From NCBI RefSeq assembly GCF_003340475.1, contig NZ_QBKA01000002.1:186001-250000 (forward strand): DNA of 64,000 bases, read 5' to 3'. The number at the start of each line of letters is the position of its first letter. The stretch's first letter is position 1. The position numbers and the translations under genes are program-made. Source of the DNA: Alteripontixanthobacter maritimus. GTDB lineage: Bacteria > Pseudomonadota > Alphaproteobacteria > Sphingomonadales > Sphingomonadaceae. A model generated the notes under the pieces. The model saw only the letters and a list, made by a program, of their open reading frames with translations. It had not been told where the DNA came from and made no database searches. Shown here one piece after another: positions 1 to 64,000 of this stretch.

Positions 1-1
1 C

Positions 2-994
2 AGCACGGTGCGCGCCACTTTGGCAGACGGCAAGACTGCAATGGACCTGGTGCGCGCGATCTTCCCGTGCGGATCGATTACCGGCGCGCCGAAAATCCGC
101 GCGATGGAACTCATCAGCGCGATCGAGCGCGATGCGCGGGGAGCCTATTGCGGTGCGATGGGCCGGATCGGCGTCGACGGCAGCGCGGCCTTCAACGTGG
201 CTATCCGCACGCTGCGCCTGACTGAGATCGAGAACGGTCGCGGCGATGCCGTGCTGGGTGTCGGCAGCGCGATCGTGGCCGACAGCGATCCGATGGACGA
301 ATGGCGCGAATGCATCCTAAAAGGCGGTTTTGCGCGCGCCAGTTCAGCGCGCGGCAGTTCAGTGCGGGCCAGCGTGGCCGGGTTCGACCTTATCGAGACG
401 ATGCGGTTCGAGCCTGAAACAGGTATTCCGCTGCTGGAACTGCATCTGGAACGGATGAAGGCGAGCGCCATCGAGCTTGGCTTCAGCTTCGACCGGCACG
501 CGGCGCGCAACCAGATTCAGGCGCTGTGCTTCGATCACGACGCATCTGCAAAATTGCGCCTGCAACTGGCGCGCAGTGGCCATATCGCGCTGGAACTGGC
601 GTCTTTGCCGGCGGAGTCCGCTGTACCGCTACCTTGCATCGCGCTTCCTCTGCCGGTCGGGCCGGGCGATTGGCGGCTGCGTCACAAGACCACCGACCGG
701 GAATTCTACGAGGACGCACGCGAAATTGCGGCAGAAGCCGGTGCGGACGAGGCCCTGTTCGTCCTTCCCGACGGCTCCCTGACGGAGGGCGCATGGTCCA
801 GCATCTTTGTAGAGCGCGATGGGGCGTTGCTAACGCCGCCTGCCGCTTCCGGCCTATTGCCCGGTGTCTTGCGGCGATCCCTTATGGAACAAGGCCGCGC
901 GACCGAAGCGCGGCTTACTCTTGACGATCTGGCTGACGGATTCAGCCTTGGCAACGCGGTGCGCGGCCTGATGAAAGCGAAACTCCTGCCATGA
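2..994 (+). CDS. pabB: Aminodeoxychorismate synthase component I fused to aminodeoxychorismate lyase (5' end outside window)
   Basis: This is the C-terminal part of a para-aminobenzoate (folate precursor) enzyme; the gene begins before the window, since the frame is open from base 2. The first ~105 residues are the end of the chorismate-binding domain, with the family motif GSITGAPKIRAMELI and the segment VLGVGSAIVADSDP. From about residue 120 a class IV aminotransferase (PabC-like, PLP-dependent lyase) follows: GFDLIETMRF, the probable PLP lysine in HKTTDREFYE, and DGSLTEGAWSSIFV. One polypeptide would therefore make aminodeoxychorismate and release PABA. It overlaps the next gene by ATGA, so the two are probably co-transcribed. 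The internal GTG at base 8 should not be taken as a start. Confidence 0.9.
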   Translation, partial: STVRATLADGKTAMDLVRAIFPCGSITGAPKIRAMELISAIERDARGAYCGAMGRIGVDGSAAFNVAIRTLRLTEIENGRGDAVLGVGSAIVADSDPMDEWRECILKGGFARASSARGSSVRASVAGFDLIETMRFEPETGIPLLELHLERMKASAIELGFSFDRHAARNQIQALCFDHDASAKLRLQLARSGHIALELASLPAESAVPLPCIALPLPVGPGDWRLRHKTTDREFYEDAREIAAEAGADEALFVLPDGSLTEGAWSSIFVERDGALLTPPAASGLLPGVLRRSLMEQGRATEARLTLDDLADGFSLGNAVRGLMKAKLLP

Positions 995-1707
995 TCCAAG
1001 TCGGCGATATCCCTATTCTGTTCGAAGATGCCGAGGCACTTGTGATCGACAAGCCTGCAGGTGTCTCGGTCGATCGGCCGCGCAAGGGCGGGCCGTGCCT
1101 CGAAGATCACTGGGAGCACTTGAAGCTGGGTTTCCAGCGGCCGCCTTCCGCAGTCCACCGGCTGGATACCGATACCACCGGCTGCCTGCTGCTGGCGCGC
1201 AATCCCAAGGCGCTGAAACGCTTAGCCCGCGCGTTCGAGGAACGGCTGGTGGAAAAACGCTATCTCGGCGTGGTCGCCGGGCCGCTGACACAAGACGAAG
1301 GCACCATCGAATTAAGCCTTGCCAAGATCAGCAGCGCAGAGAAAGGCTGGCGCATGATTGCGGCGCGCAAGGGCAAGCCGTCCGTCACACATTGGCGCGT
1401 GGTCGAGCGGCTGGAAGGTAGGACGCTGGTTGAATTCCGCCCCGAAACCGGGCGCACCCACCAGATCCGTATCCATGCCGAGGCCGGGCTTGGCTTCCCG
1501 CTGCTGGGCGATCCGATCTACGGTCCCGAAAAGGGTCGCGGCAAAGGCGCGCCGCGCACCATGCTGCACGCCGCCGGACTGGTCGTGCCACGCGAGAAGA
1601 AAGATTTGATCCAGGCCGCTGCCCCCATGCCGAAAGATTTCCTCGCGCTGGGCTTCGCCGATCCCGGCGAGTCTGCAGAGCGCGTGCCGGAAGCCCATGA
1701 TGGCTGA
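991..1707 (+). CDS. RluA-family RNA pseudouridine synthase
   Basis: A 238-residue enzyme expected to isomerise uridine to pseudouridine in rRNA or tRNA. The catalytic aspartate lies in the motif SAVHRLDTDTTGCLLLARN (about residues 53-71), and the C-terminal motif GRTHQIRIHAEAGLGFPLLG is also typical of the RluA/RsuA superfamily. It has no N-terminal S4 domain, which fits RluA or TruC-like members, but the target site cannot be read from sequence. Its start overlaps the end of pabB by ATGA and its own end overlaps arfB, so the three genes form a translationally coupled operon. Confidence 0.9.
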   Translation: MIQVGDIPILFEDAEALVIDKPAGVSVDRPRKGGPCLEDHWEHLKLGFQRPPSAVHRLDTDTTGCLLLARNPKALKRLARAFEERLVEKRYLGVVAGPLTQDEGTIELSLAKISSAEKGWRMIAARKGKPSVTHWRVVERLEGRTLVEFRPETGRTHQIRIHAEAGLGFPLLGDPIYGPEKGRGKGAPRTMLHAAGLVVPREKKDLIQAAAPMPKDFLALGFADPGESAERVPEAHDG

Positions 1708-2104
1708 CCTGATCGACCGGGCGCACGCGCTGGCGGAAGAGAGCTTTATCGCGTCCTCCGGCCCGGGCGGGCAGAATGTGAACAAGGTGGCGACCGCGGT
1801 GCAGTTGCGCGTCAACGCCTATGCGCTGCGGCTAGCCCCGGCGGTGTTCAACAGGCTAAAAATTCTCGCTGGAAGCCGGATGACACAGGCCGGTGACATC
1901 GTGCTGACCGCGCGCAATTACCGCACGCAGGAAGCCAACCGCACGGATGCGCGCAACCGGCTGGCGGAACTGCTGAACGAAGCGCTGAAACAACCCAAGA
2001 CACGAGCCAAAACGCGGGTGAACCGCATCGGCAAGGTCAAGCGGCTAAAGGGCAAGAAGGCCCGCGGGGACCTAAAAACGAAGCGCGGCAAGGTGGAATG
2101 GTAG
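1697..2104 (+). CDS. arfB: Alternative ribosome-rescue peptidyl-tRNA hydrolase ArfB
   Basis: A 135-residue release-factor-like protein that frees stalled ribosomes by hydrolysing peptidyl-tRNA. The GGQ catalytic loop is visible as SSGPGGQNVNKVATA near residue 20-30, and the protein ends in a lysine/arginine-rich tail (KVKRLKGKKARGDLKTKRGK) that in ArfB/YaeJ threads the empty mRNA channel. Length and tail match ArfB rather than full release factors. The start overlaps the pseudouridine synthase by 11 bases. It is the last gene of the operon, followed immediately by an intrinsic terminator. Confidence 0.93.
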   Translation: MMADLIDRAHALAEESFIASSGPGGQNVNKVATAVQLRVNAYALRLAPAVFNRLKILAGSRMTQAGDIVLTARNYRTQEANRTDARNRLAELLNEALKQPKTRAKTRVNRIGKVKRLKGKKARGDLKTKRGKVEW

Positions 2105-2113
2105 ATGACCACC

Positions 2114-2149
2114 GGGCCGCAGCATGTTTGCTGCGGCCCGCACCCTTTT
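2114..2149 (+). terminator. Intrinsic terminator after arfB
   Basis: A perfect 11-bp stem, GGGCCGCAGCA (2114-2124) and TGCTGCGGCCC (2129-2139), encloses a TGTT loop and is followed by CACCCTTTTTA. It closes the pabB-arfB operon and lies directly against the 3' end of the convergent aldehyde dehydrogenase gene. Confidence 0.85.
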
Positions 2150-3579
2150 TACCCTTCGTGCACCGTTTTCGTGACCATGCAGGCCATCACGCCTTCCGGC
2201 CCGTCTTCGCTGCCATAGCCAGACCATTTGACGCCGCCGAACGGCGCGTCGACCGCGCTTAAACCCGCACTGTTGATGCCCAACATTCCGGTTTCGATGC
2301 GGTCCGCCAGACGGCGGCGGCGGGCGACGTCGTTGCTCCAGGCATAAGCGGCCAGGCCGTATGGCAGGCGGTTGGCTTCCGCGATCATCTCGTCTTCCCC
2401 AGCATAGCGGTTGATCAGCGCGATGGGGCCGAACGGTTCCTCATTCATGATGTCGGCCTCCAAAGGCACATCGCTCAATACGGTCGGCGCAAAGAAGAAC
2501 CCCTGATTGCCGATCCGCTCTCCGCCCGTATGCAGTGTGGCGCCCTTGTCGGCCGCGTCGCTAACCATTCCGCCGATCTGGTCGGGGCGGCGCGGGTTGG
2601 CCATCGGGCCCATCTGCGTGCCGTCTTCCAGCCCGTTACCGACCTTAATCGCCTTGGCCCGTTCCACGAAGCCGTCGCGAAATTCCTCGAACACGGAATC
2701 CTCGACCAGGAAGCGCGTCGGGCTAATGCAGACTTGCCCGGCATTGCGAAACTTGGTCGCTGCCATGGTGTCGAGCGCCTTGTCGATATCAGCTTCGGCA
2801 AATACCAGTACCGGCGCATGACCGCCCAGTTCCATGGTGACGCGCTTCATGTCCTCCGCCGCCAGCTTGGCCAAATGCTTGCCCACAGGGGTGGAACCGG
2901 TGAAGGTGATCTTGCGGATGACCGGGCTGTCGATCAGATGGCGGCTGACCATATCGGGGTCGCCGAACACGCACTGCACCACATTTCCGGGCACACCAGC
3001 ATCGAGGAATGCCTGAACCAGCGCTAGCGCACTGGCCGGCGTTTCTTCGGAAGGCTTCACGATTACGGAACAGCCAGCAGCGATTCCGCCGCCGATCTTG
3101 CGCACGACATTGATGATGGGGAAGTTCCACGGCGCAAACCCGGCAATCGGCCCGACGGGTTCGTATCGGACTTCGGCACGCGCCCCTTCTGGCCGAACCA
3201 GCAACCGGCCGTAAAGCCGCTGGCATTCACCGGCGTAAAACTCCAGCAGCATCGCGGTGTACATCACCTCACCCTTGGCTTCCGCCAGCGGTTTGCCCTG
3301 TTCGCGGGTGAGCGAGTGGGCGATGTCTGCGGCGCGCTCTTTCAGCAGGGCAGCCGCTTTCATAATAATGCCAGCGCGTTTGGCCGCCGGTGTGGCGCGC
3401 CATGTCTTGAACCCTTCGTCGGCGGCTTGCAGCGCGCGGTCCAGATCGTCCGCCGTCGCCTTGGGCAAATGGCCCAGCGAAGCACCTGTGGCCGGGTCCA
3501 GCACGTCGAACGTTTCGCGCCCGCCGCCTGTCACCTGCTCGCCAGCGATGAGATTATGGAGTGCGGGGTAATCGGTCAT
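2149..3579 (-). CDS. NAD(P)-dependent aldehyde dehydrogenase, probably succinate-semialdehyde dehydrogenase
   Basis: A 476-residue aldehyde dehydrogenase. The catalytic glutamate is in VTMELGGHAPVLVF and the nucleophilic cysteine in NAGQVCISPTRFLVE; the NAD-binding segment reads ITFTGSTPVGKHLA. The motif FRNAGQVC-SPTRF and overall length resemble alphaproteobacterial NAD-dependent succinate-semialdehyde dehydrogenases (GabD-like), so GABA or semialdehyde oxidation is the best guess; substrate is not proven. The start at 3579 (MTDYPALHN) is chosen because GGAGAAA lies just upstream. The frame stays open further upstream but the extra residues are not ALDH-like. It is divergent from the small secreted protein at 3702. 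Confidence 0.85.
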   Translation of the reverse strand: MTDYPALHNLIAGEQVTGGGRETFDVLDPATGASLGHLPKATADDLDRALQAADEGFKTWRATPAAKRAGIIMKAAALLKERAADIAHSLTREQGKPLAEAKGEVMYTAMLLEFYAGECQRLYGRLLVRPEGARAEVRYEPVGPIAGFAPWNFPIINVVRKIGGGIAAGCSVIVKPSEETPASALALVQAFLDAGVPGNVVQCVFGDPDMVSRHLIDSPVIRKITFTGSTPVGKHLAKLAAEDMKRVTMELGGHAPVLVFAEADIDKALDTMAATKFRNAGQVCISPTRFLVEDSVFEEFRDGFVERAKAIKVGNGLEDGTQMGPMANPRRPDQIGGMVSDAADKGATLHTGGERIGNQGFFFAPTVLSDVPLEADIMNEEPFGPIALINRYAGEDEMIAEANRLPYGLAAYAWSNDVARRRRLADRIETGMLGINSAGLSAVDAPFGGVKWSGYGSEDGPEGVMACMVTKTVHEG

Positions 3580-3701
3580 GGCGGTTTCTCCGGGCAAAGC
3601 AGATGCAACAACGATTGCTGTCATGGTTTGCGGCGTTGAAGGCAGGGGCGGGCGCGCGTCAAGCATGGCGGGTTCATATTTCCTGCGCTACAGCTTTTGC
3701 C

Positions 3702-4100
3702 ATGCTCACATCTATTTTTGCTGCCGCCTTACTCCCCCTTGCCATGCAGACGGCCGATACCGCTGCGCCTCCGCCGGCTATGCAGGCCGAACCGGTGCGT
3801 CCGCGATTGTCGCTGGAGGAGCAGACCGCCCTGCGATGCTCGGTGGCGCTGGCGATGGTGGCGCAGAAGCAGGGTGCGGGCCAAACCCCGGGCGACGAGA
3901 ACGGGCCCTATCCGAAGATCGGACCTGCGGGCCGCGAATTTTTCGTCCGTAATCTGGCCGGTGTGATGGATAGCGCAGAATATTCGCGCGTCTGGATCAT
4001 GGCCGCAGTAGAAGAAGAACGCATTGCGCTCGAGGCCGATGGCGGGCTGGAAGCGATCATGCCGACCTGTCTGATGCTCCTCGACGCGTCGGGCCTTTAG
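3702..4100 (+). CDS. Small secreted protein of unknown function
   Basis: A 132-residue protein whose N-terminus (MLTSIFAAALLPLAMQTADT) looks like a short signal peptide. The rest is mostly helical and contains two cysteines (TALRCSVAL and MPTCLMLLD) that could pair, plus a segment GREFFVRNLAGVMDS. I do not recognise a named domain. The start at 3702 places the signal at the N-terminus; the frame is open upstream, but that stretch overlaps the divergent dehydrogenase promoter and is less protein-like. It is probably a lineage-restricted periplasmic protein of Erythrobacteraceae. Confidence 0.55.
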   Translation: MLTSIFAAALLPLAMQTADTAAPPPAMQAEPVRPRLSLEEQTALRCSVALAMVAQKQGAGQTPGDENGPYPKIGPAGREFFVRNLAGVMDSAEYSRVWIMAAVEEERIALEADGGLEAIMPTCLMLLDASGL

Positions 4101-4165
4101 TCCGGATCGCATAGCGGCACCGATGGCGCTGGATTCGCCGCCGCGCCTGTTGCATGAGGCGCATC

Positions 4166-4840
4166 ATGTGGCGCCTCTTTCATTTTCCGCTCTGCCCGTT
4201 CAGCCGCAAGGTTCGCCTGCTGCTGAGCGAAAAGGGCGTGCCTTATGAATTGCAGCGCGTCGAACCGTGGAGCGCGGGCGACGAATTCTACGCCCTCAAT
4301 CCGGCAGGCCGCACCCCGGTGCTGCACGATGCGGAAAAGAACCGCACACTGTGCGACAGCCGCGCGATCTGCGAATATTTCGAAGAAACGGTCGAACAGG
4401 CGCCGATGATTAACGGCACAGCGGTCAATCGGGCGGAAATCCGCCGCCTGACTGCATTGTTTGATGAGAACTTCTATGGCGATGTGACGGCTCCGCTCAT
4501 GCACGAGCGCATGAAGAAGCGCCTGTTCCTGCGCGAACCGCCCAATTCCGGCATTCTGCGCGAAGCGATGAAGAATGCGCACGCACATCTCGACTATATT
4601 GACTGGCTGATCGATACGCGCGCCTGGCTGGCTGGACCCACGAAAAGCATGGCCGATCTTGCAGCCGCTGCACAGATTTCGGTCGCCGATTACCTCGGCG
4701 GGATCGACTGGGCGGGTCACGAACAGAGCCGCGATTGGTATTTCACCTTCAAATGCCGCCCCAGTTTCCGGCCCCTGCTGGCGGAAAAGATGGAAGGTAT
4801 CCATCCGCCTGCCCATTACGCGCAGCTTGATGTGGATTGA
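4166..4840 (+). CDS. Glutathione S-transferase family protein
   Basis: A roughly 224-residue GST. The N-terminal thioredoxin fold opens with WRLFHFPLCPFSRKVRLLLSEKG, where CPFS is a glutaredoxin/omega-like active-site motif, followed by NPAGRTPVLHD and the glutathione gamma-glutamyl contact region DSRAICEYFEE. The helical C-terminal domain follows (WLAGPTKSMADLAAAAQISVADYL). ATG 4166 fits a GAGGCG Shine-Dalgarno; an in-frame ATG at 4154 would add four residues. The substrate is unknown; it may protect against electrophiles or act in thiol redox chemistry, like the msrB gene just downstream. Confidence 0.85.
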   Translation: MWRLFHFPLCPFSRKVRLLLSEKGVPYELQRVEPWSAGDEFYALNPAGRTPVLHDAEKNRTLCDSRAICEYFEETVEQAPMINGTAVNRAEIRRLTALFDENFYGDVTAPLMHERMKKRLFLREPPNSGILREAMKNAHAHLDYIDWLIDTRAWLAGPTKSMADLAAAAQISVADYLGGIDWAGHEQSRDWYFTFKCRPSFRPLLAEKMEGIHPPAHYAQLDVD

Positions 4841-4901
4841 TAGCGCCTGATTGATAGCTGGCACCAAATGCCCATATCCTTCCCCAACGAAGGAGATTTC
4901 C

Positions 4902-5300
4902 ATGACCAACAAGATGACCCTGACCGACGCGGAATGGCGCGAAAAACTGTCGCCTGAACAGTATCAGGTGCTGCGTGAAGGTGGGACGGAGCGTGCCTTC
5001 ACGGGAAAATACGACAAGAACAAGCAGGACGGCGAATATTTGTGCGCCGCCTGCGGCACCAAGGTGTTCGACAGCAGCGATAAATATGACAGCGGGTCAG
5101 GCTGGCCGAGCTTCACCTCCCCGGCGCAAGGCGATGCGATCGAGGAGGAACGCGATACGTCCCACGGGATGGTCCGCACCGAAGTGAAATGCGCGGTGTG
5201 CGAAGGGCATCTAGGCCATCTGTTTCCCGATGGCCCGCAGCCGACCGGCTTGCGTTATTGTATCAACAGCGCGGCGCTGGATTTCGAACCGGAAGGCTGA
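4902..5300 (+). CDS. msrB: Peptide-methionine (R)-S-oxide reductase MsrB
   Basis: A 132-residue MsrB that reduces methionine-R-sulfoxide in oxidised proteins. Two CxxC zinc-binding motifs are visible (CAACG and CAVCEGHLGHLFPDG), along with the conserved SGWPSF block and the catalytic cysteine in RYCINSAAL. The start at 4902 is set by AGGAG seven bases upstream; an earlier in-frame start at 4851 has no comparable site. The stereochemical partner msrA lies separately at 19668-20225, so both enantiomer-specific reductases are encoded in the window. Confidence 0.95.
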   Translation: MTNKMTLTDAEWREKLSPEQYQVLREGGTERAFTGKYDKNKQDGEYLCAACGTKVFDSSDKYDSGSGWPSFTSPAQGDAIEEERDTSHGMVRTEVKCAVCEGHLGHLFPDGPQPTGLRYCINSAALDFEPEG

Positions 5301-5449
5301 TCGACCGGCCGAGCCGATGACGTGAGACTCCGGCAGACAGGCAATTGGCTGTTTGCCGTTCACGGTTAGTTATGTAATCCCTATGCACGGTCCATCGTGC
5401 GCATTCCGATGGGGGATTGCAGCAACACATACGGGGTCAGACGAGCCAG

Positions 5450-7774
5450 ATGAGCCAGCGCGGAAGTCGCCGCCGCAAGTCGGAAAGGCGCAGGAAAGCG
5501 GAAAACGCCGCGGCGGAAAAACCGCGTTCCGCCTTTTCCCGCTGGACGAGGCGGTTGGTGTTTTTCGGGTTCGGCACCGTGCTGCTCGGCGCGCTGTTTG
5601 TCGCGGTGGCGGTTGGCTTCGCTGCGCGTTCGCTGCCCAGCTACTACGCACTGAAAGCGCAGAGCAACGAACAGACCATCGTGGTGCGCGCACGCGACGG
5701 CACCGAGATCGTGGAACTGGGTCCGAGCTACGGCAAATGGCTGGATTCCAGCGAAATCCCGGCGGTTATGAAGGACGCGATGATCGCGGTGGAAGACCGC
5801 CGGTTTCATTCGCATTTCGGCGTCGATGTGCTGGGGCTGGGCCGCGCGCTCTACACCTCGTTCACCGACGACCGGCGCGTGTCGGCGACGTCTACCATCA
5901 CTCAGCAGCTCGCCCGCAATATCTTCCTCAATTCCAATCGCACGCTCGACCGCAAGATGCGCGAAGCGGTGCTGGCGATGGCATTGGAAAGCAAGTTTTC
6001 CAAGGAGCAGATCCTCGAACTATATCTCAACAAGGTCTATTTTGGCGGCGGCGCTTATGGGATAGACAGCGCCAGCCGCAAATTCTTCAGCCATCCTGGT
6101 ACCGATCTGTCGACAGCGGAGGCGGCCATCATTGCCGGGCTGGTCAAGGCACCGAGCCGGTTCTCCCCCACCGCCGATGTCGATGCAGCGGTCGGCCGCG
6201 CGAATGTGGTGCTGCGCCTGATGCGCGAACAGGGGCGCATTTCGGCCAGCCAGGCCAATGTCGATCCGACCACCGTCAAGCTGAAGCAGGACCGCAGCCA
6301 GAACTCGGTACGCTATTTCACCGACTGGGCGATCCCGCAGCTCGATTTGCTGCTGCCTGAGACATTCGAGCCGATCGAAGTGTGGACCACGCTGGATGTG
6401 GGGATGCAGGAGGCCGCCAGCACGTCCATCAATTCCAATGTCCCCAGCGGTAGCGAAGGGGCGCTGGTCAGTCTCGACCGCGACGGCGCGGTCCTCGCCA
6501 TGATCGGCGGCACGAATTACGTGACCACCAATTACAACCGCGCGTCGGACGCCGTGCGGCAGCCCGGCTCGAGCTGGAAGTTGTTCGTGTATCTGGCGGC
6601 GCTGGAGGCGGGGTACAAACCGGATGATCGGGTGGTCGATACTCCGGTAACGATCGAAGGTTGGACACCGCGCAATTCAGGCGGCGGCTATGCCGGCGAT
6701 ATCGATGTGCGCACGGCATTTGCCTATTCCAAGAACACGGTGGCGGCGCAGCTGGGCAACGAAGTGGGCTTCGGAACGGTCGCATCGATGGCGCGCCGGT
6801 TTGGCATCACCACGCCCATTTCCACCTATCCCGCCATGGTGCTGGGTAGCAGCGAAACGCGGCTGATCGACATGACCCGCGCCTTTGCCGGCGTGTCGGC
6901 GGGCGGCAATTCCATCACGCCTTACGGCATCGTGAAGGTCACTGCGGCGAGCGGCGATGTATTGTACGAACATGAAGACGCGCGGCAGGTGAAGCTGGTG
7001 CCGGATTACGTCGCTGCCGGTATTACCGATTTGCTCCAGACCGCAGTTGCGACCGGCACAGGCCGCGCAGCGCAGATCGGGCGGCCGGTCGCGGGCAAGA
7101 CCGGCACCACCAGCAGCAACAAGGACGGCTACTTCGTGGGCTTTTCCAGCGGCATCACCACCGGCGTGTGGATGGGGCGGGACGACAATCGGAAGGTGTC
7201 GGGCCTGCAGGGCGGCCGGGCCCCGGCGCAGGCGTTCGCGGCCTATATGCGCTATGCCGTGAAAGACCGCCCAATCGAACCGTTCGACACCGATCTGAAA
7301 CTGCCCGAATGGCAGCTCGAGCCTGATGACGAGTTTCTCTACGGCGATCCGGACGAGTATTACTATGTCGACGATCAGGGCAATCTGGTGGAGCCGGGCC
7401 GCAGATATGGGGAGGGCAATTCGCCTTTCGACCAGTCGGGCGAACGCCAGCCCCGCGCTCCTGTCGACCGCCCCCGCACGCCCGACATTGTGCCGGAGCC
7501 CGACCAGGCAGCCAGCGACGATTTCCTGCGGCAGGCTATTGGCGGCGGCGGTAACGCTGGCAGCGCACGTACTCGCGACAGGGCCAGTCCAGGTCCTGGA
7601 ACCGGCAACCCCGGTGGAGCGGTAACCAGGCCGGCGCCGCGCGACCCACGGCTTCCGCCCGCACCGGGGCCGGCGCCCGCTCCTCGGCAAGACCCGCGCG
7701 ATGCCCCGGCAACTTCGCCTTCTCAATCGGACCGGTTTCAGGCGGGGCCTGCCCGGCAGGCTCCTGCAAACTGA
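5450..7774 (+). CDS. Class A penicillin-binding protein 1A (transglycosylase/transpeptidase)
   Basis: A bifunctional peptidoglycan synthase of about 774 residues. A basic cytoplasmic tail and one membrane segment (LVFFGFGTVLLGALFVAVAV) precede the glycosyltransferase domain, with its catalytic glutamate in AVEDRRFHSHFG and QQLARNIFL. The transpeptidase domain carries the SxxK motif in RQPGSSWKLFVYLAAL, SKN in AYSKNTVAAQL, and KTG in AGKTGTTSSNKDGYFVG. About 150 C-terminal residues are a Pro/Arg/Gly-rich low-complexity tail, unusual in composition and perhaps a spacer. The start is uncertain: a TTG at 5417 follows GGGGGA too closely, and ATG 5450 has only a weak site. Confidence 0.92.
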   Translation: MSQRGSRRRKSERRRKAENAAAEKPRSAFSRWTRRLVFFGFGTVLLGALFVAVAVGFAARSLPSYYALKAQSNEQTIVVRARDGTEIVELGPSYGKWLDSSEIPAVMKDAMIAVEDRRFHSHFGVDVLGLGRALYTSFTDDRRVSATSTITQQLARNIFLNSNRTLDRKMREAVLAMALESKFSKEQILELYLNKVYFGGGAYGIDSASRKFFSHPGTDLSTAEAAIIAGLVKAPSRFSPTADVDAAVGRANVVLRLMREQGRISASQANVDPTTVKLKQDRSQNSVRYFTDWAIPQLDLLLPETFEPIEVWTTLDVGMQEAASTSINSNVPSGSEGALVSLDRDGAVLAMIGGTNYVTTNYNRASDAVRQPGSSWKLFVYLAALEAGYKPDDRVVDTPVTIEGWTPRNSGGGYAGDIDVRTAFAYSKNTVAAQLGNEVGFGTVASMARRFGITTPISTYPAMVLGSSETRLIDMTRAFAGVSAGGNSITPYGIVKVTAASGDVLYEHEDARQVKLVPDYVAAGITDLLQTAVATGTGRAAQIGRPVAGKTGTTSSNKDGYFVGFSSGITTGVWMGRDDNRKVSGLQGGRAPAQAFAAYMRYAVKDRPIEPFDTDLKLPEWQLEPDDEFLYGDPDEYYYVDDQGNLVEPGRRYGEGNSPFDQSGERQPRAPVDRPRTPDIVPEPDQAASDDFLRQAIGGGGNAGSARTRDRASPGPGTGNPGGAVTRPAPRDPRLPPAPGPAPAPRQDPRDAPATSPSQSDRFQAGPARQAPAN

Positions 7775-7894
7775 AACCGGCATGAATTCGGGCATCGGTT
7801 CGGGCGCCGTGATCCGCGTCACGGCCAAGCCGCACCCGGGCGGCTAGAACTTCTCCACCGCCATCGACACGATGGTCAGACAGGAGGATAATTG

Positions 7895-8284
7895 ATGTCC
7901 ATTCGCTTTACCCTTGCCGCCGCCGTGCTCGTCGCGGCCAGTTCCGCCAATGCAAGCTATTCAAGTTCCGTCGATAACGACGGGTGCTGGGATGCCAAAC
8001 AACCGCGTGGCGGCAAATGCATCCGCCAGTCAGACCACAGCTGGAACAAGGACAAGATTACGGTCACGTACCGGAATGTCTGCGGTGAGCGCATCTATGC
8101 CAAGGTTTGCCATGACCAAAACGATGGCGGCAGGGATTGCGGCGCGTTCGGTATCCGGGGTAATTCGGATTACAAATACTATACGTACCGCGCGTCGGGC
8201 GATGTCAGTTACAATGCCGTTGGCTCGACGAAATCATCCTTCGATTGGGTGTGCAAGAACCGCTGGAACATGTCGGTGAAATAA
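7895..8284 (+). CDS. Small cysteine-rich secreted protein of unknown function
   Basis: A 129-residue protein starting behind a very good Shine-Dalgarno (AGGAGG at 7883-7888). A clear signal peptide (MSIRFTLAAAVLVAASSANA) is followed by a mature domain of about 110 residues with six cysteines (DGCWD, GKCIR, NVCGE, KVCHD, RDCGA, WVCKN), enough for three disulfides. The mature part is rich in Tyr, Ser, Asn and Gly, suggesting an extracellular beta-rich fold. I recognise no named family. It is monocistronic and closed by the strong hairpin at 8308. Confidence 0.7.
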   Translation: MSIRFTLAAAVLVAASSANASYSSSVDNDGCWDAKQPRGGKCIRQSDHSWNKDKITVTYRNVCGERIYAKVCHDQNDGGRDCGAFGIRGNSDYKYYTYRASGDVSYNAVGSTKSSFDWVCKNRWNMSVK

Positions 8285-8307
8285 GGCCACAGGACTTCGC
8301 AAATGAA

Positions 8308-8342
8308 AAAGGCCTCCGGCACTGGTCGTGCCGGAGGCCTTT
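8308..8342. terminator. Bidirectional hairpin terminator
   Basis: A perfect 15-bp stem (AAAGGCCTCCGGCAC at 8308-8322, GTGCCGGAGGCCTTT at 8328-8342) with a TGGTC loop. The A-rich 5' flank and T-rich 3' flank let it work in both directions between the convergent secreted-protein gene and degP. Confidence 0.85.
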
Positions 8343-8365
8343 CGATTGGTTTGAAACCCGTCCGG

Positions 8366-9907
8366 CTAGCGCAGACGCACCGGTACATAGACGCGTTGTC
8401 CGTTGGTACGCCGGATACGAAGCAGTACGGCTTCACGTCCATCTTTCTTGGCCGCAGCCACGACGGACTCCAGATCGGTGACGGTCGCTACATCCCGGTA
8501 ATTGGCCGACAGGATGATATCGCGGCGCTGCAAACCTTTACGCGCCGCGTCCGAATTGGGATTGACCGACGCGATGGCCAAACCCTGCATATCGGTATCG
8601 ACCCCAAGTTGGCGGGCAATTTGTGGTGTCAGGGGAACCAGGTTCAGTCCGAGCGACTCCTGCACCGCGTCGTCAGCCTCTGGCTGAGGCATGGCATTGT
8701 CCTCGTCGTCCTGACCGAACATCTGGGACTGGCGCATTTCCTCTTCGGATGGGCGCTTCCCGATAGTGACATTGATCCTGCGGCGGTCGCCGTTGCGGAT
8801 GATAGTCATCGGAGCGGTCTGACCGGGCGCGATATTCGCCACCAGATAACCGAGCGGTTCGTCATTCGTAACCGGCTCGCCGCCGACGGCAACAATCACA
8901 TCACCTTCACGCAAGCCTGCCCTCGATGCTGGCCCATCATCGATGACGTTCTGAATGAACGCACCGCCCTTTTCTTCCAGACCGAGCGAGTCGGCCAGAT
9001 CATCATTGATCTGGGCAAACTCGATACCGAGATAGCCGCGCGAAATCTCCTCGCCTGCACGCAGTTTCGACACAATCGGTGCGGCCACTTCCGATGGGAT
9101 GGCGAAACCGATACCGACGCTGCCACCCGATGGTGAGAAGATCGCGTTGTTGATGCCGATTACATTGCCTTGCATGTCGAACAATGGTCCGCCGGAATTA
9201 CCACGGTTTATGCTGGCGTCGGTCTGGATGTACCGCTGATATGCGCCGTCACCGGTATTGCGAAGGACGGAAGATACGATCCCGCTGGTCACCGTACCAC
9301 CCAGGCCGAACGGGTTGCCGATCGCGATAACCCAGTCACCGACGCGAGCCTGTGCGGAATCGCCGAATGTGACGAACGGAAAAGCACCGTTCCCGGTCAC
9401 TTTCAACACCGCGAGATCGGACTGGCTGTCGGACCCAACCAATTCCGCTTCGTATTCGGTCCCGTCGGGGAGAGTCACGGTAATTTCGGTCACCGTACCG
9501 TTACGCGCCGGGCTGACGACGTGGTTGTTGGTCACCACGTAACCGTCGGCAGAGATGAAGAACCCGCTGCCGAGCGACTGACCTTCACGAATTTGCGGCT
9601 CGCCGCGCTGCTGGCCCTGTTGTCCCCGGCGACGATTGAACAGTTCGGCGAGGGGCGATCCGGCGAAGGGATTTGCCTGCACTTCGACGCGCTGGCGGGT
9701 GGAAATATTGACCACTGCCGGCTGCAATTGCTCTGTCAGATCGGCGAAGCTTTCAGGAGCGCCCGCTCGCGGGACGACCTGAGCCATGCGGCGGTCGTCG
9801 TTCTGGGCGACCTGCGCGCCTGCGGGATATCCGGTGCTGAGGGAAATTGCGGCGCCGCCCATCAGCAATGCCGATGTCAGTCCATATACATAACGCACTG
9901 GCTTCAC
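8366..9907 (-). CDS. degP: DegP/HtrA-type periplasmic serine endoprotease
   Basis: A 513-residue Do-family protease for periplasmic protein quality control. It starts at GTG behind GAGAGGAC and has a signal peptide (MKPVRYVYGLTSALLMGG onward). The catalytic triad is visible: His in VTNNHVVSPARNG, Asp in SDSQSDLAVLKV, and Ser in RGNSGGPLFD. Two PDZ domains follow, the first with SRGYLGIEFAQ and GLREGDVIVAVGGEPV, the second near the C-terminus with GLQRRDIILSANYRDV. It lies 154 bp downstream of hflC on the same strand; the order hflK-hflC-degP is a recurrent alphaproteobacterial arrangement. Confidence 0.95.
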   Translation of the reverse strand: MKPVRYVYGLTSALLMGGAAISLSTGYPAGAQVAQNDDRRMAQVVPRAGAPESFADLTEQLQPAVVNISTRQRVEVQANPFAGSPLAELFNRRRGQQGQQRGEPQIREGQSLGSGFFISADGYVVTNNHVVSPARNGTVTEITVTLPDGTEYEAELVGSDSQSDLAVLKVTGNGAFPFVTFGDSAQARVGDWVIAIGNPFGLGGTVTSGIVSSVLRNTGDGAYQRYIQTDASINRGNSGGPLFDMQGNVIGINNAIFSPSGGSVGIGFAIPSEVAAPIVSKLRAGEEISRGYLGIEFAQINDDLADSLGLEEKGGAFIQNVIDDGPASRAGLREGDVIVAVGGEPVTNDEPLGYLVANIAPGQTAPMTIIRNGDRRRINVTIGKRPSEEEMRQSQMFGQDDEDNAMPQPEADDAVQESLGLNLVPLTPQIARQLGVDTDMQGLAIASVNPNSDAARKGLQRRDIILSANYRDVATVTDLESVVAAAKKDGREAVLLRIRRTNGQRVYVPVRLR

Positions 9908-10061
9908 GTCCTCTCGTTCCTTTTTGTTCGGGCGGGCCGTAAGGGGCCCACATTGTAAACTATCCCTCGAATTGCCGTATCATGGCTTTGGCGGGTGAAC
10001 CGGCTTTGAACACTTACGTCCACCGCCTGTCCCCGATCGACCATCGTACATGCTAGACCGA

Positions 10062-10910
10062 TTAGCGACTTCCCCGGAACTGGCGCAGATACTCGTTGTC
10101 GGGCGACATGATGATGCTAGATTCGCCTTCCGCGCCTTTGGCGAAAGTCGCATCGTAACTCTGCATGGCGCGGTAGAAGTCGTAGAAGCCGGGATCCTTC
10201 CCATAGCTTTCGGCATACATGCGCGCCGCTTCCGCATCGGCATCCGCGCGAATAATCCGGGCGTTGCGGCCACCGGTCGCACGTATGGTGCGAGCCTCGC
10301 GCTCACGGTCAGTACGCATCCGGTTGAAGGCGGATTGCAGCGGCGTGCCTTCGGGAAGGTCGGTGCGCTTCACTCGCACGTCGATGACCTGCGCACCGTA
10401 CTGGCGGGCTTCCTTGTCAAGATTGTCGCGAATATTGCGCATGGCATTGCCGCGCTCGGCCGTTAGCATGGCGGCAAAGGTGCGCCGGCCGAGTTCCTGC
10501 CGCAGCACGGAGTTCAGGATCGGTTCCAGCTGGTTGCGCACGCCTTCGGTATCGCCTGCGGTTTCCACCATCAGCACAGGATCAATGATGCGGAAGCGGG
10601 CATAGGCGTCGACCTGCAAACGCTGCTGGTCGTTCGACAAGACCTGTTCGTTTTCCATCGCCAGGTTCAGAACGCGTTTGTCCACCATCTGAACGCGTTC
10701 GATCAGCGGGATACGCCCCACGATGCCAGCGCCTGTGTCGCCGAAGTTCTGGTCCGGTTCAAACCGGTTGGCCACACGTACCGGCTCACCTGTGCGGATG
10801 ACCACGGCCTGCTGCGTCTCGGGCACGACCACGATGCTGGAAAGCGCAATCATGGCCAGCACGATGGCGGCAATGATCGGCAGCTTGTAGGAATTCCAGA
10901 GGTTTTCCAT
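10062..10910 (-). CDS. hflC: HflC, modulator of the FtsH protease
   Basis: A 282-residue SPFH/prohibitin-domain protein that, with HflK, forms a membrane cage around FtsH. After a single N-terminal membrane segment (LPIIAAIVLAMIALSSIVVV) comes the SPFH domain, and then the conserved coiled-coil region containing REREARTIRATGGRNARIIRADADAEAARMYAESYGKDPGFYDFYR. The start at 10910 (MENLWNSYKL) lies one base after the hflK stop, preceded by GGGAG, so translation is coupled. Upstream in-frame codons are inside hflK and are rejected. Confidence 0.94.
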   Translation of the reverse strand: MENLWNSYKLPIIAAIVLAMIALSSIVVVPETQQAVVIRTGEPVRVANRFEPDQNFGDTGAGIVGRIPLIERVQMVDKRVLNLAMENEQVLSNDQQRLQVDAYARFRIIDPVLMVETAGDTEGVRNQLEPILNSVLRQELGRRTFAAMLTAERGNAMRNIRDNLDKEARQYGAQVIDVRVKRTDLPEGTPLQSAFNRMRTDREREARTIRATGGRNARIIRADADAEAARMYAESYGKDPGFYDFYRAMQSYDATFAKGAEGESSIIMSPDNEYLRQFRGSR

Positions 10911-10911
10911 G

Positions 10912-12132
10912 TCAGCGGCTCCCTTCGGTAGTCGCGGGTGCCGGGGTGGCGGCTGCGGCCGCATTACGCCCCGCCTGCGTACGCTTCTGGATTTCCGGCA
11001 GTGGCAGGTAAGTCTGTACCCCATCGGTTTCGACGATGGTTTTGTCCGTCTGGCTCAGCACACGTTCCATGGTTTCGTAATAGAGCCGGCGGCGAGTAAC
11101 CTCGGGCGCGCGGCGATACTCTTCGTAGACCCGATCGAACGCGCCGGTCTCACCCTGCGCCGTTTGAAGGATCTGCTGCGCTGTACCGCGCGCAGTGTTT
11201 ATGGCGGCGTTGGCGTCCTGTTCCGCCACCGATACGTCCTTGAACGCCTCGTTCACTTCGGCGGGTGGATCGGTCTTGTCGATCTCCACACCCTGCACGG
11301 CCACACCGCTGCGATAGGCGTCGAGGATGGCCTGCATACGCGTCCGAACCCGGGCCTCAATTTCTGCGCGGCCTGCACCGGAGAATGTGTCGTCCAGCGT
11401 CTTTTCCGCGACCGAAGCGCGCATCGCCGCCTCGGCCACTTCGCGGATCGTGTCTTCGGGGCTGGCGAGCTGGAACTGGAACTGCTTCAGGTCCTTGATA
11501 TTCCAACGAATGATGTAGGAAAGATCGACCAGGTTCTGGTCACCGGTCAAGATGAGCTTTTGCTGACCATTATCGGGGATTCGTTCCGACCGGATGGTGC
11601 TGACGGGAACCACGTTCACCGACTGGAATGGCCATGGGAAGGTAAACTTCAAACCTGGATCGAGAGTCCGGCTGTAGGCACCGAACGTGGTGACCACGCC
11701 TTTTTCCTTCGGCCCGATCTGATGCGCCATGGTCATGCCGAGGAAGACAATGGCAATCGCGCCGATAGCCAGCGGAAACCAGCTCTTCCCGCCGGGCCGT
11801 TCGGGCATCCGGAAGCCTGTACCACCGCCGGACCCGCCACCAGGCGCGCCGCGGCGTGGACCTTCGGGCCCGCGGTTCTTGAAAATGTCTTCGATACTTG
11901 CGCTGCGACGCGGCGGGGTGCCATCCGACCCCTTGCCGCCGCCGGGAAGCCACGGGTTGCGCGGGCCGCCGCCCGTATCGCCGCTGCCAGCATTCCCGCC
12001 GCCTGTATCTCCGCCACCGGAATCGCTGTCAGAGCCGCTACCGGATGAACCACCCGATTTACCGCCACCCCAAGGATTCTTGCCTGCCATCGCAAGGCCG
12101 AAACGCTTCTGAAACCCGCCCATAATGTTCAT
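10912..12132 (-). CDS. hflK: HflK, modulator of the FtsH protease
   Basis: A roughly 406-residue SPFH-domain membrane protein and partner of HflC. The N-terminus (MAGKNPWGGG, then a long Gly/Ser/Asp linker and a proline/arginine stretch) is characteristic of HflK. One membrane helix follows (WFPLAIGAIAIVFLGMTMA), then the SPFH domain (VVTTFGAYSRTLDPGLKFTFPWP) and a coiled coil. ATG 12132 (MNIMGGF) is taken as start; ATG 12090 (MAGKNPW) is a plausible alternative matching the usual family N-terminus. It is divergent from mrp, with about 76 bp shared for promoters. Confidence 0.92.
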   Translation of the reverse strand: MNIMGGFQKRFGLAMAGKNPWGGGKSGGSSGSGSDSDSGGGDTGGGNAGSGDTGGGPRNPWLPGGGKGSDGTPPRRSASIEDIFKNRGPEGPRRGAPGGGSGGGTGFRMPERPGGKSWFPLAIGAIAIVFLGMTMAHQIGPKEKGVVTTFGAYSRTLDPGLKFTFPWPFQSVNVVPVSTIRSERIPDNGQQKLILTGDQNLVDLSYIIRWNIKDLKQFQFQLASPEDTIREVAEAAMRASVAEKTLDDTFSGAGRAEIEARVRTRMQAILDAYRSGVAVQGVEIDKTDPPAEVNEAFKDVSVAEQDANAAINTARGTAQQILQTAQGETGAFDRVYEEYRRAPEVTRRRLYYETMERVLSQTDKTIVETDGVQTYLPLPEIQKRTQAGRNAAAAATPAPATTEGSR

Positions 12133-12208
12133 AGGTTCTTTTATAGGGATAGCCCGCGTGGAAAAACAGGGGGTGAGGGCGGACAATTTGCTGCTAGGGC
12201 TCCCGGCG

Positions 12209-13285
12209 ATGACCGCACCGACCGACCGTGAGCCAGACACTGCCGCCGAACCGGCTGGCGACAGCCGATCCCTGACCGACCGCTTGCCGTCCGAACTGGC
12301 CGGGCGCGTCCAGTCGGCGCGGCTTGCAGGCGGCGTCGCCACCATCGTTTTCGACGCAAGCGGCGTTGCGGCAGACAAGCGCGGCCAGCTGGAGACCGCG
12401 ATCCGCGACATGCTGGGCGAGGTGGACGGCGTGGCCGAAGTGCGCGTGGCCATGACGGCGGACCGTGCGCCGGATGCTTCTTCTGACGAGACGGCGGTTC
12501 CGGCTGCGGCGAAACCCAAACGCACCATGATCGCAATCGGTTCTGGTAAGGGCGGCGTGGGCAAATCGACGCTGACCAGCAATCTGGCTGTGGCGCTGGC
12601 GAGGCGCGGCGTGAAAGTGGGCGTGGTCGATGCCGATATTTATGGGCCCAGCCAGCCGACCTTGCTGGCAACGAAGGACGCAAAACCGGTGGCCAGGGGC
12701 AAGCAATTGCAGCCCGTCACCAGTCCGCACGGTGTGACGCTACTGTCGATGGGTCACCTGGTCGCCGCCGACAAGGCAATCGCTTGGCGCGGCCCGATGG
12801 CAGGCAATGCGCTGGCGCAATTGATCGAAGCCGACTGGGGCGAGGCCGAGCTGTTATTGGTCGACCTGCCGCCCGGCACTGGCGATGTGCAGCTTTCCAT
12901 GCTGCAACGCTTCAAACCGGATGGCGCGGTGATCGTCTCGACCCCGCAGGACCTCGCCTTGATCGACGCGAAACGCGCGATGCAGCTGTTCGAAACAGGC
13001 GGCGTGCCGATGCTGGGCATGGTAGAGAATATGGCTGGTTACGAATGCCCGCATTGCCACGAGATCAGCGACCCGTTCGGGCGCGGCGGAGCGGAAGATG
13101 CGGCGCGCGAAAGCGGGCTCGACATGCTGGGCCGCGTACCGCTGGCGATCGAAATACGCGAGGCTGGCGATGCCGGCGTGCCGCCCGCCCTCAGTGACGG
13201 ACCGCAGGGCCTGGCCTTCGCTGCCATTGCCGATGCGCTGGCGGCGAAGCTGGGCCTGGAACCTGTCCGGGAAACCGCCCCCTAA
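12209..13285 (+). CDS. mrp: Iron-sulfur cluster carrier protein Mrp/ApbC
   Basis: A 358-residue P-loop ATPase that carries and delivers [4Fe-4S] clusters. An N-terminal DUF59-like domain (about residues 20-100) precedes the ATPase domain, whose deviant Walker A reads GSGKGGVGKSTLTSNLA. VDLPPGTGDVQLSMLQ and the cluster-ligating CPHC in ENMAGYECPHCHE are also visible. The frame is open upstream of 12209, but MTAPTDREP fits the family N-terminus. The stop codon overlaps the start of the molybdenum hydroxylase gene (TAATG), and hemH follows, so this operon groups cofactor carriers and cofactor-dependent enzymes. Confidence 0.93.
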   Translation: MTAPTDREPDTAAEPAGDSRSLTDRLPSELAGRVQSARLAGGVATIVFDASGVAADKRGQLETAIRDMLGEVDGVAEVRVAMTADRAPDASSDETAVPAAAKPKRTMIAIGSGKGGVGKSTLTSNLAVALARRGVKVGVVDADIYGPSQPTLLATKDAKPVARGKQLQPVTSPHGVTLLSMGHLVAADKAIAWRGPMAGNALAQLIEADWGEAELLLVDLPPGTGDVQLSMLQRFKPDGAVIVSTPQDLALIDAKRAMQLFETGGVPMLGMVENMAGYECPHCHEISDPFGRGGAEDAARESGLDMLGRVPLAIEIREAGDAGVPPALSDGPQGLAFAAIADALAAKLGLEPVRETAP

Positions 13286-15585
13286 TGGGCGTTACCCGCC
13301 GCGGCGTGCTGGTGGGCGCGGCCCTTGGCGGTGGGTTGCTGGCCGCGTGGGGGCTTGCCCCACGTAATTTCTCCACCCCGCTGACGCCCGGCCGGGGCGA
13401 GCAGGCTTTTGGCGCATGGCTGACGATCGGCGATGACGGGGTAGTGACGGTTGCCGTTCCGCAGCTGGAAATGGGGCAGGGCGTCACCACCATCCTGCCG
13501 CAGATCATCGCCACCGAACTGGGCGCCGACTGGCGGCAGATAGCGGTCGAGCCTGCGCCTGTCAGCGGAGCCTATGCCAACATCCCGATGGCCGCGAAAT
13601 GGGCTCCGCTATGGTTGCCCGGCAGTGCATCGATGTTGCGCGACATGACGCAGGATTCCTGGCTCGCAAGCCGCTACGCGCAAGAAACCCGCTTCACTGC
13701 GACGGCCGGCGGTTCCACGCTGGAGGCCTACGAGTTGCCATGCCGGGAAGCGGCAGCGGCCGCGCGCATGATGCTGACCGAAGAAGCAGCCGCGCGCTGG
13801 AATGTCGATCCGCTTGCCTGCACGGTCGCGGACGGGTTCGTACGCCACGACCGGCAGCAGGCCAGCTTCGCCGAACTGGCGGACGATGCCGCACAGCGGG
13901 ACCTACCCGATCCGCTGGTGCTGCGCGCGGAACCGGCGGGGGAGACCGTGCTGCCCGGCATTGGCGAGGATACTTTGACATTCCCGCGCCTCGATCTGCC
14001 GTCCAAGGTCGATGGCAGCATGTTGTTTGCAGGGGATGTGCGGCTGCCCGATATGACTTATGCGGCGATCCGTCATGCGCCTGCCGGAACTGCTTCGCTC
14101 GGCCGTTTCAGAACCGCTGCCGTCAAGGACATGGCAGGGCTGATCAAGATCGTGGAAGGCAAGGACTGGCTGGCCGCGATTGCCGAAACAAGCTGGCTGG
14201 CGGAACGCGCGCTGGCCCACCTTGCGCCAGTATTCCGGGCAGAAGATCGTGCTGACAGCCTTGTGATAGAGGCGGCGCTGGATGAAGGCGTGCGGCGCGG
14301 AAAATCCGCAGTCGTGGCGCGGTCCGGTGACGCGGAGGCCAGCTTCTACGACCCCGATTTCGCATTACGATACGATATTGCGCCGGCGCTCCATGCCACG
14401 CTCGAAACTACCACCGCCACGGCACGCTTGAAGGACGGGCGGCTGGAATTATGGGTGGCGGCGCAGGCACCCGAGCGCGCGCGGGAAGCGGCGGCGAAGG
14501 CAGTGGGTGTCAGGCTGTCCGATACAGTGCTCTACCCTATGCCCGCAGGCGGCAGTTTCGACCGGCGGCTGGAGCATGGCCATGCGATCGAGGCGGCCTT
14601 GCTGGCGCGCGAAATGGAGGGGCGGCCCGTCCAGCTTACATGGTCGCGCTGGCAGGAACATCTGGCAGGCTATCCGCGCACTCCGGCAGCTGCCGTGGTC
14701 ACCGCCAAGCTGACCAGCGATGGCACGTTGCGGACGATGAAGACGCGGATCGCTGCGCCGCCTGCCATGCTGGAATTCGGCCACCGCCTGTTCGGCAATC
14801 TGACGCCCGCCGCTGCACGCCGCGAAAGCGTCGGCAAGCCCGATCCGCTGGCGCTGGAGGGCGCGCTGCCACCCTATAATCTCCCCGCCGCCGCCGTCGA
14901 ACATGCGCCCGTCGATATCGGCCTGCCGGTCGCACCGATGCGCGGGCAGGGGCATGGTATCACCGCCTTCATCACCGAAAGCTTCATCGATGAAGTGGCG
15001 ACGAGGGCGGGGCGCGAACCGCTATCCTACCGCATCGCCATGCTCGGCGGCGATCCGCGCATGGTGGAATGCCTCCAGCGTGCGGCGCGCATCGCTCAAT
15101 GGGGCGGCGGAGGGGACCGCAGCGGACAAGGGCTCGCCTGCCACCGCATGGGCGATACCGAAAGCGGTGGGCGTATTGCCTGTATTGCCACCGCGAGGCC
15201 GGATAGCGGGGGCGAGGATGGCGGAGCGAGCGGCGGCGTGCGCGTGACCAGCCTCCACGCAGCGGTCGATATCGGGCGCATCGTCAATCTCGATATTGCG
15301 CGCCAGCAGATCGAAGGCGGCCTGATTTACGGGCTGGGGCTGGCGGTCGGGAGCGCAACCGGGTACCGGCAGGGCTTGCCCACGGCGCGATCACTGGCCG
15401 ATCTCGACCTGCCGACTTTGGCCAGTTCGCCCGATATCACGGTGGAGTTTGTCGCATCCGACGAGGCTCCGTTCGATCCCGGTGAACTAGGCGCGGTCAT
15501 CGCCGCGCCTGCCATCGCCAACGCCCTGTTTTCCGCCACTGGCCTGCGCCTGCGCCGCCTGCCGCTACTTTCAGAAGGCCTATGA
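13285..15585 (+). CDS. Xanthine dehydrogenase-family molybdopterin-binding subunit (isoquinoline 1-oxidoreductase beta-like)
   Basis: A 766-residue molybdenum hydroxylase large subunit. The N-terminus (TRRGVLVGAALGGGLLAAWG) resembles a Tat signal, though with a single TRR rather than a full SRRxFLK. IorB-type features are visible: VAVPQLEMGQGVTTILPQI, the cofactor-contact segment MRGQGHGITAFITESFIDE (usually RSPGG or similar), and the probable active-site glutamate in GELGAVIAAPAIANALF. The [2Fe-2S] small subunit that normally accompanies this protein is not in the window. It overlaps mrp (TAATG) and hemH (ATGA). The substrate is unknown; aldehydes or N-heterocycles are typical. Confidence 0.85.
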   Translation: MGVTRRGVLVGAALGGGLLAAWGLAPRNFSTPLTPGRGEQAFGAWLTIGDDGVVTVAVPQLEMGQGVTTILPQIIATELGADWRQIAVEPAPVSGAYANIPMAAKWAPLWLPGSASMLRDMTQDSWLASRYAQETRFTATAGGSTLEAYELPCREAAAAARMMLTEEAAARWNVDPLACTVADGFVRHDRQQASFAELADDAAQRDLPDPLVLRAEPAGETVLPGIGEDTLTFPRLDLPSKVDGSMLFAGDVRLPDMTYAAIRHAPAGTASLGRFRTAAVKDMAGLIKIVEGKDWLAAIAETSWLAERALAHLAPVFRAEDRADSLVIEAALDEGVRRGKSAVVARSGDAEASFYDPDFALRYDIAPALHATLETTTATARLKDGRLELWVAAQAPERAREAAAKAVGVRLSDTVLYPMPAGGSFDRRLEHGHAIEAALLAREMEGRPVQLTWSRWQEHLAGYPRTPAAAVVTAKLTSDGTLRTMKTRIAAPPAMLEFGHRLFGNLTPAAARRESVGKPDPLALEGALPPYNLPAAAVEHAPVDIGLPVAPMRGQGHGITAFITESFIDEVATRAGREPLSYRIAMLGGDPRMVECLQRAARIAQWGGGGDRSGQGLACHRMGDTESGGRIACIATARPDSGGEDGGASGGVRVTSLHAAVDIGRIVNLDIARQQIEGGLIYGLGLAVGSATGYRQGLPTARSLADLDLPTLASSPDITVEFVASDEAPFDPGELGAVIAAPAIANALFSATGLRLRRLPLLSEGL

Positions 15586-16616
15586 CCCACCAACCGCAAC
15601 AGCTCCCCGCCGATCATCCGCCCGTGAACAGCGGGAACATCGCCGTCCTGCTCGTCAATCTGGGTACGCCCGATGCGCCCGATACGAAATCGGTGAAACG
15701 CTATCTGGCGGAGTTTCTGTCCGACCGGCGGGTGGTGGAAATCCCGCCGATCGCCTGGCAACCGATCCTGCGCGGTATCATCCTCAACACCCGCCCGAAG
15801 AAGAGCGCGCATGCCTATAGCCAGGTCTGGACCGAGGACGGTTCACCGTTGGCCGCGATTACCCGCGCGCAGGCGGAAAAGCTGCAACCGATGCTGGGCG
15901 CCCCAGAAACAGGGGGCGTAAAGGTGGACTGGGCCATGCGGTACGGCAATCCGTCGATCCAGAGCCGGATCGAGGCGCTAATGGCCGATGGGTGCGAGCG
16001 TATCTTGCTCGCTCCGCTCTACCCGCAATATTCGGGCGCGACGACCGCGACGGTGGTGGACAAGGCCGCTGAAACGCTGGGCAAGATGCGCTGGCAGGCC
16101 AGCCTGCGCACCCTGCCGCCCTATCACGACGACCCCGCCTATATCGGTGCGCTGGCAAGCGATTTGGGCGCGCAGCTGGACGCGCTGGATTTTACCCCCG
16201 AAGTGCTGTTGCTGAGCTTCCACGGTATGCCGCAGCGCACGCTGGAACTGGGCGATCCCTATCACTGCCATTGCCGTAAGACGGCGCGCCTGCTGGAAGA
16301 CAGGCTAGCGCGGCCGGACCTGCGCATCCTCATCACGTTCCAGTCGCGCTTCGGCCCGGCGAAATGGCTTGAGCCTGCGACCGACACAACCATCGGGCTG
16401 GAAGCGGATGCGGGGACCAAGCGCATGGCGGTCGCAACGCCGGGATTCTCCGCCGATTGCCTCGAAACGCTGGAGGAAATCGCGATCCAGGGGCGCGAGC
16501 AGTTCCTTGACGCGGGCGGCGAACATTTCGCCACGCTCGCCTGCCTCAACGACCGCCCCGAAGGCATGGCCATGCTGGAAACGATCGTCCGGCGCGAGCT
16601 TTCGGGCTGGATTTAG
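15582..16616 (+). CDS. hemH: Ferrochelatase
   Basis: A 344-residue enzyme that inserts Fe(II) into protoporphyrin IX, the last step of haem synthesis. Diagnostic segments are VLLVNLGTPDAP near the N-terminus, LLLSFHGMPQRTLELGDPYH (with the metal-binding histidine and the ferrochelatase signature), and FQSRFGPAKWLEPAT. A CHC motif follows the signature (YHCHCRKTA). The start overlaps the preceding gene by ATGA. It lies directly upstream of a P450, a haem consumer, but the two are separated by a distinct operator region. Confidence 0.95.
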   Translation: MTHQPQQLPADHPPVNSGNIAVLLVNLGTPDAPDTKSVKRYLAEFLSDRRVVEIPPIAWQPILRGIILNTRPKKSAHAYSQVWTEDGSPLAAITRAQAEKLQPMLGAPETGGVKVDWAMRYGNPSIQSRIEALMADGCERILLAPLYPQYSGATTATVVDKAAETLGKMRWQASLRTLPPYHDDPAYIGALASDLGAQLDALDFTPEVLLLSFHGMPQRTLELGDPYHCHCRKTARLLEDRLARPDLRILITFQSRFGPAKWLEPATDTTIGLEADAGTKRMAVATPGFSADCLETLEEIAIQGREQFLDAGGEHFATLACLNDRPEGMAMLETIVRRELSGWI

Positions 16617-16624
16617 CCGCGCGG

Positions 16625-16663
16625 CTTACTTACAACCGCCTTACTTACATCAGGGTAAGTAAG
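16625..16663. promoter_or_regulatory. Iterated operator upstream of the P450 gene
   Basis: The nonamer CTTACTTAC occurs at 16625-16633 and again at 16640-16648, and its exact reverse complement GTAAGTAAG at 16655-16663. The last two form a perfect inverted repeat with a 6-base spacer; the first two are direct copies 15 bases apart. The rightmost half overlaps the Shine-Dalgarno (AAGGAG at 16661-16666), so a bound repressor, probably TetR-like, would block expression. The regulator is not identified in the window. Confidence 0.7.
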
Positions 16664-16673
16664 GAGTTTTACG

Positions 16674-18089
16674 ATGGCCAGTGTCGCAGCCCCCACGCAG
16701 GATGCCCTTGCGGCGACCCGTCCCGAACACTGGTCGCAGGGGCTGCTGGACGACGATGCGCTGGCGCATATTCCGGGCGAGGCAGGCATGCCGTTCTTCG
16801 GCCATACCTTCACTCAGCTGCGCGACCCTCACACTTTCGCGCGGCGGATGTATGAAACCTATGGCCCGGTATACAAGGTCCGCAGCTTTGGCCGCTGGAA
16901 CGTCGCGCTGATGGGCGCAGATGCGAACGAGCTGATGCTGTTCGACCGGGGCAAGATATTCTCCAGCAAGCAAGGCTGGGGCCCGGTGCTCGACAAGCTG
17001 TTTCCGCGCGGGCTGATGCTGATCGATTTCGACCATCACCGGGTAGATCGGCGCGCTCTGTCCATCGCGTTCAAGCCCGGCCCGATGCGGCATTATGCGG
17101 ATGCGCTTAATCGCGGGATATCGAAGCAGGTGGAAGCGTGGGGAGAGGGTGCGGCCGAAACCGACATGCGCTTCTACCCGGCGATCAAGCAGCTGACGCT
17201 GGACCTCGCCGCGGAAAGTTTCATCGGCCTGCCATTCGGACCGGAAGCCGACCGCATCAACCAGGCCTTTGTCGATATGGTACAGGCCAGCGTCGCACCA
17301 ATCCGCAAGCCGCTGCCCTTTACCAAGATGAAGCGCGGAGTGGACGGCCGCGCCTATCTAGTTGATTTCTTCACGGCAGAAACGCTGAAGCGGCGGGGCG
17401 CGGACGGCGAAATGGGCCAGGACATGTTCAGCCAGTTTGCCACCGCCACGCGCGAAGATGGCACGCTTCTGCCGGTGGACGAAGTGGTCGACCACATGAA
17501 CTTCCTGATGATGGCGGCGCACGACACCATCACGTCGAGCGCGACCTCGCTCGTCTACCTGCTCGCCAAGAACCCCGAATGGCAGGAGAAACTGCGCGCC
17601 GAACTGATGGCGACCGTCGGCGGGGAAGGCCGCGACCTGACCTATGACGATCTCGGCAAAGTCGAACTCACGGAAATGGCTTTCAAGGAGGCGCTACGCC
17701 TCATTCCGCCGGTGCCCAGCACCCCGCGCCGTGCGCTGGAGAGCTTCGAGTTCAAGGGGTACACCATTCCCGCAGGCGCTAATGTCGGGATCAATGCGCA
17801 TTTGGTGCATCACCTGGAAGAACATTGGCCTGACCCTACCAAGTTCGATCCGATGCGTTTCACGCCCGAACTGGTGAGGGCGCGCCACAAATACGCCTGG
17901 GTTCCGTTCGGCGGCGGGGCGCATATGTGTCTCGGCCTACATTTCGCGTACATGCAGACCAAAGTGCTGATGGCGCATATGCTGACCCGTTACCGCGTCG
18001 AAGTGGCCGATGGGTACGATCCCGCATGGCAGGCATGGCCAATCCCGCAACCGAAGGACGGTATGCAGATCCGGCTGGTGCGCCTCTAA
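16674..18089 (+). CDS. Cytochrome P450
   Basis: A 471-residue soluble haem monooxygenase. The I-helix oxygen-activation motif reads MMAAHDTITSSATS, the K-helix ExxR is in KEALRLIPPVPSTPRR, and the haem-thiolate loop is FGGGAHMCLGLHFAYMQTK with the ligating cysteine. The overall sequence looks closer to CYP51/CYP26-like membrane-sterol or retinoid P450s than to P450cam, but I cannot assign a subfamily or substrate. No ferredoxin or reductase gene is adjacent. It has its own operator region and good Shine-Dalgarno, and appears to be a single-gene regulated unit. Confidence 0.93.
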   Translation: MASVAAPTQDALAATRPEHWSQGLLDDDALAHIPGEAGMPFFGHTFTQLRDPHTFARRMYETYGPVYKVRSFGRWNVALMGADANELMLFDRGKIFSSKQGWGPVLDKLFPRGLMLIDFDHHRVDRRALSIAFKPGPMRHYADALNRGISKQVEAWGEGAAETDMRFYPAIKQLTLDLAAESFIGLPFGPEADRINQAFVDMVQASVAPIRKPLPFTKMKRGVDGRAYLVDFFTAETLKRRGADGEMGQDMFSQFATATREDGTLLPVDEVVDHMNFLMMAAHDTITSSATSLVYLLAKNPEWQEKLRAELMATVGGEGRDLTYDDLGKVELTEMAFKEALRLIPPVPSTPRRALESFEFKGYTIPAGANVGINAHLVHHLEEHWPDPTKFDPMRFTPELVRARHKYAWVPFGGGAHMCLGLHFAYMQTKVLMAHMLTRYRVEVADGYDPAWQAWPIPQPKDGMQIRLVRL

Positions 18090-18104
18090 GCCGGCTGGCT
18101 TAAT

Positions 18105-18296
18105 TCAACTGAAATCGATGGCGATGCCGTTATGAACCCAATCGCCATAGCGCGTCGGGCTTAGGCCTTCGGGATCATTACGCTCTTCTTCCGGTATCGG
18201 AGCCTTGGGCGCAGGCGGCGGGTCGTTGCTCCAATGTTCGGGCTTGGTGAAGTTATCGGGGCGTTTCGTCGCGCGTTCTGTTTTCGATTGGGCCAT
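18105..18296 (-). CDS. DUF1674 protein, succinate dehydrogenase assembly factor 4-like
   Basis: A 63-residue protein ending in the DUF1674/SDHAF4 signature, here DPEGLSPTRYGDWVHNGIAIDF, matching the family pattern D-P-x-G-x-x-x-x-R-Y-G-D-W-x-x-x-G-x-x-x-D-F. Family members help flavinate or stabilise the SdhA subunit. The N-terminal half is Pro/Glu-rich and probably disordered. The start MAQSKTE at 18296 is preceded by a weak CAGG; the frame continues upstream but that region is the divergent rsmB promoter and N-terminus. Confidence 0.8.
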   Translation of the reverse strand: MAQSKTERATKRPDNFTKPEHWSNDPPPAPKAPIPEEERNDPEGLSPTRYGDWVHNGIAIDFS

Positions 18297-18349
18297 ATAC
18301 CTGAAATGCGCAGGGTGGCGGTCGGTTTCAAGGGCGGGTAGGGGCGCAC

Positions 18350-19630
18350 ATGGCCAAACCATCCCTGCCTTCCGGCGATCTGTCCGCTCCCCGTTCGAAT
18401 AATCCCGATTTGCCGGGGCTCCGCGCTCGCAAGGCTGTGCTGACGATGCTCGACGGCGTGCTGCGGCGCGGCGAAACGCTGGACATGGCGGAACGCGGCG
18501 CTGCCAAGGCGCTTGCCCCTGCCGACCGCGCTCTCGCCCGCGCGATAGCGAGCGAGACGCTGCGCTGGCTGGTCGATCTCGACGCGCTGATCGACAGCGC
18601 CACCCGCAAACCGTTGCAGCACGAGGCCAAGGCGCGGCAGGTGCTGCGCCTGATGCTGGCGCAATGGCTGCGGCTGGATACGCCGCCGCATGCGGTGATT
18701 GCGACCGGGCTGCCCTTGCTGACCGGAGGGCTGCGCCGGTTGGCCCACGGCGTATTCTCCACCCTGACGAAGCGTCCCGCCACATTACCCGAAGCGCCCA
18801 CGCTGCCTGATGCAGTCAGAATGCGATGGGGCAACAGGGCCGAAGCAATTGCCGGCGCGCTTGCGTTACCACCGCCGCTCGACCTGACCGTGCGCGACTG
18901 GTCGCAAACCGAACGCTGGACGGAAGAACTGGGCGGGGTGAGCCTGATGCCGGGTCACATTCGCCTGCCGCGCGGCGAAGCGATCGAGGCGCTGCCCGGT
19001 TTCGCGGACGGCGCATGGTGGGTGCAGGATATCGCCGCCTCGCTGCCTGCACGCCTGTTGGGCCCGGGTGAGAGCCGCAAGGCGCTCGACCTATGTTCCG
19101 CGCCGGGCGGCAAGACGTTGCAACTGGCGGCGCAGGGCTGGGACGTAACCTCGCTCGACGTGAAGCCCAAACGACTCGACCGGGTCGAACAGAACCTGAA
19201 GCGGACCGGCCTCTCGGCGACGCTGGTGTCCGCCGACGCCCTGACTTGGGAACCGACCGGGCAGTTCGACGCCATCTTGCTCGACGCGCCATGCACCGCC
19301 ACCGGCACCTGCCGCCGTCACCCCGATGTGCTGCACCGGATCGGCGCGGAGCATATCACCGCGATGGCGGCATTGCAGGCTAAGTTGCTGGAGCGGGCGG
19401 CACACTGGCTCGCCCCGGGCGGTACGCTGGTTTACGCGGTATGTTCACTGGAGCAGGAGGAAGGCGAGGCGCAACCGTCCACCATTGGCCTCACTACCGA
19501 CCCGATAACAGCCGCAGAATTGCCCGACGGAGTCGACCCCGCAAGCGAAGGCTGGGTGCGCACACATCCCGGACTTCTGCCTAACACGGGCGGAATGGAT
19601 GGCTTTTTCATTGTCCGGCTCAAAGCATAG
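18350..19630 (+). CDS. rsmB: RsmB-family 16S rRNA (cytosine-C5) methyltransferase
   Basis: A 426-residue NOL1/NOP2/Sun-family methyltransferase. The N-terminal ~140 residues form a NusB-like RNA-binding domain (DRALARAIASETLRWLVDLD). The catalytic domain has SAM-binding motif I in DLCSAPGGKTLQLA, the first catalytic cysteine in LLDAPCTATGTCRRHPD, and the second in VYAVCSLEQEEGE. RsmB modifies C967 of 16S rRNA in E. coli; the same role is inferred here. The gene ends in the hairpin at 19630, facing msrA. Confidence 0.9.
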   Translation: MAKPSLPSGDLSAPRSNNPDLPGLRARKAVLTMLDGVLRRGETLDMAERGAAKALAPADRALARAIASETLRWLVDLDALIDSATRKPLQHEAKARQVLRLMLAQWLRLDTPPHAVIATGLPLLTGGLRRLAHGVFSTLTKRPATLPEAPTLPDAVRMRWGNRAEAIAGALALPPPLDLTVRDWSQTERWTEELGGVSLMPGHIRLPRGEAIEALPGFADGAWWVQDIAASLPARLLGPGESRKALDLCSAPGGKTLQLAAQGWDVTSLDVKPKRLDRVEQNLKRTGLSATLVSADALTWEPTGQFDAILLDAPCTATGTCRRHPDVLHRIGAEHITAMAALQAKLLERAAHWLAPGGTLVYAVCSLEQEEGEAQPSTIGLTTDPITAAELPDGVDPASEGWVRTHPGLLPNTGGMDGFFIVRLKA

Positions 19631-19651
19631 GTCCCGGCCGGAGCCGGGACC
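19630..19651. terminator. Hairpin between convergent rsmB and msrA
   Basis: A perfect 9-bp stem, GGTCCCGGC (19630-19638) and GCCGGGACC (19643-19651), encloses CGGA. It begins on the last base of the rsmB stop codon. There is no long T-run, so it may act as a weak or factor-assisted bidirectional terminator. Confidence 0.6.
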
Positions 19652-19667
19652 AGCTTGCTAGTTAGCT

Positions 19668-20225
19668 CTAGGCGTCCGCCTTCACCTTGGCAGCGTAGCT
19701 CTTGCGCAGTTTTGCCAGCTTCGGCGGGATGGTGGCGAGGCAATAGGGGTTTCGCTTGCCTTCGCCTTCCCAATATTCCTGGTGGTAATCCTCAGCCGGG
19801 TACCATTTCGCCCCGCCGTCCTGATCCGCGCCTTCGATCGTGGTGACGACCTTACCGCCATGGTCCTCGTTTGCGCGCGCGATCGCCGCTTCGGCAGCCG
19901 CGCGCTGCTCGTCGTTCACCGGGAAGATAGCGCTGCGATATTGTGTGCCGACATCGTTGCCCTGCCGGTTCAGCTGGGTCGGATCATGCGTGCCGAGGAA
20001 CACGTCGAGCAGATCGTCCAGTGCGATGGCATCGGGATCATAGCTTACGCGGATCGCCTCGGCATGGCCGGTTCGCCCGGTACAAATCTCCTTGTAAGTC
20101 GGATTTTCGGTCGTGCCGCCGATATAGCCGCTTTCCACCTCGCTCACGCCCACCACGTCGCGGAACACTGCTTCGGTGCACCAGAAGCACCCACCGGCGA
20201 GAATGATTTGCTGCGTTTCGCCCAT
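19668..20225 (-). CDS. msrA: Peptide-methionine (S)-S-oxide reductase MsrA
   Basis: A 185-residue MsrA repairing methionine-S-sulfoxide. The catalytic motif GCFWCTEAVF is near the N-terminus, and the conserved blocks GYIGGTTENPTYKEICTGRTGHAEA, FLGTHDPTQLNRQGNDVGTQYRSAIF (both quoted in part) and AEDYHQEYW are typical. It complements msrB at 4902. The C-terminal lysine-rich tail lacks an obvious resolving-cysteine cluster apart from NPYCLA. Confidence 0.95.
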   Translation of the reverse strand: MGETQQIILAGGCFWCTEAVFRDVVGVSEVESGYIGGTTENPTYKEICTGRTGHAEAIRVSYDPDAIALDDLLDVFLGTHDPTQLNRQGNDVGTQYRSAIFPVNDEQRAAAEAAIARANEDHGGKVVTTIEGADQDGGAKWYPAEDYHQEYWEGEGKRNPYCLATIPPKLAKLRKSYAAKVKADA

Positions 20226-20367
20226 CGTCTTGTCTCCTTTGCATCGGGAGATAGGAGCTGCGGGACAAATTGCGAGAGCGGTTCGGATCGATCGGCGCTG
20301 AAATGGTTGTCACCAGCCATGGCGCGTCTATCATGCGGACTACGTTCAACGAATTTGGGGAATTACC

Positions 20368-21177
20368 ATGCGCCGTCTCTGTCTAGCCGCTGCTGTAGCC
20401 GCCATCGCCTTCGCCGCGCCGGCCGTCGCGGAACATCACGTCACGCCGGAACTGACCGCCGCCATGCAGGACGAACGCCGCGCCGATGACCGCGCGCGCG
20501 ATCAGTTCCGTAATCCGGCAGAAACGCTGCATTTCTTCAAGGTGAAGCCGGGCATGACCGTGGCCGATGTGGTGCCGGGCGGTGGCTGGTACACACGTGT
20601 GCTGGTGCCGTATCTGGGCGCTGATGGCCGCTATATTGGATTGAACCCCGACATGAGCCGCGCCACGAGCGAACGGATCGCTACTGCGTGGGGCGGGCTT
20701 GCAGGCAAGTTCCCCGAGCAGCTTGCCAAATGGAACCTCAGTGGGATGAACGCTGTCGGCATGAATATTGACGATGCTGGCGAGGATATGGCCGGTACGG
20801 TGGACCGGGTGCTGATCTTCCGCGAAATGCACAATCTGCACCGCTTCGGCCTGCTTCATTCCACCCTTGGCGGGGCACGGACCATGCTGAAGGATGACGG
20901 GATGCTCGGTATCGTGCAGCACCGCGCAAAGGCTTGGGCGCCGGGCGATTACGCCGATGGCAGCCGCGGCTATATGCGCCAGCAGGACATTATCGGCATG
21001 GTGGAAGCGCATGGGTTCGATCTGGTCGCCACTAGCGAGATCAACGCCAACGCCAAGGATACCGCAGACCATCCGCGCGGGGTGTGGGAAATGCCGCCAA
21101 GCCTTGGCACCGAGCGCGCCGATCTGAAGGATCTGGGTGAGAGCGACCGCATGACGCTGCTGTTCCGCAAGCGCTGA
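20368..21177 (+). CDS. Exported class I SAM-dependent methyltransferase-like protein
   Basis: A 269-residue protein with a clear cleavable signal peptide (MRRLCLAAAVAAIAFAAPAVA) followed by a Rossmann-type methyltransferase domain: LHFFKVKPGMTVADVVPGGG resembles motif I, and the fold continues with YLGADGRYIGLNP and VDRVLIFREMHNLHRFG. Motif I in active enzymes is usually E/DxGxGxG; here DVVPGGGWY keeps the glycine loop. A periplasmic methyltransferase has no obvious SAM supply, so it may bind another ligand or act before export. Similar signal-bearing methyltransferase-like proteins occur in sphingomonads, function unknown. It is probably monocistronic or loosely linked to aguB. Confidence 0.75.
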   Translation: MRRLCLAAAVAAIAFAAPAVAEHHVTPELTAAMQDERRADDRARDQFRNPAETLHFFKVKPGMTVADVVPGGGWYTRVLVPYLGADGRYIGLNPDMSRATSERIATAWGGLAGKFPEQLAKWNLSGMNAVGMNIDDAGEDMAGTVDRVLIFREMHNLHRFGLLHSTLGGARTMLKDDGMLGIVQHRAKAWAPGDYADGSRGYMRQQDIIGMVEAHGFDLVATSEINANAKDTADHPRGVWEMPPSLGTERADLKDLGESDRMTLLFRKR

Positions 21178-21205
21178 TCGAAGGCGGCGACGGGGTAGAT
21201 ACGCC

Positions 21206-22084
21206 ATGCGCGAGATAACCGTCGCCGCCCTCCAGCTGGAACTGGGCCAGGAGGACGAGGCCGCCAACATCGCGGCGGTTGAGGATATGGTGGTCAAGGC
21301 CGCCGGCGAAGGGGCAGATGTGGTCCTGCCACCTGAACTGTTCTCTGGTCCGTATTTCTGCCGGGAGGAGGACGAGGCGCTGTTCGCCGCCGCGCGCCCC
21401 ACGTCGGAGCATCCCTCGGTGCGGGCCATGGCGCGGCTGGCGAAACGCCTGAAGGTCACGATCCCCGCCAGTTTCTTCGAACGCGATGGCCAGCATTACT
21501 ACAACTCTCTCGCCTTGATCGGCCCCGATGGCGCCGTGCAGGGCGTCTATCGCAAGAGCCACATTCCCGATGGGCCTGGTTACGAGGAAAAGTTCTATTT
21601 CCGCCCTGGCAATACCGGTTTCAGGGTGTGGGACGTGCCGCTGGCGGGCGGCCAAACTGCGCGTATCGGCATCGGCATCTGCTGGGACCAGTGGTACCCC
21701 GAAACCGCTCGCGCGATGGCGCTGATGGGTGCAGAAGTCCTGTTCTATCCCACCGCTATCGGCTCCGAACCCTATGACGCCGAATTCGATACCAGCCGCA
21801 TGTGGCGCCGCGCGATGGTAGGACACGCCGTATCGAATTGCATGCCGGTGGTCGCCGCCAACCGGATCGGATCGGAAGGTACGGCGGATGCGGCGCAGAA
21901 ATTCTATGGCCACAGCTTCATCACCAACGAATGGGGCGACCGGGTGGTCGAATATGGCGGTACGGAGGATGGCGTGCTGGTTGCCACCATCGATCTCGAC
22001 CTGGCGGCCAAACACCGCGCTGGCATGGGGTTTTTCCGCGACCGCAGACCGGATATGTACGGCCGGCTGGTGCAGGATATTTGA
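21206..22084 (+). CDS. aguB: N-carbamoylputrescine amidase
   Basis: A 292-residue nitrilase-superfamily hydrolase that converts N-carbamoylputrescine to putrescine. The Glu-Lys-Cys triad is visible in LPPELFSGPYF, YRKSHIPDGPGYEEKFYF and GIGICWDQWYPE. The surrounding sequence and length match AguB closely. The agmatine deiminase (aguA) that makes its substrate is not nearby. Its stop codon overlaps the TTG start of folK, so the two are coupled. Confidence 0.9.
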   Translation: MREITVAALQLELGQEDEAANIAAVEDMVVKAAGEGADVVLPPELFSGPYFCREEDEALFAAARPTSEHPSVRAMARLAKRLKVTIPASFFERDGQHYYNSLALIGPDGAVQGVYRKSHIPDGPGYEEKFYFRPGNTGFRVWDVPLAGGQTARIGIGICWDQWYPETARAMALMGAEVLFYPTAIGSEPYDAEFDTSRMWRRAMVGHAVSNCMPVVAANRIGSEGTADAAQKFYGHSFITNEWGDRVVEYGGTEDGVLVATIDLDLAAKHRAGMGFFRDRRPDMYGRLVQDI

Positions 22085-22638
22085 CTGCGGACCATACCTA
22101 CCTGATCGCACTGGGGTCCAACATACGCGTGACGGGTATCGGCGGACCTGCCGCGGTTCTAGATGCGGCGGTCGAAGCCATCGATAATGCGGACTGCGAA
22201 GTGCTGGCAGTATCATTCATCATCTCCAGCAGGCCGCTCGGCCCGTCTGCGCGCACCTACGCCAATGCCGCTGCGCTGGTCGCTTCGGCGATGGAGCCGC
22301 CCGCCATGTTGGCAATGTTGCAAACCATCGAATCGCGTTTTGGCAGGCAGCGACGCGGGGCGCGGTGGCAGGCCCGCACGCTCGACCTCGATATCGTGTT
22401 GTGGAGCGGCGGCGTGTATGCCGCGCCCGATCTCCTGATCCCGCATCCGGAGTTTCGCAGCCGCAGCTTTGTCCTCGGCCCGGCGGCGCAGATCGCGCCT
22501 GATTGGAGCGATCCTGTAAGCGGCAAAACGCTGCGTCAGCTATATGCCCGCTTGACCCGCCGCCGCCCGCTACCTAGGGGACGGCGCGCGCAGGCAACCG
22601 AAACTCACCTGCACACTCCCGGTCCCGGGGGCCCTTAG
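22081..22638 (+). CDS. folK: HPPK (2-amino-4-hydroxy-6-hydroxymethyldihydropteridine pyrophosphokinase)
   Basis: A 185-residue folate enzyme that pyrophosphorylates hydroxymethyldihydropterin. It opens with YLIALGSNI and has the HPPK signature in RGARWQARTLDLDIVLW and the block LLIPHPEFRSRSFVLGP. The start is TTG 22081, overlapping the aguB stop (ATTTGA); no ATG or GTG fits the conserved N-terminus. The C-terminal extension (~25 residues, Arg/Pro-rich) is longer than usual and the stop codon lies inside the tRNA-Lys gene, a 10-base overlap. Confidence 0.88.
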   Translation: MTADHTYLIALGSNIRVTGIGGPAAVLDAAVEAIDNADCEVLAVSFIISSRPLGPSARTYANAAALVASAMEPPAMLAMLQTIESRFGRQRRGARWQARTLDLDIVLWSGGVYAAPDLLIPHPEFRSRSFVLGPAAQIAPDWSDPVSGKTLRQLYARLTRRRPLPRGRRAQATETHLHTPGPGGP

Positions 22639-22704
22639 CTCAGTCGGTAGAGCAACTGACTTTTAATCAGTAGGTCGCTGGTTCGAACCCAGCAGGGCTC
22701 ACCA
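22629..22704 (+). tRNA. tRNA-Lys (TTT)
   Basis: A complete 76-nt tRNA including encoded CCA. The acceptor arm pairs GGGCCCT with AGGGCTC, the D-arm has AGCTCAGTCGGTAGAGC, the anticodon stem ACTGA/TCAGT encloses CTTTTAA (anticodon TTT), and the T-arm has GGTTCGAACCC. The first 10 bases are shared with the end of folK. A short CTTTTT run follows. Confidence 0.97.
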
Positions 22705-22740
22705 CCTTTTTGCATAATAGAGAAAGCCTCGTGAGGCAGG

Positions 22741-23592
22741 TCAGCGATGGCCGATCCGCAGGGTGAGGCTTTGTGTTTCGCCCGGTTTCAGCACGATCAC
22801 ATCCTGCGCGAACTGGTTGAGCGCGTTCGGGCGATGGCTGACCGGTTCGCAGCACAGAACGCCCGATTCCGGTGGGGCGTAGATATGCAAATGGGGCGCA
22901 CCTTCGGCTTGCAAGGTGACGGTTCCGAAGTGATCGGAAACCTCTGCCGTGCCCGTCCAGCCCGTGTGGCAGTGATCGACCAACACATTCGGCAGCTCCG
23001 CGCCTTGCGCCCATTGTGCGAACCGGCCGGGCGAGGCGCTTTCGCCAGTGGGAATCCCGTCCGCGTCTGTCAGCACCACCTCCTCCGCTTCGAAACGGAC
23101 CGATGTTTGGGACGAACGGCGCAAGTATGGGTGCAGACCCAATCCGGCAGGCATGGGTGACGACGACAGGTTCGTCATCGAAAGCAAAACAGCGAGTCCT
23201 TCGCCGGACACGCTGTACTGCAACTGCGCCCTAAACGCCCAAGGCCAACCTTGCGTGTCTCGCTCATGATGGTGACAAAGGATTGCAGTGTCGGTGGTTG
23301 CTACCTCGACTTCCCACGGTACCTGCCAGCCTGTGCCGTTCAGGGCGTGCGGGTAGGCCAGCATATCCGGCTCTAGGCTGACCGTCCTACCATCCCATTC
23401 GAACTGCGCCCCGGCAATTCGGTTGGAGAACGGCAGCATCGCGAAGCAGGCGGAATCCCGAACGTCGCTCGCGATATCGGGCATGGGGCGCAGCATCTGT
23501 CGGCCATCTTTGCTGAGCGTAGCGAGCGCTCCGCCGATATCGGGCCGGATGCGCGCCTCCCACCCGCCGGACGCGATGACGATCGGCGACAT
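22741..23592 (-). CDS. Aldose 1-epimerase family protein
   Basis: A roughly 283-residue galactose-mutarotase-fold protein likely to interconvert alpha and beta anomers of sugars. It starts MSPIVIASGGWEARIRPDIGG, has MLPFSNRIAGAQFEWDG and the conserved histidine segment LGLHPYLRRS; the C-terminal part GVLCCEPVSHRPNALN contains the region where the catalytic glutamate is expected (CEP). Start 23592 is chosen for GGAGAA nine bases upstream; an in-frame ATG at 23610 would overlap the stop of the cupin-like gene (TGATG). It is co-oriented and closely spaced with that gene and faces tRNA-Lys. Confidence 0.82.
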   Translation of the reverse strand: MSPIVIASGGWEARIRPDIGGALATLSKDGRQMLRPMPDIASDVRDSACFAMLPFSNRIAGAQFEWDGRTVSLEPDMLAYPHALNGTGWQVPWEVEVATTDTAILCHHHERDTQGWPWAFRAQLQYSVSGEGLAVLLSMTNLSSSPMPAGLGLHPYLRRSSQTSVRFEAEEVVLTDADGIPTGESASPGRFAQWAQGAELPNVLVDHCHTGWTGTAEVSDHFGTVTLQAEGAPHLHIYAPPESGVLCCEPVSHRPNALNQFAQDVIVLKPGETQSLTLRIGHR

Positions 23593-23609
23593 CGTTTGCG
23601 GTTCTCCCA

Positions 23610-24617
23610 TCACCGCATCAGGGTTCGGGCAATATATTGCCGCATCATCGCATCGCGCTCGTTCGAGGCGGGGCCGCGAATGCCTTGTGCAGCAGGCGGC
23701 AGGTGATCGGCCGCTGCCGGAGCGTCTGCATCGAAAATGAAGTGGTCGAACCATGCCCGCCATGCTTCGCGCTGCACCGCCGGCAGGTCGCGGATTGATA
23801 GCAGGGCGTGCATCAGCGCCATGAACCCGCCGCCATGCGCTGCATCGTTGTGCCAGTAATTGACGAGGATATTGACCGGCGTGCTGGCCGCCACATGGTG
23901 CCACCACAGGGTCGGCACATAGATCGCGTCACCAGCTTCCAGATCGGCAAACTGCGCCTGCTCCAGCGCGGCGGCATAACGCGGATAGCGGTCCATGTCC
24001 GGCGCCAGCGGATCGACCATGCTGACCGGCTGTCCGGCAGGGGTGTTATCGAAAGGGCCAACGTAAAGGTCCTTGGTTGCAGCAGGCGGAAACAGCGTGA
24101 AGCGCCGCTTGCCCAGCGCGACCACCGCGAAATTGTCCGACATATCGAAATGCGTCGCCACCTGTGTCGCGTTGCCCAGCCATAGACGTGCGGTGGCATC
24201 GTCCAGCGTTTCGGCCAAAGGGAAAGGATTGGCTGCCATCAACGATGGTACATGGCTTCGCATCGGAGTGGCGCCTGCATATATGCCATTCGGCTGCGCG
24301 GCGTCGGCCGTTTGCCGCTGCAGCTCGTCTACCAGTTGTGTGAGCGTGGCTTGCTTGCGGGCGAAATTGAAGCCGGTCATTTCGGCATTGTAGAAGAACC
24401 GTCCCTTTTCCTCTGGTACGGTCAGCATGATATCCGCCGGCTGGCCCGTATCTGCGGAACGCACCATTGCCAGCGCCTCGTCCGGGCTGCGTTGGGCGGC
24501 CTCGACCAATGGCCAGTCCGCCGCCGCGCCGCGCATGACGAGCGGCTGGTACTGATCGCGCAATTCTTTCTCGAACGTGGCGGGCGAAGGGAGCGGTATT
24601 TTCTGGACGGCTTGCAT
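23610..24617 (-). CDS. JmjC/cupin-like domain protein (putative Fe(II)/2-oxoglutarate hydroxylase)
   Basis: A 335-residue cupin-8/JmjC-type protein. The metal-binding HxD is in VATHFDMSDNFAVVALGKRR and the distal histidine is in VPTLWWHHVAAS; the text between (FTLFPPAATKDLYVG) follows the FIH-like pattern. Family members hydroxylate proteins or small molecules, and in sphingomonads they are often encoded near TonB-dependent receptors; a receptor lies about 4 kb away here. Start MQAVQKIPL (24617) has only a weak ribosome site. It is coupled to the aldose epimerase downstream. Confidence 0.8.
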   Translation of the reverse strand: MQAVQKIPLPSPATFEKELRDQYQPLVMRGAAADWPLVEAAQRSPDEALAMVRSADTGQPADIMLTVPEEKGRFFYNAEMTGFNFARKQATLTQLVDELQRQTADAAQPNGIYAGATPMRSHVPSLMAANPFPLAETLDDATARLWLGNATQVATHFDMSDNFAVVALGKRRFTLFPPAATKDLYVGPFDNTPAGQPVSMVDPLAPDMDRYPRYAAALEQAQFADLEAGDAIYVPTLWWHHVAASTPVNILVNYWHNDAAHGGGFMALMHALLSIRDLPAVQREAWRAWFDHFIFDADAPAAADHLPPAAQGIRGPASNERDAMMRQYIARTLMR

Positions 24618-24666
24618 ATCGGCAGTCCTATCATGGGTTGGGTCCGGCGGGCGAGCGGCGATGCGG

Positions 24667-26232
24667 TCAGTCTGCAAAGGTGAAGTGATTGCGGCCACGT
24701 TCGCCCGGAGTGATCCGCACTACGCGCCCGACAGCCTCGGTCTCGTTGAAGCGCCGCAGGGTTTCCGCGTCGTCCGGGTGGGCCATGGCGATCACGCGCT
24801 CACCTTCTGCGGTGCATGCAACCACGGTCAAGGCGAGGTGGTCACGTGTGGGTATAACGGCATAGCTTTCGATCGATGCGGGGCCGTCATGCGTGTCCAG
24901 CACCTCGATCCGCGTGCGTTTAGCTGGCAGACTTTCCTGGCGACCGGTCGACCAGTCGGCAGGCTGCGCGGAGTACACCCCGACCGAGCATTTGTTCATA
25001 TATCCGCCATTGGTGCCAACAAGAGCGTAATCGTGCGGCGCATCGCGCAATATTGCGACCGCTTCCGCAATTGCGTGTGTCGAGTAATTATTGCCCGGAC
25101 CGCCGAAGAACGGCAGCCCGCCGGTCAGCGTCAATCCGCGTGGATCGTCGGGCGCGATCCCCAGCGCATCGATGATGTCGAACACCGCGATGGCATAGCA
25201 GCTGTAAAGGTCGAGGTGGTCCACATCGGCCAGCGTAATGCCGGCGACCCCCAGCGCCCGGCGGAAGGCGTCGGCTGCCGTGGCGCTCGCCGCCAGATCG
25301 TCACGCGCAAGGGCGGACGTGTCCACCGCATCGACACTGGCATGGATATGTACCCAGCGCGATTGCGGCACGCCCAGTTCGCGCGCTGTGTCGGCAGAGC
25401 AGAGGATGATCGCGGCGGCCTGGTTCACCTGATCGCGCGAAACGGTCTTGCGGGTATAGGGCTGGGCGACGATGCGGTTGTCTCGCGTGACGGTAGCCAG
25501 TTCCTCGGCGCTGAGAACCGTACGGCTGGCAGCATGCGGGTTCCGGCTGGCAACTTTTGTGAAGGGAGCAAACAATGCGCCGATTTTGCGGCGGTATGTT
25601 TCCTCGTCCAGCCCCAGCTTCGCGCGCCGTGCGGTTTCGAACATGGCGTAAAGCGGCATCGGACCGATCAGCCCATTGGTCAGCGCGGTCGTCGCAACAA
25701 GATTCTCCAGCCCGTAACCGCGATCCTCCAGCTGCCCGCCGATCTCCTCCGACCAGTCCGGTACCGCCCCGTCTGGCTGCCCTTCCACCTGCCTCTCAGT
25801 CTGTAGCGCCCGCATGGTGGAGATGGCTTCCGCCCCCACGATGGCGGCGCAGTTGCTGCGACCGGCGGCAATATCGCTCGCCAGTTCGCCGACCAGCTTC
25901 TGCGGTGCCTGGCCGCCCGTCACTTCGAGGATTGCCCGCGCCGGGTCCGCGCCGACGCGGCTGGCGATAGAGCGCGGCGAATTGTCCGACTTCCCAAACG
26001 GAGCCTGCGCCATGGGAGTGGAGATTTCGAACTGGCGGATGGCGGCCAGGGTGTCGATTTGTGCCGCAACCTGTCCAGTGGTCTCGCAATCTGCAATCGC
26101 CGCCTGCAGCGCCTCGCCCGCCAGATCCATCGGCGACAACGCTTTGTAGGTGTCCTCCCCGATACGCTCCGAATATTGGCCCACTCCGACGATAACGGGC
26201 GTGTTGCCGGGAAGATGCTTCGAAGCGGTCAT
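24667..26232 (-). CDS. Thiolase-like protein (acetyl-CoA acetyltransferase family, TLP1-type with extra C-terminal domain)
   Basis: A 521-residue thiolase-superfamily protein. The N-terminal thiolase fold is recognisable (TPVIVGVGQYSER, AAIVGAEAISTM), but the classical nucleophile motif (CxSG) is absent. A cysteine occurs in DLYSCYAIAVFDI and a histidine in GGPGNNYSTHAIAEAV, positions resembling the HDCF and GHP motifs of SCP2-type enzymes. About 90 extra C-terminal residues match the layout of thiolase-like protein type 1. Activity may be a non-canonical acyl transfer or acyl-CoA binding. It is divergent from the acyl-CoA dehydrogenase at 26313, which suggests shared fatty-acid or side-chain metabolism. 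Confidence 0.8.
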   Translation of the reverse strand: MTASKHLPGNTPVIVGVGQYSERIGEDTYKALSPMDLAGEALQAAIADCETTGQVAAQIDTLAAIRQFEISTPMAQAPFGKSDNSPRSIASRVGADPARAILEVTGGQAPQKLVGELASDIAAGRSNCAAIVGAEAISTMRALQTERQVEGQPDGAVPDWSEEIGGQLEDRGYGLENLVATTALTNGLIGPMPLYAMFETARRAKLGLDEETYRRKIGALFAPFTKVASRNPHAASRTVLSAEELATVTRDNRIVAQPYTRKTVSRDQVNQAAAIILCSADTARELGVPQSRWVHIHASVDAVDTSALARDDLAASATAADAFRRALGVAGITLADVDHLDLYSCYAIAVFDIIDALGIAPDDPRGLTLTGGLPFFGGPGNNYSTHAIAEAVAILRDAPHDYALVGTNGGYMNKCSVGVYSAQPADWSTGRQESLPAKRTRIEVLDTHDGPASIESYAVIPTRDHLALTVVACTAEGERVIAMAHPDDAETLRRFNETEAVGRVVRITPGERGRNHFTFAD

Positions 26233-26312
26233 CGCCCCGTCCTATCGCGGCAGTTGCAATGCCGCCAGCCTTTGCCATGGTTCGGCTGTCTCGCCCGCAC
26301 AGGAACATGTCC

Positions 26313-27473
26313 ATGAATTTCCAGCTTACCGAAGATCAGCGCGCCTTGCAGGAAGCCGCGCGCAGTTTTGCACAAAGCGAACTGCCCGACCTTGCGCGTG
26401 AGATGGAGCGTGAGGCGACGCCGGTGCCGGACACAATGCGGCGGCGCTATGGCGAGATGGGGTTTCTTGGCGTCAACCTGCCCGAACGGTTCGGCGGGCT
26501 GGGTCTGGGCCATCTGGAAGCGCTGCTGGTGCTGGAGGAATTTGCGAAGATCTCCGTCGCGGTGGCGTGGCCGGTGTTCGAAGCGCTGACCGGCCCCGTC
26601 CGCACGATCGAACATTTCGCACCTGAGGCACTGAAAGCCGCTATCATCCCGCAAGTCACGCGGGGCGAGAAGCTGGTGGCGGTCGCCATGTCCGAACCGG
26701 GCGCGGGCACTGCCCTGACGGACCTAATCACGACGGGCCGCGAAGATGCAGGCGACATTGTCATCAGCGGGCAAAAGCGATGGTCTTCGGGGGCGGGGCA
26801 TTCCAACATCTACATCGTCTATTGCCGCCTTTCCGACGCGCCCGGCGCCAAGGGTGTGGGTGCGGTATTGGTAGAGAAGGATCGCGATGGCCTCACCTTC
26901 GGCAAGGCTGAGGAGCTGATGGGTTTTCGCGGCATTCCGTCTGCCGATATCTATCTTGACGAAGTGCGGGTGCCGAAGGGCAATATCATCGTGCCCGCAG
27001 GCGGCTTCGGCAAGCTGATGAGCGCCTTCAGTCTGGAACGTTGCGGTAACGCCACCATGGGCCTGGGCATTGCGGCGGCCGCGCTGGAGGATGCGACCGC
27101 CTATGTTCAGGAGCGCACCCAGTTCGGCAAACCGATCGTCGATTTCCAGGCCGTGCAATTGCGCCTGGCCGATATGGCGATGCAGGTCGAGGCTGCTCGC
27201 CTGTTGATCCACCGCGCCGCCGTAACGGCGCAGAACGGCCTGCCCGGCATCATAGAAAGCAGCATGGCCAAGTGCTTCTCCAACGAAATGGTGCGCAAGG
27301 TTACGTCCGATGGAATGCAGCTGATGGGCGGTTATGGCTATTCCAAGGATTACCCGATGGAACAGCGCGTGCGCGACGGCTTCGCCTGGGGCATTGCGGG
27401 CGGCACGACCGACGTGCAGAAAACCAACATCGCCGCATCGCTGGTCGGCCGCCGCTTCGATCAACGGCGATAG
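26313..27473 (+). CDS. Acyl-CoA dehydrogenase
   Basis: A 386-residue FAD flavoenzyme that introduces the alpha-beta double bond in acyl-CoA. Signatures include VAVAMSEPGAGTALTDL (FAD/substrate), the linker GFRGIPSADIYLDEVRVP and QERTQFGKPIVDFQAVQ. At the usual catalytic glutamate site (YEGT) this protein has AGGTTDVQ, so that glutamate is missing. A glutamate in SLERCGNATMG aligns with the base used by isovaleryl-CoA-type enzymes. ATG 26313 is chosen for AGGAA eight bases upstream; ATG 26307 is an alternative two codons earlier. It is divergent from the thiolase-like gene. Confidence 0.88.
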   Translation: MNFQLTEDQRALQEAARSFAQSELPDLAREMEREATPVPDTMRRRYGEMGFLGVNLPERFGGLGLGHLEALLVLEEFAKISVAVAWPVFEALTGPVRTIEHFAPEALKAAIIPQVTRGEKLVAVAMSEPGAGTALTDLITTGREDAGDIVISGQKRWSSGAGHSNIYIVYCRLSDAPGAKGVGAVLVEKDRDGLTFGKAEELMGFRGIPSADIYLDEVRVPKGNIIVPAGGFGKLMSAFSLERCGNATMGLGIAAAALEDATAYVQERTQFGKPIVDFQAVQLRLADMAMQVEAARLLIHRAAVTAQNGLPGIIESSMAKCFSNEMVRKVTSDGMQLMGGYGYSKDYPMEQRVRDGFAWGIAGGTTDVQKTNIAASLVGRRFDQRR

Positions 27474-27674
27474 GCAGACGCAATCGAGACCTCGCGGCTT
27501 TTTGCGAATCTGGCCGAAATGGCGGGTTGCCCGACGCCTTGTCCATGACCAGCATCGGTTGGTTCTAGCCCCCGAATTGCATGTACGAAATAGTCGCGTC
27601 CTTCGAAAGGGAAGCGGTTGTAGCGGGAGGCTGTTCATCGCGTTCCGGCATGTCGCCTGGATCGCCTCTACTAC

Positions 27675-28298
27675 TCAAGAGTGTGCTGAAATGCCTGCTT
27701 TCAGCAGGGCATTGGCCGTGTCCGCAATGCCGATCGGGTCCGCGTCTTCGGCCCATATGCTGAAACGGAGGCCAAGGAAGACGTTCATACCCATGATTGC
27801 CCAGGCCTCGACTTCGCCGACGTCGCTGCGCAAATCACCCGCCGCTACACCATGCGCCAGCCGTTCCATGATCCGCCGCGCGGTCCGTTCGTAATGATGT
27901 CTATAGCCTTGTGGGTCGACGAACTCCGACTCATCGATAATTCGGTATATCTCCTTGTGTTCGCGTGAAAATTCCAAAAACTCGTGCAGGGCCGCACGTT
28001 CCGCTTCCAATGCCGACTGCTCTGGCTCCAGCGCCGCCGCAGCGCGCGTCTTCACCATATCTCCCAACTCCTTCACCAGAGAGCGAAAGATCTCGTCCTT
28101 GGAATCGAAATACGTATAAAAGCTGCCCAGCGCCGTTCCGGCACGCCCCGTAATTCCGATGATCGAAGCTTCGTGAAACCCCTTCTCACCAAATTCCACG
28201 GCTGCGGCGTCGATGAGTTTCTGGCGGGTGCGTCTCCCCCGCTCGGTACGCGGCTGCTTTGCAGGTGGGTCCTTGGCAGTCTCGGTGGCTGAAATCAT
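27675..28298 (-). CDS. TetR/AcrR-family transcriptional regulator
   Basis: A 207-residue repressor. The N-terminal TetR helix-turn-helix is clear: GRRTRQKLIDAAAVEFGEKG, then SIIGITGRAGTALGSFYTYF and DSKDEIFRSLVKEL. The C-terminal ligand domain is helical and contains RIIDESEFVDPQGYRHHYE, a pattern seen in TetR proteins linked to lipid or aromatic catabolism. It is divergent from the TonB-dependent receptor with about 110 bp between coding regions, holding an inverted repeat at 28341, so it probably controls itself and the receptor. The 200 bp downstream (27474-27674) contain nothing I can identify. Confidence 0.9.
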   Translation of the reverse strand: MISATETAKDPPAKQPRTERGRRTRQKLIDAAAVEFGEKGFHEASIIGITGRAGTALGSFYTYFDSKDEIFRSLVKELGDMVKTRAAAALEPEQSALEAERAALHEFLEFSREHKEIYRIIDESEFVDPQGYRHHYERTARRIMERLAHGVAAGDLRSDVGEVEAWAIMGMNVFLGLRFSIWAEDADPIGIADTANALLKAGISAHS

Positions 28299-28340
28299 GT
28301 TGCGCCTCTACGCCAGCCGGCATGGCCTGACAACAAGATA

Positions 28341-28358
28341 GTTGAATGGTGGTTCAAC
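28341..28358. promoter_or_regulatory. Putative TetR operator between regulator and TonB receptor
   Basis: GTTGAA (28341-28346) and TTCAAC (28353-28358) form a perfect inverted repeat with a TGGTGG spacer in the divergent intergenic region. The symmetry and position, 43 bp from the regulator start and 53 bp from the receptor start, fit a dimeric TetR site. It has not been shown to bind. Confidence 0.55.
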
Positions 28359-28410
28359 TTACAATATGACCTGTCTCACAGGACGTAAAGGTTCGATTGG
28401 GAGAGCGACT

Positions 28411-30789
28411 ATGAAAAGAATTTCGACAATCAAAAACCAAGCGAGCGTTGCCGCCATTGGCGCTGTCCTGATATTCGCAGGTGGAGCAATGCAGCCTGCA
28501 ATGGCGCAAGATGCGCTGCCAACTTCGCAAGACACGACGGACGAGGCCGATGCAGACGGCAACGTGATCGTCGTGACCGCTCGGCGCCGTGAAGAGAACC
28601 TGTTGGATGTTCCGATTGCCATTACCGTGTATAGCGGGGAGGCGTTGCAACAGGCGGGTGCCCTCGACATTACCGACATCGCGCAGACTACGCCCAACAC
28701 CACACTTGAAACATCGCGCGGCACGAATTCGACCTTGAGCGCATTCATCCGCGGCGTGGGCCAGCAGGATCCCGTTTCCGGGTTCGAGCAGGGTGTCGGT
28801 ATCTATCTCGACGATGTGTACCTTAACCGGCCTCAGGCTGCAGTACTCGACATTTACGATGTCGAACGGATCGAGGTCTTGCGTGGCCCGCAAGGTACGC
28901 TTTACGGGCGCAACACCATCGGCGGCGCGGTGAAATATGTCACACGCCAATTGCCGGAGGACTTCTCGCTGCGCGCCCGTGCTACCTACGGTACGTATAA
29001 CCAGCTGGACGGCGTACTCAGCCTTTCCGCACCATTGAACGATCTCGTCCGCGCGGGCGGTGCCGTCGCGCGGTTGACGCGTGACGGTTTTGGCGAAAAC
29101 CTGACCACCGGGCTCGACAATTACGACAAGGACATCTGGGCTGGCCGCGCGACGCTCGAAATCGGCGGGTATGGCAAACCGGTGCTGATCCGAATCTCGG
29201 GCGACTATACCAAGGATGAAAGCAATCCGCGCGGGGGCCACCGGGTCATTCCCGGCCTGCTGTCCGGCGCACCGGTGCTGGAGGACGTCTACGATACGCG
29301 CGGCGCGCTTAACGATCCGGCGCAGCATGTAGACTCCTACGGTCTCGCAATGAACGTGTCCGCGGAACTGAGCGATACAGTGACGCTTCGTTCGATCAGT
29401 GCATGGCGCAAGGACGAAACGTTCACACCGATCGACTTCGACGCGCTGCCCGCAGTCGATCTCGATGTGCCTGGCGGCTATTTCAATGAACAGATCAGCC
29501 AGGAATTCCAGCTTCTTTACGAAAGCGACCGGCTGTCGGGGCTGGTCGGGTTCTACTACCTCGATGCGCAGGCCGACACGCTGTTCGACGTACGCATTTT
29601 CACCACCTTCCCGGGCCTTACGGCTTTTACTGCGGCAAACGTAGATACCGAGACCTATGCTGTCTTCGGTGACTTCACCTATGACATCACGCAGCGCCTA
29701 AGCGTGTCGCTGGGCGGTCGCTATACCTGGGACGAACGCAGCGCTGATATTCTGCGGCAGAACTATCTCGGCGGCGGTTCGCCGTTTTTCGGCGGAGCGG
29801 GCATCCCTTTCGGCAGCCCGAGCACCGATTTCGATGGGGCGCGCGAATTCAAAAAGTTTACCCCGCGCGGATCGATCAGCTTCCAACCATCACCGGATCA
29901 CAATGTTTATGCAAGCTATTCCCAAGGGTTCAAGGGCGGCGGCTTCGACCCGCGCGGAGTAGGCGTCAACGCGCCCGATCTCAATGACGACGGTGTGCGG
30001 TCGGACGACGAAGTGGCGGCGTTCCTCAGCTTCGCCCCCGAAACCGTCGATAGCTACGAAATCGGTTACAAGGGCAGCTTGTTCGGCGGGGCGTTGAACC
30101 TGGCGGTTGCAGGCTTCTACGCCGATTATACCGATGTGCAGATCCCCGGATCGGTCGCCTGCGAAGTCGGCGGCCTACCCAGTTTTTGCGGGATCGTATC
30201 GAATGCAGGCAAGGCGGAATTCAAGGGCATCGAGGGCGAAGCCAATATGCGCGTGGGCCGCGACCTTTTCGGTGTCGGAGACAGGTTGAACATCGCGCTG
30301 ACGGGCGGTTATATCGATGCAGAGTACAAGGAATACGTAACGAACATCGGCGGAACGCCAACCGATGTGGCCGAATTCCGTGAAGTGCAGAATACACCTG
30401 AATTTACCGGCAGCGCGACACTCGCCTATTCAGCGCAACTTGGTGAGGGCGATCTCGATTTTTCGACCACCGTCGCTTACCGTTCGAAAACATTCCAGTT
30501 CGAGATACCCAATCCATTTATCGATCAACCGGGCTACGCCACGTTGGATGCGAATCTTGTTTATACCGCGCCGGACAGACGGTGGAGCATCGGGCTCCAT
30601 GGACGCAACCTGACTGATAAGGAATACAAGACATCCGGCTATACATTCGTGGTCGCCGATCCGGTCACTGGTGAAATACCGCTAGGTGCCAATGGTTTCC
30701 CGATCCCTACATTGGGTCCGGAGGGCACCCTGACCGCCTTCTACGGCAACCCCAGACAGGTGTTCATAACCGGCACCATAGAATTCTGA
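28411..30789 (+). CDS. TonB-dependent outer membrane receptor
   Basis: A 792-residue receptor for active uptake across the outer membrane. The signal peptide ends at MQPAMAQ, followed by a TonB box-like region and the plug domain (VIVVTARRREENLLDVPIAI, then EVLRGPQGTLYGRNTIGGAV). A beta-barrel of many amphipathic strands ends in the typical aromatic C-terminus (FITGTIEF). It belongs to the sphingomonad FecA/CirA-like expanded type; the ligand is unknown. Control by the divergent TetR protein and proximity of acyl-CoA and cupin-like genes point to an organic carbon source rather than iron, but this is inference. The start at 28411 (MKRISTIKN) follows GGGAGAG; earlier codons at 28342 overlap the operator. 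Confidence 0.92.
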   Translation: MKRISTIKNQASVAAIGAVLIFAGGAMQPAMAQDALPTSQDTTDEADADGNVIVVTARRREENLLDVPIAITVYSGEALQQAGALDITDIAQTTPNTTLETSRGTNSTLSAFIRGVGQQDPVSGFEQGVGIYLDDVYLNRPQAAVLDIYDVERIEVLRGPQGTLYGRNTIGGAVKYVTRQLPEDFSLRARATYGTYNQLDGVLSLSAPLNDLVRAGGAVARLTRDGFGENLTTGLDNYDKDIWAGRATLEIGGYGKPVLIRISGDYTKDESNPRGGHRVIPGLLSGAPVLEDVYDTRGALNDPAQHVDSYGLAMNVSAELSDTVTLRSISAWRKDETFTPIDFDALPAVDLDVPGGYFNEQISQEFQLLYESDRLSGLVGFYYLDAQADTLFDVRIFTTFPGLTAFTAANVDTETYAVFGDFTYDITQRLSVSLGGRYTWDERSADILRQNYLGGGSPFFGGAGIPFGSPSTDFDGAREFKKFTPRGSISFQPSPDHNVYASYSQGFKGGGFDPRGVGVNAPDLNDDGVRSDDEVAAFLSFAPETVDSYEIGYKGSLFGGALNLAVAGFYADYTDVQIPGSVACEVGGLPSFCGIVSNAGKAEFKGIEGEANMRVGRDLFGVGDRLNIALTGGYIDAEYKEYVTNIGGTPTDVAEFREVQNTPEFTGSATLAYSAQLGEGDLDFSTTVAYRSKTFQFEIPNPFIDQPGYATLDANLVYTAPDRRWSIGLHGRNLTDKEYKTSGYTFVVADPVTGEIPLGANGFPIPTLGPEGTLTAFYGNPRQVFITGTIEF

Positions 30790-31296
30790 TGGTGCCGGTG
30801 TGAATGCGGTCTGTTCAAACGCAGCCCTCCAGACCTGGCAACGTCCGCCCGTTTACCCTTGCGGATATCGACGATCCCTAACACACAAAGGGTTCGAGCA
30901 CCCATTGTCCGGTCCTGTCAGACCCACACCCTGTTTCGCCCGCTTAGCGGCATACAAAGAACCACGCAGACGACGAAAAGCAGAAAGTCCGCTTTTGGCA
31001 GGCTTGAGGACTAAAGAAGATTGTTCGGAAGAAGGTAGATGGCGGTGTGTTCAGTCCAACCGCAACTTGTCTCCTATCGAACGAACGCTGTCCGCACAAA
31101 TTCTCGCCGTTCAGATGCCTGAAAGTCAAAAAACGAGCGGATATTTTGACCGGCTAGAATGTCTGCAGCGGGCCGGAAGCGGACTGTCCGCCTTATCGTC
31201 ACATGCACGCGCTTTCAGACGTTCCGCTATCAACCATTTCAGATTTTTTGACTCAGCCCATTTCACGATGTTTGAAGATATTAGCGCGTTGTGAAG
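30790..31296. other. Intergenic region, no gene recognised
   Basis: About 500 bp with lower GC than its surroundings and no convincing gene. Open frames here (for example 30800-31294) have an atypical composition and no domain. It contains a 14-mer AAGCGGACTGTCCG at 31177-31190 that recurs at 38119-38132. It marks the left edge of the accessory copper region. Confidence 0.5.
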
Positions 31297-31824
31297 TTAG
31301 AATTTTGGGACCGGCCTTGCCGCAGCAACATCGTCATTCTGCGCCTCCCCATTGGCCTCGATATCGGCAAGCAGCCACTTCATTTCCGCAATCTCGCGTC
31401 GCTGTGCTTCGATAATCTCGTCCGCCAGTTTGCGAGCGCGCACATCATCGATTTCCGCTCGCTCGCTCGTCAGAATGGCGATCGAGTGGTGCGGGATCAT
31501 GGCTGACATCCACTCGCTGTCGTCGATGGTTGCTTGGCTGCGAACCAGGAACAGCGCGCCCGCGAAGACGACTGCGGCGGTGCCCAGAATGACCCAGTTC
31601 TTCGCCGCGTTGCGATACATGCCCCGCATGAAGAGCAGCATAACCACCGCCATTACCGCGCCCATGACGAACGTCATCCAGAAGCGCGTTTCGCTCCAGA
31701 ACACATGATCAAGCACAAAAGTGTTCAGATACATCAGGCCGAACATGATCGCGGTCGAGGTTCCGACCATCGCCATGAACCGTCCATAATTGCCGTCATC
31801 ATGCTGTTTTTCGTTGCGGGCCAT
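31297..31824 (-). CDS. DUF305-domain membrane protein
   Basis: A 175-residue protein with three or four N-terminal membrane segments (FMAMVGTSTAIMFGLMYLN, FWMTFVMGAVMAVVMLLFM, NWVILGTAAVVFAGALFLV), then a short DUF305-type segment with the conserved MIPHHSIAILTSERAEID and LADEIIEAQRREIAEMKWLL. DUF305 proteins often accompany copper and other heavy-metal genes, and the two histidines with flanking methionines are candidate metal ligands. The start at 31824 is set by GGAGAATGCC. It is the last gene of the minus-strand copper-response operon. Confidence 0.85.
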   Translation of the reverse strand: MARNEKQHDDGNYGRFMAMVGTSTAIMFGLMYLNTFVLDHVFWSETRFWMTFVMGAVMAVVMLLFMRGMYRNAAKNWVILGTAAVVFAGALFLVRSQATIDDSEWMSAMIPHHSIAILTSERAEIDDVRARKLADEIIEAQRREIAEMKWLLADIEANGEAQNDDVAAARPVPKF

Positions 31825-31847
31825 GGCATTCTCCTTCCTTTGCGGTG

Positions 31848-32606
31848 TTAAATCGCGATCCATCCCAGCGCCTTCGCACCCATCCACAGGCCCATGCCGA
31901 TCATGAACAGGTTCTCGGTCAGCGATACAAAGCCGAGGGGCACGTTGGAGCCGCCGCCGACGCACGCGCATTTTAGTTCGCGCTTATCGATATAGACCGC
32001 CTTAAAGACGCTGAACGCCCCAACGCCGCCGATGAACAGCGCGACAGGGACGGAAATGATGGGCAGCGCATGCGCGGTCATCAGGATTCCCGCTAGCGCT
32101 TCCGCGAACGGATAGACGAAGCCGTAGGGCACCCACCGTTTGGCGAGCAGGTCGTAATTGAGGAACATGGTCGAGAAGCTCCGCACGTCCTGCAGTTTCT
32201 GTATCGCCAGCAGGCACATGGACAGGCTGACGAACCACTCGGCTGCGCGCAGGGTCAGCAACTCTTCATACGCTGCCCAGCTCAAAGCCAGAGCCATCAG
32301 CAGCGCCATTCCGAAGATCGCGATCACCGGCTGATAGCTGGTCGCGCCTTCTTCTTTAACGCTCTTGCCGAAATATTCGCGCAAATCGTCATAACCGCCG
32401 ATCCGCTCGCCATCGATGAAGGTCTGCGGCGTGGTTTCGACATCGTGCTTAGCTTTGAACGCGTCCGTTTCCTCGCGCGTTTCCAGATGGTGATCATCAA
32501 TGGCGAACCCTTCGCGTTCGAGCAGGTCGATCGTTTTCAGGCCGTAGGGGCAGGTATGGTCCGGCATCACCATACGGTAGACGGTCGCGGTCTTCTTTTG
32601 CGGCAT
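31848..32606 (-). CDS. Glutaredoxin domain fused to MauE/DoxX-like membrane protein
   Basis: A 252-residue fusion. Residues 1-80 form a glutaredoxin fold (VYRMVMPDHTCPYGLKTIDLLE with a CPYG active site, and VETTPQTFIDGERIGGYDDL). Then follow about four membrane helices of the MauE type (VIAIFGMALLMALALSW, PVALFIGGVGAFSVFKAVY), with a loop KRELKCACVGGGSNVPLGF containing a CxC pair. MauE-like proteins help form disulfides or maturate periplasmic redox proteins. In a copper cluster this may supply thiol electrons across the membrane. The start at 32606 follows GGAGGGACC and overlaps the upstream stop (TAATG). Confidence 0.82.
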   Translation of the reverse strand: MPQKKTATVYRMVMPDHTCPYGLKTIDLLEREGFAIDDHHLETREETDAFKAKHDVETTPQTFIDGERIGGYDDLREYFGKSVKEEGATSYQPVIAIFGMALLMALALSWAAYEELLTLRAAEWFVSLSMCLLAIQKLQDVRSFSTMFLNYDLLAKRWVPYGFVYPFAEALAGILMTAHALPIISVPVALFIGGVGAFSVFKAVYIDKRELKCACVGGGSNVPLGFVSLTENLFMIGMGLWMGAKALGWIAI

Positions 32607-33082
32607 TACATGGTCCCTCCGTAGTCGGCCCATACGCTCGTGCCGGACGGACCGAAGGCGATGACCTGATAGGCCTCGCGATGCGTCCTGTGCTCCATGT
32701 CGGGCGAACCCATGGGCATTCCGGCCACCGCGAGACCAGCAATGCCTTCTGGGCGTTCGGCCAGCAGCCGTTCGATGTCAGCGGCGGGAACATGGCCTTC
32801 GATCACGTATCCATCGGCGATCGCCGTATGACAGGATCGTAGGCCGTCCGGCACGCCGTGTTCCGTTTTGACCGAAGCCATATCGGGGTGGTCGACCGTC
32901 TCAACACTATGCGCGTCGCCATTCTCCAGATGCGCCGCCCAAGCGAGGCAGCATCCGCAATTCGGATCGCGATACATAGTGATGGCCGCCGCCTGGGCAG
33001 CGCAGGCCGAGAGCGTCGCGCCGAGCGCGAGCATGCCGGCGAGGGAACGACGGGCGATTGCGGAACGGATAGTGTTGAACAT
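32606..33082 (-). CDS. DUF411 metal-binding protein
   Basis: A 158-residue secreted protein: signal peptide ending around ACAAQAA, then the DUF411 core with ITMYRDPNCGCCLAWAAHLE (Cys-Gly-Cys-Cys), DGLRSCHTAIADGYVIEGHVP and GLAVAGMPMGSPDMEHR. DUF411 proteins are periplasmic and commonly sit in copper-resistance clusters; the cysteines, histidines and methionines suggest Cu binding. AGGAGT precedes ATG 33082. The stop overlaps the next start (TAATG), giving tight coupling to the glutaredoxin-MauE gene. Confidence 0.88.
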   Translation of the reverse strand: MFNTIRSAIARRSLAGMLALGATLSACAAQAAAITMYRDPNCGCCLAWAAHLENGDAHSVETVDHPDMASVKTEHGVPDGLRSCHTAIADGYVIEGHVPAADIERLLAERPEGIAGLAVAGMPMGSPDMEHRTHREAYQVIAFGPSGTSVWADYGGTM

Positions 33083-33095
33083 GGGGATACTCCTG

Positions 33096-33686
33096 TCAGA
33101 AACCGAGATGATTGGGACCGTGGGCAAGCTCGGGACCGAGATAACCTTGAGCGAGAATGAGCGCAGCGCATCCAAACAGAAGCAATCTTGAGATCGCGAT
33201 ATGACCGCGCCCGGCCAAGAAGGCCGCAAGCGGGGCGACGATGGCGATGGATGTGCCGATCCACCGGTGCCATTGCATCGTTCCGCTTCCACCGAACCAA
33301 ATGCCGGTGTGAAACCACCCGAACATCGCGGTCACGACTGCGCCGACTGCGCCGTCCCACAGCATGATGCGCGCCGTTCCCTGAAGCGCTGGGGACGGAC
33401 GGACCATCACCGCAAGCTCAGTTAGGGCTGCCATCAACAGGAGGGCAATCGGAAAATGAACGGTTGCGGGATGAATGTTGCTGAGAATGGAGCCATCCTG
33501 CGCATCGTCGCCAGCGTCGCGCGCAGGCCTGATGCTTTCTGGCGAAACGGGCGTGGCTGCCGCTTCGGCTGCCGCAGTAACCTGCGCGGTTTGCCGCCCT
33601 TCGTGCTCGTCGGGGCCATGCGCTGACACTGCCTGACCGGACATAACCACCATTAGGGCAATCAACAGGAAAAGTAGGCGCTTCAA
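33096..33686 (-). CDS. DUF2231 membrane protein in the copper operon
   Basis: A 196-residue membrane protein. It begins with a signal-like helix (MKRLLFLLIALMVVMSG), a His/Glu-rich periplasmic stretch (SAHGPDEHEG) and an Ala/Pro linker, then four membrane helices starting with NIHPATVHFPIALLLMAAL, the DUF2231 hallmark. The histidine-containing helices could bind haem or metal; function is not established. The start is TTG 33686, overlapping the csoR stop (TTGA), with AAGGCGAAG upstream. Other start codons upstream lie inside csoR. Confidence 0.75.
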   Translation of the reverse strand: MKRLLFLLIALMVVMSGQAVSAHGPDEHEGRQTAQVTAAAEAAATPVSPESIRPARDAGDDAQDGSILSNIHPATVHFPIALLLMAALTELAVMVRPSPALQGTARIMLWDGAVGAVVTAMFGWFHTGIWFGGSGTMQWHRWIGTSIAIVAPLAAFLAGRGHIAISRLLLFGCAALILAQGYLGPELAHGPNHLGF

Positions 33687-33958
33687 CGCTTCGCCTTTTC
33701 GAACAGGTCGATCAACTCGTTGAACTTGACTTTCTGCTCTTCCGCATCGCCGCTGCCGATGGCTTCGGTGACGCAGCAGGCGGCATGGCGTTTGAGAATT
33801 TCGCTTTCCGCGCGCCCAAGGGCGGATTTCACGGCCTGGATCTGGTTGAGAATGTCGATACAATAACGGTCGTCCTCGACCATTTGCGCCACGCCGCGAA
33901 CCTGCCCTTCGACCCGCCGAAGCCGGTTCACGATCTTCTTGTCTTGCGCGCCGGCCAT
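33683..33958 (-). CDS. csoR: CsoR/RcnR-family copper-sensing repressor
   Basis: A 91-residue all-helical metalloregulator. The Cu(I) ligands of CsoR are present with correct spacing: Cys33 in DRYCIDILNQ, His58 and Cys62 in RHAACCVTEAI (a C-x24-H-x3-C pattern). Cu binding should release DNA and derepress the flanking genes. It starts the minus-strand operon behind GAGGAG and is divergent from copA across a short region with a TACCC-type operator at 33979. RcnR/FrmR paralogs are possible, but the ligand set and neighbours favour CsoR. Confidence 0.9.
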   Translation of the reverse strand: MAGAQDKKIVNRLRRVEGQVRGVAQMVEDDRYCIDILNQIQAVKSALGRAESEILKRHAACCVTEAIGSGDAEEQKVKFNELIDLFEKAKR

Positions 33959-33978
33959 ATAAAACTCCTCATATGAAA

Positions 33979-33994
33979 ATACCCTACTGGGTAT
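33979..33994. promoter_or_regulatory. CsoR-type operator between csoR and copA
   Basis: ATACCC (33979-33984) and GGGTAT (33989-33994) form a perfect inverted repeat around TACT, matching the general TACCC-N4-GGGTA pattern of CsoR-regulated promoters. It lies 21 bp upstream of csoR and 56 bp upstream of copA. A degenerate second site, ATAC followed by GGGGGGTAT, is at about 34001-34017. Confidence 0.75.
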
Positions 33995-34049
33995 CTTGCA
34001 ATACATATGGGGGGTATATAGAGGAGCTTCCAAAGGAGATGCAAGACCC

Positions 34050-35861
34050 ATGACCGATCTATCGATTTCCCGGCGGCATTTGCTGGGCGCGGGCGTAGTC
34101 GGCGCAGCCTCCCTTGCGGTTCCCGCATGGGCAAGGGGCGGCGATATTAGCCACGGCGGTATGCTACGTCAGGGGTTCGATGAAGTCTCCGGCTCCAGCA
34201 TCGATCTGACCATCGCGGAAGGCAGACGCATCGTGCAGGGTCGGCGCGGTCATGGGATCGCGGTCAATGGCAGCGTTCCCGGCCCTCTTATCCGCCTGAA
34301 GGAAGGCGAACCGGTCAAGCTTAACGTGACCAACATGCTGGACGAGGATAGCTCGATCCACTGGCACGGACTGCTCGTTCCATTTCAATTTGATGGCGTT
34401 CCAGGTGTGAGCTTCCCCGGTATCATGCCCGGACAAACGTTCGTCTATGACCTACCGCCGATCCGGCAGGCGGGGACCTATTGGTGGCATTCGCATTCGG
34501 GCATGCAGGAACAGTCCGGACATTACGGCCCCCTCATTATCGATCCTGCCGGACCCGATCCGATCCAGGCGGACCGGGAATATGTGCTGTTGCTGAGCGA
34601 GTTCACGCCGCTCCACCCACATACGATCATGAGCAAGCTGAAGAAGGGAGAAGGCTACTTCAACTATCAGCAGCGCACGATGACGGATGATTATCCCCTG
34701 TCTGCCGAAGAGCGCCGCATGTGGGCCGAGATGCGGATGATGCCGACGGACATTATCGATGTGACCGGATCGACCTATACCTACCTCGCCAACGGCTTCG
34801 GGCCGGACGAGATGCCCGAGTTCCTCTTCAATCCCGGCGAGAGCGTGCGGCTGCGCATCATCAACGGCAGCGCGATGAGTTTCTTTAACATCCGGATTCC
34901 CGGCGCGACAATGAACGTTGTCGCAGCGGACGGACTGCCGGTGCGCCCGGTGCCGGTGCAGGAGTTCCAGATTGGCACCGCCGAAACCTATGATGTGCTG
35001 GTGGAGCCGGTAGGCGAAGCCGTGACCATCGTTGCGGAATCGATGGACCGTTCCGGCATGGCGCTGGCCACGCTGGCAAGCACGCCGGGTGCGCGGGCGG
35101 CGATCCCCGCCCTGCGCGATCCGCCGCTTCTGACGATGGCGGATATGGGCATGAGCGGAATGGATCACGGTGGTATGGGTCATGGCGACATGGCCGCTGC
35201 CGGAAAAGCTGAGCCGATGTCCGGCATGGACCATTCGGCGATGGGTCATGGCGATGATGCGGACGCGGGTTCGATGGCGGGTGTGTCCATGGACGGCATG
35301 AACATGCGCGACACGTCCCTGCTGCCGCCGGATGTAAAGGTCGGGCCTGGCATCGACATGGTATCGATGAACCCGGTCGATCGGATGGGCGATCCTGGCA
35401 TTGGCCTCGGCGATGTCGATCACCGCGTTCTGACCTACAACGATCTGGTCGCGCTCCGGCCCAATTCGGATCGGCGAACGCCATCGCGGCAGATGGAGAT
35501 CCATCTCACCGGTAACATGGAACGCTACATGTGGTCGTTCGACGGGCAGAAGTTCACTGCCGTCAGCGACGATCCGATCCGGTTCGCCTATAACGAGCGG
35601 GTCCGGGTGAAGCTGGTCAATAACACCATGATGGCGCATCCAATCCATTTGCATGGATTGTTCTTCGAACTGGTCAATGGGGCACCCGATGGCTTCCAGC
35701 CGCACAAGAACGTGGTGATCGTCCAGCCCGGCGGCAGCGCAACGTTCGATCTCACCGCGAATGAGGAAGGCGACTGGGCCTTCCACTGCCATCTGCTCTA
35801 TCACATGCATTCGGGCATGTTTCAGATCGTAACGGTCACACCGGAAGGAACCGGAGCATGA
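34050..35861 (+). CDS. copA: Copper-resistance multicopper oxidase CopA
   Basis: A 603-residue periplasmic cuprous oxidase. A Tat signal (SISRRHLLGAGVVGAASLA) exports it folded. Three cupredoxin domains carry the copper ligands: HWHG near residue 102, WWHSHSG near 145, HPIHLHG near 530, and the T1/T2/T3 motif HCHLLYHMHSGM near 579. Residues ~365-420 form a Met/His-rich insert (MGMSGMDHGGMGHGDM and similar) typical of CopA and CueO that handles Cu(I). The start at 34050 follows AAAGGAG; upstream residues lie within the operator. copB overlaps it (ATGA). Confidence 0.95.
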   Translation: MTDLSISRRHLLGAGVVGAASLAVPAWARGGDISHGGMLRQGFDEVSGSSIDLTIAEGRRIVQGRRGHGIAVNGSVPGPLIRLKEGEPVKLNVTNMLDEDSSIHWHGLLVPFQFDGVPGVSFPGIMPGQTFVYDLPPIRQAGTYWWHSHSGMQEQSGHYGPLIIDPAGPDPIQADREYVLLLSEFTPLHPHTIMSKLKKGEGYFNYQQRTMTDDYPLSAEERRMWAEMRMMPTDIIDVTGSTYTYLANGFGPDEMPEFLFNPGESVRLRIINGSAMSFFNIRIPGATMNVVAADGLPVRPVPVQEFQIGTAETYDVLVEPVGEAVTIVAESMDRSGMALATLASTPGARAAIPALRDPPLLTMADMGMSGMDHGGMGHGDMAAAGKAEPMSGMDHSAMGHGDDADAGSMAGVSMDGMNMRDTSLLPPDVKVGPGIDMVSMNPVDRMGDPGIGLGDVDHRVLTYNDLVALRPNSDRRTPSRQMEIHLTGNMERYMWSFDGQKFTAVSDDPIRFAYNERVRVKLVNNTMMAHPIHLHGLFFELVNGAPDGFQPHKNVVIVQPGGSATFDLTANEEGDWAFHCHLLYHMHSGMFQIVTVTPEGTGA

Positions 35862-37105
35862 TCCGCCTATCATACGCCGCAGTCGCGCTGGCCGTCACAT
35901 TTCCGAGCGCCGCGTCGGCTCAGGATCATTCAGGTCACGCCGCAATGCCGGCCCAAGAGTTGAGCGATTGCGAAGCTGAAGCGGCCCGTCACCGCGCGAT
36001 GGGGCACCCTGTGCCTGCGGGCCAGTGCGCGCCGGCCTCAGCAGAAGACGTCCCGCAGCGATCTGTTGATACTAACGCTGAATGCGAAGCTGAAGCTGCG
36101 AGACATCGGGCAATGGGCCATCCCGTCCCGCCGAACCAATGCGCTCCGGACCAAGCACCGCAAACAGTTCAGGTAGCCGCTGATGCAGTTACGGAGTGCG
36201 AGGCGGAAGCGGCCCGCCACCGCGCGATGGGCCACACGGTTCCCGCCGATAGCTGTGAGCCTATGGAAAATGGGGAAATGGATATGGGCACTGCTGACGC
36301 CCCCATGGATCACGCCGCGATGGGTCATTCAATGTGGGGTCACGCCAGCGATACGGCGATCCCCTCCGGGCCGCCTCCTGCTGCGGCTGGAGCCGGTCCC
36401 CCACGCGCCGCCGATGCGATCTGGGGCGCGGAAGCCATGCGTGACAGCCGCAAAGCGCTCGCCCAAGAAAACGGCGGGATGAAAACGCTCTGGTTCCAGG
36501 GCGACCGCTTGGAATATCGCGCACGCGAAGGACGCGATGGTTATCTGTGGGATGTGCAAGGTTACTACGGCAGTGACCTGGACAAATTCTGGTTCAAGTC
36601 CGAAGGCGAAGGCAGTTTTGGCGAGGAGATTGAAGGCGCAGAAGTCCAAGCCCTCTACAGCCGCGCGATCGCGCCGTTCTTCGATCTGCAAACCGGTATA
36701 CGTCAGGATTTCGCGCCGATTGACCGAACCTATGCCGTGGTCGGCATTCAAGGTCTCGCGCCATATCTGTTTGAAGTAGATGCGGCTGCATTCCTGTCCG
36801 ACCAAGGTGACCTGACCGCCCGGATCGAGGTCGAATTGGACCAGAAAATCACTCAGCGGCTAGTCCTGCAACCGCGAGCGGAAATAAATCTGGCCGCGCA
36901 GGATGTTCCGGAAGTGGGCATCGGAGCCGGATTAGACACGATTGAAGCCGGGCTACGTCTGCGCTACGAGTTCGCCCGAGAATTCGCACCCTACATCGGC
37001 ATAGAGCAGGAATGGAAAGTCGATGGCAGCGCGGACTATGCTCGCATGACCGGGGAAGACCCAAGCGTCACAAACTATGTCGTGGGTTTGAGATTCTGGT
37101 TTTGA
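35858..37105 (+). CDS. copB: Copper resistance protein CopB with N-terminal Cys/His/Met repeats
   Basis: A 415-residue outer-membrane copper protein coupled to copA by ATGA. After the signal peptide (MIRLSYAAVALAVTFPSAASA) come three copies of a 20-residue motif beginning CEAEAARHRAMGH and ending in Cys, at residues 38-57, 76-95 and 114-133, each 38 residues apart. Then a Met/His stretch (MDMGTADAPMDHAAMGHSM), a Pro/Ala linker, and the C-terminal CopB beta-barrel (LWFQGDRLEYRAREG, ending GLRFWF). The barrel is ordinary; the Cys-flanked repeats are not part of CopB as I know it. Confidence 0.9.
   Translation: MIRLSYAAVALAVTFPSAASAQDHSGHAAMPAQELSDCEAEAARHRAMGHPVPAGQCAPASAEDVPQRSVDTNAECEAEAARHRAMGHPVPPNQCAPDQAPQTVQVAADAVTECEAEAARHRAMGHTVPADSCEPMENGEMDMGTADAPMDHAAMGHSMWGHASDTAIPSGPPPAAAGAGPPRAADAIWGAEAMRDSRKALAQENGGMKTLWFQGDRLEYRAREGRDGYLWDVQGYYGSDLDKFWFKSEGEGSFGEEIEGAEVQALYSRAIAPFFDLQTGIRQDFAPIDRTYAVVGIQGLAPYLFEVDAAAFLSDQGDLTARIEVELDQKITQRLVLQPRAEINLAAQDVPEVGIGAGLDTIEAGLRLRYEFAREFAPYIGIEQEWKVDGSADYARMTGEDPSVTNYVVGLRFWF
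35969..36256 (+). repeat. Three 60-bp coding repeats, period 114 bp, within copB
   Basis: Copies at 35969-36028, 36083-36142 and 36197-36256 encode C-E-A-E-A-A-R-H-R-A-M-G-H-x-V-P-x-x-x-C. The amino acids are almost unchanged while the third codon positions differ (for example GCGGCCCGT, GCTGCGAGA, GCGGCCCGC), so the copies are old and kept by selection. The spacers are unrelated in sequence but equal in length. Confidence 0.85.
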
Positions 37106-37270
37106 TATGACGCAACCTCCGTAACTGATGCGGCTTGCTTGAATGATTATCCGATCCAGCCATTTCGTCTTTTCAGCTGTGGTTCAACGTATGCTGGAAG
37201 CTACAGGCGGCGGCTTTGTAAAATGTCTCGGAAGCGGCCATTTCACATAGCGGAATGACCGCCCCGAAGG

Positions 37271-37903
37271 TCAGATTTCGGTCCGTTCCGCTAACAGCAA
37301 CGCGTCTTCGACATCGACGCCGAGATACCGAACCGTGTTCTCAATCTTTGAATGACCAAGCAAAATCTGGATCGCCCGAATGTTTCCGGTGGCACGATAG
37401 ATCATTGCAGCTTTGGTGCGACGGAGGGAGTGTGTCCCGTATTCTGCTTTGCGCAGGCCTATCGCTGTTACCCATTCATCCAACAAGCGAGCATACTGAC
37501 GAGTGCTCATAGGCTTCGCGTGGTCGACACGACTGGGAAAGATGTAGTCGGTCAAGGTTCCACCACGCCGTTCCAGCCACGATAAGAGGGAGGCGCGGAC
37601 ATCGCCGGTCAATTCAAACTGAACCGGCTTGTTGGTCTTTTGCTGAATGACGATCGCGCGTGTTCAAATTTCTTCGCCGGCAACGATGTCTCCGATCTTC
37701 ATTTTCACTAAGTCGCAACCGCGGAGCTTGCTATCGATTGCCAAATCGAAAAGCGCGCGGTCCCGCAATCGCACCTCGCGATCCAGAAAGAAGCGTATCG
37801 CCCAAATCTGCTTCTGTGTGAGAGGCCGTTTGACGCCTACGGTTTTACCATGGTTCCAAGGCGCGCGAGCGTGCATCGCAGGATCATATCGTGAGTAGCC
37901 CAT
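37271..37903 (-). pseudogene. Tyrosine recombinase/integrase interrupted by an in-frame TGA
   Basis: A 210-codon gene whose two halves lie in one frame, separated by a single TGA (37664-37666) after GDIVAGEEI; reading continues TRAIVIQQKTNKPVQFELTG. CGA (Arg) to TGA would explain it. The catalytic residues are all present: Arg in SKLRGCDLVKM, His-x-x-Arg in GTHSLRRTKAA, GH in LLGHSKIENT and Tyr in VRYLGVD. The C-terminal part alone is 113 codons but lacks the first arginine. The length fits a family of small solitary proteobacterial integrases. The next 289 bp to 38192 hold no recognised gene. Confidence 0.85.
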
Positions 37904-38192
37904 GTTCGTTCTCCAAGGCCGGAATTGGCCTTCGAAGATAACGCAGAAGTGAGGTAGCTGTTTGTGGGGTCGTAAGCGGTCAGTCCGGTTATGGCACGTA
38001 GAACGTGATAAGCTGTCGTTCAGCTAACGACCCATTTTCTGCCGCAACGTGAATTGATTGTGATCGGCAGCTTTCAGCTTCACGATTTGGAGCATGGAAT
38101 ATCGGAGTTTGGGGTGGCAAGCGGACTGTCCGGTTTCAGCTCTTGGCGGGTCGATAGCTGACATCCGCCGCGGCATGTATTAGTATTGGGTA

Positions 38193-38627
38193 ATGCCGAT
38201 CGAATACCGCTTCGCTTCCACCAAAGATAAGGCTCTGTTTAATCAGGTCGATGAAGATGTTTTTGATGAGGCAATCTCCGCCGTTTCGCTTCATCAGTTC
38301 CTGACAGACGAGCGACATCATATCGTGGTCGCAATAGACGAAGGCCACATTGTAGGCTTTGTTTCGGCAGTAGACTATTTTCACCCCGATAAACCCCATG
38401 AGCTTTGGTTGAACGAGGTCGGTGTGGCGGCAACCTGGCGGCAACACGGTATAGCGAGCCGTCTGCTGACTATGATGTTCGATCACGGCAGATCGCTTGG
38501 GTGTCAGGAAGCGTGGGTTCTGACAGAGCCCGATAACTTGGCAGCGAACCGGCTATACCGTTCAGTTGCGGAGGCAGCAGAAACGAGTCCTATGACAACC
38601 GTCGTGCACCGTTTCCGGTTATCCTGA
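38193..38627 (+). CDS. GNAT-family N-acetyltransferase
   Basis: A 144-residue acetyl-CoA-dependent transferase. The acetyl-CoA-binding motif A reads VGVAATWRQHGIASRLLTMM (R/Q-x-x-G-x-A type), preceded by IVVAIDEGHIVGFVSAVDY and followed by NLAANRLYRSV. The overall pattern resembles aminoglycoside 3-N-acetyltransferase-like GNATs, but the target cannot be assigned. It lies between two interrupted genes in a lower-GC stretch, suggesting horizontal acquisition. Confidence 0.85.
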   Translation: MPIEYRFASTKDKALFNQVDEDVFDEAISAVSLHQFLTDERHHIVVAIDEGHIVGFVSAVDYFHPDKPHELWLNEVGVAATWRQHGIASRLLTMMFDHGRSLGCQEAWVLTEPDNLAANRLYRSVAEAAETSPMTTVVHRFRLS

Positions 38628-38711
38628 CATTCACGATTGGGTGGAAAGCGGAAGGTCTGGTTCTGAGCACCAGTATTGCCAATCGGACATGATCGAGCAA
38701 TTCTCTCGCTT

Positions 38712-39281
38712 ATGGAAAACGTGAAGACAAAACGGTTCATGCCACCCAAGATCGTCGTGATGAATGGGGTTAGCAGCGTTGGTAAGACGTCTGTGGCCAA
38801 GGCAATTCAAAATCACGCGAGCAGAGCTTTTCTGCATGTACAAATGGATGATTTCTTGAGGATGCTTCCCCGCCGTGCTTTTGAGGGCCAAGAAGGACTG
38901 ATTTTCAAACGCATCGACAGTCATACGATTGATGTGCAATCCGGCGATCTGGTCGAGCGCGCTCTGGCTGGCATGCGCAATGCCGTCGCCTCGATGGCTG
39001 AATGCGGCAACGACATGGTAGTCGACGACGTATTTTTTGCGGACGAAGACGCTGATTACCGCCGATTGCTAAAGCAATATGATGTTCGGTTGGTTGGGCT
39101 TTTCGCACCGCTGGAGGTTGTGTAGGAGCGGGAACGCATACGCGGAGATAGGGATATTGGCCTAGCGAAAGGCCAGTATGATCGTGTCCACAGGAACCGA
39201 GTTTATGATCTTGAGTTGGACACCTCGCACAACTCCCCGGATCAGATTGCTCAAGAAATTTGTAAGGCTTTCTCCCTCTAA
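38712..39281 (+). pseudogene. Chloramphenicol phosphotransferase-like gene with in-frame TAG
   Basis: The N-terminal kinase part is intact: PPKIVVMNGVSSVGKTSVAK (Walker A GVSSVGKT) and DDVFFADEDADYRRLL. Translation stops at TAG (39123-39125) after FAPLEVV, but the same frame continues for 51 codons with ERERIRGDRDIGLAKGQYD, VYDLELDTS and a natural TAA at 39281, which is the expected C-terminus of CPT-family proteins (including the lid arginines). GAG or CAG to TAG would explain it. The 137-codon product lacks the lid region and is probably inactive. The start could also be ATG 38739. Confidence 0.85.
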
Positions 39282-39593
39282 CTTACCGCGAGGCTTGTCC
39301 GTTCTTGGGTCCTCAATAGAAGATCTCGAACGGCTGACATTGGGGTCGAAAGCCGAATGGCAGCTTTCCACCGTCAAGGTATCGAAACCGGACCGACTGC
39401 TTCCGGCCCAACAACTGATGTTTCCCAAGCAACTCTACGCCTATTGCCAACGCGTGAGGACTTGTCGCGGAATCCTCCCTTTCGACTGGACTACGCCCCT
39501 CTTTCGAGCATTGCTGTTCCTGCGCCCGGCCAGTCCGGGTTCGCTTCGGTAGCGGCGGCCAATTGCGGCCTCCGTTTAAACCGGAGAACAGTG
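39282..39593. other. Intergenic region upstream of the recombinase module
   Basis: About 310 bp with no gene that I can support; a frame at 39178-39552 overlaps the CPT pseudogene end and has no recognisable domain. It probably contains the promoter of the DUF3489-DUF2924-recombinase module. No clear hairpin with T-run was found. Confidence 0.4.
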
Positions 39594-39815
39594 ATGACCA
39601 ACAAAACCACAAACCCGCCAACTAAACTCGATACGCTCGAGAAGTTGCTGAAGCGCAAGAACGGCGCGAGCATCGCCGAGATGATGAAAGCAACGGGCTG
39701 GCAGCAACATTCGGTGCGCGGTGCGGTGGCAGGCGCGCTGAAGAAGCGCGGATATGCAATTACTTCAGACAACACCGATGGAGTGCGCCGCTATCGGATC
39801 GAGGCGTCACAATGA
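39594..39815 (+). CDS. DUF3489 domain protein
   Basis: A 73-residue protein with a winged-helix-like DUF3489 core: KLDTLEKLLKRKNGASIAEM, MKATGWQQHSVRGAVAGALKK and YAITSDNTDGVRRYRI. This family is found almost only upstream of DUF2924 and a serine recombinase in alphaproteobacteria and may be a DNA-binding accessory or regulator. GGAGAA precedes ATG 39594; an earlier in-frame start lies in non-conserved sequence. It overlaps the next gene (ATGA). Confidence 0.88.
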   Translation: MTNKTTNPPTKLDTLEKLLKRKNGASIAEMMKATGWQQHSVRGAVAGALKKRGYAITSDNTDGVRRYRIEASQ

Positions 39816-40216
39816 CTGCAGATGTCGAGAATGCCGTGACCAAAATCGCAGAAATGGATCTCGAAGCACTGCGCACCACGTGGAGGAGCCGCTACGGCGC
39901 TCCTCCCATGCTCCGTTCAACTCTTCTAATGCGGCAACTACTAGGATGGCGAATACAGTCCGAAGCGTTTGGCGGTTTGAATACCGAGATCCGCAAGACA
40001 CTGGCGCGATCCGGCTCTGTGCAGCCGGAAGGCAAGCATCTTGGCATCGGCGCGAGATTAACCCGCCACTGGAAAGGACGGGAAGTGACCGTTGTGGTCG
40101 AGGAAACTGGGTTCCGGTGGAAGGGTGAGATGTTCCCCAGCCTCTCGGCAGCGGCTACCGCGATTGCTGGCTCTCGCTGGAACGGGCCTCGGTTCTTTGG
40201 CCTGAGGGAAAGTTGA
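39812..40216 (+). CDS. DUF2924 domain protein
   Basis: A 134-residue basic protein. The DUF2924 pattern is visible: LEALRTTWRSRYGAPPMLRS, LGIGARLTRHWKGREVTVVV, and FRWKGEMFPSLSAAATAIAG. The C-terminal half (SAxAxAIxG with NGPRFFGL) resembles the DUF4357/RAMA-like fold thought to bind nucleic acid. It is the middle gene of the module, overlapping both neighbours (ATGA with DUF3489, TTGA with the recombinase), so all three are made together. Confidence 0.88.
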   Translation: MTADVENAVTKIAEMDLEALRTTWRSRYGAPPMLRSTLLMRQLLGWRIQSEAFGGLNTEIRKTLARSGSVQPEGKHLGIGARLTRHWKGREVTVVVEETGFRWKGEMFPSLSAAATAIAGSRWNGPRFFGLRES

Positions 40217-41814
40217 TACTCGAGACAACTAAGCGCTGTGCCATCTATACTCGCAAAAGCTCTGAGGAAGGCCTCGAACAATCGTTCAACAGCCTTGATG
40301 CACAGCGCGAGGCTTGCGAGTCGTACGTGCTGAGCCAAGCCAGCGAACGCTGGGAGGCATTGCCAAACCGCTACGACGATGGCGGGTTCTCCGGCGGCAA
40401 CACCACGCGTCCTGGATTGAAGGCGCTGCTTGACGACATTGAAGCGGGACGCGTTGATGTTGTCGTCGTTTACAAAATTGACCGGCTGACCCGCAGCCTT
40501 GCCGACTTCGCGCGCATCGTTGCAATCTTCGACGCTGCAGAGTGTAGCTTTGTCTCGGTGATCCAGTCGTTCAACACCACCGGTTCGATGGGCAAGCTGA
40601 TGCTCAACGTTCTGCTCTCCTTCGCCCAGTTCGAGCGCGAGGTCACCGGCGAGCGGATCCGCGACAAAATTGCGGCGTCGAAAGCGAAGGGCATGTGGAT
40701 GGGTGGCAACCCTCCGCTAGGCTACGACAAGCCCGAGGATGATAGGCGTATCCTTCGCGTGAACGAGGTAGAAGCTAAAATCGTCCGCGATATGTTTACG
40801 CAATATCTTGGGCTCGGCTCGGTTCATGCTCTTCAGCTTAGCCTTGCTGAACGGGGAATTTGCTCCAAGCGATGGATAACCGAAAAAGGCAGGATCATGG
40901 GAGCCAAAGCGTTCAGCCGAGGGGCGCTGTTCCATCTTCTGCGCAACCAACTTTACCTCGGGCAGATCGTTCACAAGGACCAAGTGCACGAGGGAGGTCA
41001 TGCTGCGATCGTTCACCAAGATTTGTTCGACCAAGTCCAGCAGCATCTCGATGGCAATGCACGGCGGCATCGCGCGAAAGCCGGTCGCCGCAAGGTCGTA
41101 GCTCCGCTGATGGGCAAGCTGTTTGATGCGGCGGGCGAGCCGATGAGTCCGACCACCTCGCGCGGCAAGTCGGGCAAGCGCTATCGCTATTATGTGTCTG
41201 CATCGTTGCAGCAGCGTACCAGGCCAGCAGATGAGACATCGCTCCAACGCCTTTCAGCTTTAGAGATTGAGCGGGTTGTCGGCGAAGCGATCCAGCGCTG
41301 GGTACCGAGAGCTTCTGATCCGTTTGCAATCTTGCGCTCGGTCCACATGTCGGCGCGCGGGCTGCATGTTTCGATCGAGGCGAAAGATGGTGGAAGCATC
41401 GCTAGAGCGCTGACCGGTGATGAAACAATCGCGGATCACACCGCTGATTACACCACCGTGCTATTGCCGGTCGCATTGCCAATGCGCGGCGGCAAGAGGC
41501 TTGTCGTGCCATCAGTCCAGCGCCGCACTCAGCCCGATCCGATCCTTGTAGCAGCGCTCCGCAAAGCTCACGCGATGCTGGACACCGAACGCGGTATGCC
41601 GATGATCAGTACAGTGCCAACCTCGCCCTATGATCGCAACATCCTGCGGCTCGCATTCCTGGCGCCGGACATTCAACGCGCGCTGCTCGAAGGACGCCAG
41701 CCGTATCATCTCAACCTCGAGACAATGAAGAAAATCGACTTCCCACTATCATGGTCCCGGCAGCGCAAAGTGCTGGGATTTAGCGAAACCGAAAATCCCT
41801 GTTCTGCCGATTAA
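40213..41814 (+). CDS. Large serine recombinase
   Basis: A 533-residue site-specific recombinase. The resolvase catalytic domain carries the nucleophilic serine in AIYTRKSSEEG (Ser16), DGGFSGGNTTRPGLKALLDD, VYKIDRLTRSLADF and GKLMLNVLLSFAQFEREVTG. It is followed by the recombinase domain (GNPPLGYDK...) and a zinc-ribbon-like region (APLMGKLFDAAGEPMSPTT) in which classical cysteines are replaced. The start is TTG 40213, overlapping the DUF2924 stop. The C-terminal codons contain the first CCCTGTT of a repeat cluster that continues past the stop. Confidence 0.9.
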   Translation: MILETTKRCAIYTRKSSEEGLEQSFNSLDAQREACESYVLSQASERWEALPNRYDDGGFSGGNTTRPGLKALLDDIEAGRVDVVVVYKIDRLTRSLADFARIVAIFDAAECSFVSVIQSFNTTGSMGKLMLNVLLSFAQFEREVTGERIRDKIAASKAKGMWMGGNPPLGYDKPEDDRRILRVNEVEAKIVRDMFTQYLGLGSVHALQLSLAERGICSKRWITEKGRIMGAKAFSRGALFHLLRNQLYLGQIVHKDQVHEGGHAAIVHQDLFDQVQQHLDGNARRHRAKAGRRKVVAPLMGKLFDAAGEPMSPTTSRGKSGKRYRYYVSASLQQRTRPADETSLQRLSALEIERVVGEAIQRWVPRASDPFAILRSVHMSARGLHVSIEAKDGGSIARALTGDETIADHTADYTTVLLPVALPMRGGKRLVVPSVQRRTQPDPILVAALRKAHAMLDTERGMPMISTVPTSPYDRNILRLAFLAPDIQRALLEGRQPYHLNLETMKKIDFPLSWSRQRKVLGFSETENPCSAD

Positions 41815-41839
41815 TACCCCTGCTATGGTCCATATAGGC

Positions 41840-42018
41840 CCCTGTTGCGACGATCAAACTCCCTGTTTCGTCGAATAACAGGGAAAACCCTCTTTTTGCC
41901 TGTATAACCTACTGAAATATGGTCGTTTCTCGATAGCAAGATCCCTCGAAATCGGTCAAATCCACCTGCTATTTGCCTCAAATGAGCATTTTACCCTGTT
42001 ATTCCCTGTTAAGCAGGG
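41840..42018. repeat. Clustered CCCTGTT/AACAGGG repeats downstream of the recombinase
   Basis: CCCTGTT occurs at 41840-41846, 41861-41867, 41994-42000 and 42004-42010, its complement AACAGGG at 41877-41883, and CAGGG at 42014-42018; a further copy (41797-41803) is inside the recombinase gene. 41861/41877 form a 7-bp inverted repeat spaced 9, and CCCTG-TTAAG-CAGGG (42004-42018) a 5-bp palindrome. This density in under 230 bp is not expected by chance. The rest of 41815-42187 contains no gene. Confidence 0.75.
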
Positions 42019-42187
42019 AAACCCAACCGATTGTCATCCCGACAGAGACGGGCCCGCCAAACGCGGCCTGTTCGCGCAGAAGAGACCGCCGAAATGATGT
42101 GCTCGTTACGGAATGGCCTCTGCAAACCCTCCTGTTCCGCGGGCTTCAGCGCATAGCGCGCAATCAGAGACTAGTGCTGGGGGTAGG

Positions 42188-42277
42188 TGGCGGAGACGGA
42201 GGGATTCGAACCCTCGATAGGATTACTCCTATGGTTCCTTAGCAGGGAACTGGTTTCAGCCACTCACCCACGTCTCC
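42188..42277 (-). tRNA. tRNA-Ser (GCT)
   Basis: A 90-nt class II tRNA with encoded CCA. On the minus strand it reads GGAGACG at 5', anticodon stem GTTCC/GGAAC around CTGCTAA (anticodon GCT), a long variable arm (CATAGGAGTAATCCTATC) and the T-arm GGGTTCGAATCCC, closing with CGTCTCC, G and CCA. It marks the right edge of the accessory region. Confidence 0.97.
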
Positions 42278-42570
42278 GCATCACGGTGCCCCTTTTTCAA
42301 GCGCCGTCATCGCAGCCCGGTGGCAGGGTGCGATTGGCGGCGGGCTATAGCTATGCTGCGGCAGGGCGGCAAGTGACTTAAGCGGCGCATGGGAAGTCTT
42401 GCCATCCTAGCTGCCGCTTAACGCGCGGGCAGACTCGGTTCGCCGCAAAACCGATTCGGTTGGCCGCCGGTTCATGGACGCGACAGGCGCAAAGGATTCT
42501 GGTGGCATGTCACGTTTGCGCGCCGAGCGTGCGGGGATTACCGGACATTCGCCCAAACCTTGGAGGGATC

Positions 42571-43464
42571 ATGCGCCACACCTGGAAAACCATCTGCCGC
42601 TCTGCCGCCGCAATTCTCGGCCCGGCGGCGCTGCTGGCATCTCCGCCGGCGGTTCAGTCGGCGGTTGCGCAACCGGTCGAGACGACCGATCCCGACCAGT
42701 GGATCGACGCCGATCTTGCGGAAAATCCCGGTAACGGATCGCCCTATGGCGACGACACGCCGTCGGTACCGCCGCCTCCGCCCCCCGCTCCCCCCGAAAG
42801 TACCACCGTGCCTGCCGCGCAGCCGGAAGTCGGCGATTGGGATGCAGATGGTGCGGCGATGGCTGGGCAAGCTGCAGGGCAGAACGGTGTTCGCGTAGCG
42901 CCGGAATGGTCGGACCCCGTGCCGACGGATGCTTCCGAAGCAGCCACCGTAGCGGCTCGAGACCCGTCGGCTATACCGGGCGATACCTACAAGGAAGACG
43001 ATCTGATCGGCGCGGCGGAAGGCGTGTTCGGCAAGGGCGCGGAAGGCGTCGCGCGGATGATCCAGAAATTGCTGGCTGATCAAGGCGAACCTAATGGCTA
43101 TATCGTCGGCCGCGAGGCGGGCGGGGCGTTTTTCGTAGGCGCACGCTATGGCTCGGGCACGCTGTTCCACAAGGTGGAAGGGCAGATGCCCGTCTACTGG
43201 ACCGGACCGTCCATCGGGTTCGACGTGGGCGCGAATGCGGCCAACACCTTCGTGCTCGTCTACAATTTGTACGACACCGACGAGCTGTACGAACGCTTTC
43301 CTGCGGGCGAGGGGCAGGCCTATGCAATCGGCGGGCTGAACGCGAGTTACCTGCGTAAGGGCGATGTGGTGATGATCCCGATCCGCGTGGGCGCCGGGCT
43401 GCGGCTTGGGGTGAATGCGGGTTACATGAAGTTTTCGCGCAAGCAACGCTGGCTGCCGTTCTGA
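42571..43464 (+). CDS. DUF1134 protein, exported
   Basis: A 297-residue secreted or periplasmic protein. A signal peptide (WKTICRSAAAILGPAALLA) is followed by a disordered Pro-rich region (PSVPPPPPPAPPEST) and, from about residue 160, the DUF1134 domain: KGAEGVARMIQKLLADQGEP, NGYIVGREAGGAFFVGARYG and GPSIGFDVGANAANTFVLVY, ending GVNAGYMKFSRKQRWLPF. DUF1134 resembles lipid-binding SYLF/BON-linked folds; its role is unknown. The start at 42571 follows GGAGGGATC. The 290 bp between tRNA-Ser and this gene hold nothing else I recognise. Confidence 0.88.
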   Translation: MRHTWKTICRSAAAILGPAALLASPPAVQSAVAQPVETTDPDQWIDADLAENPGNGSPYGDDTPSVPPPPPPAPPESTTVPAAQPEVGDWDADGAAMAGQAAGQNGVRVAPEWSDPVPTDASEAATVAARDPSAIPGDTYKEDDLIGAAEGVFGKGAEGVARMIQKLLADQGEPNGYIVGREAGGAFFVGARYGSGTLFHKVEGQMPVYWTGPSIGFDVGANAANTFVLVYNLYDTDELYERFPAGEGQAYAIGGLNASYLRKGDVVMIPIRVGAGLRLGVNAGYMKFSRKQRWLPF

Positions 43465-43573
43465 CGGAAATACGAATGCGCGCGAAACCGGCGTGAGTGT
43501 AATTGGTTGAGTAAGGCTTTCGCGGCCGGTTTTTCCGGTTGCGGGCCTGCGGCTGTGCGCGCATGAGGCGGCC

Positions 43574-44749
43574 ATGCTCGAACAACTCAGCCCCCAATCG
43601 CCCGATGCGCTGCTGGCGCTTATCAAACTCTACGCCGACGACGATCGCAGCGATAAGATCGACCTTGGCGTCGGCGTGTACCGTACCGATGATGGCGATA
43701 CGCCGGTCTTTGCTGCCATCAAGAACGCCGAGCGGCGGCTGGTGGAGGAGCAGGACAGCAAATCCTATCTCGGCCCTGAAGGGGACATGGGGTTCGTCAA
43801 TTCGTTGATGCCGATCATCTTTGGCCGCGATCCGGCGGTTGGTGGACGCATCGAGGGGATGCAGACCCCCGGCGGCACCGGCGCGGTTCGACTGGCTGCG
43901 GCGCTCGCGCAGAAAGCCGGCGCGACGCGCATCCATATGGGCGTGCCGAGCTGGCCCAACCATGCGCAGATCTTCGCCGATCTGGGGATGGAAGTGGCCA
44001 GCTTCAGCCATGCTGCCGACGACGGAACGGCGGATCTGGACGCCGTGCTCTCTGCCATCAAGGGAGCGACCGCGCTGGATGCGGTGCTGCTGCATGGCTG
44101 CTGCCACAACCCGACCGGGATCGATTACACGCTCGAGCAGTGGGATGCGATTGCGGCTGCGTTGGCTGAAAGCGGCGCGCTGCCGATCATCGATACGGCT
44201 TACCAGGGGCTGGGGCAGGGGCTGGAAGAAGACGTGGAGGGTATGCGCCGGGTGCTGGCCGCCGTGCCGCAGGCACTGATCGCCTATAGCTGCGATAAGA
44301 ATTTCGGGATGTACCGCGACCGGGTGGGCGCGCTGTACGCGATGATGCGGACCCCGGACCGCATGGCCCCGGTGATGTCGAACCTGGCGGCGCTGGCGCG
44401 GGCAAGCTGGTCCATGCCGCCCGATCATGGCGCAGCGGCAGTCCGCATCATCCTGCGCGACGAGGTGTTGACACGCGAATGGCGCGCCGAACTCGATTCC
44501 ATGCGGGAGCGGCTGCGGCAGGTGCGCCGGGCGCTCGACAAGGCGGGTAAAGCCGGTTCGGTCGATCTGAAGCCGGTGGGGCGCGGTCATGGGATGTTCG
44601 CCATGCTGCCGGTGTCGAAGGAGCAGGTGCAGGCGCTGCGCGAAAAACACGGCGTGTACATGGCCGGATCGGGCCGCATCAACGTGGCCGGGCTGACGAT
44701 GAGCAATGTCGGCAAATTCGTGGGCGCGCTGGCGGACGTGACTGGCTGA
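43574..44749 (+). CDS. tyrB: Aromatic amino acid / aspartate aminotransferase
   Basis: A 391-residue class I PLP aminotransferase. Characteristic blocks are DLGVGVYRTDDGDTPVFAAI, SYLGPEGDMGF, HGCCHNPTGIDYTLEQW, and the PLP lysine in YSCDKNFGMYRDRVGAL. The arginine SGRINVAGL (usual motif SGRxNxAG) binds the substrate carboxylate. It is of the AspC/TyrB class, so it likely makes tyrosine, phenylalanine or aspartate; which is not resolved. No close partner genes. Confidence 0.88.
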   Translation: MLEQLSPQSPDALLALIKLYADDDRSDKIDLGVGVYRTDDGDTPVFAAIKNAERRLVEEQDSKSYLGPEGDMGFVNSLMPIIFGRDPAVGGRIEGMQTPGGTGAVRLAAALAQKAGATRIHMGVPSWPNHAQIFADLGMEVASFSHAADDGTADLDAVLSAIKGATALDAVLLHGCCHNPTGIDYTLEQWDAIAAALAESGALPIIDTAYQGLGQGLEEDVEGMRRVLAAVPQALIAYSCDKNFGMYRDRVGALYAMMRTPDRMAPVMSNLAALARASWSMPPDHGAAAVRIILRDEVLTREWRAELDSMRERLRQVRRALDKAGKAGSVDLKPVGRGHGMFAMLPVSKEQVQALREKHGVYMAGSGRINVAGLTMSNVGKFVGALADVTG

Positions 44750-44796
44750 GGTGCTTCGCCGTGTGTTGGGTTTCACGACCGTTCGCGTAGGTACTG

Positions 44797-45008
44797 AACT
44801 AGCTAAACCCTCCCGATGCCACGCCCCACGCATGGCAGAAACTCGCGGACCCTTCGCACCGGCGCAACCGGTAGGCCGTCTCCCGCATCATCCCGACTTT
44901 TCGCGCGGCCATGGCGATCGAGCCGGTTTGCCCCAGCCAGCCAATGAACTCCGCCTGTTTCAGCGGCGTCCAGCCATCTTTGCCTACGCGGGTGGGGACC
45001 GCTGGGAA
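44797..45008 (-). pseudogene. Remnant of a sphingomonad helix-turn-helix-type protein
   Basis: One minus-strand frame, ending at TAG 44797-44799, reads FPAVPTRVGKDGWTPLKQ, then EFIGWLGQTGSIAMAARKVG, MMRETAYRLRRCEGSASFCH and AWGVA. This matches from memory a family of sphingomonad proteins with the pattern DGWTPxKQ...TGSVxxAxxxVGMSxxxAYxLR. There is no start codon in frame upstream before a stop, and the end is cut after AWGVA, so it is a broken fragment. Neither strand of this 340-bp stretch holds another supported gene. Confidence 0.6.
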
Positions 45009-45088
45009 GTGCAGGATGCTGGCGCCGATTGGGTGAAGCAGATTTGGTGGCTGTAGGAATATGTCGGCTATTGGTCGGCTTGTGGACG

Positions 45089-45508
45089 TTATCTATCAAG
45101 CTTAAGGGCTGACGTGTCGCCGTCCCAAAACCGATAGAGTTTATCCCACCAGCGCCTCGTTTCCAACCCGAAATACGGCGTGAAATCCAATCCTGCTTTA
45201 CCTTTCGAGGCTTTCTTCGAGATTAGAATATTCTGGATACTTTCCAGTAGACCGATTGTGGCTGCTTCGCTGACGTAGGCATCCCCCTCGACGTGCCAAC
45301 GTTCTACAACATCAAACACCTTTGGAAGGTTTGAGATGCTTCCTGCTTGTTGCGTCTCGACAAGGTGATGAGCCAATTCGTCGAGAGCGAGATACAAAGG
45401 CAAGTCATCAGATTCATCTGACCACTCTGTAAGAAACTCCCGCCACTTTGGCAAAAAGGTTGGATCAGCCTCCAACAGCGGCGGGAACATGTTCTCACGA
45501 ACGAGCAT
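45089..45508 (-). CDS. Hypothetical protein, possibly DUF7674-like
   Basis: A 139-residue acidic helical protein beginning MLVRENMFPPLLEADPTFLP and containing DLPLYLALDELAHHLVE, KVFDVVERWHVEGDAYVSEA, ATIGLLESIQNILI and a terminal YFGLETRRWWDKLYRFWDG. This layout (repeated helices, then a GxETRxxWxxLxxFW end) recalls the DUF7674 family, which I cannot confirm without a search. Codon use and GC are lower than in the flanking ribE and tyrB genes, so it is probably acquired. The start could also be ATG 45490. Confidence 0.6.
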   Translation of the reverse strand: MLVRENMFPPLLEADPTFLPKWREFLTEWSDESDDLPLYLALDELAHHLVETQQAGSISNLPKVFDVVERWHVEGDAYVSEAATIGLLESIQNILISKKASKGKAGLDFTPYFGLETRRWWDKLYRFWDGDTSALKLDR

Positions 45509-45561
45509 CCAGCGGGATTAGCTCCCCCAGCAGATGTCCGCAATGGGGTTGCAAACGGACA

Positions 45562-46179
45562 CTACCCGCGCAGCGCTTGCATCCGTTTCAGGTACCGCGC
45601 CAGTACGTCGATTTCCAGGTTCACGCTGGCGCCTTCTGTCAGCTTGCCCAACGTCGTGACTTCGCCGGTGTGAGGGATGATGTTGAGGGCGAAGCGGACC
45701 TGGCCGTCGTCCTCGTCATGCACTTCGTTCACGGTCAGCGAGGCACCGTCGACCGTGATCGAGCCTTTTTCGGCCACGAATGGCGCGATGTCCTGCGGGG
45801 CGCGGATTTCCAGGCGGGTTGAGCCGCCTTCGTTGCGGGCGATCGCCACCCGGCCCACCGCATCGACATGGCCGGTGACCATGTGACCGCCGAGTTCGTC
45901 ACCCAGCTTGAGTGCCTGCTCCAGGTTCAGTGCGCGTCCTTGCGTCCATTGGTCCTTCGCCGTGCGCGCGACCGTTTCGCCGGATACATCCACTGCGAAC
46001 CATGCGTCGCCTGCCTCGCCGCCACGATCGACTACCGTCAGGCAGACGCCGGAACAGGCGATGGATGCGCCGATGGCCATACCGGCAGGGTCGAACGGAC
46101 AGCGGATCGTGCAGCGCATATCGCCGCGCTGCTCGACTTTCGAAATGGTGCCGATGGCGGTGATGATGCCGGTGAACAT
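45562..46179 (-). CDS. ribE: Riboflavin synthase alpha chain
   Basis: A 205-residue enzyme that dismutates two lumazine molecules to riboflavin. It shows the duplicated lumazine-binding barrels: MFTGIITAIGTISKVEQRGD starts the first, with SIACSGVCLTVVDRG, and the second has LGDELGGHMVTGHVDAVG and GSITVDGASLTVNEV. The start at 46179 follows AGGAC. It lies 13 bp after ribD on the same strand. The usual next genes (ribBA, ribH) are not present downstream, where the small acquired patch lies instead. Confidence 0.95.
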   Translation of the reverse strand: MFTGIITAIGTISKVEQRGDMRCTIRCPFDPAGMAIGASIACSGVCLTVVDRGGEAGDAWFAVDVSGETVARTAKDQWTQGRALNLEQALKLGDELGGHMVTGHVDAVGRVAIARNEGGSTRLEIRAPQDIAPFVAEKGSITVDGASLTVNEVHDEDDGQVRFALNIIPHTGEVTTLGKLTEGASVNLEIDVLARYLKRMQALRG

Positions 46180-46192
46180 GGGGCGGGTCCTG

Positions 46193-47146
46193 TCAGGTGT
46201 TGCGGGCGCGCGACGGCAGGGCAGGTGCGCGGGTGCGGTCATAGGCTTCGTAGCTGTCGGTGCCAAGTTGACGGCGCTCGGTCAGTAGCCATCGATCATG
46301 CGCATCCGCCAGCTGCGCCAGTCCGATATCGCCTACACCCATGCGCCCTTCGCCAATGACGATTGGCGCGCGGTATAGCTCGATACGGTCGACCAGATCG
46401 GCCTGCAGGAACGCCGCGGCCGTTTGCGCGCCGCCTTCGATATAAAGATACTGCACGTCTGCAAGGTTCCGGATCCCGTCCGGAGCAGCGATAGCAGTCA
46501 CTCCCTCGGGCGCTGCGCCGCGCGTCAGTACGAGCCTTTGCGGGCTGCGATCTTCCAGCCCCGGCAGTCGCACGTCGAGCGAAGGGCGATCGGTGCGCCA
46601 GGTTTCGCCGCCGACCAGGATCGCATCGGCCATGGCGCGGCGCGAATGGACGTGGGCGCGGGAAGATTGGCCGGTGATCCATTGGCTTTCACCCGACGCC
46701 ATGGCGATACACCCGTCGAGCGACATGGCCAGTTTCAGCGTGACGTGTGGTCGGCCTTGCTGCCGCTGGGTCAGGTAGCCTGCGAGGCTGGCGGAACAGG
46801 TGGAATTTCCGATATGCTCTGCCACGATGCCGGCTGCGGAGATGGCGGCGAGGCCCTGGCCTGCGGTACGCGGGTCCGGGTCGACGACGCCGGCAACCAC
46901 GCGCGCAAGCCGGGAGCTTGCGATGAGAGACGTGCATGACGGACCGCGCGAAGAGGTATGGGCGCATGGTTCCAAGGTCGCGTAAAGCGTGGCACCATCC
47001 GACCGGTCGCCCGCCGCATCCAGCGCCATCGCTTCTGCATGGGGGCGCCCGCCAGCCTGAGTCCAGCCGCGCGCAATGACGCGGCCATCGCGCACGATCA
47101 GCGCGCCGACTGCCGGGTTCGGGTGGCTCAAGGGTCGGGCACGCAT
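46193..47146 (-). CDS. ribD: Bifunctional deaminase/reductase RibD (start may be further upstream)
   Basis: The riboflavin enzyme with an N-terminal deaminase domain, zinc ligands in RPHAEAMAL and LEPCAHTSSRGPSC, and a C-terminal reductase with KLAMSLDGCIAMASGESQWIT. ATG 47146 (MRARPLSHPNPAVGAL) is the first ATG, but it omits the conserved first helix: the frame continues upstream with DAEWLATAARLA, which matches the normal RibD N-terminus. No ATG, GTG or TTG occurs there; a CTG at 47203 would supply a natural start and overlap the upstream gene's stop. It is followed by ribE. Confidence 0.9.
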   Translation of the reverse strand: MRARPLSHPNPAVGALIVRDGRVIARGWTQAGGRPHAEAMALDAAGDRSDGATLYATLEPCAHTSSRGPSCTSLIASSRLARVVAGVVDPDPRTAGQGLAAISAAGIVAEHIGNSTCSASLAGYLTQRQQGRPHVTLKLAMSLDGCIAMASGESQWITGQSSRAHVHSRRAMADAILVGGETWRTDRPSLDVRLPGLEDRSPQRLVLTRGAAPEGVTAIAAPDGIRNLADVQYLYIEGGAQTAAAFLQADLVDRIELYRAPIVIGEGRMGVGDIGLAQLADAHDRWLLTERRQLGTDSYEAYDRTRAPALPSRARNT

Positions 47147-47195
47147 CGCCAGACGCGCGGCGGTTGCCAGCCATTCCGCATCCCCGGGACCCGCG

Positions 47196-47681
47196 TTACT
47201 CAGGGGATGCGTCCGCCCCGGAAGGACGGTTCGCCGCGGCGGCGGCTTGCCCGGAAGCCCGCTCGCCCTCTTTTAATTCAGCGTCGAGTGCGCGGGCAGC
47301 GGCGGCCTCTTCCTCGGCCAGTTCGCGTTCGATCCGGTCGACATCCATCCCGCTCGCCCGGCCAAGGGCGCGGTAGAGATCCTTGCGGCGTTCGAGGCGG
47401 CGCTCCAGTTCCTGCGCCACCTTATCCTTGCGTAGCTGGTTGAGGCGGTTCGATTCGATGATTTCCGCATCGGTCCGGTCGGGGGCGAAGCTGGTGATAT
47501 AGGTCACGTCGGGCCGTACCGGCGGTCCTTTGACGCTTTCCGCAGCGACCAGCGCGACGATCCCGCATGTTACCGCGATGGACGCCAGCAGGATCGGAAT
47601 GCGATATGGCTGGGGCTGACGGAACACGTCCCAGAAATCGCGCAGGCCGGTTACCGGATTGAGGCGGCTGATCAGTCCCAT
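47196..47681 (-). CDS. Small inner membrane protein with coiled coil
   Basis: A 161-residue protein of unknown function with one membrane segment (IPILLASIAVTCGIVALVAA), a short periplasmic stretch (VTYITSFAPDRTDAEIIES) and a long charged coiled coil (DKVAQELERRLERRKDLYRA to ELAEEEAAAARALDAELKEG). It probably spans the membrane once with the coiled coil outside. It precedes ribD with overlap or near-overlap, suggesting co-transcription. Similar small proteins upstream of ribD occur in sphingomonads. Confidence 0.75.
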   Translation of the reverse strand: MGLISRLNPVTGLRDFWDVFRQPQPYRIPILLASIAVTCGIVALVAAESVKGPPVRPDVTYITSFAPDRTDAEIIESNRLNQLRKDKVAQELERRLERRKDLYRALGRASGMDVDRIERELAEEEAAAARALDAELKEGERASGQAAAAANRPSGADASPE

Positions 47682-47766
47682 CGACAGCCAAGATAGGGCG
47701 CGGCGCGGTCCGGCGCCAGAGGGATTATCGCGTGGCCGGTATCGCGCCGGGTCAGCCAGCAGTCTG

Positions 47767-48411
47767 TCAGTTGTAATCGACCGTAATCGGAACGCGTCCG
47801 CGCAACGTGCCGCCACCGGCGATCGCATCGGCGGTAAACAGCGTGCCGGTGAACTTGAACTCAAGCCTTCCATCGGCGTCCAGCAGCGGCAACGGGCCGA
47901 GACTGGTGGTGAAGTCGCGCAATTGGGCGGAGCCGCCGGCCGGATCGTTCATCGTCACGATTGTAGGAAAACCGACGCGAACAACGCTGCGAGGCTTGCC
48001 GGTAATTACGGCGCGCCCAGCAACGGCCATGCCGCCCAGATCGTCGAGATCGCCGAACACCATTTTCTCGCCGCTATCGAGATCGAACAGCACTCGTCCC
48101 TGACCGGTACCGATCATAACCAGCCGCCCGAAATCCAGTTCGCTTTCGATAGTCAGAAGCACCGGATCGCAGTTCTGTTGCTTCTTCAGGTGGCCATTTT
48201 TCTTGCCGTTCCCGTTTTCCGCGCCGGGGTTTGCCTCACAGCTTTTACCGTTGCCGTTGCCGTTGCCGTTGCCGTTGGCTCCGCCGCGATCGCCCGGATC
48301 GAGTTCGCAGAAGCTGCATTTGCCCTGAGCTGCCAGTTCGGCGGCGGGCAACGCGAGGCACAAGCCGGCCGCGGAAAGGCCGGTAATCAGGCGAGGAAAG
48401 CGCGACATCAT
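47767..48411 (-). CDS. DUF4402 secreted protein with Gly-Asn repeats
   Basis: A 214-residue exported protein. The signal peptide is MMSRFPRLITGLSAAGLCLALPAAELAA; the mature N-terminus has CSFCELDPGDRGG, then a GNGNGNGNGNG run and a Lys/Asn-rich stretch. The C-terminal domain is DUF4402: LDFGRLVMIGTGQGRVLFDL, SAQLRDFTTSLGP, and FKFTGTLFTADAIAGGGTLRG (quoted in part), ending PITVDYN. DUF4402 proteins are found on the surface of alphaproteobacteria and are pilus- or fimbria-like. The low-complexity segment is encoded by a DNA hexamer repeat. Confidence 0.85.
   Translation of the reverse strand: MMSRFPRLITGLSAAGLCLALPAAELAAQGKCSFCELDPGDRGGANGNGNGNGNGKSCEANPGAENGNGKKNGHLKKQQNCDPVLLTIESELDFGRLVMIGTGQGRVLFDLDSGEKMVFGDLDDLGGMAVAGRAVITGKPRSVVRVGFPTIVTMNDPAGGSAQLRDFTTSLGPLPLLDADGRLEFKFTGTLFTADAIAGGGTLRGRVPITVDYN
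48245..48276 (+). repeat. TTGCCG hexanucleotide repeat in the DUF4402 gene
   Basis: Four perfect TTGCCG units (48251-48274) flanked by imperfect copies (TTACCG and TTGGCT). On the coding strand they are CGGCAA, giving alternating Gly-Asn. Gain or loss of a unit would keep frame and change the length of the Gly-Asn linker, a route to in-frame variation. Confidence 0.8.
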
Positions 48412-48482
48412 GACTTGATTATCGCGGAATATAATTAATATTCCCTAAGGCCTATTACATAGTCGGGTGGGTGGGTCCGCCG

Positions 48483-49202
48483 TCAGCCGAAGCTGGAATA
48501 CAGGCTGCGTCCGTGCCGTGACAACCAGCTATCCGCCGCCGCCAGATCGCCTTCGAACAATGTCCCGAGCAGCGCGTGGAATTGCGGCGAGTGATCGAAA
48601 TGCACGAGATGCGCCACTTCATGCGCGACGACCGACCGGCGCACATGGTCGGCAGCCTGTATAAGCCGCCAGTTGATGCGGACCATGCCCTTGGCCGAAC
48701 AGCTGCCCCACCGCCGCTGTGCGCGGCTCAACCTGATTTCGGGGCAGGCAAGCCCCGCGCGGCCACAATAAAAGGCCAGATCGCCGCGCATCAGTTCGAG
48801 CGCCTGGCACTCCATCCAGCGCTGGGCGCGGGCGGCGATGTTCTCACGCGGTCCGCCAACCAGCAATTCGCCATCATCGACCACCGGACTGCGCGGCGCG
48901 TCTTGCTGCCAGGTCAGGATCAGCGGATCGCCACGAAACGACAATACGCTGCCATCATCTGCGCGCGCGGCTTGAGGAATCCTGGCAAGTTGACCGGCGA
49001 TCCATTGGGAGCGGGAGGCGGCAAAATCGACAGCATCCCCGGTGCGGCCCCAGCGCGGCATGGTAATTCGCGCTTCGCTGCCATCGGGCGCGAGGCGCAA
49101 AGTCATCCGCTTGGCCGTGGGGTGGCGTTTGATAGCCAGCGGCACGGTTCGCCCGGCAATATCGAGCGAGGGTTCGGGATTGCCGCGCAGCCAGTCGATC
49201 AC
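48483..49202 (-). CDS. YgjP-type zinc metallopeptidase (DUF45/SprT-like)
   Basis: A 239-residue protein with the zinc-binding HExxH as VVAHEVAHLVHFDHSPQFHALL, which also contains the third ligand histidine. IRLSRAQRRWGSCSAKGMVRINWRL is the signature block (R-x-x-W-G-x-C) of the YgjP/DUF45 family. The substrate is unknown. It starts at GTG 49202, which overlaps the stop of the YcgN-type gene (GTGA), so they are translationally coupled. Confidence 0.88.
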   Translation of the reverse strand: MIDWLRGNPEPSLDIAGRTVPLAIKRHPTAKRMTLRLAPDGSEARITMPRWGRTGDAVDFAASRSQWIAGQLARIPQAARADDGSVLSFRGDPLILTWQQDAPRSPVVDDGELLVGGPRENIAARAQRWMECQALELMRGDLAFYCGRAGLACPEIRLSRAQRRWGSCSAKGMVRINWRLIQAADHVRRSVVAHEVAHLVHFDHSPQFHALLGTLFEGDLAAADSWLSRHGRSLYSSFG

Positions 49203-49669
49203 GGCGCATCATCGCTTTCTTCCGTTGGCGCGCCGTCGTCATAGCGCCAGTCGACCACATGATGTTCGAGCGGTCCGGCATCTACTTCGCTGACCACCCG
49301 CCCGGCGACGGACACGCCCGCCAGACGTACCCCTTCGAAATCGCCGCTGATCAAATGATGCCAGTCATATAGCGGTTTGCCATCGGCGCGCAGGCGATAG
49401 GCGCACGTGGCGGGAAGCCATGTCGCCCGCTCCAGCGTGCGCGGGGTCAGGCGCAGGCAATCGGGCACGAAAGCCTTGCGGTGGCGATAATCGCTACACC
49501 GCGCGGTGCCGGTGTCGAGCAGCTTGCATGCCACATTCGTATGCTCGATCTCTCCAGTATCGGCATCTTCCATCTTGTGCAGGCAGCATTGGCCGCAACC
49601 GTCGCACAGCGCTTCCCATTCGGCCCGGCCAAGCTGATTGAGCGGCAATTCCCAGAAACGGTCTCTCAC
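49199..49669 (-). CDS. YcgN-type cysteine cluster protein
   Basis: A 156-residue protein with the YcgN/zinc-iron-chelating-domain pattern: LCDGCGQCCLHKME, NVACKLLDTGTARCSDY, and DCLRLTPRTLERATWLPATC. The cysteines likely coordinate a metal. The role is unknown; YcgN proteins are often near peptidase or cell-wall genes. It overlaps the metallopeptidase and follows the SCO gene closely on the same strand. Confidence 0.88.
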   Translation of the reverse strand: MRDRFWELPLNQLGRAEWEALCDGCGQCCLHKMEDADTGEIEHTNVACKLLDTGTARCSDYRHRKAFVPDCLRLTPRTLERATWLPATCAYRLRADGKPLYDWHHLISGDFEGVRLAGVSVAGRVVSEVDAGPLEHHVVDWRYDDGAPTEESDDAP

Positions 49670-49678
49670 CTCACGCCC

Positions 49679-50317
49679 TCATTCCACCCAGCGAAGCAGA
49701 TCGCGAGTGATCGCTTCATGCGTCATGTCGCCCGAAAACGCGACAAGCGGCGCGCCGTCCGGCCCCATCAGATAGGCGAGGTTGGTATGGTTCATCAGAT
49801 ACTGCCCTCCATCCAGTTCCTCGCCGCGAGCGTAGCTGGCAGCATAGGATTTGGTGACGGCGGTAATCTGATCTTCGGTACCTGTCAGTCCGATCATGTC
49901 GGGGGAGAAGGCGTCGGTGAATTCGGTCAGCACTGCGGGGGTGTCGCGCGCGGGATCGATGGTGATGAACAGCGGCACGATTTTTGCCGCCAGGTCAGGC
50001 TGTTCGGCTTTGAGCGCGGCCAGCGCGCGGGCAATCTTCTGCGTGTCCACCGGGCAGACATCGGGGCAGTAGGTATAACCGAAATAGACGATCCGGTATT
50101 TGCCATCCCAATCGCTCCAGCGCACCGTCTCGCCGGTTTCGCTGGTCAGTTCGAACGGTCCGCCCACGGCTGCGCCTTCCAGCCGGACGCCTTCTGTTTC
50201 CGCGCGGTCGGGCGTGGGACCGCAGGCGGCCAGCGCGAGCGCGGCAAGCGATACCAGCATGGCGTTGAATGCGGCGGTGGTCTGGTTAAATATGCTACCC
50301 ATGGCGCAGAGGTTCAT
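49679..50317 (-). CDS. SCO1/SenC-family copper chaperone for cytochrome oxidase
   Basis: A 212-residue lipoprotein (lipobox LALAACG) with a thioredoxin fold. The Cu-binding CxxxC is in GYTYCPDVCPVDTQK and the third ligand histidine in YLMNHTNLAYLMGPDG. SCO proteins insert the CuA centre of cytochrome c oxidase. Start 50317 has only weak ribosome-site support; ATG 50302 (MGSIFNQ) is an alternative. It lies outside the copper island and is likely a core gene. Confidence 0.9.
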   Translation of the reverse strand: MNLCAMGSIFNQTTAAFNAMLVSLAALALAACGPTPDRAETEGVRLEGAAVGGPFELTSETGETVRWSDWDGKYRIVYFGYTYCPDVCPVDTQKIARALAALKAEQPDLAAKIVPLFITIDPARDTPAVLTEFTDAFSPDMIGLTGTEDQITAVTKSYAASYARGEELDGGQYLMNHTNLAYLMGPDGAPLVAFSGDMTHEAITRDLLRWVE

Positions 50318-50387
50318 GCTCTGCTAACTGCGTTGGAACAAGGGTCTTCGTCAGCCCCTCGACAATTTTTAGCCGGAGAATTCCAGT

Positions 50388-51029
50388 ATGACGCCGCCGG
50401 TCATCCGTTCCAATATACTCAGCCGAGCACTTCAGGCCGTGCTTGCCGCATTGTTGGCGGTAACGCTCGCCGTGCCTGCCAGCGCGCAGAATTTTTCGGA
50501 AGGCTATCAGTTTCTGGAAGCGGTGAAGAAGCTGGAAGGCGACAAGGTCATGGACCAGCTTAACGCGCCGGGCAGCGTGGTCGTCAACACGCGGGATCGC
50601 AGCAGCGGTGAAACCGCCTTGCATATTGTGGCCCGGCAACGGGAGAATGCCTGGCTCAGCTATTTGCTCGGGCGCGGGGCCAATCCCAATATCGCCGATT
50701 ACAAAGGTATCACGCCGCTGATGGTCGTGTCCGGCGCGGGCAATGTCGAAGGCGCGGCGGTTCTGTTGAAAGCGGGCGCCCTGGCCGACGTGGCCAATAG
50801 CGCGGGCGAAACGCCCCTAATCTCCGCCGTCCACCGGCGCGACCTTGCGATGGTGAAGCTGCTGCTGGACAGCGGCGCGAATGCCGACCGGAACGACAAT
50901 TCGGGCCGCTCGGCCCGCGATTACGCTGCATTGCTGACCGGCGGGGAACGTCTGGTCGCAGCCTTTGCCGATGCCGACGAGGCCAGCAAAGAAACAAAGC
51001 CGGCGCAGATTTACGGACCCAGCCTCTGA
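50388..51029 (+). CDS. Ankyrin-repeat protein, exported
   Basis: A 213-residue periplasmic protein. A signal peptide (ALQAVLAALLAVTLAVPASA) is followed by about four ankyrin repeats: GETALHIVARQRENAWLSYL, GITPLMVVSGAGNVEGAAVL, GETPLISAVHRRDLAMVKLL and GRSARDYAALLTGGERLV. Ankyrin proteins mediate protein contacts; the partner is unknown. The start follows GGAGAA. It overlaps the COQ9 gene by TGATG, implying co-expression, though no functional link is known. Confidence 0.88.
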   Translation: MTPPVIRSNILSRALQAVLAALLAVTLAVPASAQNFSEGYQFLEAVKKLEGDKVMDQLNAPGSVVVNTRDRSSGETALHIVARQRENAWLSYLLGRGANPNIADYKGITPLMVVSGAGNVEGAAVLLKAGALADVANSAGETPLISAVHRRDLAMVKLLLDSGANADRNDNSGRSARDYAALLTGGERLVAAFADADEASKETKPAQIYGPSL

Positions 51030-51706
51030 TGGTGCAGGCTGCTGCTATATCTGGCGACGACCTGACTCTGGAGGAGCTGCGCCTTGCACTGGCCCCCACG
51101 ATTGCGAACGAGGCGGTGTTCGATGGCTGGACGGACGAGGCCTTGGTGATGGCGGCAGAGGCAGAGGACGTCGATGTGGATGTGGCGCGTCTGGCCTTTC
51201 CGGGCGGCGCGATGCAGATGATCGGGGCCTGGATCGATCAGGTGGACAGCGCGATGGCGGCCGCCTTGCCGCCCAAGGTGCTGGACAAAATGCCGGTACG
51301 CGAACGTATCCGCCAGCTTGTCCAGTTCCGGCTGGATGCGGTCGAGGGGCAGGAAGAAGCCGTGCGCCGCGCAACCGCTGTCATGGCGATGCCGCAGAAT
51401 GCCGCAGAAGCGGCGCGCCGCGCATGGAAAAGCGCCGATATCATGTGGCGGCTGGCTGGCGATACAGCGACCGATTACAATCACTATACCAAGCGTGCGA
51501 TCCTGTCGGCGCTGTATGCTTCGACGTTGGCGATCTTCGTCGGTGACGATACGCCGGACAAGGCCGAAACCCGCGCCTTTCTGGATCGCCGTATCGAAGG
51601 TGTGATGTCATTCGAAAAAGCCAAGGCCAGACTGCTTGGCAGCAGCGACCGGGAACGGTTCAGCATCACGCGGTTTCTGGGTCGGTTACGATATCCGGCG
51701 CGCTGA
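51029..51706 (+). CDS. COQ9-family protein
   Basis: A 225-residue protein of the COQ9 family, which in mitochondria binds lipid and aids ubiquinone synthesis. The signature is in the C-terminal half: WKSADIMWRLAGDTATDYNH, YTKRAILSALYASTLAIFVG. The N-terminal region resembles a TetR-like HTH (LAPTIANEAVFDGWTDEALV), as known for the family. Its start overlaps the ankyrin gene (TGATG). Confidence 0.9.
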   Translation: MVQAAAISGDDLTLEELRLALAPTIANEAVFDGWTDEALVMAAEAEDVDVDVARLAFPGGAMQMIGAWIDQVDSAMAAALPPKVLDKMPVRERIRQLVQFRLDAVEGQEEAVRRATAVMAMPQNAAEAARRAWKSADIMWRLAGDTATDYNHYTKRAILSALYASTLAIFVGDDTPDKAETRAFLDRRIEGVMSFEKAKARLLGSSDRERFSITRFLGRLRYPAR

Positions 51707-51735
51707 CGGGCAAGAAATTCGACCCTTCCCACTAT

Positions 51736-51754
51736 TGATAATCAGTTGCAAATA
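51736..51754. promoter_or_regulatory. Possible Fur/iron-responsive site upstream of feoA
   Basis: The AT-rich 19-mer TGATAATCAGTTGCAAATA stands out in a GC-rich context 27 bp before feoA and loosely resembles a Fur box (GATAATnATTATC). The match is partial and no experimental or genome-wide support is available from here. Confidence 0.3.
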
Positions 51755-51780
51755 GCGTTCCGCTCTGGCAGCGGCGGCAT

Positions 51781-52032
51781 ATGACGCTGGACCAACTTCC
51801 CGCAGGGCAGGCCGCCCGTATCATTGCCGTCGACTGGAGCGCGCTTGCCGAGGGCGAGGGCAAGCGGCTGCGCGCGCTGGGTGTCGACGAAGGCGCGGAA
51901 ATTTCCGTCGCCCATCGCGGTGTTTTCGGCGGATCCGATCCCATCGCCATCAATATCGGCCGTATGACTATCGCCCTGCGCCGCGTCCATGCCACCGCCA
52001 TGCGGTTGGCGCCGCTGGAACCTGCGGCATGA
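51781..52032 (+). CDS. feoA: FeoA ferrous iron transport accessory protein
   Basis: An 83-residue SH3-like protein with the FeoA layout: MTLDQLPAGQAARIIAVDWS, GKRLRALGVDEGAEISVAHR and IAINIGRMTIALRRVHATAM. FeoA regulates or stabilises the FeoB permease. The stop overlaps the feoB start (ATGA). FeoC is absent, as is usual outside gammaproteobacteria. Confidence 0.92.
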   Translation: MTLDQLPAGQAARIIAVDWSALAEGEGKRLRALGVDEGAEISVAHRGVFGGSDPIAINIGRMTIALRRVHATAMRLAPLEPAA

Positions 52033-53870
52033 GCAAGCTGCGCACTATCGCGCTGGTCGGCAATCCCAATGCCGGGAAAAGCGCGCTGTTCAATGCGCTG
52101 ACCGGGGCGCGGCAGAAGATTGCCAATTATCCAGGCGTGACGGTGGAGCGGAAGGCGGGGCGTATTACGCTCCCATCGGGCCAGCCTGCCGAACTGATCG
52201 ACTTGCCCGGCAGCTATGGCTTCGACGCCACCAGCCCGGATGAGGAAGTTACCCGCAAGGTTGTGCACGGCGAATTAGAGGGCGAGGCGGTGCCGGATGC
52301 GCTGGTGCTGGTGTTGGACGCCGCCAATCTCGAACAGCATCTGGTGTTCGCGCAGGAAGTGATTGCGCTCGGCCGGCCCGTGGTGGTCGCGCTCAACATG
52401 GTCGACCTGGCGGAGCGTGACGGTCTGATACTGGACCCCGCCGCGCTCGAAGCGGCGCTGGGTGTGCCGGTTGTGCCAACGGTGGCAGTCCGGCGGCGCG
52501 GGCTGGACGCTCTGCTGGAGCGGCTGGGCGATACGGCTGCCCATCAGTCCGGCGATCCGCAGCCGCATATCACTTTGCCCGAACGGCGGCTGGCAGCGCG
52601 CAACATCGCCAAGGCCGCGATCCTGTCCGAAACTTCCACGCGTCGGCTGCACACGGGGCTCGACCGAGTGCTGCTGAACCCGTGGGTCGGCCCGGTTATC
52701 CTGTTCGGCTTGCTGTTCGTGATGTTCCAGGCGGTGTTCGCTTGGGCCACGCCGTTCGCCGATGCGCTGGATGGCGCGATCGGGGCGATCTCCGGCTGGG
52801 TCACTGCGACGATGCCTGAAAGCCTGCTGCGCGATTTTATCACTGAAGGCGCGCTGGCAGGGGTCGGCTCGGTCATCGTGTTCCTGCCTCAGATCGTCAT
52901 CCTGTTCGCATTTATCCTGGTGATGGAATCGACCGGCTACATGGCCCGCGCCGCGTTCCTGATGGACCGGTTGATGTCGGGGGTCGGGCTGTCGGGGCGC
53001 AGCTTCATCCCGCTATTGTCGAGCTTCGCCTGCGCCATTCCGGGCATCATGGCGACGCGGTCCATCGCCGACCCCAAGGACCGGCTTACCACCATCCTGA
53101 TCGCCCCCCTGATGACCTGCTCGGCGCGCCTGCCGGTTTACACCATCATCATCGCAGCCTTTATTCCCAATGACAGCATCGTAACCGGAGTGGGGCTTCA
53201 GGGCCTTGTGCTGTTCGCGCTGTATGTGGCAGGCATCGTCGGGGCGATGGCGGTGGCGCTGATCCTGCGGCGCACGATTACAGCCGGTGCGGCAAGCGGT
53301 TTCATCATGGAACTGCCACGTTATCAGCTGCCGCGCCTGACCGATTTGCTGATGGGCCTGTGGCAGCGGGCATGGGTGTTCCTGCGCCGCGCGGGCACGA
53401 TCATTTTTGCCGCGACGGTCATACTATGGCTGCTGTTGAGTTTCCCCAAGGCGGAACCGGGCGAAAGTCAGGTGGATGCTAGTGTTGCGGGCACTGTGGC
53501 GGACGGGCTGCATGTCGTGCTTGCCCCGATCGGCTTCAACCGGGAGATCTCGCTCGCCTTGATCCCCGCCATGGCAGCGCGCGAAGTCGCCGTGGCCTCG
53601 CTCGCTACTACCTATGCCGTCGACGCCGATGACGAGGAAGCCGAGGCCGAAGGGCTGGCGACAACGCTGAAAACCCGCTGGAGCCTGCCAACCGCATTGG
53701 CCTTCCTCGCCTGGTTTGTATTCGCCCCGCAATGCCTCTCCACCATCGCGGTGACGCGGCGCGAAACAAACGGGTGGAAATGGCCGATAGTGATGCTGGT
53801 TTACCTGTTCGCTTTGGCCTACGTCTTCGCGGGAATCACATATTGGAGCGCGGTGGCCCTGGGGCTTTAG
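52029..53870 (+). CDS. feoB: FeoB ferrous iron permease
   Basis: A 613-residue Fe(II) transporter. The N-terminal G domain has [16 protein letters not shown] (G1), DLPGSYGFD (G3) and NMVD (G4). The membrane part has about 9-11 helices including the signatures [16 protein letters not shown] and [20 protein letters not shown]. Cysteines in SSFACAIPG and [10 protein letters not shown] may line the pore. It takes up ferrous iron under microaerobic or acid conditions. It is coupled to feoA and followed by ssb about 35 bp later. Confidence 0.95.
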
Positions 53871-53905
53871 CCGCGCGCAGGCTTTGCACGAGAGGAATTC
53901 ACATC

Positions 53906-54427
53906 ATGGCAGGCAGCCTCAACAAGGTCATGCTGATCGGTAATCTGGGCGCAGACCCGGAAGTGCGGTCTTTCCAGAACGGCGGCAAGGTTTGCAATCT
54001 GCGGATCGCCACGTCGGAACGGTGGAAGGACAAGGAGGGCCAGCAGCAGGAAAAGACCGAATGGCACACCGTGGCCATTTTCTCCGAAGGCTTGGTCCGC
54101 GTTTGCGAAAACTACCTGCGCAAGGGTAGCAAGGTGTTCATCGAAGGGCAGCTGCAGACCCGCAAATGGCAGGACCAGCAAGGTCAGGATAAATACTCGA
54201 CCGAAGTCGTATTGCGCGGTTTCAACGGCACGCTGACTATGCTCGACGGGCGCAGTGAAGGCGGTGGCGGCGGCGGCGGATATGGCGGCGGCCAGCGGTC
54301 CGGCGGCGCGCCTGCCGATAGCGGCGGCGGCTTCAACCAGGGCGGCGGCGGTCAGGGTGGCGGCAGCGGCGGCGGTTCAGGTGGTGGCGGCGACTATGAC
54401 GACCTGAACGACGACATTCCGTTCTGA
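53906..54427 (+). CDS. ssb: Single-stranded DNA-binding protein
   Basis: A 173-residue SSB. The OB fold starts [20 protein letters not shown] and has [20 protein letters not shown] and [18 protein letters not shown] long Gly-rich linker ([20 protein letters not shown]) leads to the conserved acidic tip DDLNDDIPF that recruits replication and repair proteins. Start 53906 follows AGAGGAA; the frame is open upstream but that is the end of feoB. Confidence 0.97.
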
Positions 54428-54511
54428 GCCGGTTGCAGCACAGTCCTTATTTAGAAGCCGGACCGGCGGGCGAGCGTTACACCGCTCCGCAGTCCGGCCG
54501 GTTACCTCGCA

Positions 54512-55057
54512 TCAAGTCTTGCCCGACAGTGCGGCCAGTGCGTCGGCGAGCTGGCCACCCGGCGCGCTTTCGTCCTTAATGCCCTTTTCCCGGCGAATTC
54601 GGTCGGCATCTGGCCCGGTGGCATAGGGATCTATGGCGAGACCGAGCGTCTGCGCGATGCCTTCACCCAAGTCGAAACTGTCGCCTGAATATTCGATCTC
54701 GTCCCATTCGCCCGGTCCCAGATCGACCTCGATCTCTGCGTCCGGATTTTCCGTTACAGGCCGGGCTGGCACGAACAACAGCGCGATATTGTCCGCAATT
54801 GCGGTGGTGAAGCTGTCGCTGGCCACCGCGCAGTCTTGCAAGATTTCGGCTTCAAGGGTTCCGCGCACTTCGACGCCTTCATCGCCACTCGCGCATTCCG
54901 CCCGCGCCCGGAGCGAAGATATGGCAACCACGCCGAAGCGTTTGGCAAGCGCGGCCCGCTCCGCTTCCGTTGCGGCCAGTTCGACCGGCTCGGACGGCAG
55001 GAAACGAGCGCGGATCGGTCGGCTGAATTCAGGTGTATTGTGTTCTGGCGCGCTCAT
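54512..55057 (-). CDS. DUF177 (YceD-like) protein
   Basis: A 181-residue acidic protein. DUF177 blocks are visible: RFGVVAISSLRARAECASGD, GTLEAEILQDCAVASDSFTT and the region SGDSFDLGEGIAQTLGLAID, leading to YATGPDADRIRREKGI. YceD in E. coli is linked to 23S rRNA accumulation; in alphaproteobacteria it often neighbours rpmF or a cytochrome assembly gene. It overlaps the CBP3-like gene by ATGA. Confidence 0.85.
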   Translation of the reverse strand: MSAPEHNTPEFSRPIRARFLPSEPVELAATEAERAALAKRFGVVAISSLRARAECASGDEGVEVRGTLEAEILQDCAVASDSFTTAIADNIALLFVPARPVTENPDAEIEVDLGPGEWDEIEYSGDSFDLGEGIAQTLGLAIDPYATGPDADRIRREKGIKDESAPGGQLADALAALSGKT

Positions 55058-55587
55058 TCGGCCAGCCGTCCGGGCGAAAGGTCGGCATCGGGAGTGCGGT
55101 CGAGCCGCGCCTTCAGTTCCATCAGACCATTTGCCACGCAGGCCGCGCCGGTTCCGGCATCACCCTGTTCCTGCGTCGCCATGCTGACATTGCGTCCGAC
55201 GGCGGCAGTCATCGCATCCGGGCCGCCCGTCAGCCCCTTGCGATAGGCACCGATGCGGCCCCCAAGTGTGGACATCAATTTGCCCATCCTTTTGCCCACC
55301 ACAACGTCGTTGGTGCCGAATTCTCGTAATTGCCCATCCATGTCCTCGACGAACAATTCAGTCAGCCGCGCGGTTTGTGGATGCATTCCGTCCGCCTCCT
55401 CCAACCGCACCAGCGCGACGCAGAGAACTGCCGTGACCATGTCGAATCGGCCCTCCACCGTGTCTTCCACACCGCATTCGGCGTACCAGTACGGCGCCCG
55501 GGCAAGCTCCACCACGCGGTGCCACAGCGGACGCACGGCCTCGCGCGGGTCGGGCTCGGTTCCGAAAAGGCGGGAAAGGAAGGACAT
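55054..55587 (-). CDS. Ubiquinol-cytochrome c chaperone (CBP3/UQCC1-like)
   Basis: A 177-residue protein with the CBP3 domain: LWHRVVELARAPYWYAECGV, FDMVTAVLCVALVRLEEADG, LTELFVEDMDGQLREFGTND and GRIGAYRKGL. It aids assembly of cytochrome bc1. The start MSFLSRLFG (55587) fits the family; an in-frame ATG 55617 would add ten residues. It overlaps DUF177 and is divergent from bamE, an arrangement common in sphingomonads. Confidence 0.88.
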   Translation of the reverse strand: MSFLSRLFGTEPDPREAVRPLWHRVVELARAPYWYAECGVEDTVEGRFDMVTAVLCVALVRLEEADGMHPQTARLTELFVEDMDGQLREFGTNDVVVGKRMGKLMSTLGGRIGAYRKGLTGGPDAMTAAVGRNVSMATQEQGDAGTGAACVANGLMELKARLDRTPDADLSPGRLAE

Positions 55588-55793
55588 CGGACAGTTCTTT
55601 CGTAACGAAGTTCGCAATCGGGGTATTCGATCGTGCGCCTGCGTTCAGCGGCAATTCAAGCCGCCGGGATCATTCGCGCGTTTGCAAGGCGGCCAAGCAC
55701 CCCCTAAAGGCTGCCATATTGAATTCGTGTCCATATATAGGACCACCGGGCGCGCCATGATAGATGGTCCGCCCAGCAGGAGTGAAGTTGCCC

Positions 55794-56300
55794 ATGTATG
55801 GTGTGAATGCTGCGTATGCCGCGAGTCGCAAACTTTCGCCGGCGATCGTCCGGGCGGCAACTGTGGCGCTGGTCGCGATCGGCCTTTCGGGCTGCTCCTC
55901 GATTCGCGAAAATCGCGGCTATGTTGCGGATCAGGTCCTTACCAGCGCAATCCAGCCGGGTGTCGACAACCGCCAGTCGGTTACCGCAACGCTGGGCCGC
56001 CCCAGCTTCACCAGCCAGTATGGCGACAAGACCTGGTATTATGTTTCCAGCACCACCGGCCGCAAGCCCTTCGTGCGCCCGCGGATCGATACCCATTCGG
56101 TGCTGGCCGTGGAATTCGACGCGGCTGGCAACGTCGTGGCCGCAAACCGCAGCGGGATGGAAAAGGTCGTGTTCCTTTCGCCCGACGGTGATGTCACGCC
56201 CACGCTTGGCCGCGAACGCAGCTTTCTGGAAGACCTGTTCGGCAATATCGGCACGGTCGGATCGGGGCAGGGTCCAGGTGCCGGTCCCGGGGGCCGATAG
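55794..56300 (+). CDS. bamE: Outer membrane protein assembly factor BamE
   Basis: A roughly 168-residue SmpA/OmlA lipoprotein of the BAM complex. The lipobox is AIGLSGCSS; the domain has QPGVDNRQSVTATLGRPSFT and KTWYYVSSTTGRKPFVRPRI. A glycine/arginine-rich tail ends the protein. Start ATG 55794 is used; upstream GTG 55764 and 55783 are alternatives. An AGGAG lies about 11 bases upstream. Confidence 0.88.
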   Translation: MYGVNAAYAASRKLSPAIVRAATVALVAIGLSGCSSIRENRGYVADQVLTSAIQPGVDNRQSVTATLGRPSFTSQYGDKTWYYVSSTTGRKPFVRPRIDTHSVLAVEFDAAGNVVAANRSGMEKVVFLSPDGDVTPTLGRERSFLEDLFGNIGTVGSGQGPGAGPGGR

Positions 56301-56342
56301 CGTTCGCTTGATAAGACTGGCGCGCCTCCCATATCCAGCGGC

Positions 56343-56915
56343 ATGAACGATACGAACAGCGCGCACGGCCTGACCCCGTGGCACGGCACCACCATCATCG
56401 GTGTGAAACGCGGCGGCAAGATCGTCGTCGCAGGCGACGGGCAGGTTTCCATGGGCAACACCGTGATGAAGCCCAACGCCCGCAAGGTGCGCCGCATCGG
56501 GGACAAGGGCAGGGTCGTCGCCGGTTTCGCAGGTGCCACGGCGGACGCCTTCACCCTGTTCGAACGGCTGGAACGCAAGCTGGAGCAGCATAGCGGCCAA
56601 TTGATGCGTGCCGCCGTGGAACTCGCCAAGGATTGGCGGACGGACAAATACTTGCGCAATCTGGAAGCGCTAATGATCGTCGCCGATGCCGACACCTTAC
56701 TGGTGCTGACCGGCAATGGCGACGTGCTGGAACCGGGCGAACAGAACGACACCACCATTGCCGCAATCGGTTCGGGCGGGAACTACGCGCTCGCCGCTGC
56801 CCGCGCGCTGGCAGATTACGAAGACGATGCGGAAAAAATTGCGCGCCGCGCCATGCAGGTTGCCGCCGATGTGTGCGTCTTCACCAATGAACAGGTCACG
56901 CTGGAAACGGTGTGA
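56343..56915 (+). CDS. hslV: HslV protease subunit
   Basis: A 190-residue proteasome-like peptidase. The mature nucleophilic threonine follows HG in [40 protein letters not shown] and [19 protein letters not shown] are conserved. It forms double hexamers capped by HslU. It starts an operon with hslU 40 bp later. Four residues more at the N-terminus than E. coli HslV may be a short propeptide. Confidence 0.96.
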
Positions 56916-56955
56916 GCCACTTTCTTTCCGACCGACACGAACGGAAAATTCTCTA

Positions 56956-58257
56956 ATGATCGACGCCCTCACTCCCAAGGCTATCGTGGCCGCGCTCGAT
57001 GAACATATCATCGGTCAGAAAGACGCCAAGCGCGCTGTGGCCGTGGCGCTGCGCAACCGTTGGCGCCGCCGCCAGCTCGGCCCCGAACTGCGGGACGAGG
57101 TTACGCCAAAGAATATCCTGATGATTGGCCCCACCGGTTGCGGCAAGACCGAAATCAGCCGCCGCCTGGCGAAGCTGGCCGAAGCGCCCTTCATCAAGAT
57201 CGAAGCGACCAAGTTTACAGAAGTAGGCTATGTCGGGCGCGACGTCGAACAGATCGCCCGCGATCTGGCCGAAGAGGCTATCCGGCTGGAGAAAGACCGC
57301 CGCCGCGATGCCGTGCGCGAGGCTGCGAGCGAAGCGGCGATGGATCGGCTGCTTAACGCTCTGGTTGGCGAAAGTGCATCGGAAGCCACGCGGATGTCGT
57401 TCCGCCAGCGCATAACCGAAAACGCGATGAACGACACCGAAGTCGAGATCGAGTTGGAGGACACGCCCACAGGCGGCATGGATATCCCCGGAATGCCCGG
57501 CGGGGTCGGCATGATCGACCTGTCGGACATGATGGGCAAGGCGTTCGGCAAGCAGAAAACCTCGCGCCGCAAATTGAAGGTCCCCGATGCGTGGGACCGG
57601 CTGGTGGACGAGGAAGCCGACAAGCGGATGGACCAGGACGACGTGAACCGCGTCGCGCTGGAAAACGCGGAAACCAACGGCATCGTGTTCCTCGACGAGA
57701 TCGACAAAATCGCCGTCAGTGATGTGCGCGGCGGCAGCGTCAGCCGCGAAGGCGTGCAGCGCGATCTGCTTCCCTTGATCGAGGGCACCACCGTGGCGAC
57801 AAAATATGGACCGATGAAGACCGACCATGTGCTGTTCATCGCCAGCGGCGCGTTCCATGTAGCGAAACCGTCCGACATGCTGCCTGAATTGCAGGGCCGC
57901 CTGCCGATCCGCGTCGAACTGCGCGCGCTGACGGAGGAGGACTTCGTCCGTATCCTGAGCGAGACACGCGCCAATCTGGTGTCGCAGTACAAGGCGTTGC
58001 TCGGGACGGAGAAGGTTACGCTCGACATTCGCGATGAAGCCATCGCCGAAGTCGCGCACATTGCTGCGCAAGTGAACGAAAGCGTCGAGAATATCGGTGC
58101 GCGGCGCTTGCAGACGGTAATGGAAAAGCTGCTGGAAGAACTGAGCTTCGAGGCGGAAGAGCACGAAGGCGAAACGATCGTGATCGACGCCGATTACGTG
58201 AAAAGCCGCCTGACCGATCTGGCGCAGGACACCGACCTCAGCAAATATATCCTTTAG
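56956..58257 (+). CDS. hslU: HslU ATPase subunit of HslVU
   Basis: A 433-residue AAA+ unfoldase. Walker A is [16 protein letters not shown], Walker [17 protein letters not shown], sensor and arginine motifs lie in [15 protein letters not shown] and [13 protein letters not shown], and the C-terminal DLSKYIL docks into HslV. The I-domain (residues ~110-240) is acidic and longer than usual at [20 protein letters not shown]. The start ATG 56956 follows a weak site. Confidence 0.96.
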
Positions 58258-58268
58258 GTCTGGTGGGC

Positions 58269-58288
58269 GTCCCAGCGAAGGCTGGGAC
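58269..58288. repeat. Inverted repeat between hslU and the SulP gene, REP-like
   Basis: GTCCCAGC (58269-58276) and GCTGGGAC (58281-58288) form a perfect 8-bp stem around GAAG in the convergent gap between hslU and the SulP gene. Similar GTCCCAGC-GAAG-GCTGGGAC hairpins are, from memory, widespread between genes of Erythrobacteraceae and may serve as REP elements or weak terminators. Confidence 0.55.
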
Positions 58289-58308
58289 CTGTCACCGGTC
58301 AACTGCGC

Positions 58309-59838
58309 TTACGGATGTGGGGCAAGCCCGATCTCGACGCCGGTCTTGTCGGTCAGGGCGAACTTGTCGACCAGATCGGCGCTTGCGCGGTTGAGGCCGC
58401 GTACGCGTACACTACGGCCGTTGCGGCGCATCCGCTCGACCACCTTGTCAAGCGCATCTACCCCGGAAATATCCCAGAAATGCGCCTTGCGCACATCGAT
58501 CACCACATGGTCCGATGGATCGTCGCGCATGCTTTCGGTGCCCATCTTGTCGAGGAACCGTTCCACGCTGGCGAAGAAGATCTGCCCAGTGATTGTGTAG
58601 ACCGCGCGGTCTTCCTCGCGCACACGCTCCACTCCGAACATGTTGCGCACCTTGCCGGTGAAGAAGATGCCCGACAGCAGCACGCCGACCAGCACTCCGA
58701 TGGCGAGGTTGTGCGTTCCCACCACCACGATCACGGTCGCCAGCATCACAATCGAGGAAGTCGCGGGATGGGTGCGAAGGTTGGGAATGGAATTCCAGCT
58801 GAACGTCCCGATGCTGACCATGATCATTACCGCCACCAGCGCGGGCATCGGCACCTGGCCGACCCAGTCCCCAATCAGCACCAACATCAGGAGCAGCGAG
58901 AAACCCGCCACGAATGTCGATAGCCGGCCGCGACCGCCGCTTGTGACGTTGATGACCGACTGCCCGATCATCGCGCAGCCGCCCATGCCACCGAACAGGG
59001 CGGCGACGATGTTGGAGAAGCCTTGCCCTGCGCATTCGCGCTGCTTGTTACTGCCGGTGTGGGTCATGTCGTCCACGATCTGCGCAGTCAGCAGCGATTC
59101 CAGCAGGCCGACGGCGGCCATGGTGGCTGAATAGGGCGCGATGATGACCAGCGTTTCCCATGTAAGCGGCACGTCGGGAAGGATGAAGAAGGGCAGGCCG
59201 TCAGGCAGTTCGCCCATGTCGCCCACGGTGTTGACGTTCATGCCGAGGCCGATCGACAGCGCGCTCAGCACCAGAATGGCGACCAGCGGGCTGGGCACGG
59301 CAGTGGTGAGGCGCGGCAACAGATAGATCATCGCAAGACCGCCCAACACCATGGCGTAGGTTTCCCAGCCGACACCAACCAGCTGCGGAATCTGGGCCAT
59401 GAAAATGAGGATCGCGAGCGCATTGACGAAGCCGGTGATGACCGACCGGCTCACGAACTGCATCAGCAGGTCGAGCCGCAATGCCGCCGCTACACCCTGG
59501 ATGATGCCCATCAGAATGGTCGCGGCGAACAGATACTCCACCCCGTAATCGCGGACCAACGGCACCACCACCACCGCCACTGCTGCGGTCGCAGCGGAGA
59601 TCATGCCGGGACGTCCGCCGGTGAAGGCAATAACCATGGCAATCGCGACCGAGGCGTACAGGCCCACGCGCGGATCGACGCCGGCGATGATGGCGAAACC
59701 GATCGCTTCCGGGATCAGCGCCAGCGCCACCACCAGCCCGGCGAGGATTTCGGCTTTGGGGTTGGTGAACCAGTCACGCTTCACACGCGCGCCGAAAGTG
59801 TCAGCGGTGTGTGCCGCTGAAGAAGGGGCGGTGGCCAT
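58309..59838 (-). CDS. SulP-family anion transporter with STAS domain
   Basis: A 509-residue membrane transporter with about 11-12 helices. SulP blocks include [40 protein letters not shown] and [22 protein letters not shown]-terminal STAS domain ([39 protein letters not shown]) follows. It may carry sulfate, bicarbonate or another anion; motifs resemble bicarbonate/sulfate SulP proteins of marine bacteria. It follows the hairpin at 58269 and lies downstream of the ABC exporter. Confidence 0.9.
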
Positions 59839-59909
59839 AGAAATCGTCCGATGAAAGAGTGCAGGCGCGCCAATGGCCTATGTTGCAGTGCAGCGCAACC
59901 GCACGGGTC

Positions 59910-61715
59910 TTACGCGACCGCTTCGCTCTCGCTCTGCTGGCGTGACCACATCTCGGCATAAAGCCCGCGTTTCGCCAGCAACGCTGCGTGCGAACCGCGC
60001 TCCGCCAGCGCGCCTTCGTCCAGCACGATGATTTCATCGGAATCCGCGATCGTCGACAGCCGATGCGCGATGGAAATCGATGTGCGGTTTTCCGACACGG
60101 CGTGGAGCGTAGCCAGAATGTCCTGCTCGGTGCGGGAATCCAGTGCGCTGGTTGCTTCGTCCAGAATGAGGATCGGCGGGTCTTTCACCAATGTTCGGGC
60201 AATGGCCACGCGCTGTTTCTCACCGCCCGAAAGCTTCAGACCGCGTTCGCCCACTTCGGTGTCGAACCCGTCGGGGAGTTTTTCGATAAAGGGCATGATG
60301 CTGGCCCCGCGCGCTGCGGCCTCCATGGTATGGTGGTCCGCGCCGCCTTTGCCATAGGCGATGTTGTAGCCAATGGTATCGTTGAACAGCACGCTGTCCT
60401 GCGGCACGATGCCGATCTGGGCACGAAGGGAGGCCTGGGTGACCTCGGCAATATCCTGCCCGTCGATCAGAATGCGGCCCAACCACGGATCGTAAAAGCG
60501 GAACAGCAGCCGGGCGATAGTGCTTTTGCCAGCGCCCGATGGGCCGACGATCGCGGTGTGACCACCGGCCGGCACTTCAAACGACAGGCCCTTCAAAATC
60601 GTCCGGTCCCGTTCGTAACCGAAAGTTACGTCTTCAAATGCAACAATCGGCTGACGCACGACGATGGCGGGTGCGCCGAGACGGTCCTCCACCTCGATAT
60701 TGGTGTCCATCAGCTTGAACATGGCGGCCATGTCGACCAGCCCCTGCCGGATCGTGCGATAGACCCAGCCGAGCAGGTCGAGCGGGCGGAACAGCTGCAT
60801 CAGGTAAGTGTTTACCAGCACCAGATCGCCCACAGTCAGCCGGCCCTGGCTCCAGCCCCATACCGTCCAGGCCATCGCACCCGCCATCAGCGCATTTGTG
60901 ATGAAGGACTGCACCATGTTGAGCATTCCGAGCGAATTCTCGCTCTTGATGGCTGCATTGGCATACGCGTCGGCGCTGCGGGCATAGCGTTCCTGCTCGC
61001 GGTCCTCGGCGCTGAAATACTTTACAGTTTCGTAGTTTAGCAGCGAATCCACGGCGCGGGACAGCGCCAGCCCGTCAAGATCGTTCATCTTCACCCGCAA
61101 CTTTACCCGCCACTCTGTGATCCAGCGGGTGACCGCGATGTAGGCGACCACGGTGACAGCGGTGGCCGCCACCAGTTCCCAGCCAAACAAGGTATAGAAC
61201 ACCACCCCGACGACGATCAGTTCGATGATCGTTGGCGCAATGTTGAACAGCAGGAAATAGAGCATGGAATCGATGCTCTTGGTGCCGCGCTCAATAACCT
61301 TGGTCACTTCGCCAGTCCGGCGCGAGAGGTGGAAGCGCAGCGACAATCTGTGCAGCCGGGCAAAGACATCACGCGCCAGTTGCGCGGTGGCTTTCTGACC
61401 CACCTTTTCGAACACGATATTGCGGGTCTGGTCGAACAGGACGCCGGCGAACCGGGCTGCAACAAAGGCGGCGACCAGCGCCATCGTTACCGTGACCAGC
61501 TCGTTTGCGGGCGTGCTCATCCGGTCGACCGCAGTCTTGTAGGCCAGAGGTGCGGCCAAGGTGACGGCCTTGGCCAGGAGAACGAAGAACATCGCGCCCA
61601 CGATCCGGCCTTTCAGGCCCGAATCGCCCTTGGGCCAAAGATATGGGAAGAAACGCCGCAGCGTACCCCAGCTATCGTGATCTGCGGGTTTGGTGGTTGG
61701 ATGATCGGGTGGCAT
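59910..61715 (-). CDS. ABC exporter of the Atm1/HMT1 type
   Basis: A roughly 601-residue fused permease-ATPase. Six membrane helices (for example VGAMFFVLLAKAVTLAAPLA and FNIAPTIIELIVVGVVFYTL) precede the nucleotide-binding domain: Walker A VGPSGAGKSTIARLLFRF, signature LSGGEKQRVAIARTL, Walker B ILILDEATSALDSRT and the switch histidine SISIAHRLS. The permease motif NYETVKYF is typical of the Atm1/HMT group, which exports glutathione- or persulfide-linked compounds and affects metal homeostasis. The start may be ATG 61715 or 61763. Confidence 0.9.
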   Translation of the reverse strand: MPPDHPTTKPADHDSWGTLRRFFPYLWPKGDSGLKGRIVGAMFFVLLAKAVTLAAPLAYKTAVDRMSTPANELVTVTMALVAAFVAARFAGVLFDQTRNIVFEKVGQKATAQLARDVFARLHRLSLRFHLSRRTGEVTKVIERGTKSIDSMLYFLLFNIAPTIIELIVVGVVFYTLFGWELVAATAVTVVAYIAVTRWITEWRVKLRVKMNDLDGLALSRAVDSLLNYETVKYFSAEDREQERYARSADAYANAAIKSENSLGMLNMVQSFITNALMAGAMAWTVWGWSQGRLTVGDLVLVNTYLMQLFRPLDLLGWVYRTIRQGLVDMAAMFKLMDTNIEVEDRLGAPAIVVRQPIVAFEDVTFGYERDRTILKGLSFEVPAGGHTAIVGPSGAGKSTIARLLFRFYDPWLGRILIDGQDIAEVTQASLRAQIGIVPQDSVLFNDTIGYNIAYGKGGADHHTMEAAARGASIMPFIEKLPDGFDTEVGERGLKLSGGEKQRVAIARTLVKDPPILILDEATSALDSRTEQDILATLHAVSENRTSISIAHRLSTIADSDEIIVLDEGALAERGSHAALLAKRGLYAEMWSRQQSESEAVA

Positions 61716-61809
61716 TGCCGACCATGTGGCTATCGCTGACCCACGCGACAATGGGCATGACAATACCAGCCGAGCACATTTCGGGAATCAGGCGCTCCGC
61801 CAAAGGCGT

Positions 61810-62817
61810 CTAGAACCGGCCTGGTATCCTCTGCCGCCAACCAGCACCGCGCGGCACGTCGAACATGATACGGCGTTTGGCAAAATCGATCGCCACCCGG
61901 TCGAACATGGCAAGGTGGCTCATCCCGAGCGAGAGCGCCGGCGTGTCTGCCAGACCCAGGCTGGCGAAAGCAGGCGAGTCTGCAAAGGCTATCGCCACGT
62001 CGTTCAAGGCCAAATCTTCCAGCACCACCTTGCGCGCGATCCCGATATCCCCTTCGATCAGTACGCCGTTTACATCAATCGCAGTCATTGGCGTTGCCGC
62101 ACGATTGCGGAGCCGCTTTTGCAGCGCGCGATTGCCGATGCTGCTCTGCGCGCCGGTGTCGATGATCAGCACGGTTTTGACCCCGTCCACCTTCGCATCG
62201 GTAATGATAAGCTGGCCCAATTTGCGCCGCGCGCGTACTACGATCTCGTATCCGCCACGCCCGATATTGGCATCCGCATCGACCAGCGTAATGGTCTGCG
62301 CCGGAAAATCGATCAGGACGCGCAAGGATTGAAGGGTGTCTAGCCCGATGATGCCATCCCCGCCCATATTGCGCGCCAGCAACACCGGCGCTTCAATCCC
62401 GTCGATGATGCGGCTGGCCAGGCCAAGTCCGTCCATGTCCACCATCTCCACCGCCCGGCGGCTGGCCATGGCGACAATCGTGGCTTGCCCTGCGGACGGC
62501 AGGTCAAGCTGCTGTGCCACGCGCTGCGATACGGCGGTTGCCTGTGCGCCGGTGTCGACCACGAATTTGAATGGCCCAGCACCCCCGATGGTGACAGGTA
62601 CGGTCATGCGTTCGTACCGGTCCTCGATAGTCTCGATGATTTCGGCCGCAGGTTCGTCAGCCAGGATTTCCGCCCCCGCATCCGCGGCGACGCCGACCGG
62701 TGGTGCGGTTTCCACAGGATCGGTCATCGCAAGCGAGGGGGCTGCCACAACCGCACCGACCGGCAGCATAATGGCAAGAAGGCGGGCGAAGGATTGTAAG
62801 GCGCGCAGGGTCATCAC
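61810..62817 (-). CDS. Exported aspartic protease with two retropepsin-like DTG domains
   Basis: A 335-residue protein with a signal peptide (ALQSFARLLAIMLPVGAVVA) and two aspartic protease half-domains. The first has FKFVVDTGAQATAVSQR (Asp88), the second VLIIDTGAQSSIGNRAL (Asp220). Each DTG should supply one of the two catalytic aspartates, so the single chain may fold like a pepsin. GMSHLAMFDRVAIDFAKRR closes the second domain. Bacterial retropepsin-like proteins usually have one DTG and dimerise. The substrate is unknown. Confidence 0.85.
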   Translation of the reverse strand: MMTLRALQSFARLLAIMLPVGAVVAAPSLAMTDPVETAPPVGVAADAGAEILADEPAAEIIETIEDRYERMTVPVTIGGAGPFKFVVDTGAQATAVSQRVAQQLDLPSAGQATIVAMASRRAVEMVDMDGLGLASRIIDGIEAPVLLARNMGGDGIIGLDTLQSLRVLIDFPAQTITLVDADANIGRGGYEIVVRARRKLGQLIITDAKVDGVKTVLIIDTGAQSSIGNRALQKRLRNRAATPMTAIDVNGVLIEGDIGIARKVVLEDLALNDVAIAFADSPAFASLGLADTPALSLGMSHLAMFDRVAIDFAKRRIMFDVPRGAGWRQRIPGRF

Positions 62818-62846
62818 TACTGCCTAGCACAAAACGCGCTGAAATG

Positions 62847-64000
62847 TCAGGCGGCTGGCACATCTGCCGAAGGCTGCGGGCCGGATCGCGGCATTGGGGG
62901 GCTTTGGGTCGGCCCTGCCTCGCCATGGCGCAGCATCGCCCATGTCTCGCGCAGGATGTGCGGCCACACAAGCCATAGGACACCGCCATAAACAACCGCG
63001 CCGGCGACGACCGCAGACAGAAGCTCCACCACCATACCCATATCGGCAAAGGCCATACGCACCAGATACACCGCCGCCGCCATTGCGCCCGTAGCCAGCA
63101 TCACAGGCGCGAGTTGAGCCAAAAGATCCGTCATACGCACCTTGATGATGGGCAGGGTGACAGCCAGCGTAATCACCAGCAGCAGCGGTGCAGCTACCCA
63201 CCACGCATGGACCAGCCCCATCGGGCCGCTGCCTATTCCGATCAGGAAACCTATGGGGAAAATCACCGCGCCCGCGGCGCTTGTCGCAAGATATGCGTGC
63301 GGACGGCCCGTGGCATTGGTCGCCGGGCTGCACACGATCTGGACTGCCATCGCCGGCATGGCCAGCGCGAGCCCCGCGATGATCGGCGACATCTCTGCCC
63401 ATTTCGGCCCGAACAGGATCAGCACCGCAGGCTCCGCCACCAGCGACAGCCCGATATAGGCTGGCGCGCATACTAGCAGCACCGTGCGAACAGTTCGCGT
63501 GAAGAAGGGCGCAAGCGCCGTGCCTTGTTTGTGCAATTCCGAATAGGCGGGGAAGGCCACCTCGTTGACCGGCGGCAGGAAGCGGCCAGTCAGTATTAGG
63601 GTAAGGAACAGCGCTTCGGAATAGAGGCCCAGTTCGTGCGGCGAAAACGCGCGGCCCGCGATGAAGATGTCGGACTGGCTCTGCAGGATCCAGAAAAGCT
63701 GGCAGATCGTCAGCGCTCCGCCAAAGGTGACGATATCGCCCGCCCCGCGAAAGTCGAACACCGGCTTCACCCACAGCCTGGCCGCAATACTCAGCCCGAT
63801 GCCGCGCGCGGTAAACATCGCGATGGGCGCGTAGACCAGCGCCCATACGCCAAAGCCGAACCAGGCCAGCACCAGCGCAGTTGTCCCGCCGATGACAGCG
63901 CAGATCAGGTTGACCAGCCCCTGCCAGCGAAACTCTATTCGGCGGGCAAGCAGGGCAGACGGCATGGCAATGAAAGGGGTGGTGAGGAACAGTACCGCCT
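62847..64000 (-). CDS. Polysaccharide/lipopolysaccharide flippase (5' end outside window)
   Basis: The C-terminal ~380 residues of a Wzx/MATE-type transporter. The frame is open to the right edge (FLTTPFIAMPSALLARRIEF and beyond), so the true start lies outside; the internal ATG 63965 is not the start. About ten membrane helices are visible, with GAGDIVTFGGALTICQLFWI, SDIFIAGRAFSPHELGLYSE and LPPVNEVAFPAYSELHKQG, the pattern of oligosaccharide flippases acting in surface polysaccharide export. Confidence 0.85.
   Translation of the reverse strand, partial: AVLFLTTPFIAMPSALLARRIEFRWQGLVNLICAVIGGTTALVLAWFGFGVWALVYAPIAMFTARGIGLSIAARLWVKPVFDFRGAGDIVTFGGALTICQLFWILQSQSDIFIAGRAFSPHELGLYSEALFLTLILTGRFLPPVNEVAFPAYSELHKQGTALAPFFTRTVRTVLLVCAPAYIGLSLVAEPAVLILFGPKWAEMSPIIAGLALAMPAMAVQIVCSPATNATGRPHAYLATSAAGAVIFPIGFLIGIGSGPMGLVHAWWVAAPLLLVITLAVTLPIIKVRMTDLLAQLAPVMLATGAMAAAVYLVRMAFADMGMVVELLSAVVAGAVVYGGVLWLVWPHILRETWAMLRHGEAGPTQSPPMPRSGPQPSADVPAA

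Follow-up and report, generated by a model that had tools for sequence, protein, structure and literature searches.

Cysteine-framed His/Met units in the periplasmic tail of CopB from Alteripontixanthobacter maritimus as candidate copper-capture loops

The window analysed here, a stretch of 64,000 nucleotides from Alteripontixanthobacter maritimus (contig NZ_QBKA01000002.1), carries copA and copB on its forward strand, with the start of copB sitting within the stop of copA, so that the two genes overlap and copB lies directly downstream (Table 1). An earlier note, made from the letters of this DNA, had named the second gene copB, and this identity is well founded: the PF05275 barrel scores far over its cut-off, and the gene follows copA directly. 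A chain of the solved PcoB structure (PDB 7pge_B) also matches CopB residues 216–415 with an E-value of 1.2e-46. The protein of the metal-sensitive repressor family that is encoded divergently from the pair is, judging by its position, the likely regulator. More metal-linked genes lie upstream on the opposite strand besides this repressor. The host genome contains one CopB, and the repeat region described below matches that genome at this place only.

Table 1. Features of the copA–copB locus, in positions of the window and residues of CopB
Feature	Positions	Residues	Strand	Basis or remark
Metal-sensitive repressor family protein, divergent	33683..34051		-	PF02583, E 2.3e-28
copA, periplasmic multicopper oxidase	34053..35861		+	TIGR01480, 744 bits vs cut-off 478.95
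copB	35858..37105		+	415 aa
Probable signal peptide (...AASA before Q-D-H)	35858..35920	1-21	+	sequence inspection, cleavage site inferred
Cys-framed HxxMGH unit 1	35969..36028	38-57	+	sequence
Linker 1, 18 codons	36029..36082		+	translation/codon comparison
Cys-framed HxxMGH unit 2	36083..36142	76-95	+	sequence
Linker 2, 18 codons, weak likeness to linker 1	36143..36196		+	codon comparison
Cys-framed HxxMGH unit 3	36197..36256	114-133	+	sequence
Cys-free stretch of the usual Met/His-rich kind, EPMENGEMDMG...MDHAAMGHSMWGH	36257..36355		+	translation
CopB outer-membrane barrel, C-terminal		212-415	+	PF05275, 286.5 bits vs cut-off 27

The 176 residues ahead of the barrel, with the signal peptide counted in, comprise 11 Met and 11 His. 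Between the signal peptide and the barrel, this tail carries three copies of a 20-residue unit, C-E-A-E-A-A-R-H-R-A-M-G-H-x-V-P-x3-C, in which the two Cys residues are 18 residues apart (C-x18-C). The three repeats had been described as following a strict 38-residue period with two Cys, two His and one Met in each; the period is indeed exactly 38 codons, and the residue count is the same in all three units. The best self-match of 13 residues within the tail scores 13, compared with a maximum of 8 in 300 composition shuffles, and a profile of the unit gives three matches in the host genome, all of them in this CopB (E 0.001). No Pfam family exceeds its cut-off on the tail, in agreement with the earlier proposal of a plausible metal site outside known domains, and no NCBIfam match was obtained on it at an E-value of 1. 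The candidate DUF7640 (PF24646), aligned over residues 38–136, reached 12.8 bits against a curated threshold of 28.1 (E 0.14) and was not accepted.

Over the 13 identical residues of the unit, the copies differ from one another at four to nine third, at zero or one first and at no second codon positions. Over all 20 codons, pS is 0.86 (units 1 and 2), 0.71 (units 1 and 3) and 1.10 (units 2 and 3), with the corresponding pN values being 0.09, 0.11 and 0.15. Differences among the copies are therefore mostly silent (pS 0.71–1.10 versus pN 0.09–0.15), which supports the earlier interpretation that selection keeps the amino acids of the unit. The silent sites are near saturation, which makes this an old duplication whose protein sequence has been conserved. 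An artefact of assembly or copying was ruled out by the differences between the copies at most silent sites. The linkers had been called unrelated and of equal length; the equal length stands, both being 18 codons long, but they are weakly alike and hence not wholly unrelated. Linkers 1 and 2 agree at 26 of 54 bases (P 0.028, codon shuffles), the stretches following units 2 and 3 at 25 of 54 (P 0.005) and those following units 1 and 3 at 21 of 54 (P 0.088). This weak likeness suggests that the piece that was duplicated was probably the whole 114 bases.

At an E-value of 0.001 or better, the unit is present in 38 of 298 genomes of the same family, the window's own included, with CopB itself present in 234 of these genomes. 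The tandem-like score in the family was 195 bits for the window's genome and 41 bits for the best other genome. When 385 genomes across the class were searched with a profile, full-length matches were confined to the window's genome; the best other match (L033 in genome G355, outside the family; E 3.2e-5) ends in a stop right after KEIVRHRAMGHPL, is preceded by no Cys and may be a chance hit or a broken remnant. The pattern search that the earlier note had proposed, run with a degenerate DNA pattern for a single unit, returned 88 stretches from 84,980 species genomes, and the unit lies within an open frame in all 88. In 84 of them the same frame also holds a CopB barrel, and in the remaining four (L064, L079, L109 and L124) it reaches the end of the stretch or masked bases. 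The comparison of repeat number in relatives, suggested in the same place, gave one unit in 87 loci and three in L092, a metagenome-assembled Erythrobacter sp. The unit is thus not special to this CopB: it occurs as a single copy in many Erythrobacter-like CopBs, and what is peculiar to the window's CopB is the strict 38-residue period, the units of the other three-copy protein being 46 and 54 residues apart. A tandem pattern with linkers of 12–22 residues had no match in the 84,980 genomes, L092 having escaped it because of this wider spacing. That there are only two three-copy cases is valid within what was searched; the genome scans may lack the window's own genome and others very close to it, and the genus-level search covered that genome only. 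A comparison of the window's tail with plasmids gave nothing at an E-value of 0.01.

Exactly two Cys residues precede the barrel in 65 of 70 complete CopBs (the window's CopB and those of 69 of the first 80 pattern loci, L142–L149 lying outside this set), and the barrel is without Cys in 69 of the 70. The other five have six (the window), seven (L092, with one in the signal-peptide region), three, three and four Cys residues before the barrel. In alignment A2 the residues C, E/D, A, H, R/S, M, G, H and C do not vary, which was set aside as evidence because the pattern that selected L062–L149 demands those residues. The sample used in its place comprises 121 CopB frames, taken from 120 stretches that had been selected only by their barrel. 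One long unit is found in 16 of these CopBs, one to five units of a shorter form in 20 and neither form in 85, so that the unit is dispensable in general.

The shorter form, C-x3-H-x2-M-G-H-C (C-x9-C), reads as C-[PT]-P-E-H-A-A-M-G-H-C, is often in tandem and occurs in CopBs that lack the long unit. A DNA pattern for it was found in 47 of the 298 family genomes, representing 26 of 96 genera, compared with a single genome for the reversed control pattern. Across the class it was found in two of 367 genomes: G554, which belongs to another family and likewise has it in a CopB, and a second genome that is of the same family as the window's. On plasmid pYGP1 of Sphingobium sp. YG1, CopB has three short units and CopA a single one. 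The earlier interpretation is thus partly supported: a copper site is plausible, but the Cys-framed unit is not special to this protein, its shorter form also being present in CopBs of other sphingomonads and in CopA.

The tails of the 121 barrel-picked CopBs contain 84 H-x-x-M-G-H cores. Cys residues lie within nine residues on both sides in 60 of these, 22 cores have Cys neither on either side nor inside, and two (L300 and L359) have one Cys inside and one after the core (H-C-A-M-G-H-x5-C). All 62 Cys-bearing cores therefore have a Cys pair, in three geometries, in a search that was centred on the core and thus leaves Cys pairs elsewhere in the tails outside the count. Within these sequences the pairing speaks for two Cys residues that would act together, whether joined in a disulfide or each serving as a ligand, and that would be tied to the core.

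The CopA encoded in the window has a Met-rich insert with MDHSAMGH near residue 389 and, according to the alignment, no Cys unit. In the barrel-picked sample, a CopA unit is present in 15 of 20 pairs with a short-unit CopB versus two of 100 others (Fisher P 4e-13, kinship ignored), and a second count gave 14 of 20 versus two of 60. When kinship is considered, there are two independent pairs on supported branches and five on all branches, which places significance out of reach, and the association rests on few independent changes. In all ten CopAs that were aligned to the window's CopA, drawn from 16 with a unit, the unit falls at one column, on the MDHSAMGH of the Met-rich insert. The framed core is therefore an ordinary copper motif with Cys in place of its flanking residues. 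For the long form, which is the form in the window, no such association is seen: a long-unit CopB was paired with a CopA unit in none of 68 (window included), none of 80 and none of 16 pairs in overlapping sets.

In a tree of CopA and the CopB barrel with 18 rows, the window groups with the single-unit loci L070 and L062 (support 100/99) and L092 groups with the single-unit locus L102 (support 100/99). The tree test took in 18 of the 19 wanted loci, L098 having been left out as it has no CopA. A common origin of the two three-copy CopBs was rejected when their grouping was forced (p-AU 3.9e-5, for a pair chosen for its trait after a quick tree had been seen). Two separate triplications are the simplest reading of these sequences, with repeated loss as a possible alternative. 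The tails of the three-copy CopBs contain few M-[DNEG]-H motifs (five and four), compared with two in L070, five in L076, five in L102, six in L067, seven in L098 and 12 in L062 among their single-unit kin. Compensation by extra units for absent Met/His motifs is a weak idea, since some of the single-unit kin also have few such motifs.

An AF2 model built with 38 CopBs places helices at residues 32–47, 72–85 and 113–123. In blocks of ten residues, the pLDDT is 76–93 over most of the units, with values of 63 and 70 at the ends of units 2 and 3; the linkers have 52 and 39, and the tail beyond them 37–45. Modelled alone and without an alignment, the tail is predicted to have helices at 32–47, 68–85 and 102–123, with modest confidence (mean pLDDT 69, pTM 0.27). 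On a helical wheel with the first Cys at 0°, the His is at 340° and the Met at 280°, forming one face; the Met of the unit lies just beyond the end of the predicted helix.

The interpretation favoured here, with a probability of roughly 0.62, is that the units represent the known His/Met copper motif made into a Cys-closed copper-capture loop and multiplied. Each unit would consist of a short helix with Cys, Glu and His on one face, followed by M-G-H and a return loop to the second Cys. The His, Met and His residues would serve as copper ligands, and the Cys pair would either close the loop through a disulfide or, in its reduced form, provide thiolate ligands. In the host genome, the DSBA family, to which disulfide-making enzymes belong, has three strong and two weaker matches, and oxidation would therefore be expected of Cys pairs that carry no metal. 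The tail may capture periplasmic copper beside the barrel pore, probably taking it from, or competing for it with, the Met-rich docking segment of CopA. Copy number would then follow capacity, and the tripling in the window's CopB, via an old tandem duplication, would raise the capacity near the pore.

In favour of this interpretation are the CopA–CopB context, the Cys pairing in 62 of 62 cores, the mostly silent divergence of the copies, the position of the CopA units on MDHSAMGH, the AF2 helices at the units, the three-copy CopBs that do not group and the published effects of the Caulobacter tail. According to PMC12509749, deletion of residues 34–109 of Caulobacter PcoB makes the cells more sensitive to copper and increases cell copper, and replacement of nine His or four Met residues in the tail also raises cell copper. 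Against it stand the Caulobacter His and Met point mutants, which grow in copper like the control, the tolerance of the Caulobacter tail to sequence swaps and truncation (PMC12509749), the few independent changes behind the CopA–CopB association and its absence for the long form, the 85 of 121 CopBs that are free of either unit and the modest AF2 result. In addition, E. coli PcoB lacking residues 27–81 binds no less Cu than the full-length protein (PMC9210255), so that the sites in such tails may be weak or only transient.

The Cys pair could instead be a permanent disulfide that stiffens an otherwise disordered tail or shields it from proteases, with copper being bound by Met/His motifs elsewhere and the extra copies setting the length of the tail. 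This alternative is improbable. It would suit the constant pairing of Cys in the sample, the DSBA-family matches of the host and the Caulobacter tail, which is tolerant of sequence swaps and truncation and stabilises PcoA (PMC12509749). However, a structural disulfide would have no need for H-x-x-M-G-H, to which the Cys pair is tied in the three geometries seen (in a search centred on that core), and CopA carries its Cys residues on a copper-docking motif. The stabilisation of PcoA by the PcoB tail could also indicate that the units act as small helical contacts for CopA or some other partner in the periplasm, copper binding not being their main task, and both the helices predicted at the units and the 15 of 20 pairs with short units in CopA and CopB are consistent with such a role. 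It is nevertheless quite unlikely: long units never accompany a CopA unit in any of the sets counted above, and the conserved side chains are soft-metal ligands.

A neutral segment of a disordered tail might also have been duplicated in tandem and kept without benefit. The varying number of short units (one to five) and the single copy of the long unit in 87 of 88 loci could be read in this manner, yet the core is unchanged in the three copies although silent sites are close to saturated, the linkers have decayed and the two three-copy proteins do not group, and the probability of such drift is very low.

An extension of the copper-capture loop that is speculative, and rather doubtful as a whole, would treat the Cys-framed H-x-x-M-G-H loops as an unnamed modular periplasmic copper element. 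The loops would be redox-gated Cu(I) sites, in which the dithiol form binds Cu(I) tightly through Cys2-His-Met and hands it on from CopA to the tail of CopB, oxidation to the disulfide then letting it go at the pore; loop number would be tuned by repeated independent duplication, with sphingomonads placing the loops in CopB and the short form also in CopA. The units bear on how an energy-free protein of the outer membrane such as CopB moves copper. A modular, countable unit at a defined site in the tail, which occurs naturally in one, three or more copies and has a counterpart in some CopAs, provides a handle on copper capture by the tail, and the same variants provide one on copper uptake from CopA and on whether the Cys residues are ligands or a staple.

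A CopB with a metal-binding tail is already known, and the Cys-framed module and its repeats are apparently undescribed: no description of either was found among the top-ranked titles and abstracts of the open literature, subscription papers lying mostly outside this scope, and peptide strings of the long and short units had no match in the text of 5.39 million open papers. The Met-rich segment of CopA/CueO-type proteins shares the H-x-A-M-G-H core with the units, and the short units of CopA lie exactly there; the segment in the window's own CopA has no Cys, unlike the CopB units. To our knowledge, Met-rich segments of this type are usually without Cys. Extra Cu has been located on the Met-rich segments of CueO, and the periplasmic Cys copper motifs described in the same source (PMC8456105) include a CXXXC motif in CutF and, in CopG, a cluster bridged by Cys. 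Set against the units by description, CutF and CopG share with them Cys residues close to copper in the periplasm, at what is here a putative site, and differ in that the Cys residues here are arranged as C-x18-C or C-x9-C with a His/Met core between them. A chaperone motif of the CutF CXXXC type was rejected, the unit Cys being 18 residues apart rather than three. The CopB/PcoB family (PF05275; PcoB structure 7PGE), in which the N-terminal tail is His/Met-rich and disordered, has in common with the window's protein the barrel, the operon with CopA and, probably, a periplasmic tail of this kind. The published E. coli and Caulobacter tails are described by their His and Met residues, the word 'cysteine' appearing once in the main text of PMC12509749, in a methods line, and being absent from that of PMC9210255; to such a tail the window's CopB adds the Cys-framed units.

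The CopB tail, which follows the probable signal peptide, begins past the likely cleavage site with Q-D-H-S-G-H. In an alignment of 38 CopBs, A21 and Q22 never vary, and H24 and H27 hardly do; the search pattern left these positions free. If free, this X-X-H start would form a putative Cu(II) ATCUN site.

Other arrangements are observed in the CopB tails of other genomes. In those of L300 and L359 the paired Cys are arranged in a third way, as H-C-A-M-G-H-L-P-P-E-Q-C, where one of the two lies within the H-x-x-M-G-H core. The tail of L163 lacks Cys altogether and contains nine near-identical repeats of the ADPHAGH type, a further expansion of His/Met motifs, again in a CopB tail. Outside the family, a frame at L033 (genome G355, a different family of the same class) reads KEIVRHRAMGHPL and then stops; it resembles the core of the Cys-framed unit without the first Cys, and may be a chance likeness or a broken remnant.

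The divergent set facing copAB encodes a DUF305 protein, a glutaredoxin-MauE fusion, DUF411, DUF2231 and a metal-sensitive repressor, and together with copAB looks like a single copper island. Downstream of copB, the tyrosine-recombinase piece aligns with positions 77–169 of the 172-position Phage_integrase profile. The proximity of this piece and of a serine recombinase suggests that the copper genes lie at or within a mobile element.

Features at and around copAB (window coordinates)
Feature	Position	Strand	Remark
Metal-linked gene set	31297-34051	-	divergent from copAB
Start of CopB tail	35921-35938	+	
Tyrosine-recombinase piece	37271-37612	-	113 aa; directly after copB
Resembles chloramphenicol phosphotransferase/zeta-toxin-like kinase	38676-39125	+	PF07931, E 2.7e-21
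Large serine recombinase	40213-41814	+	3 kb further on
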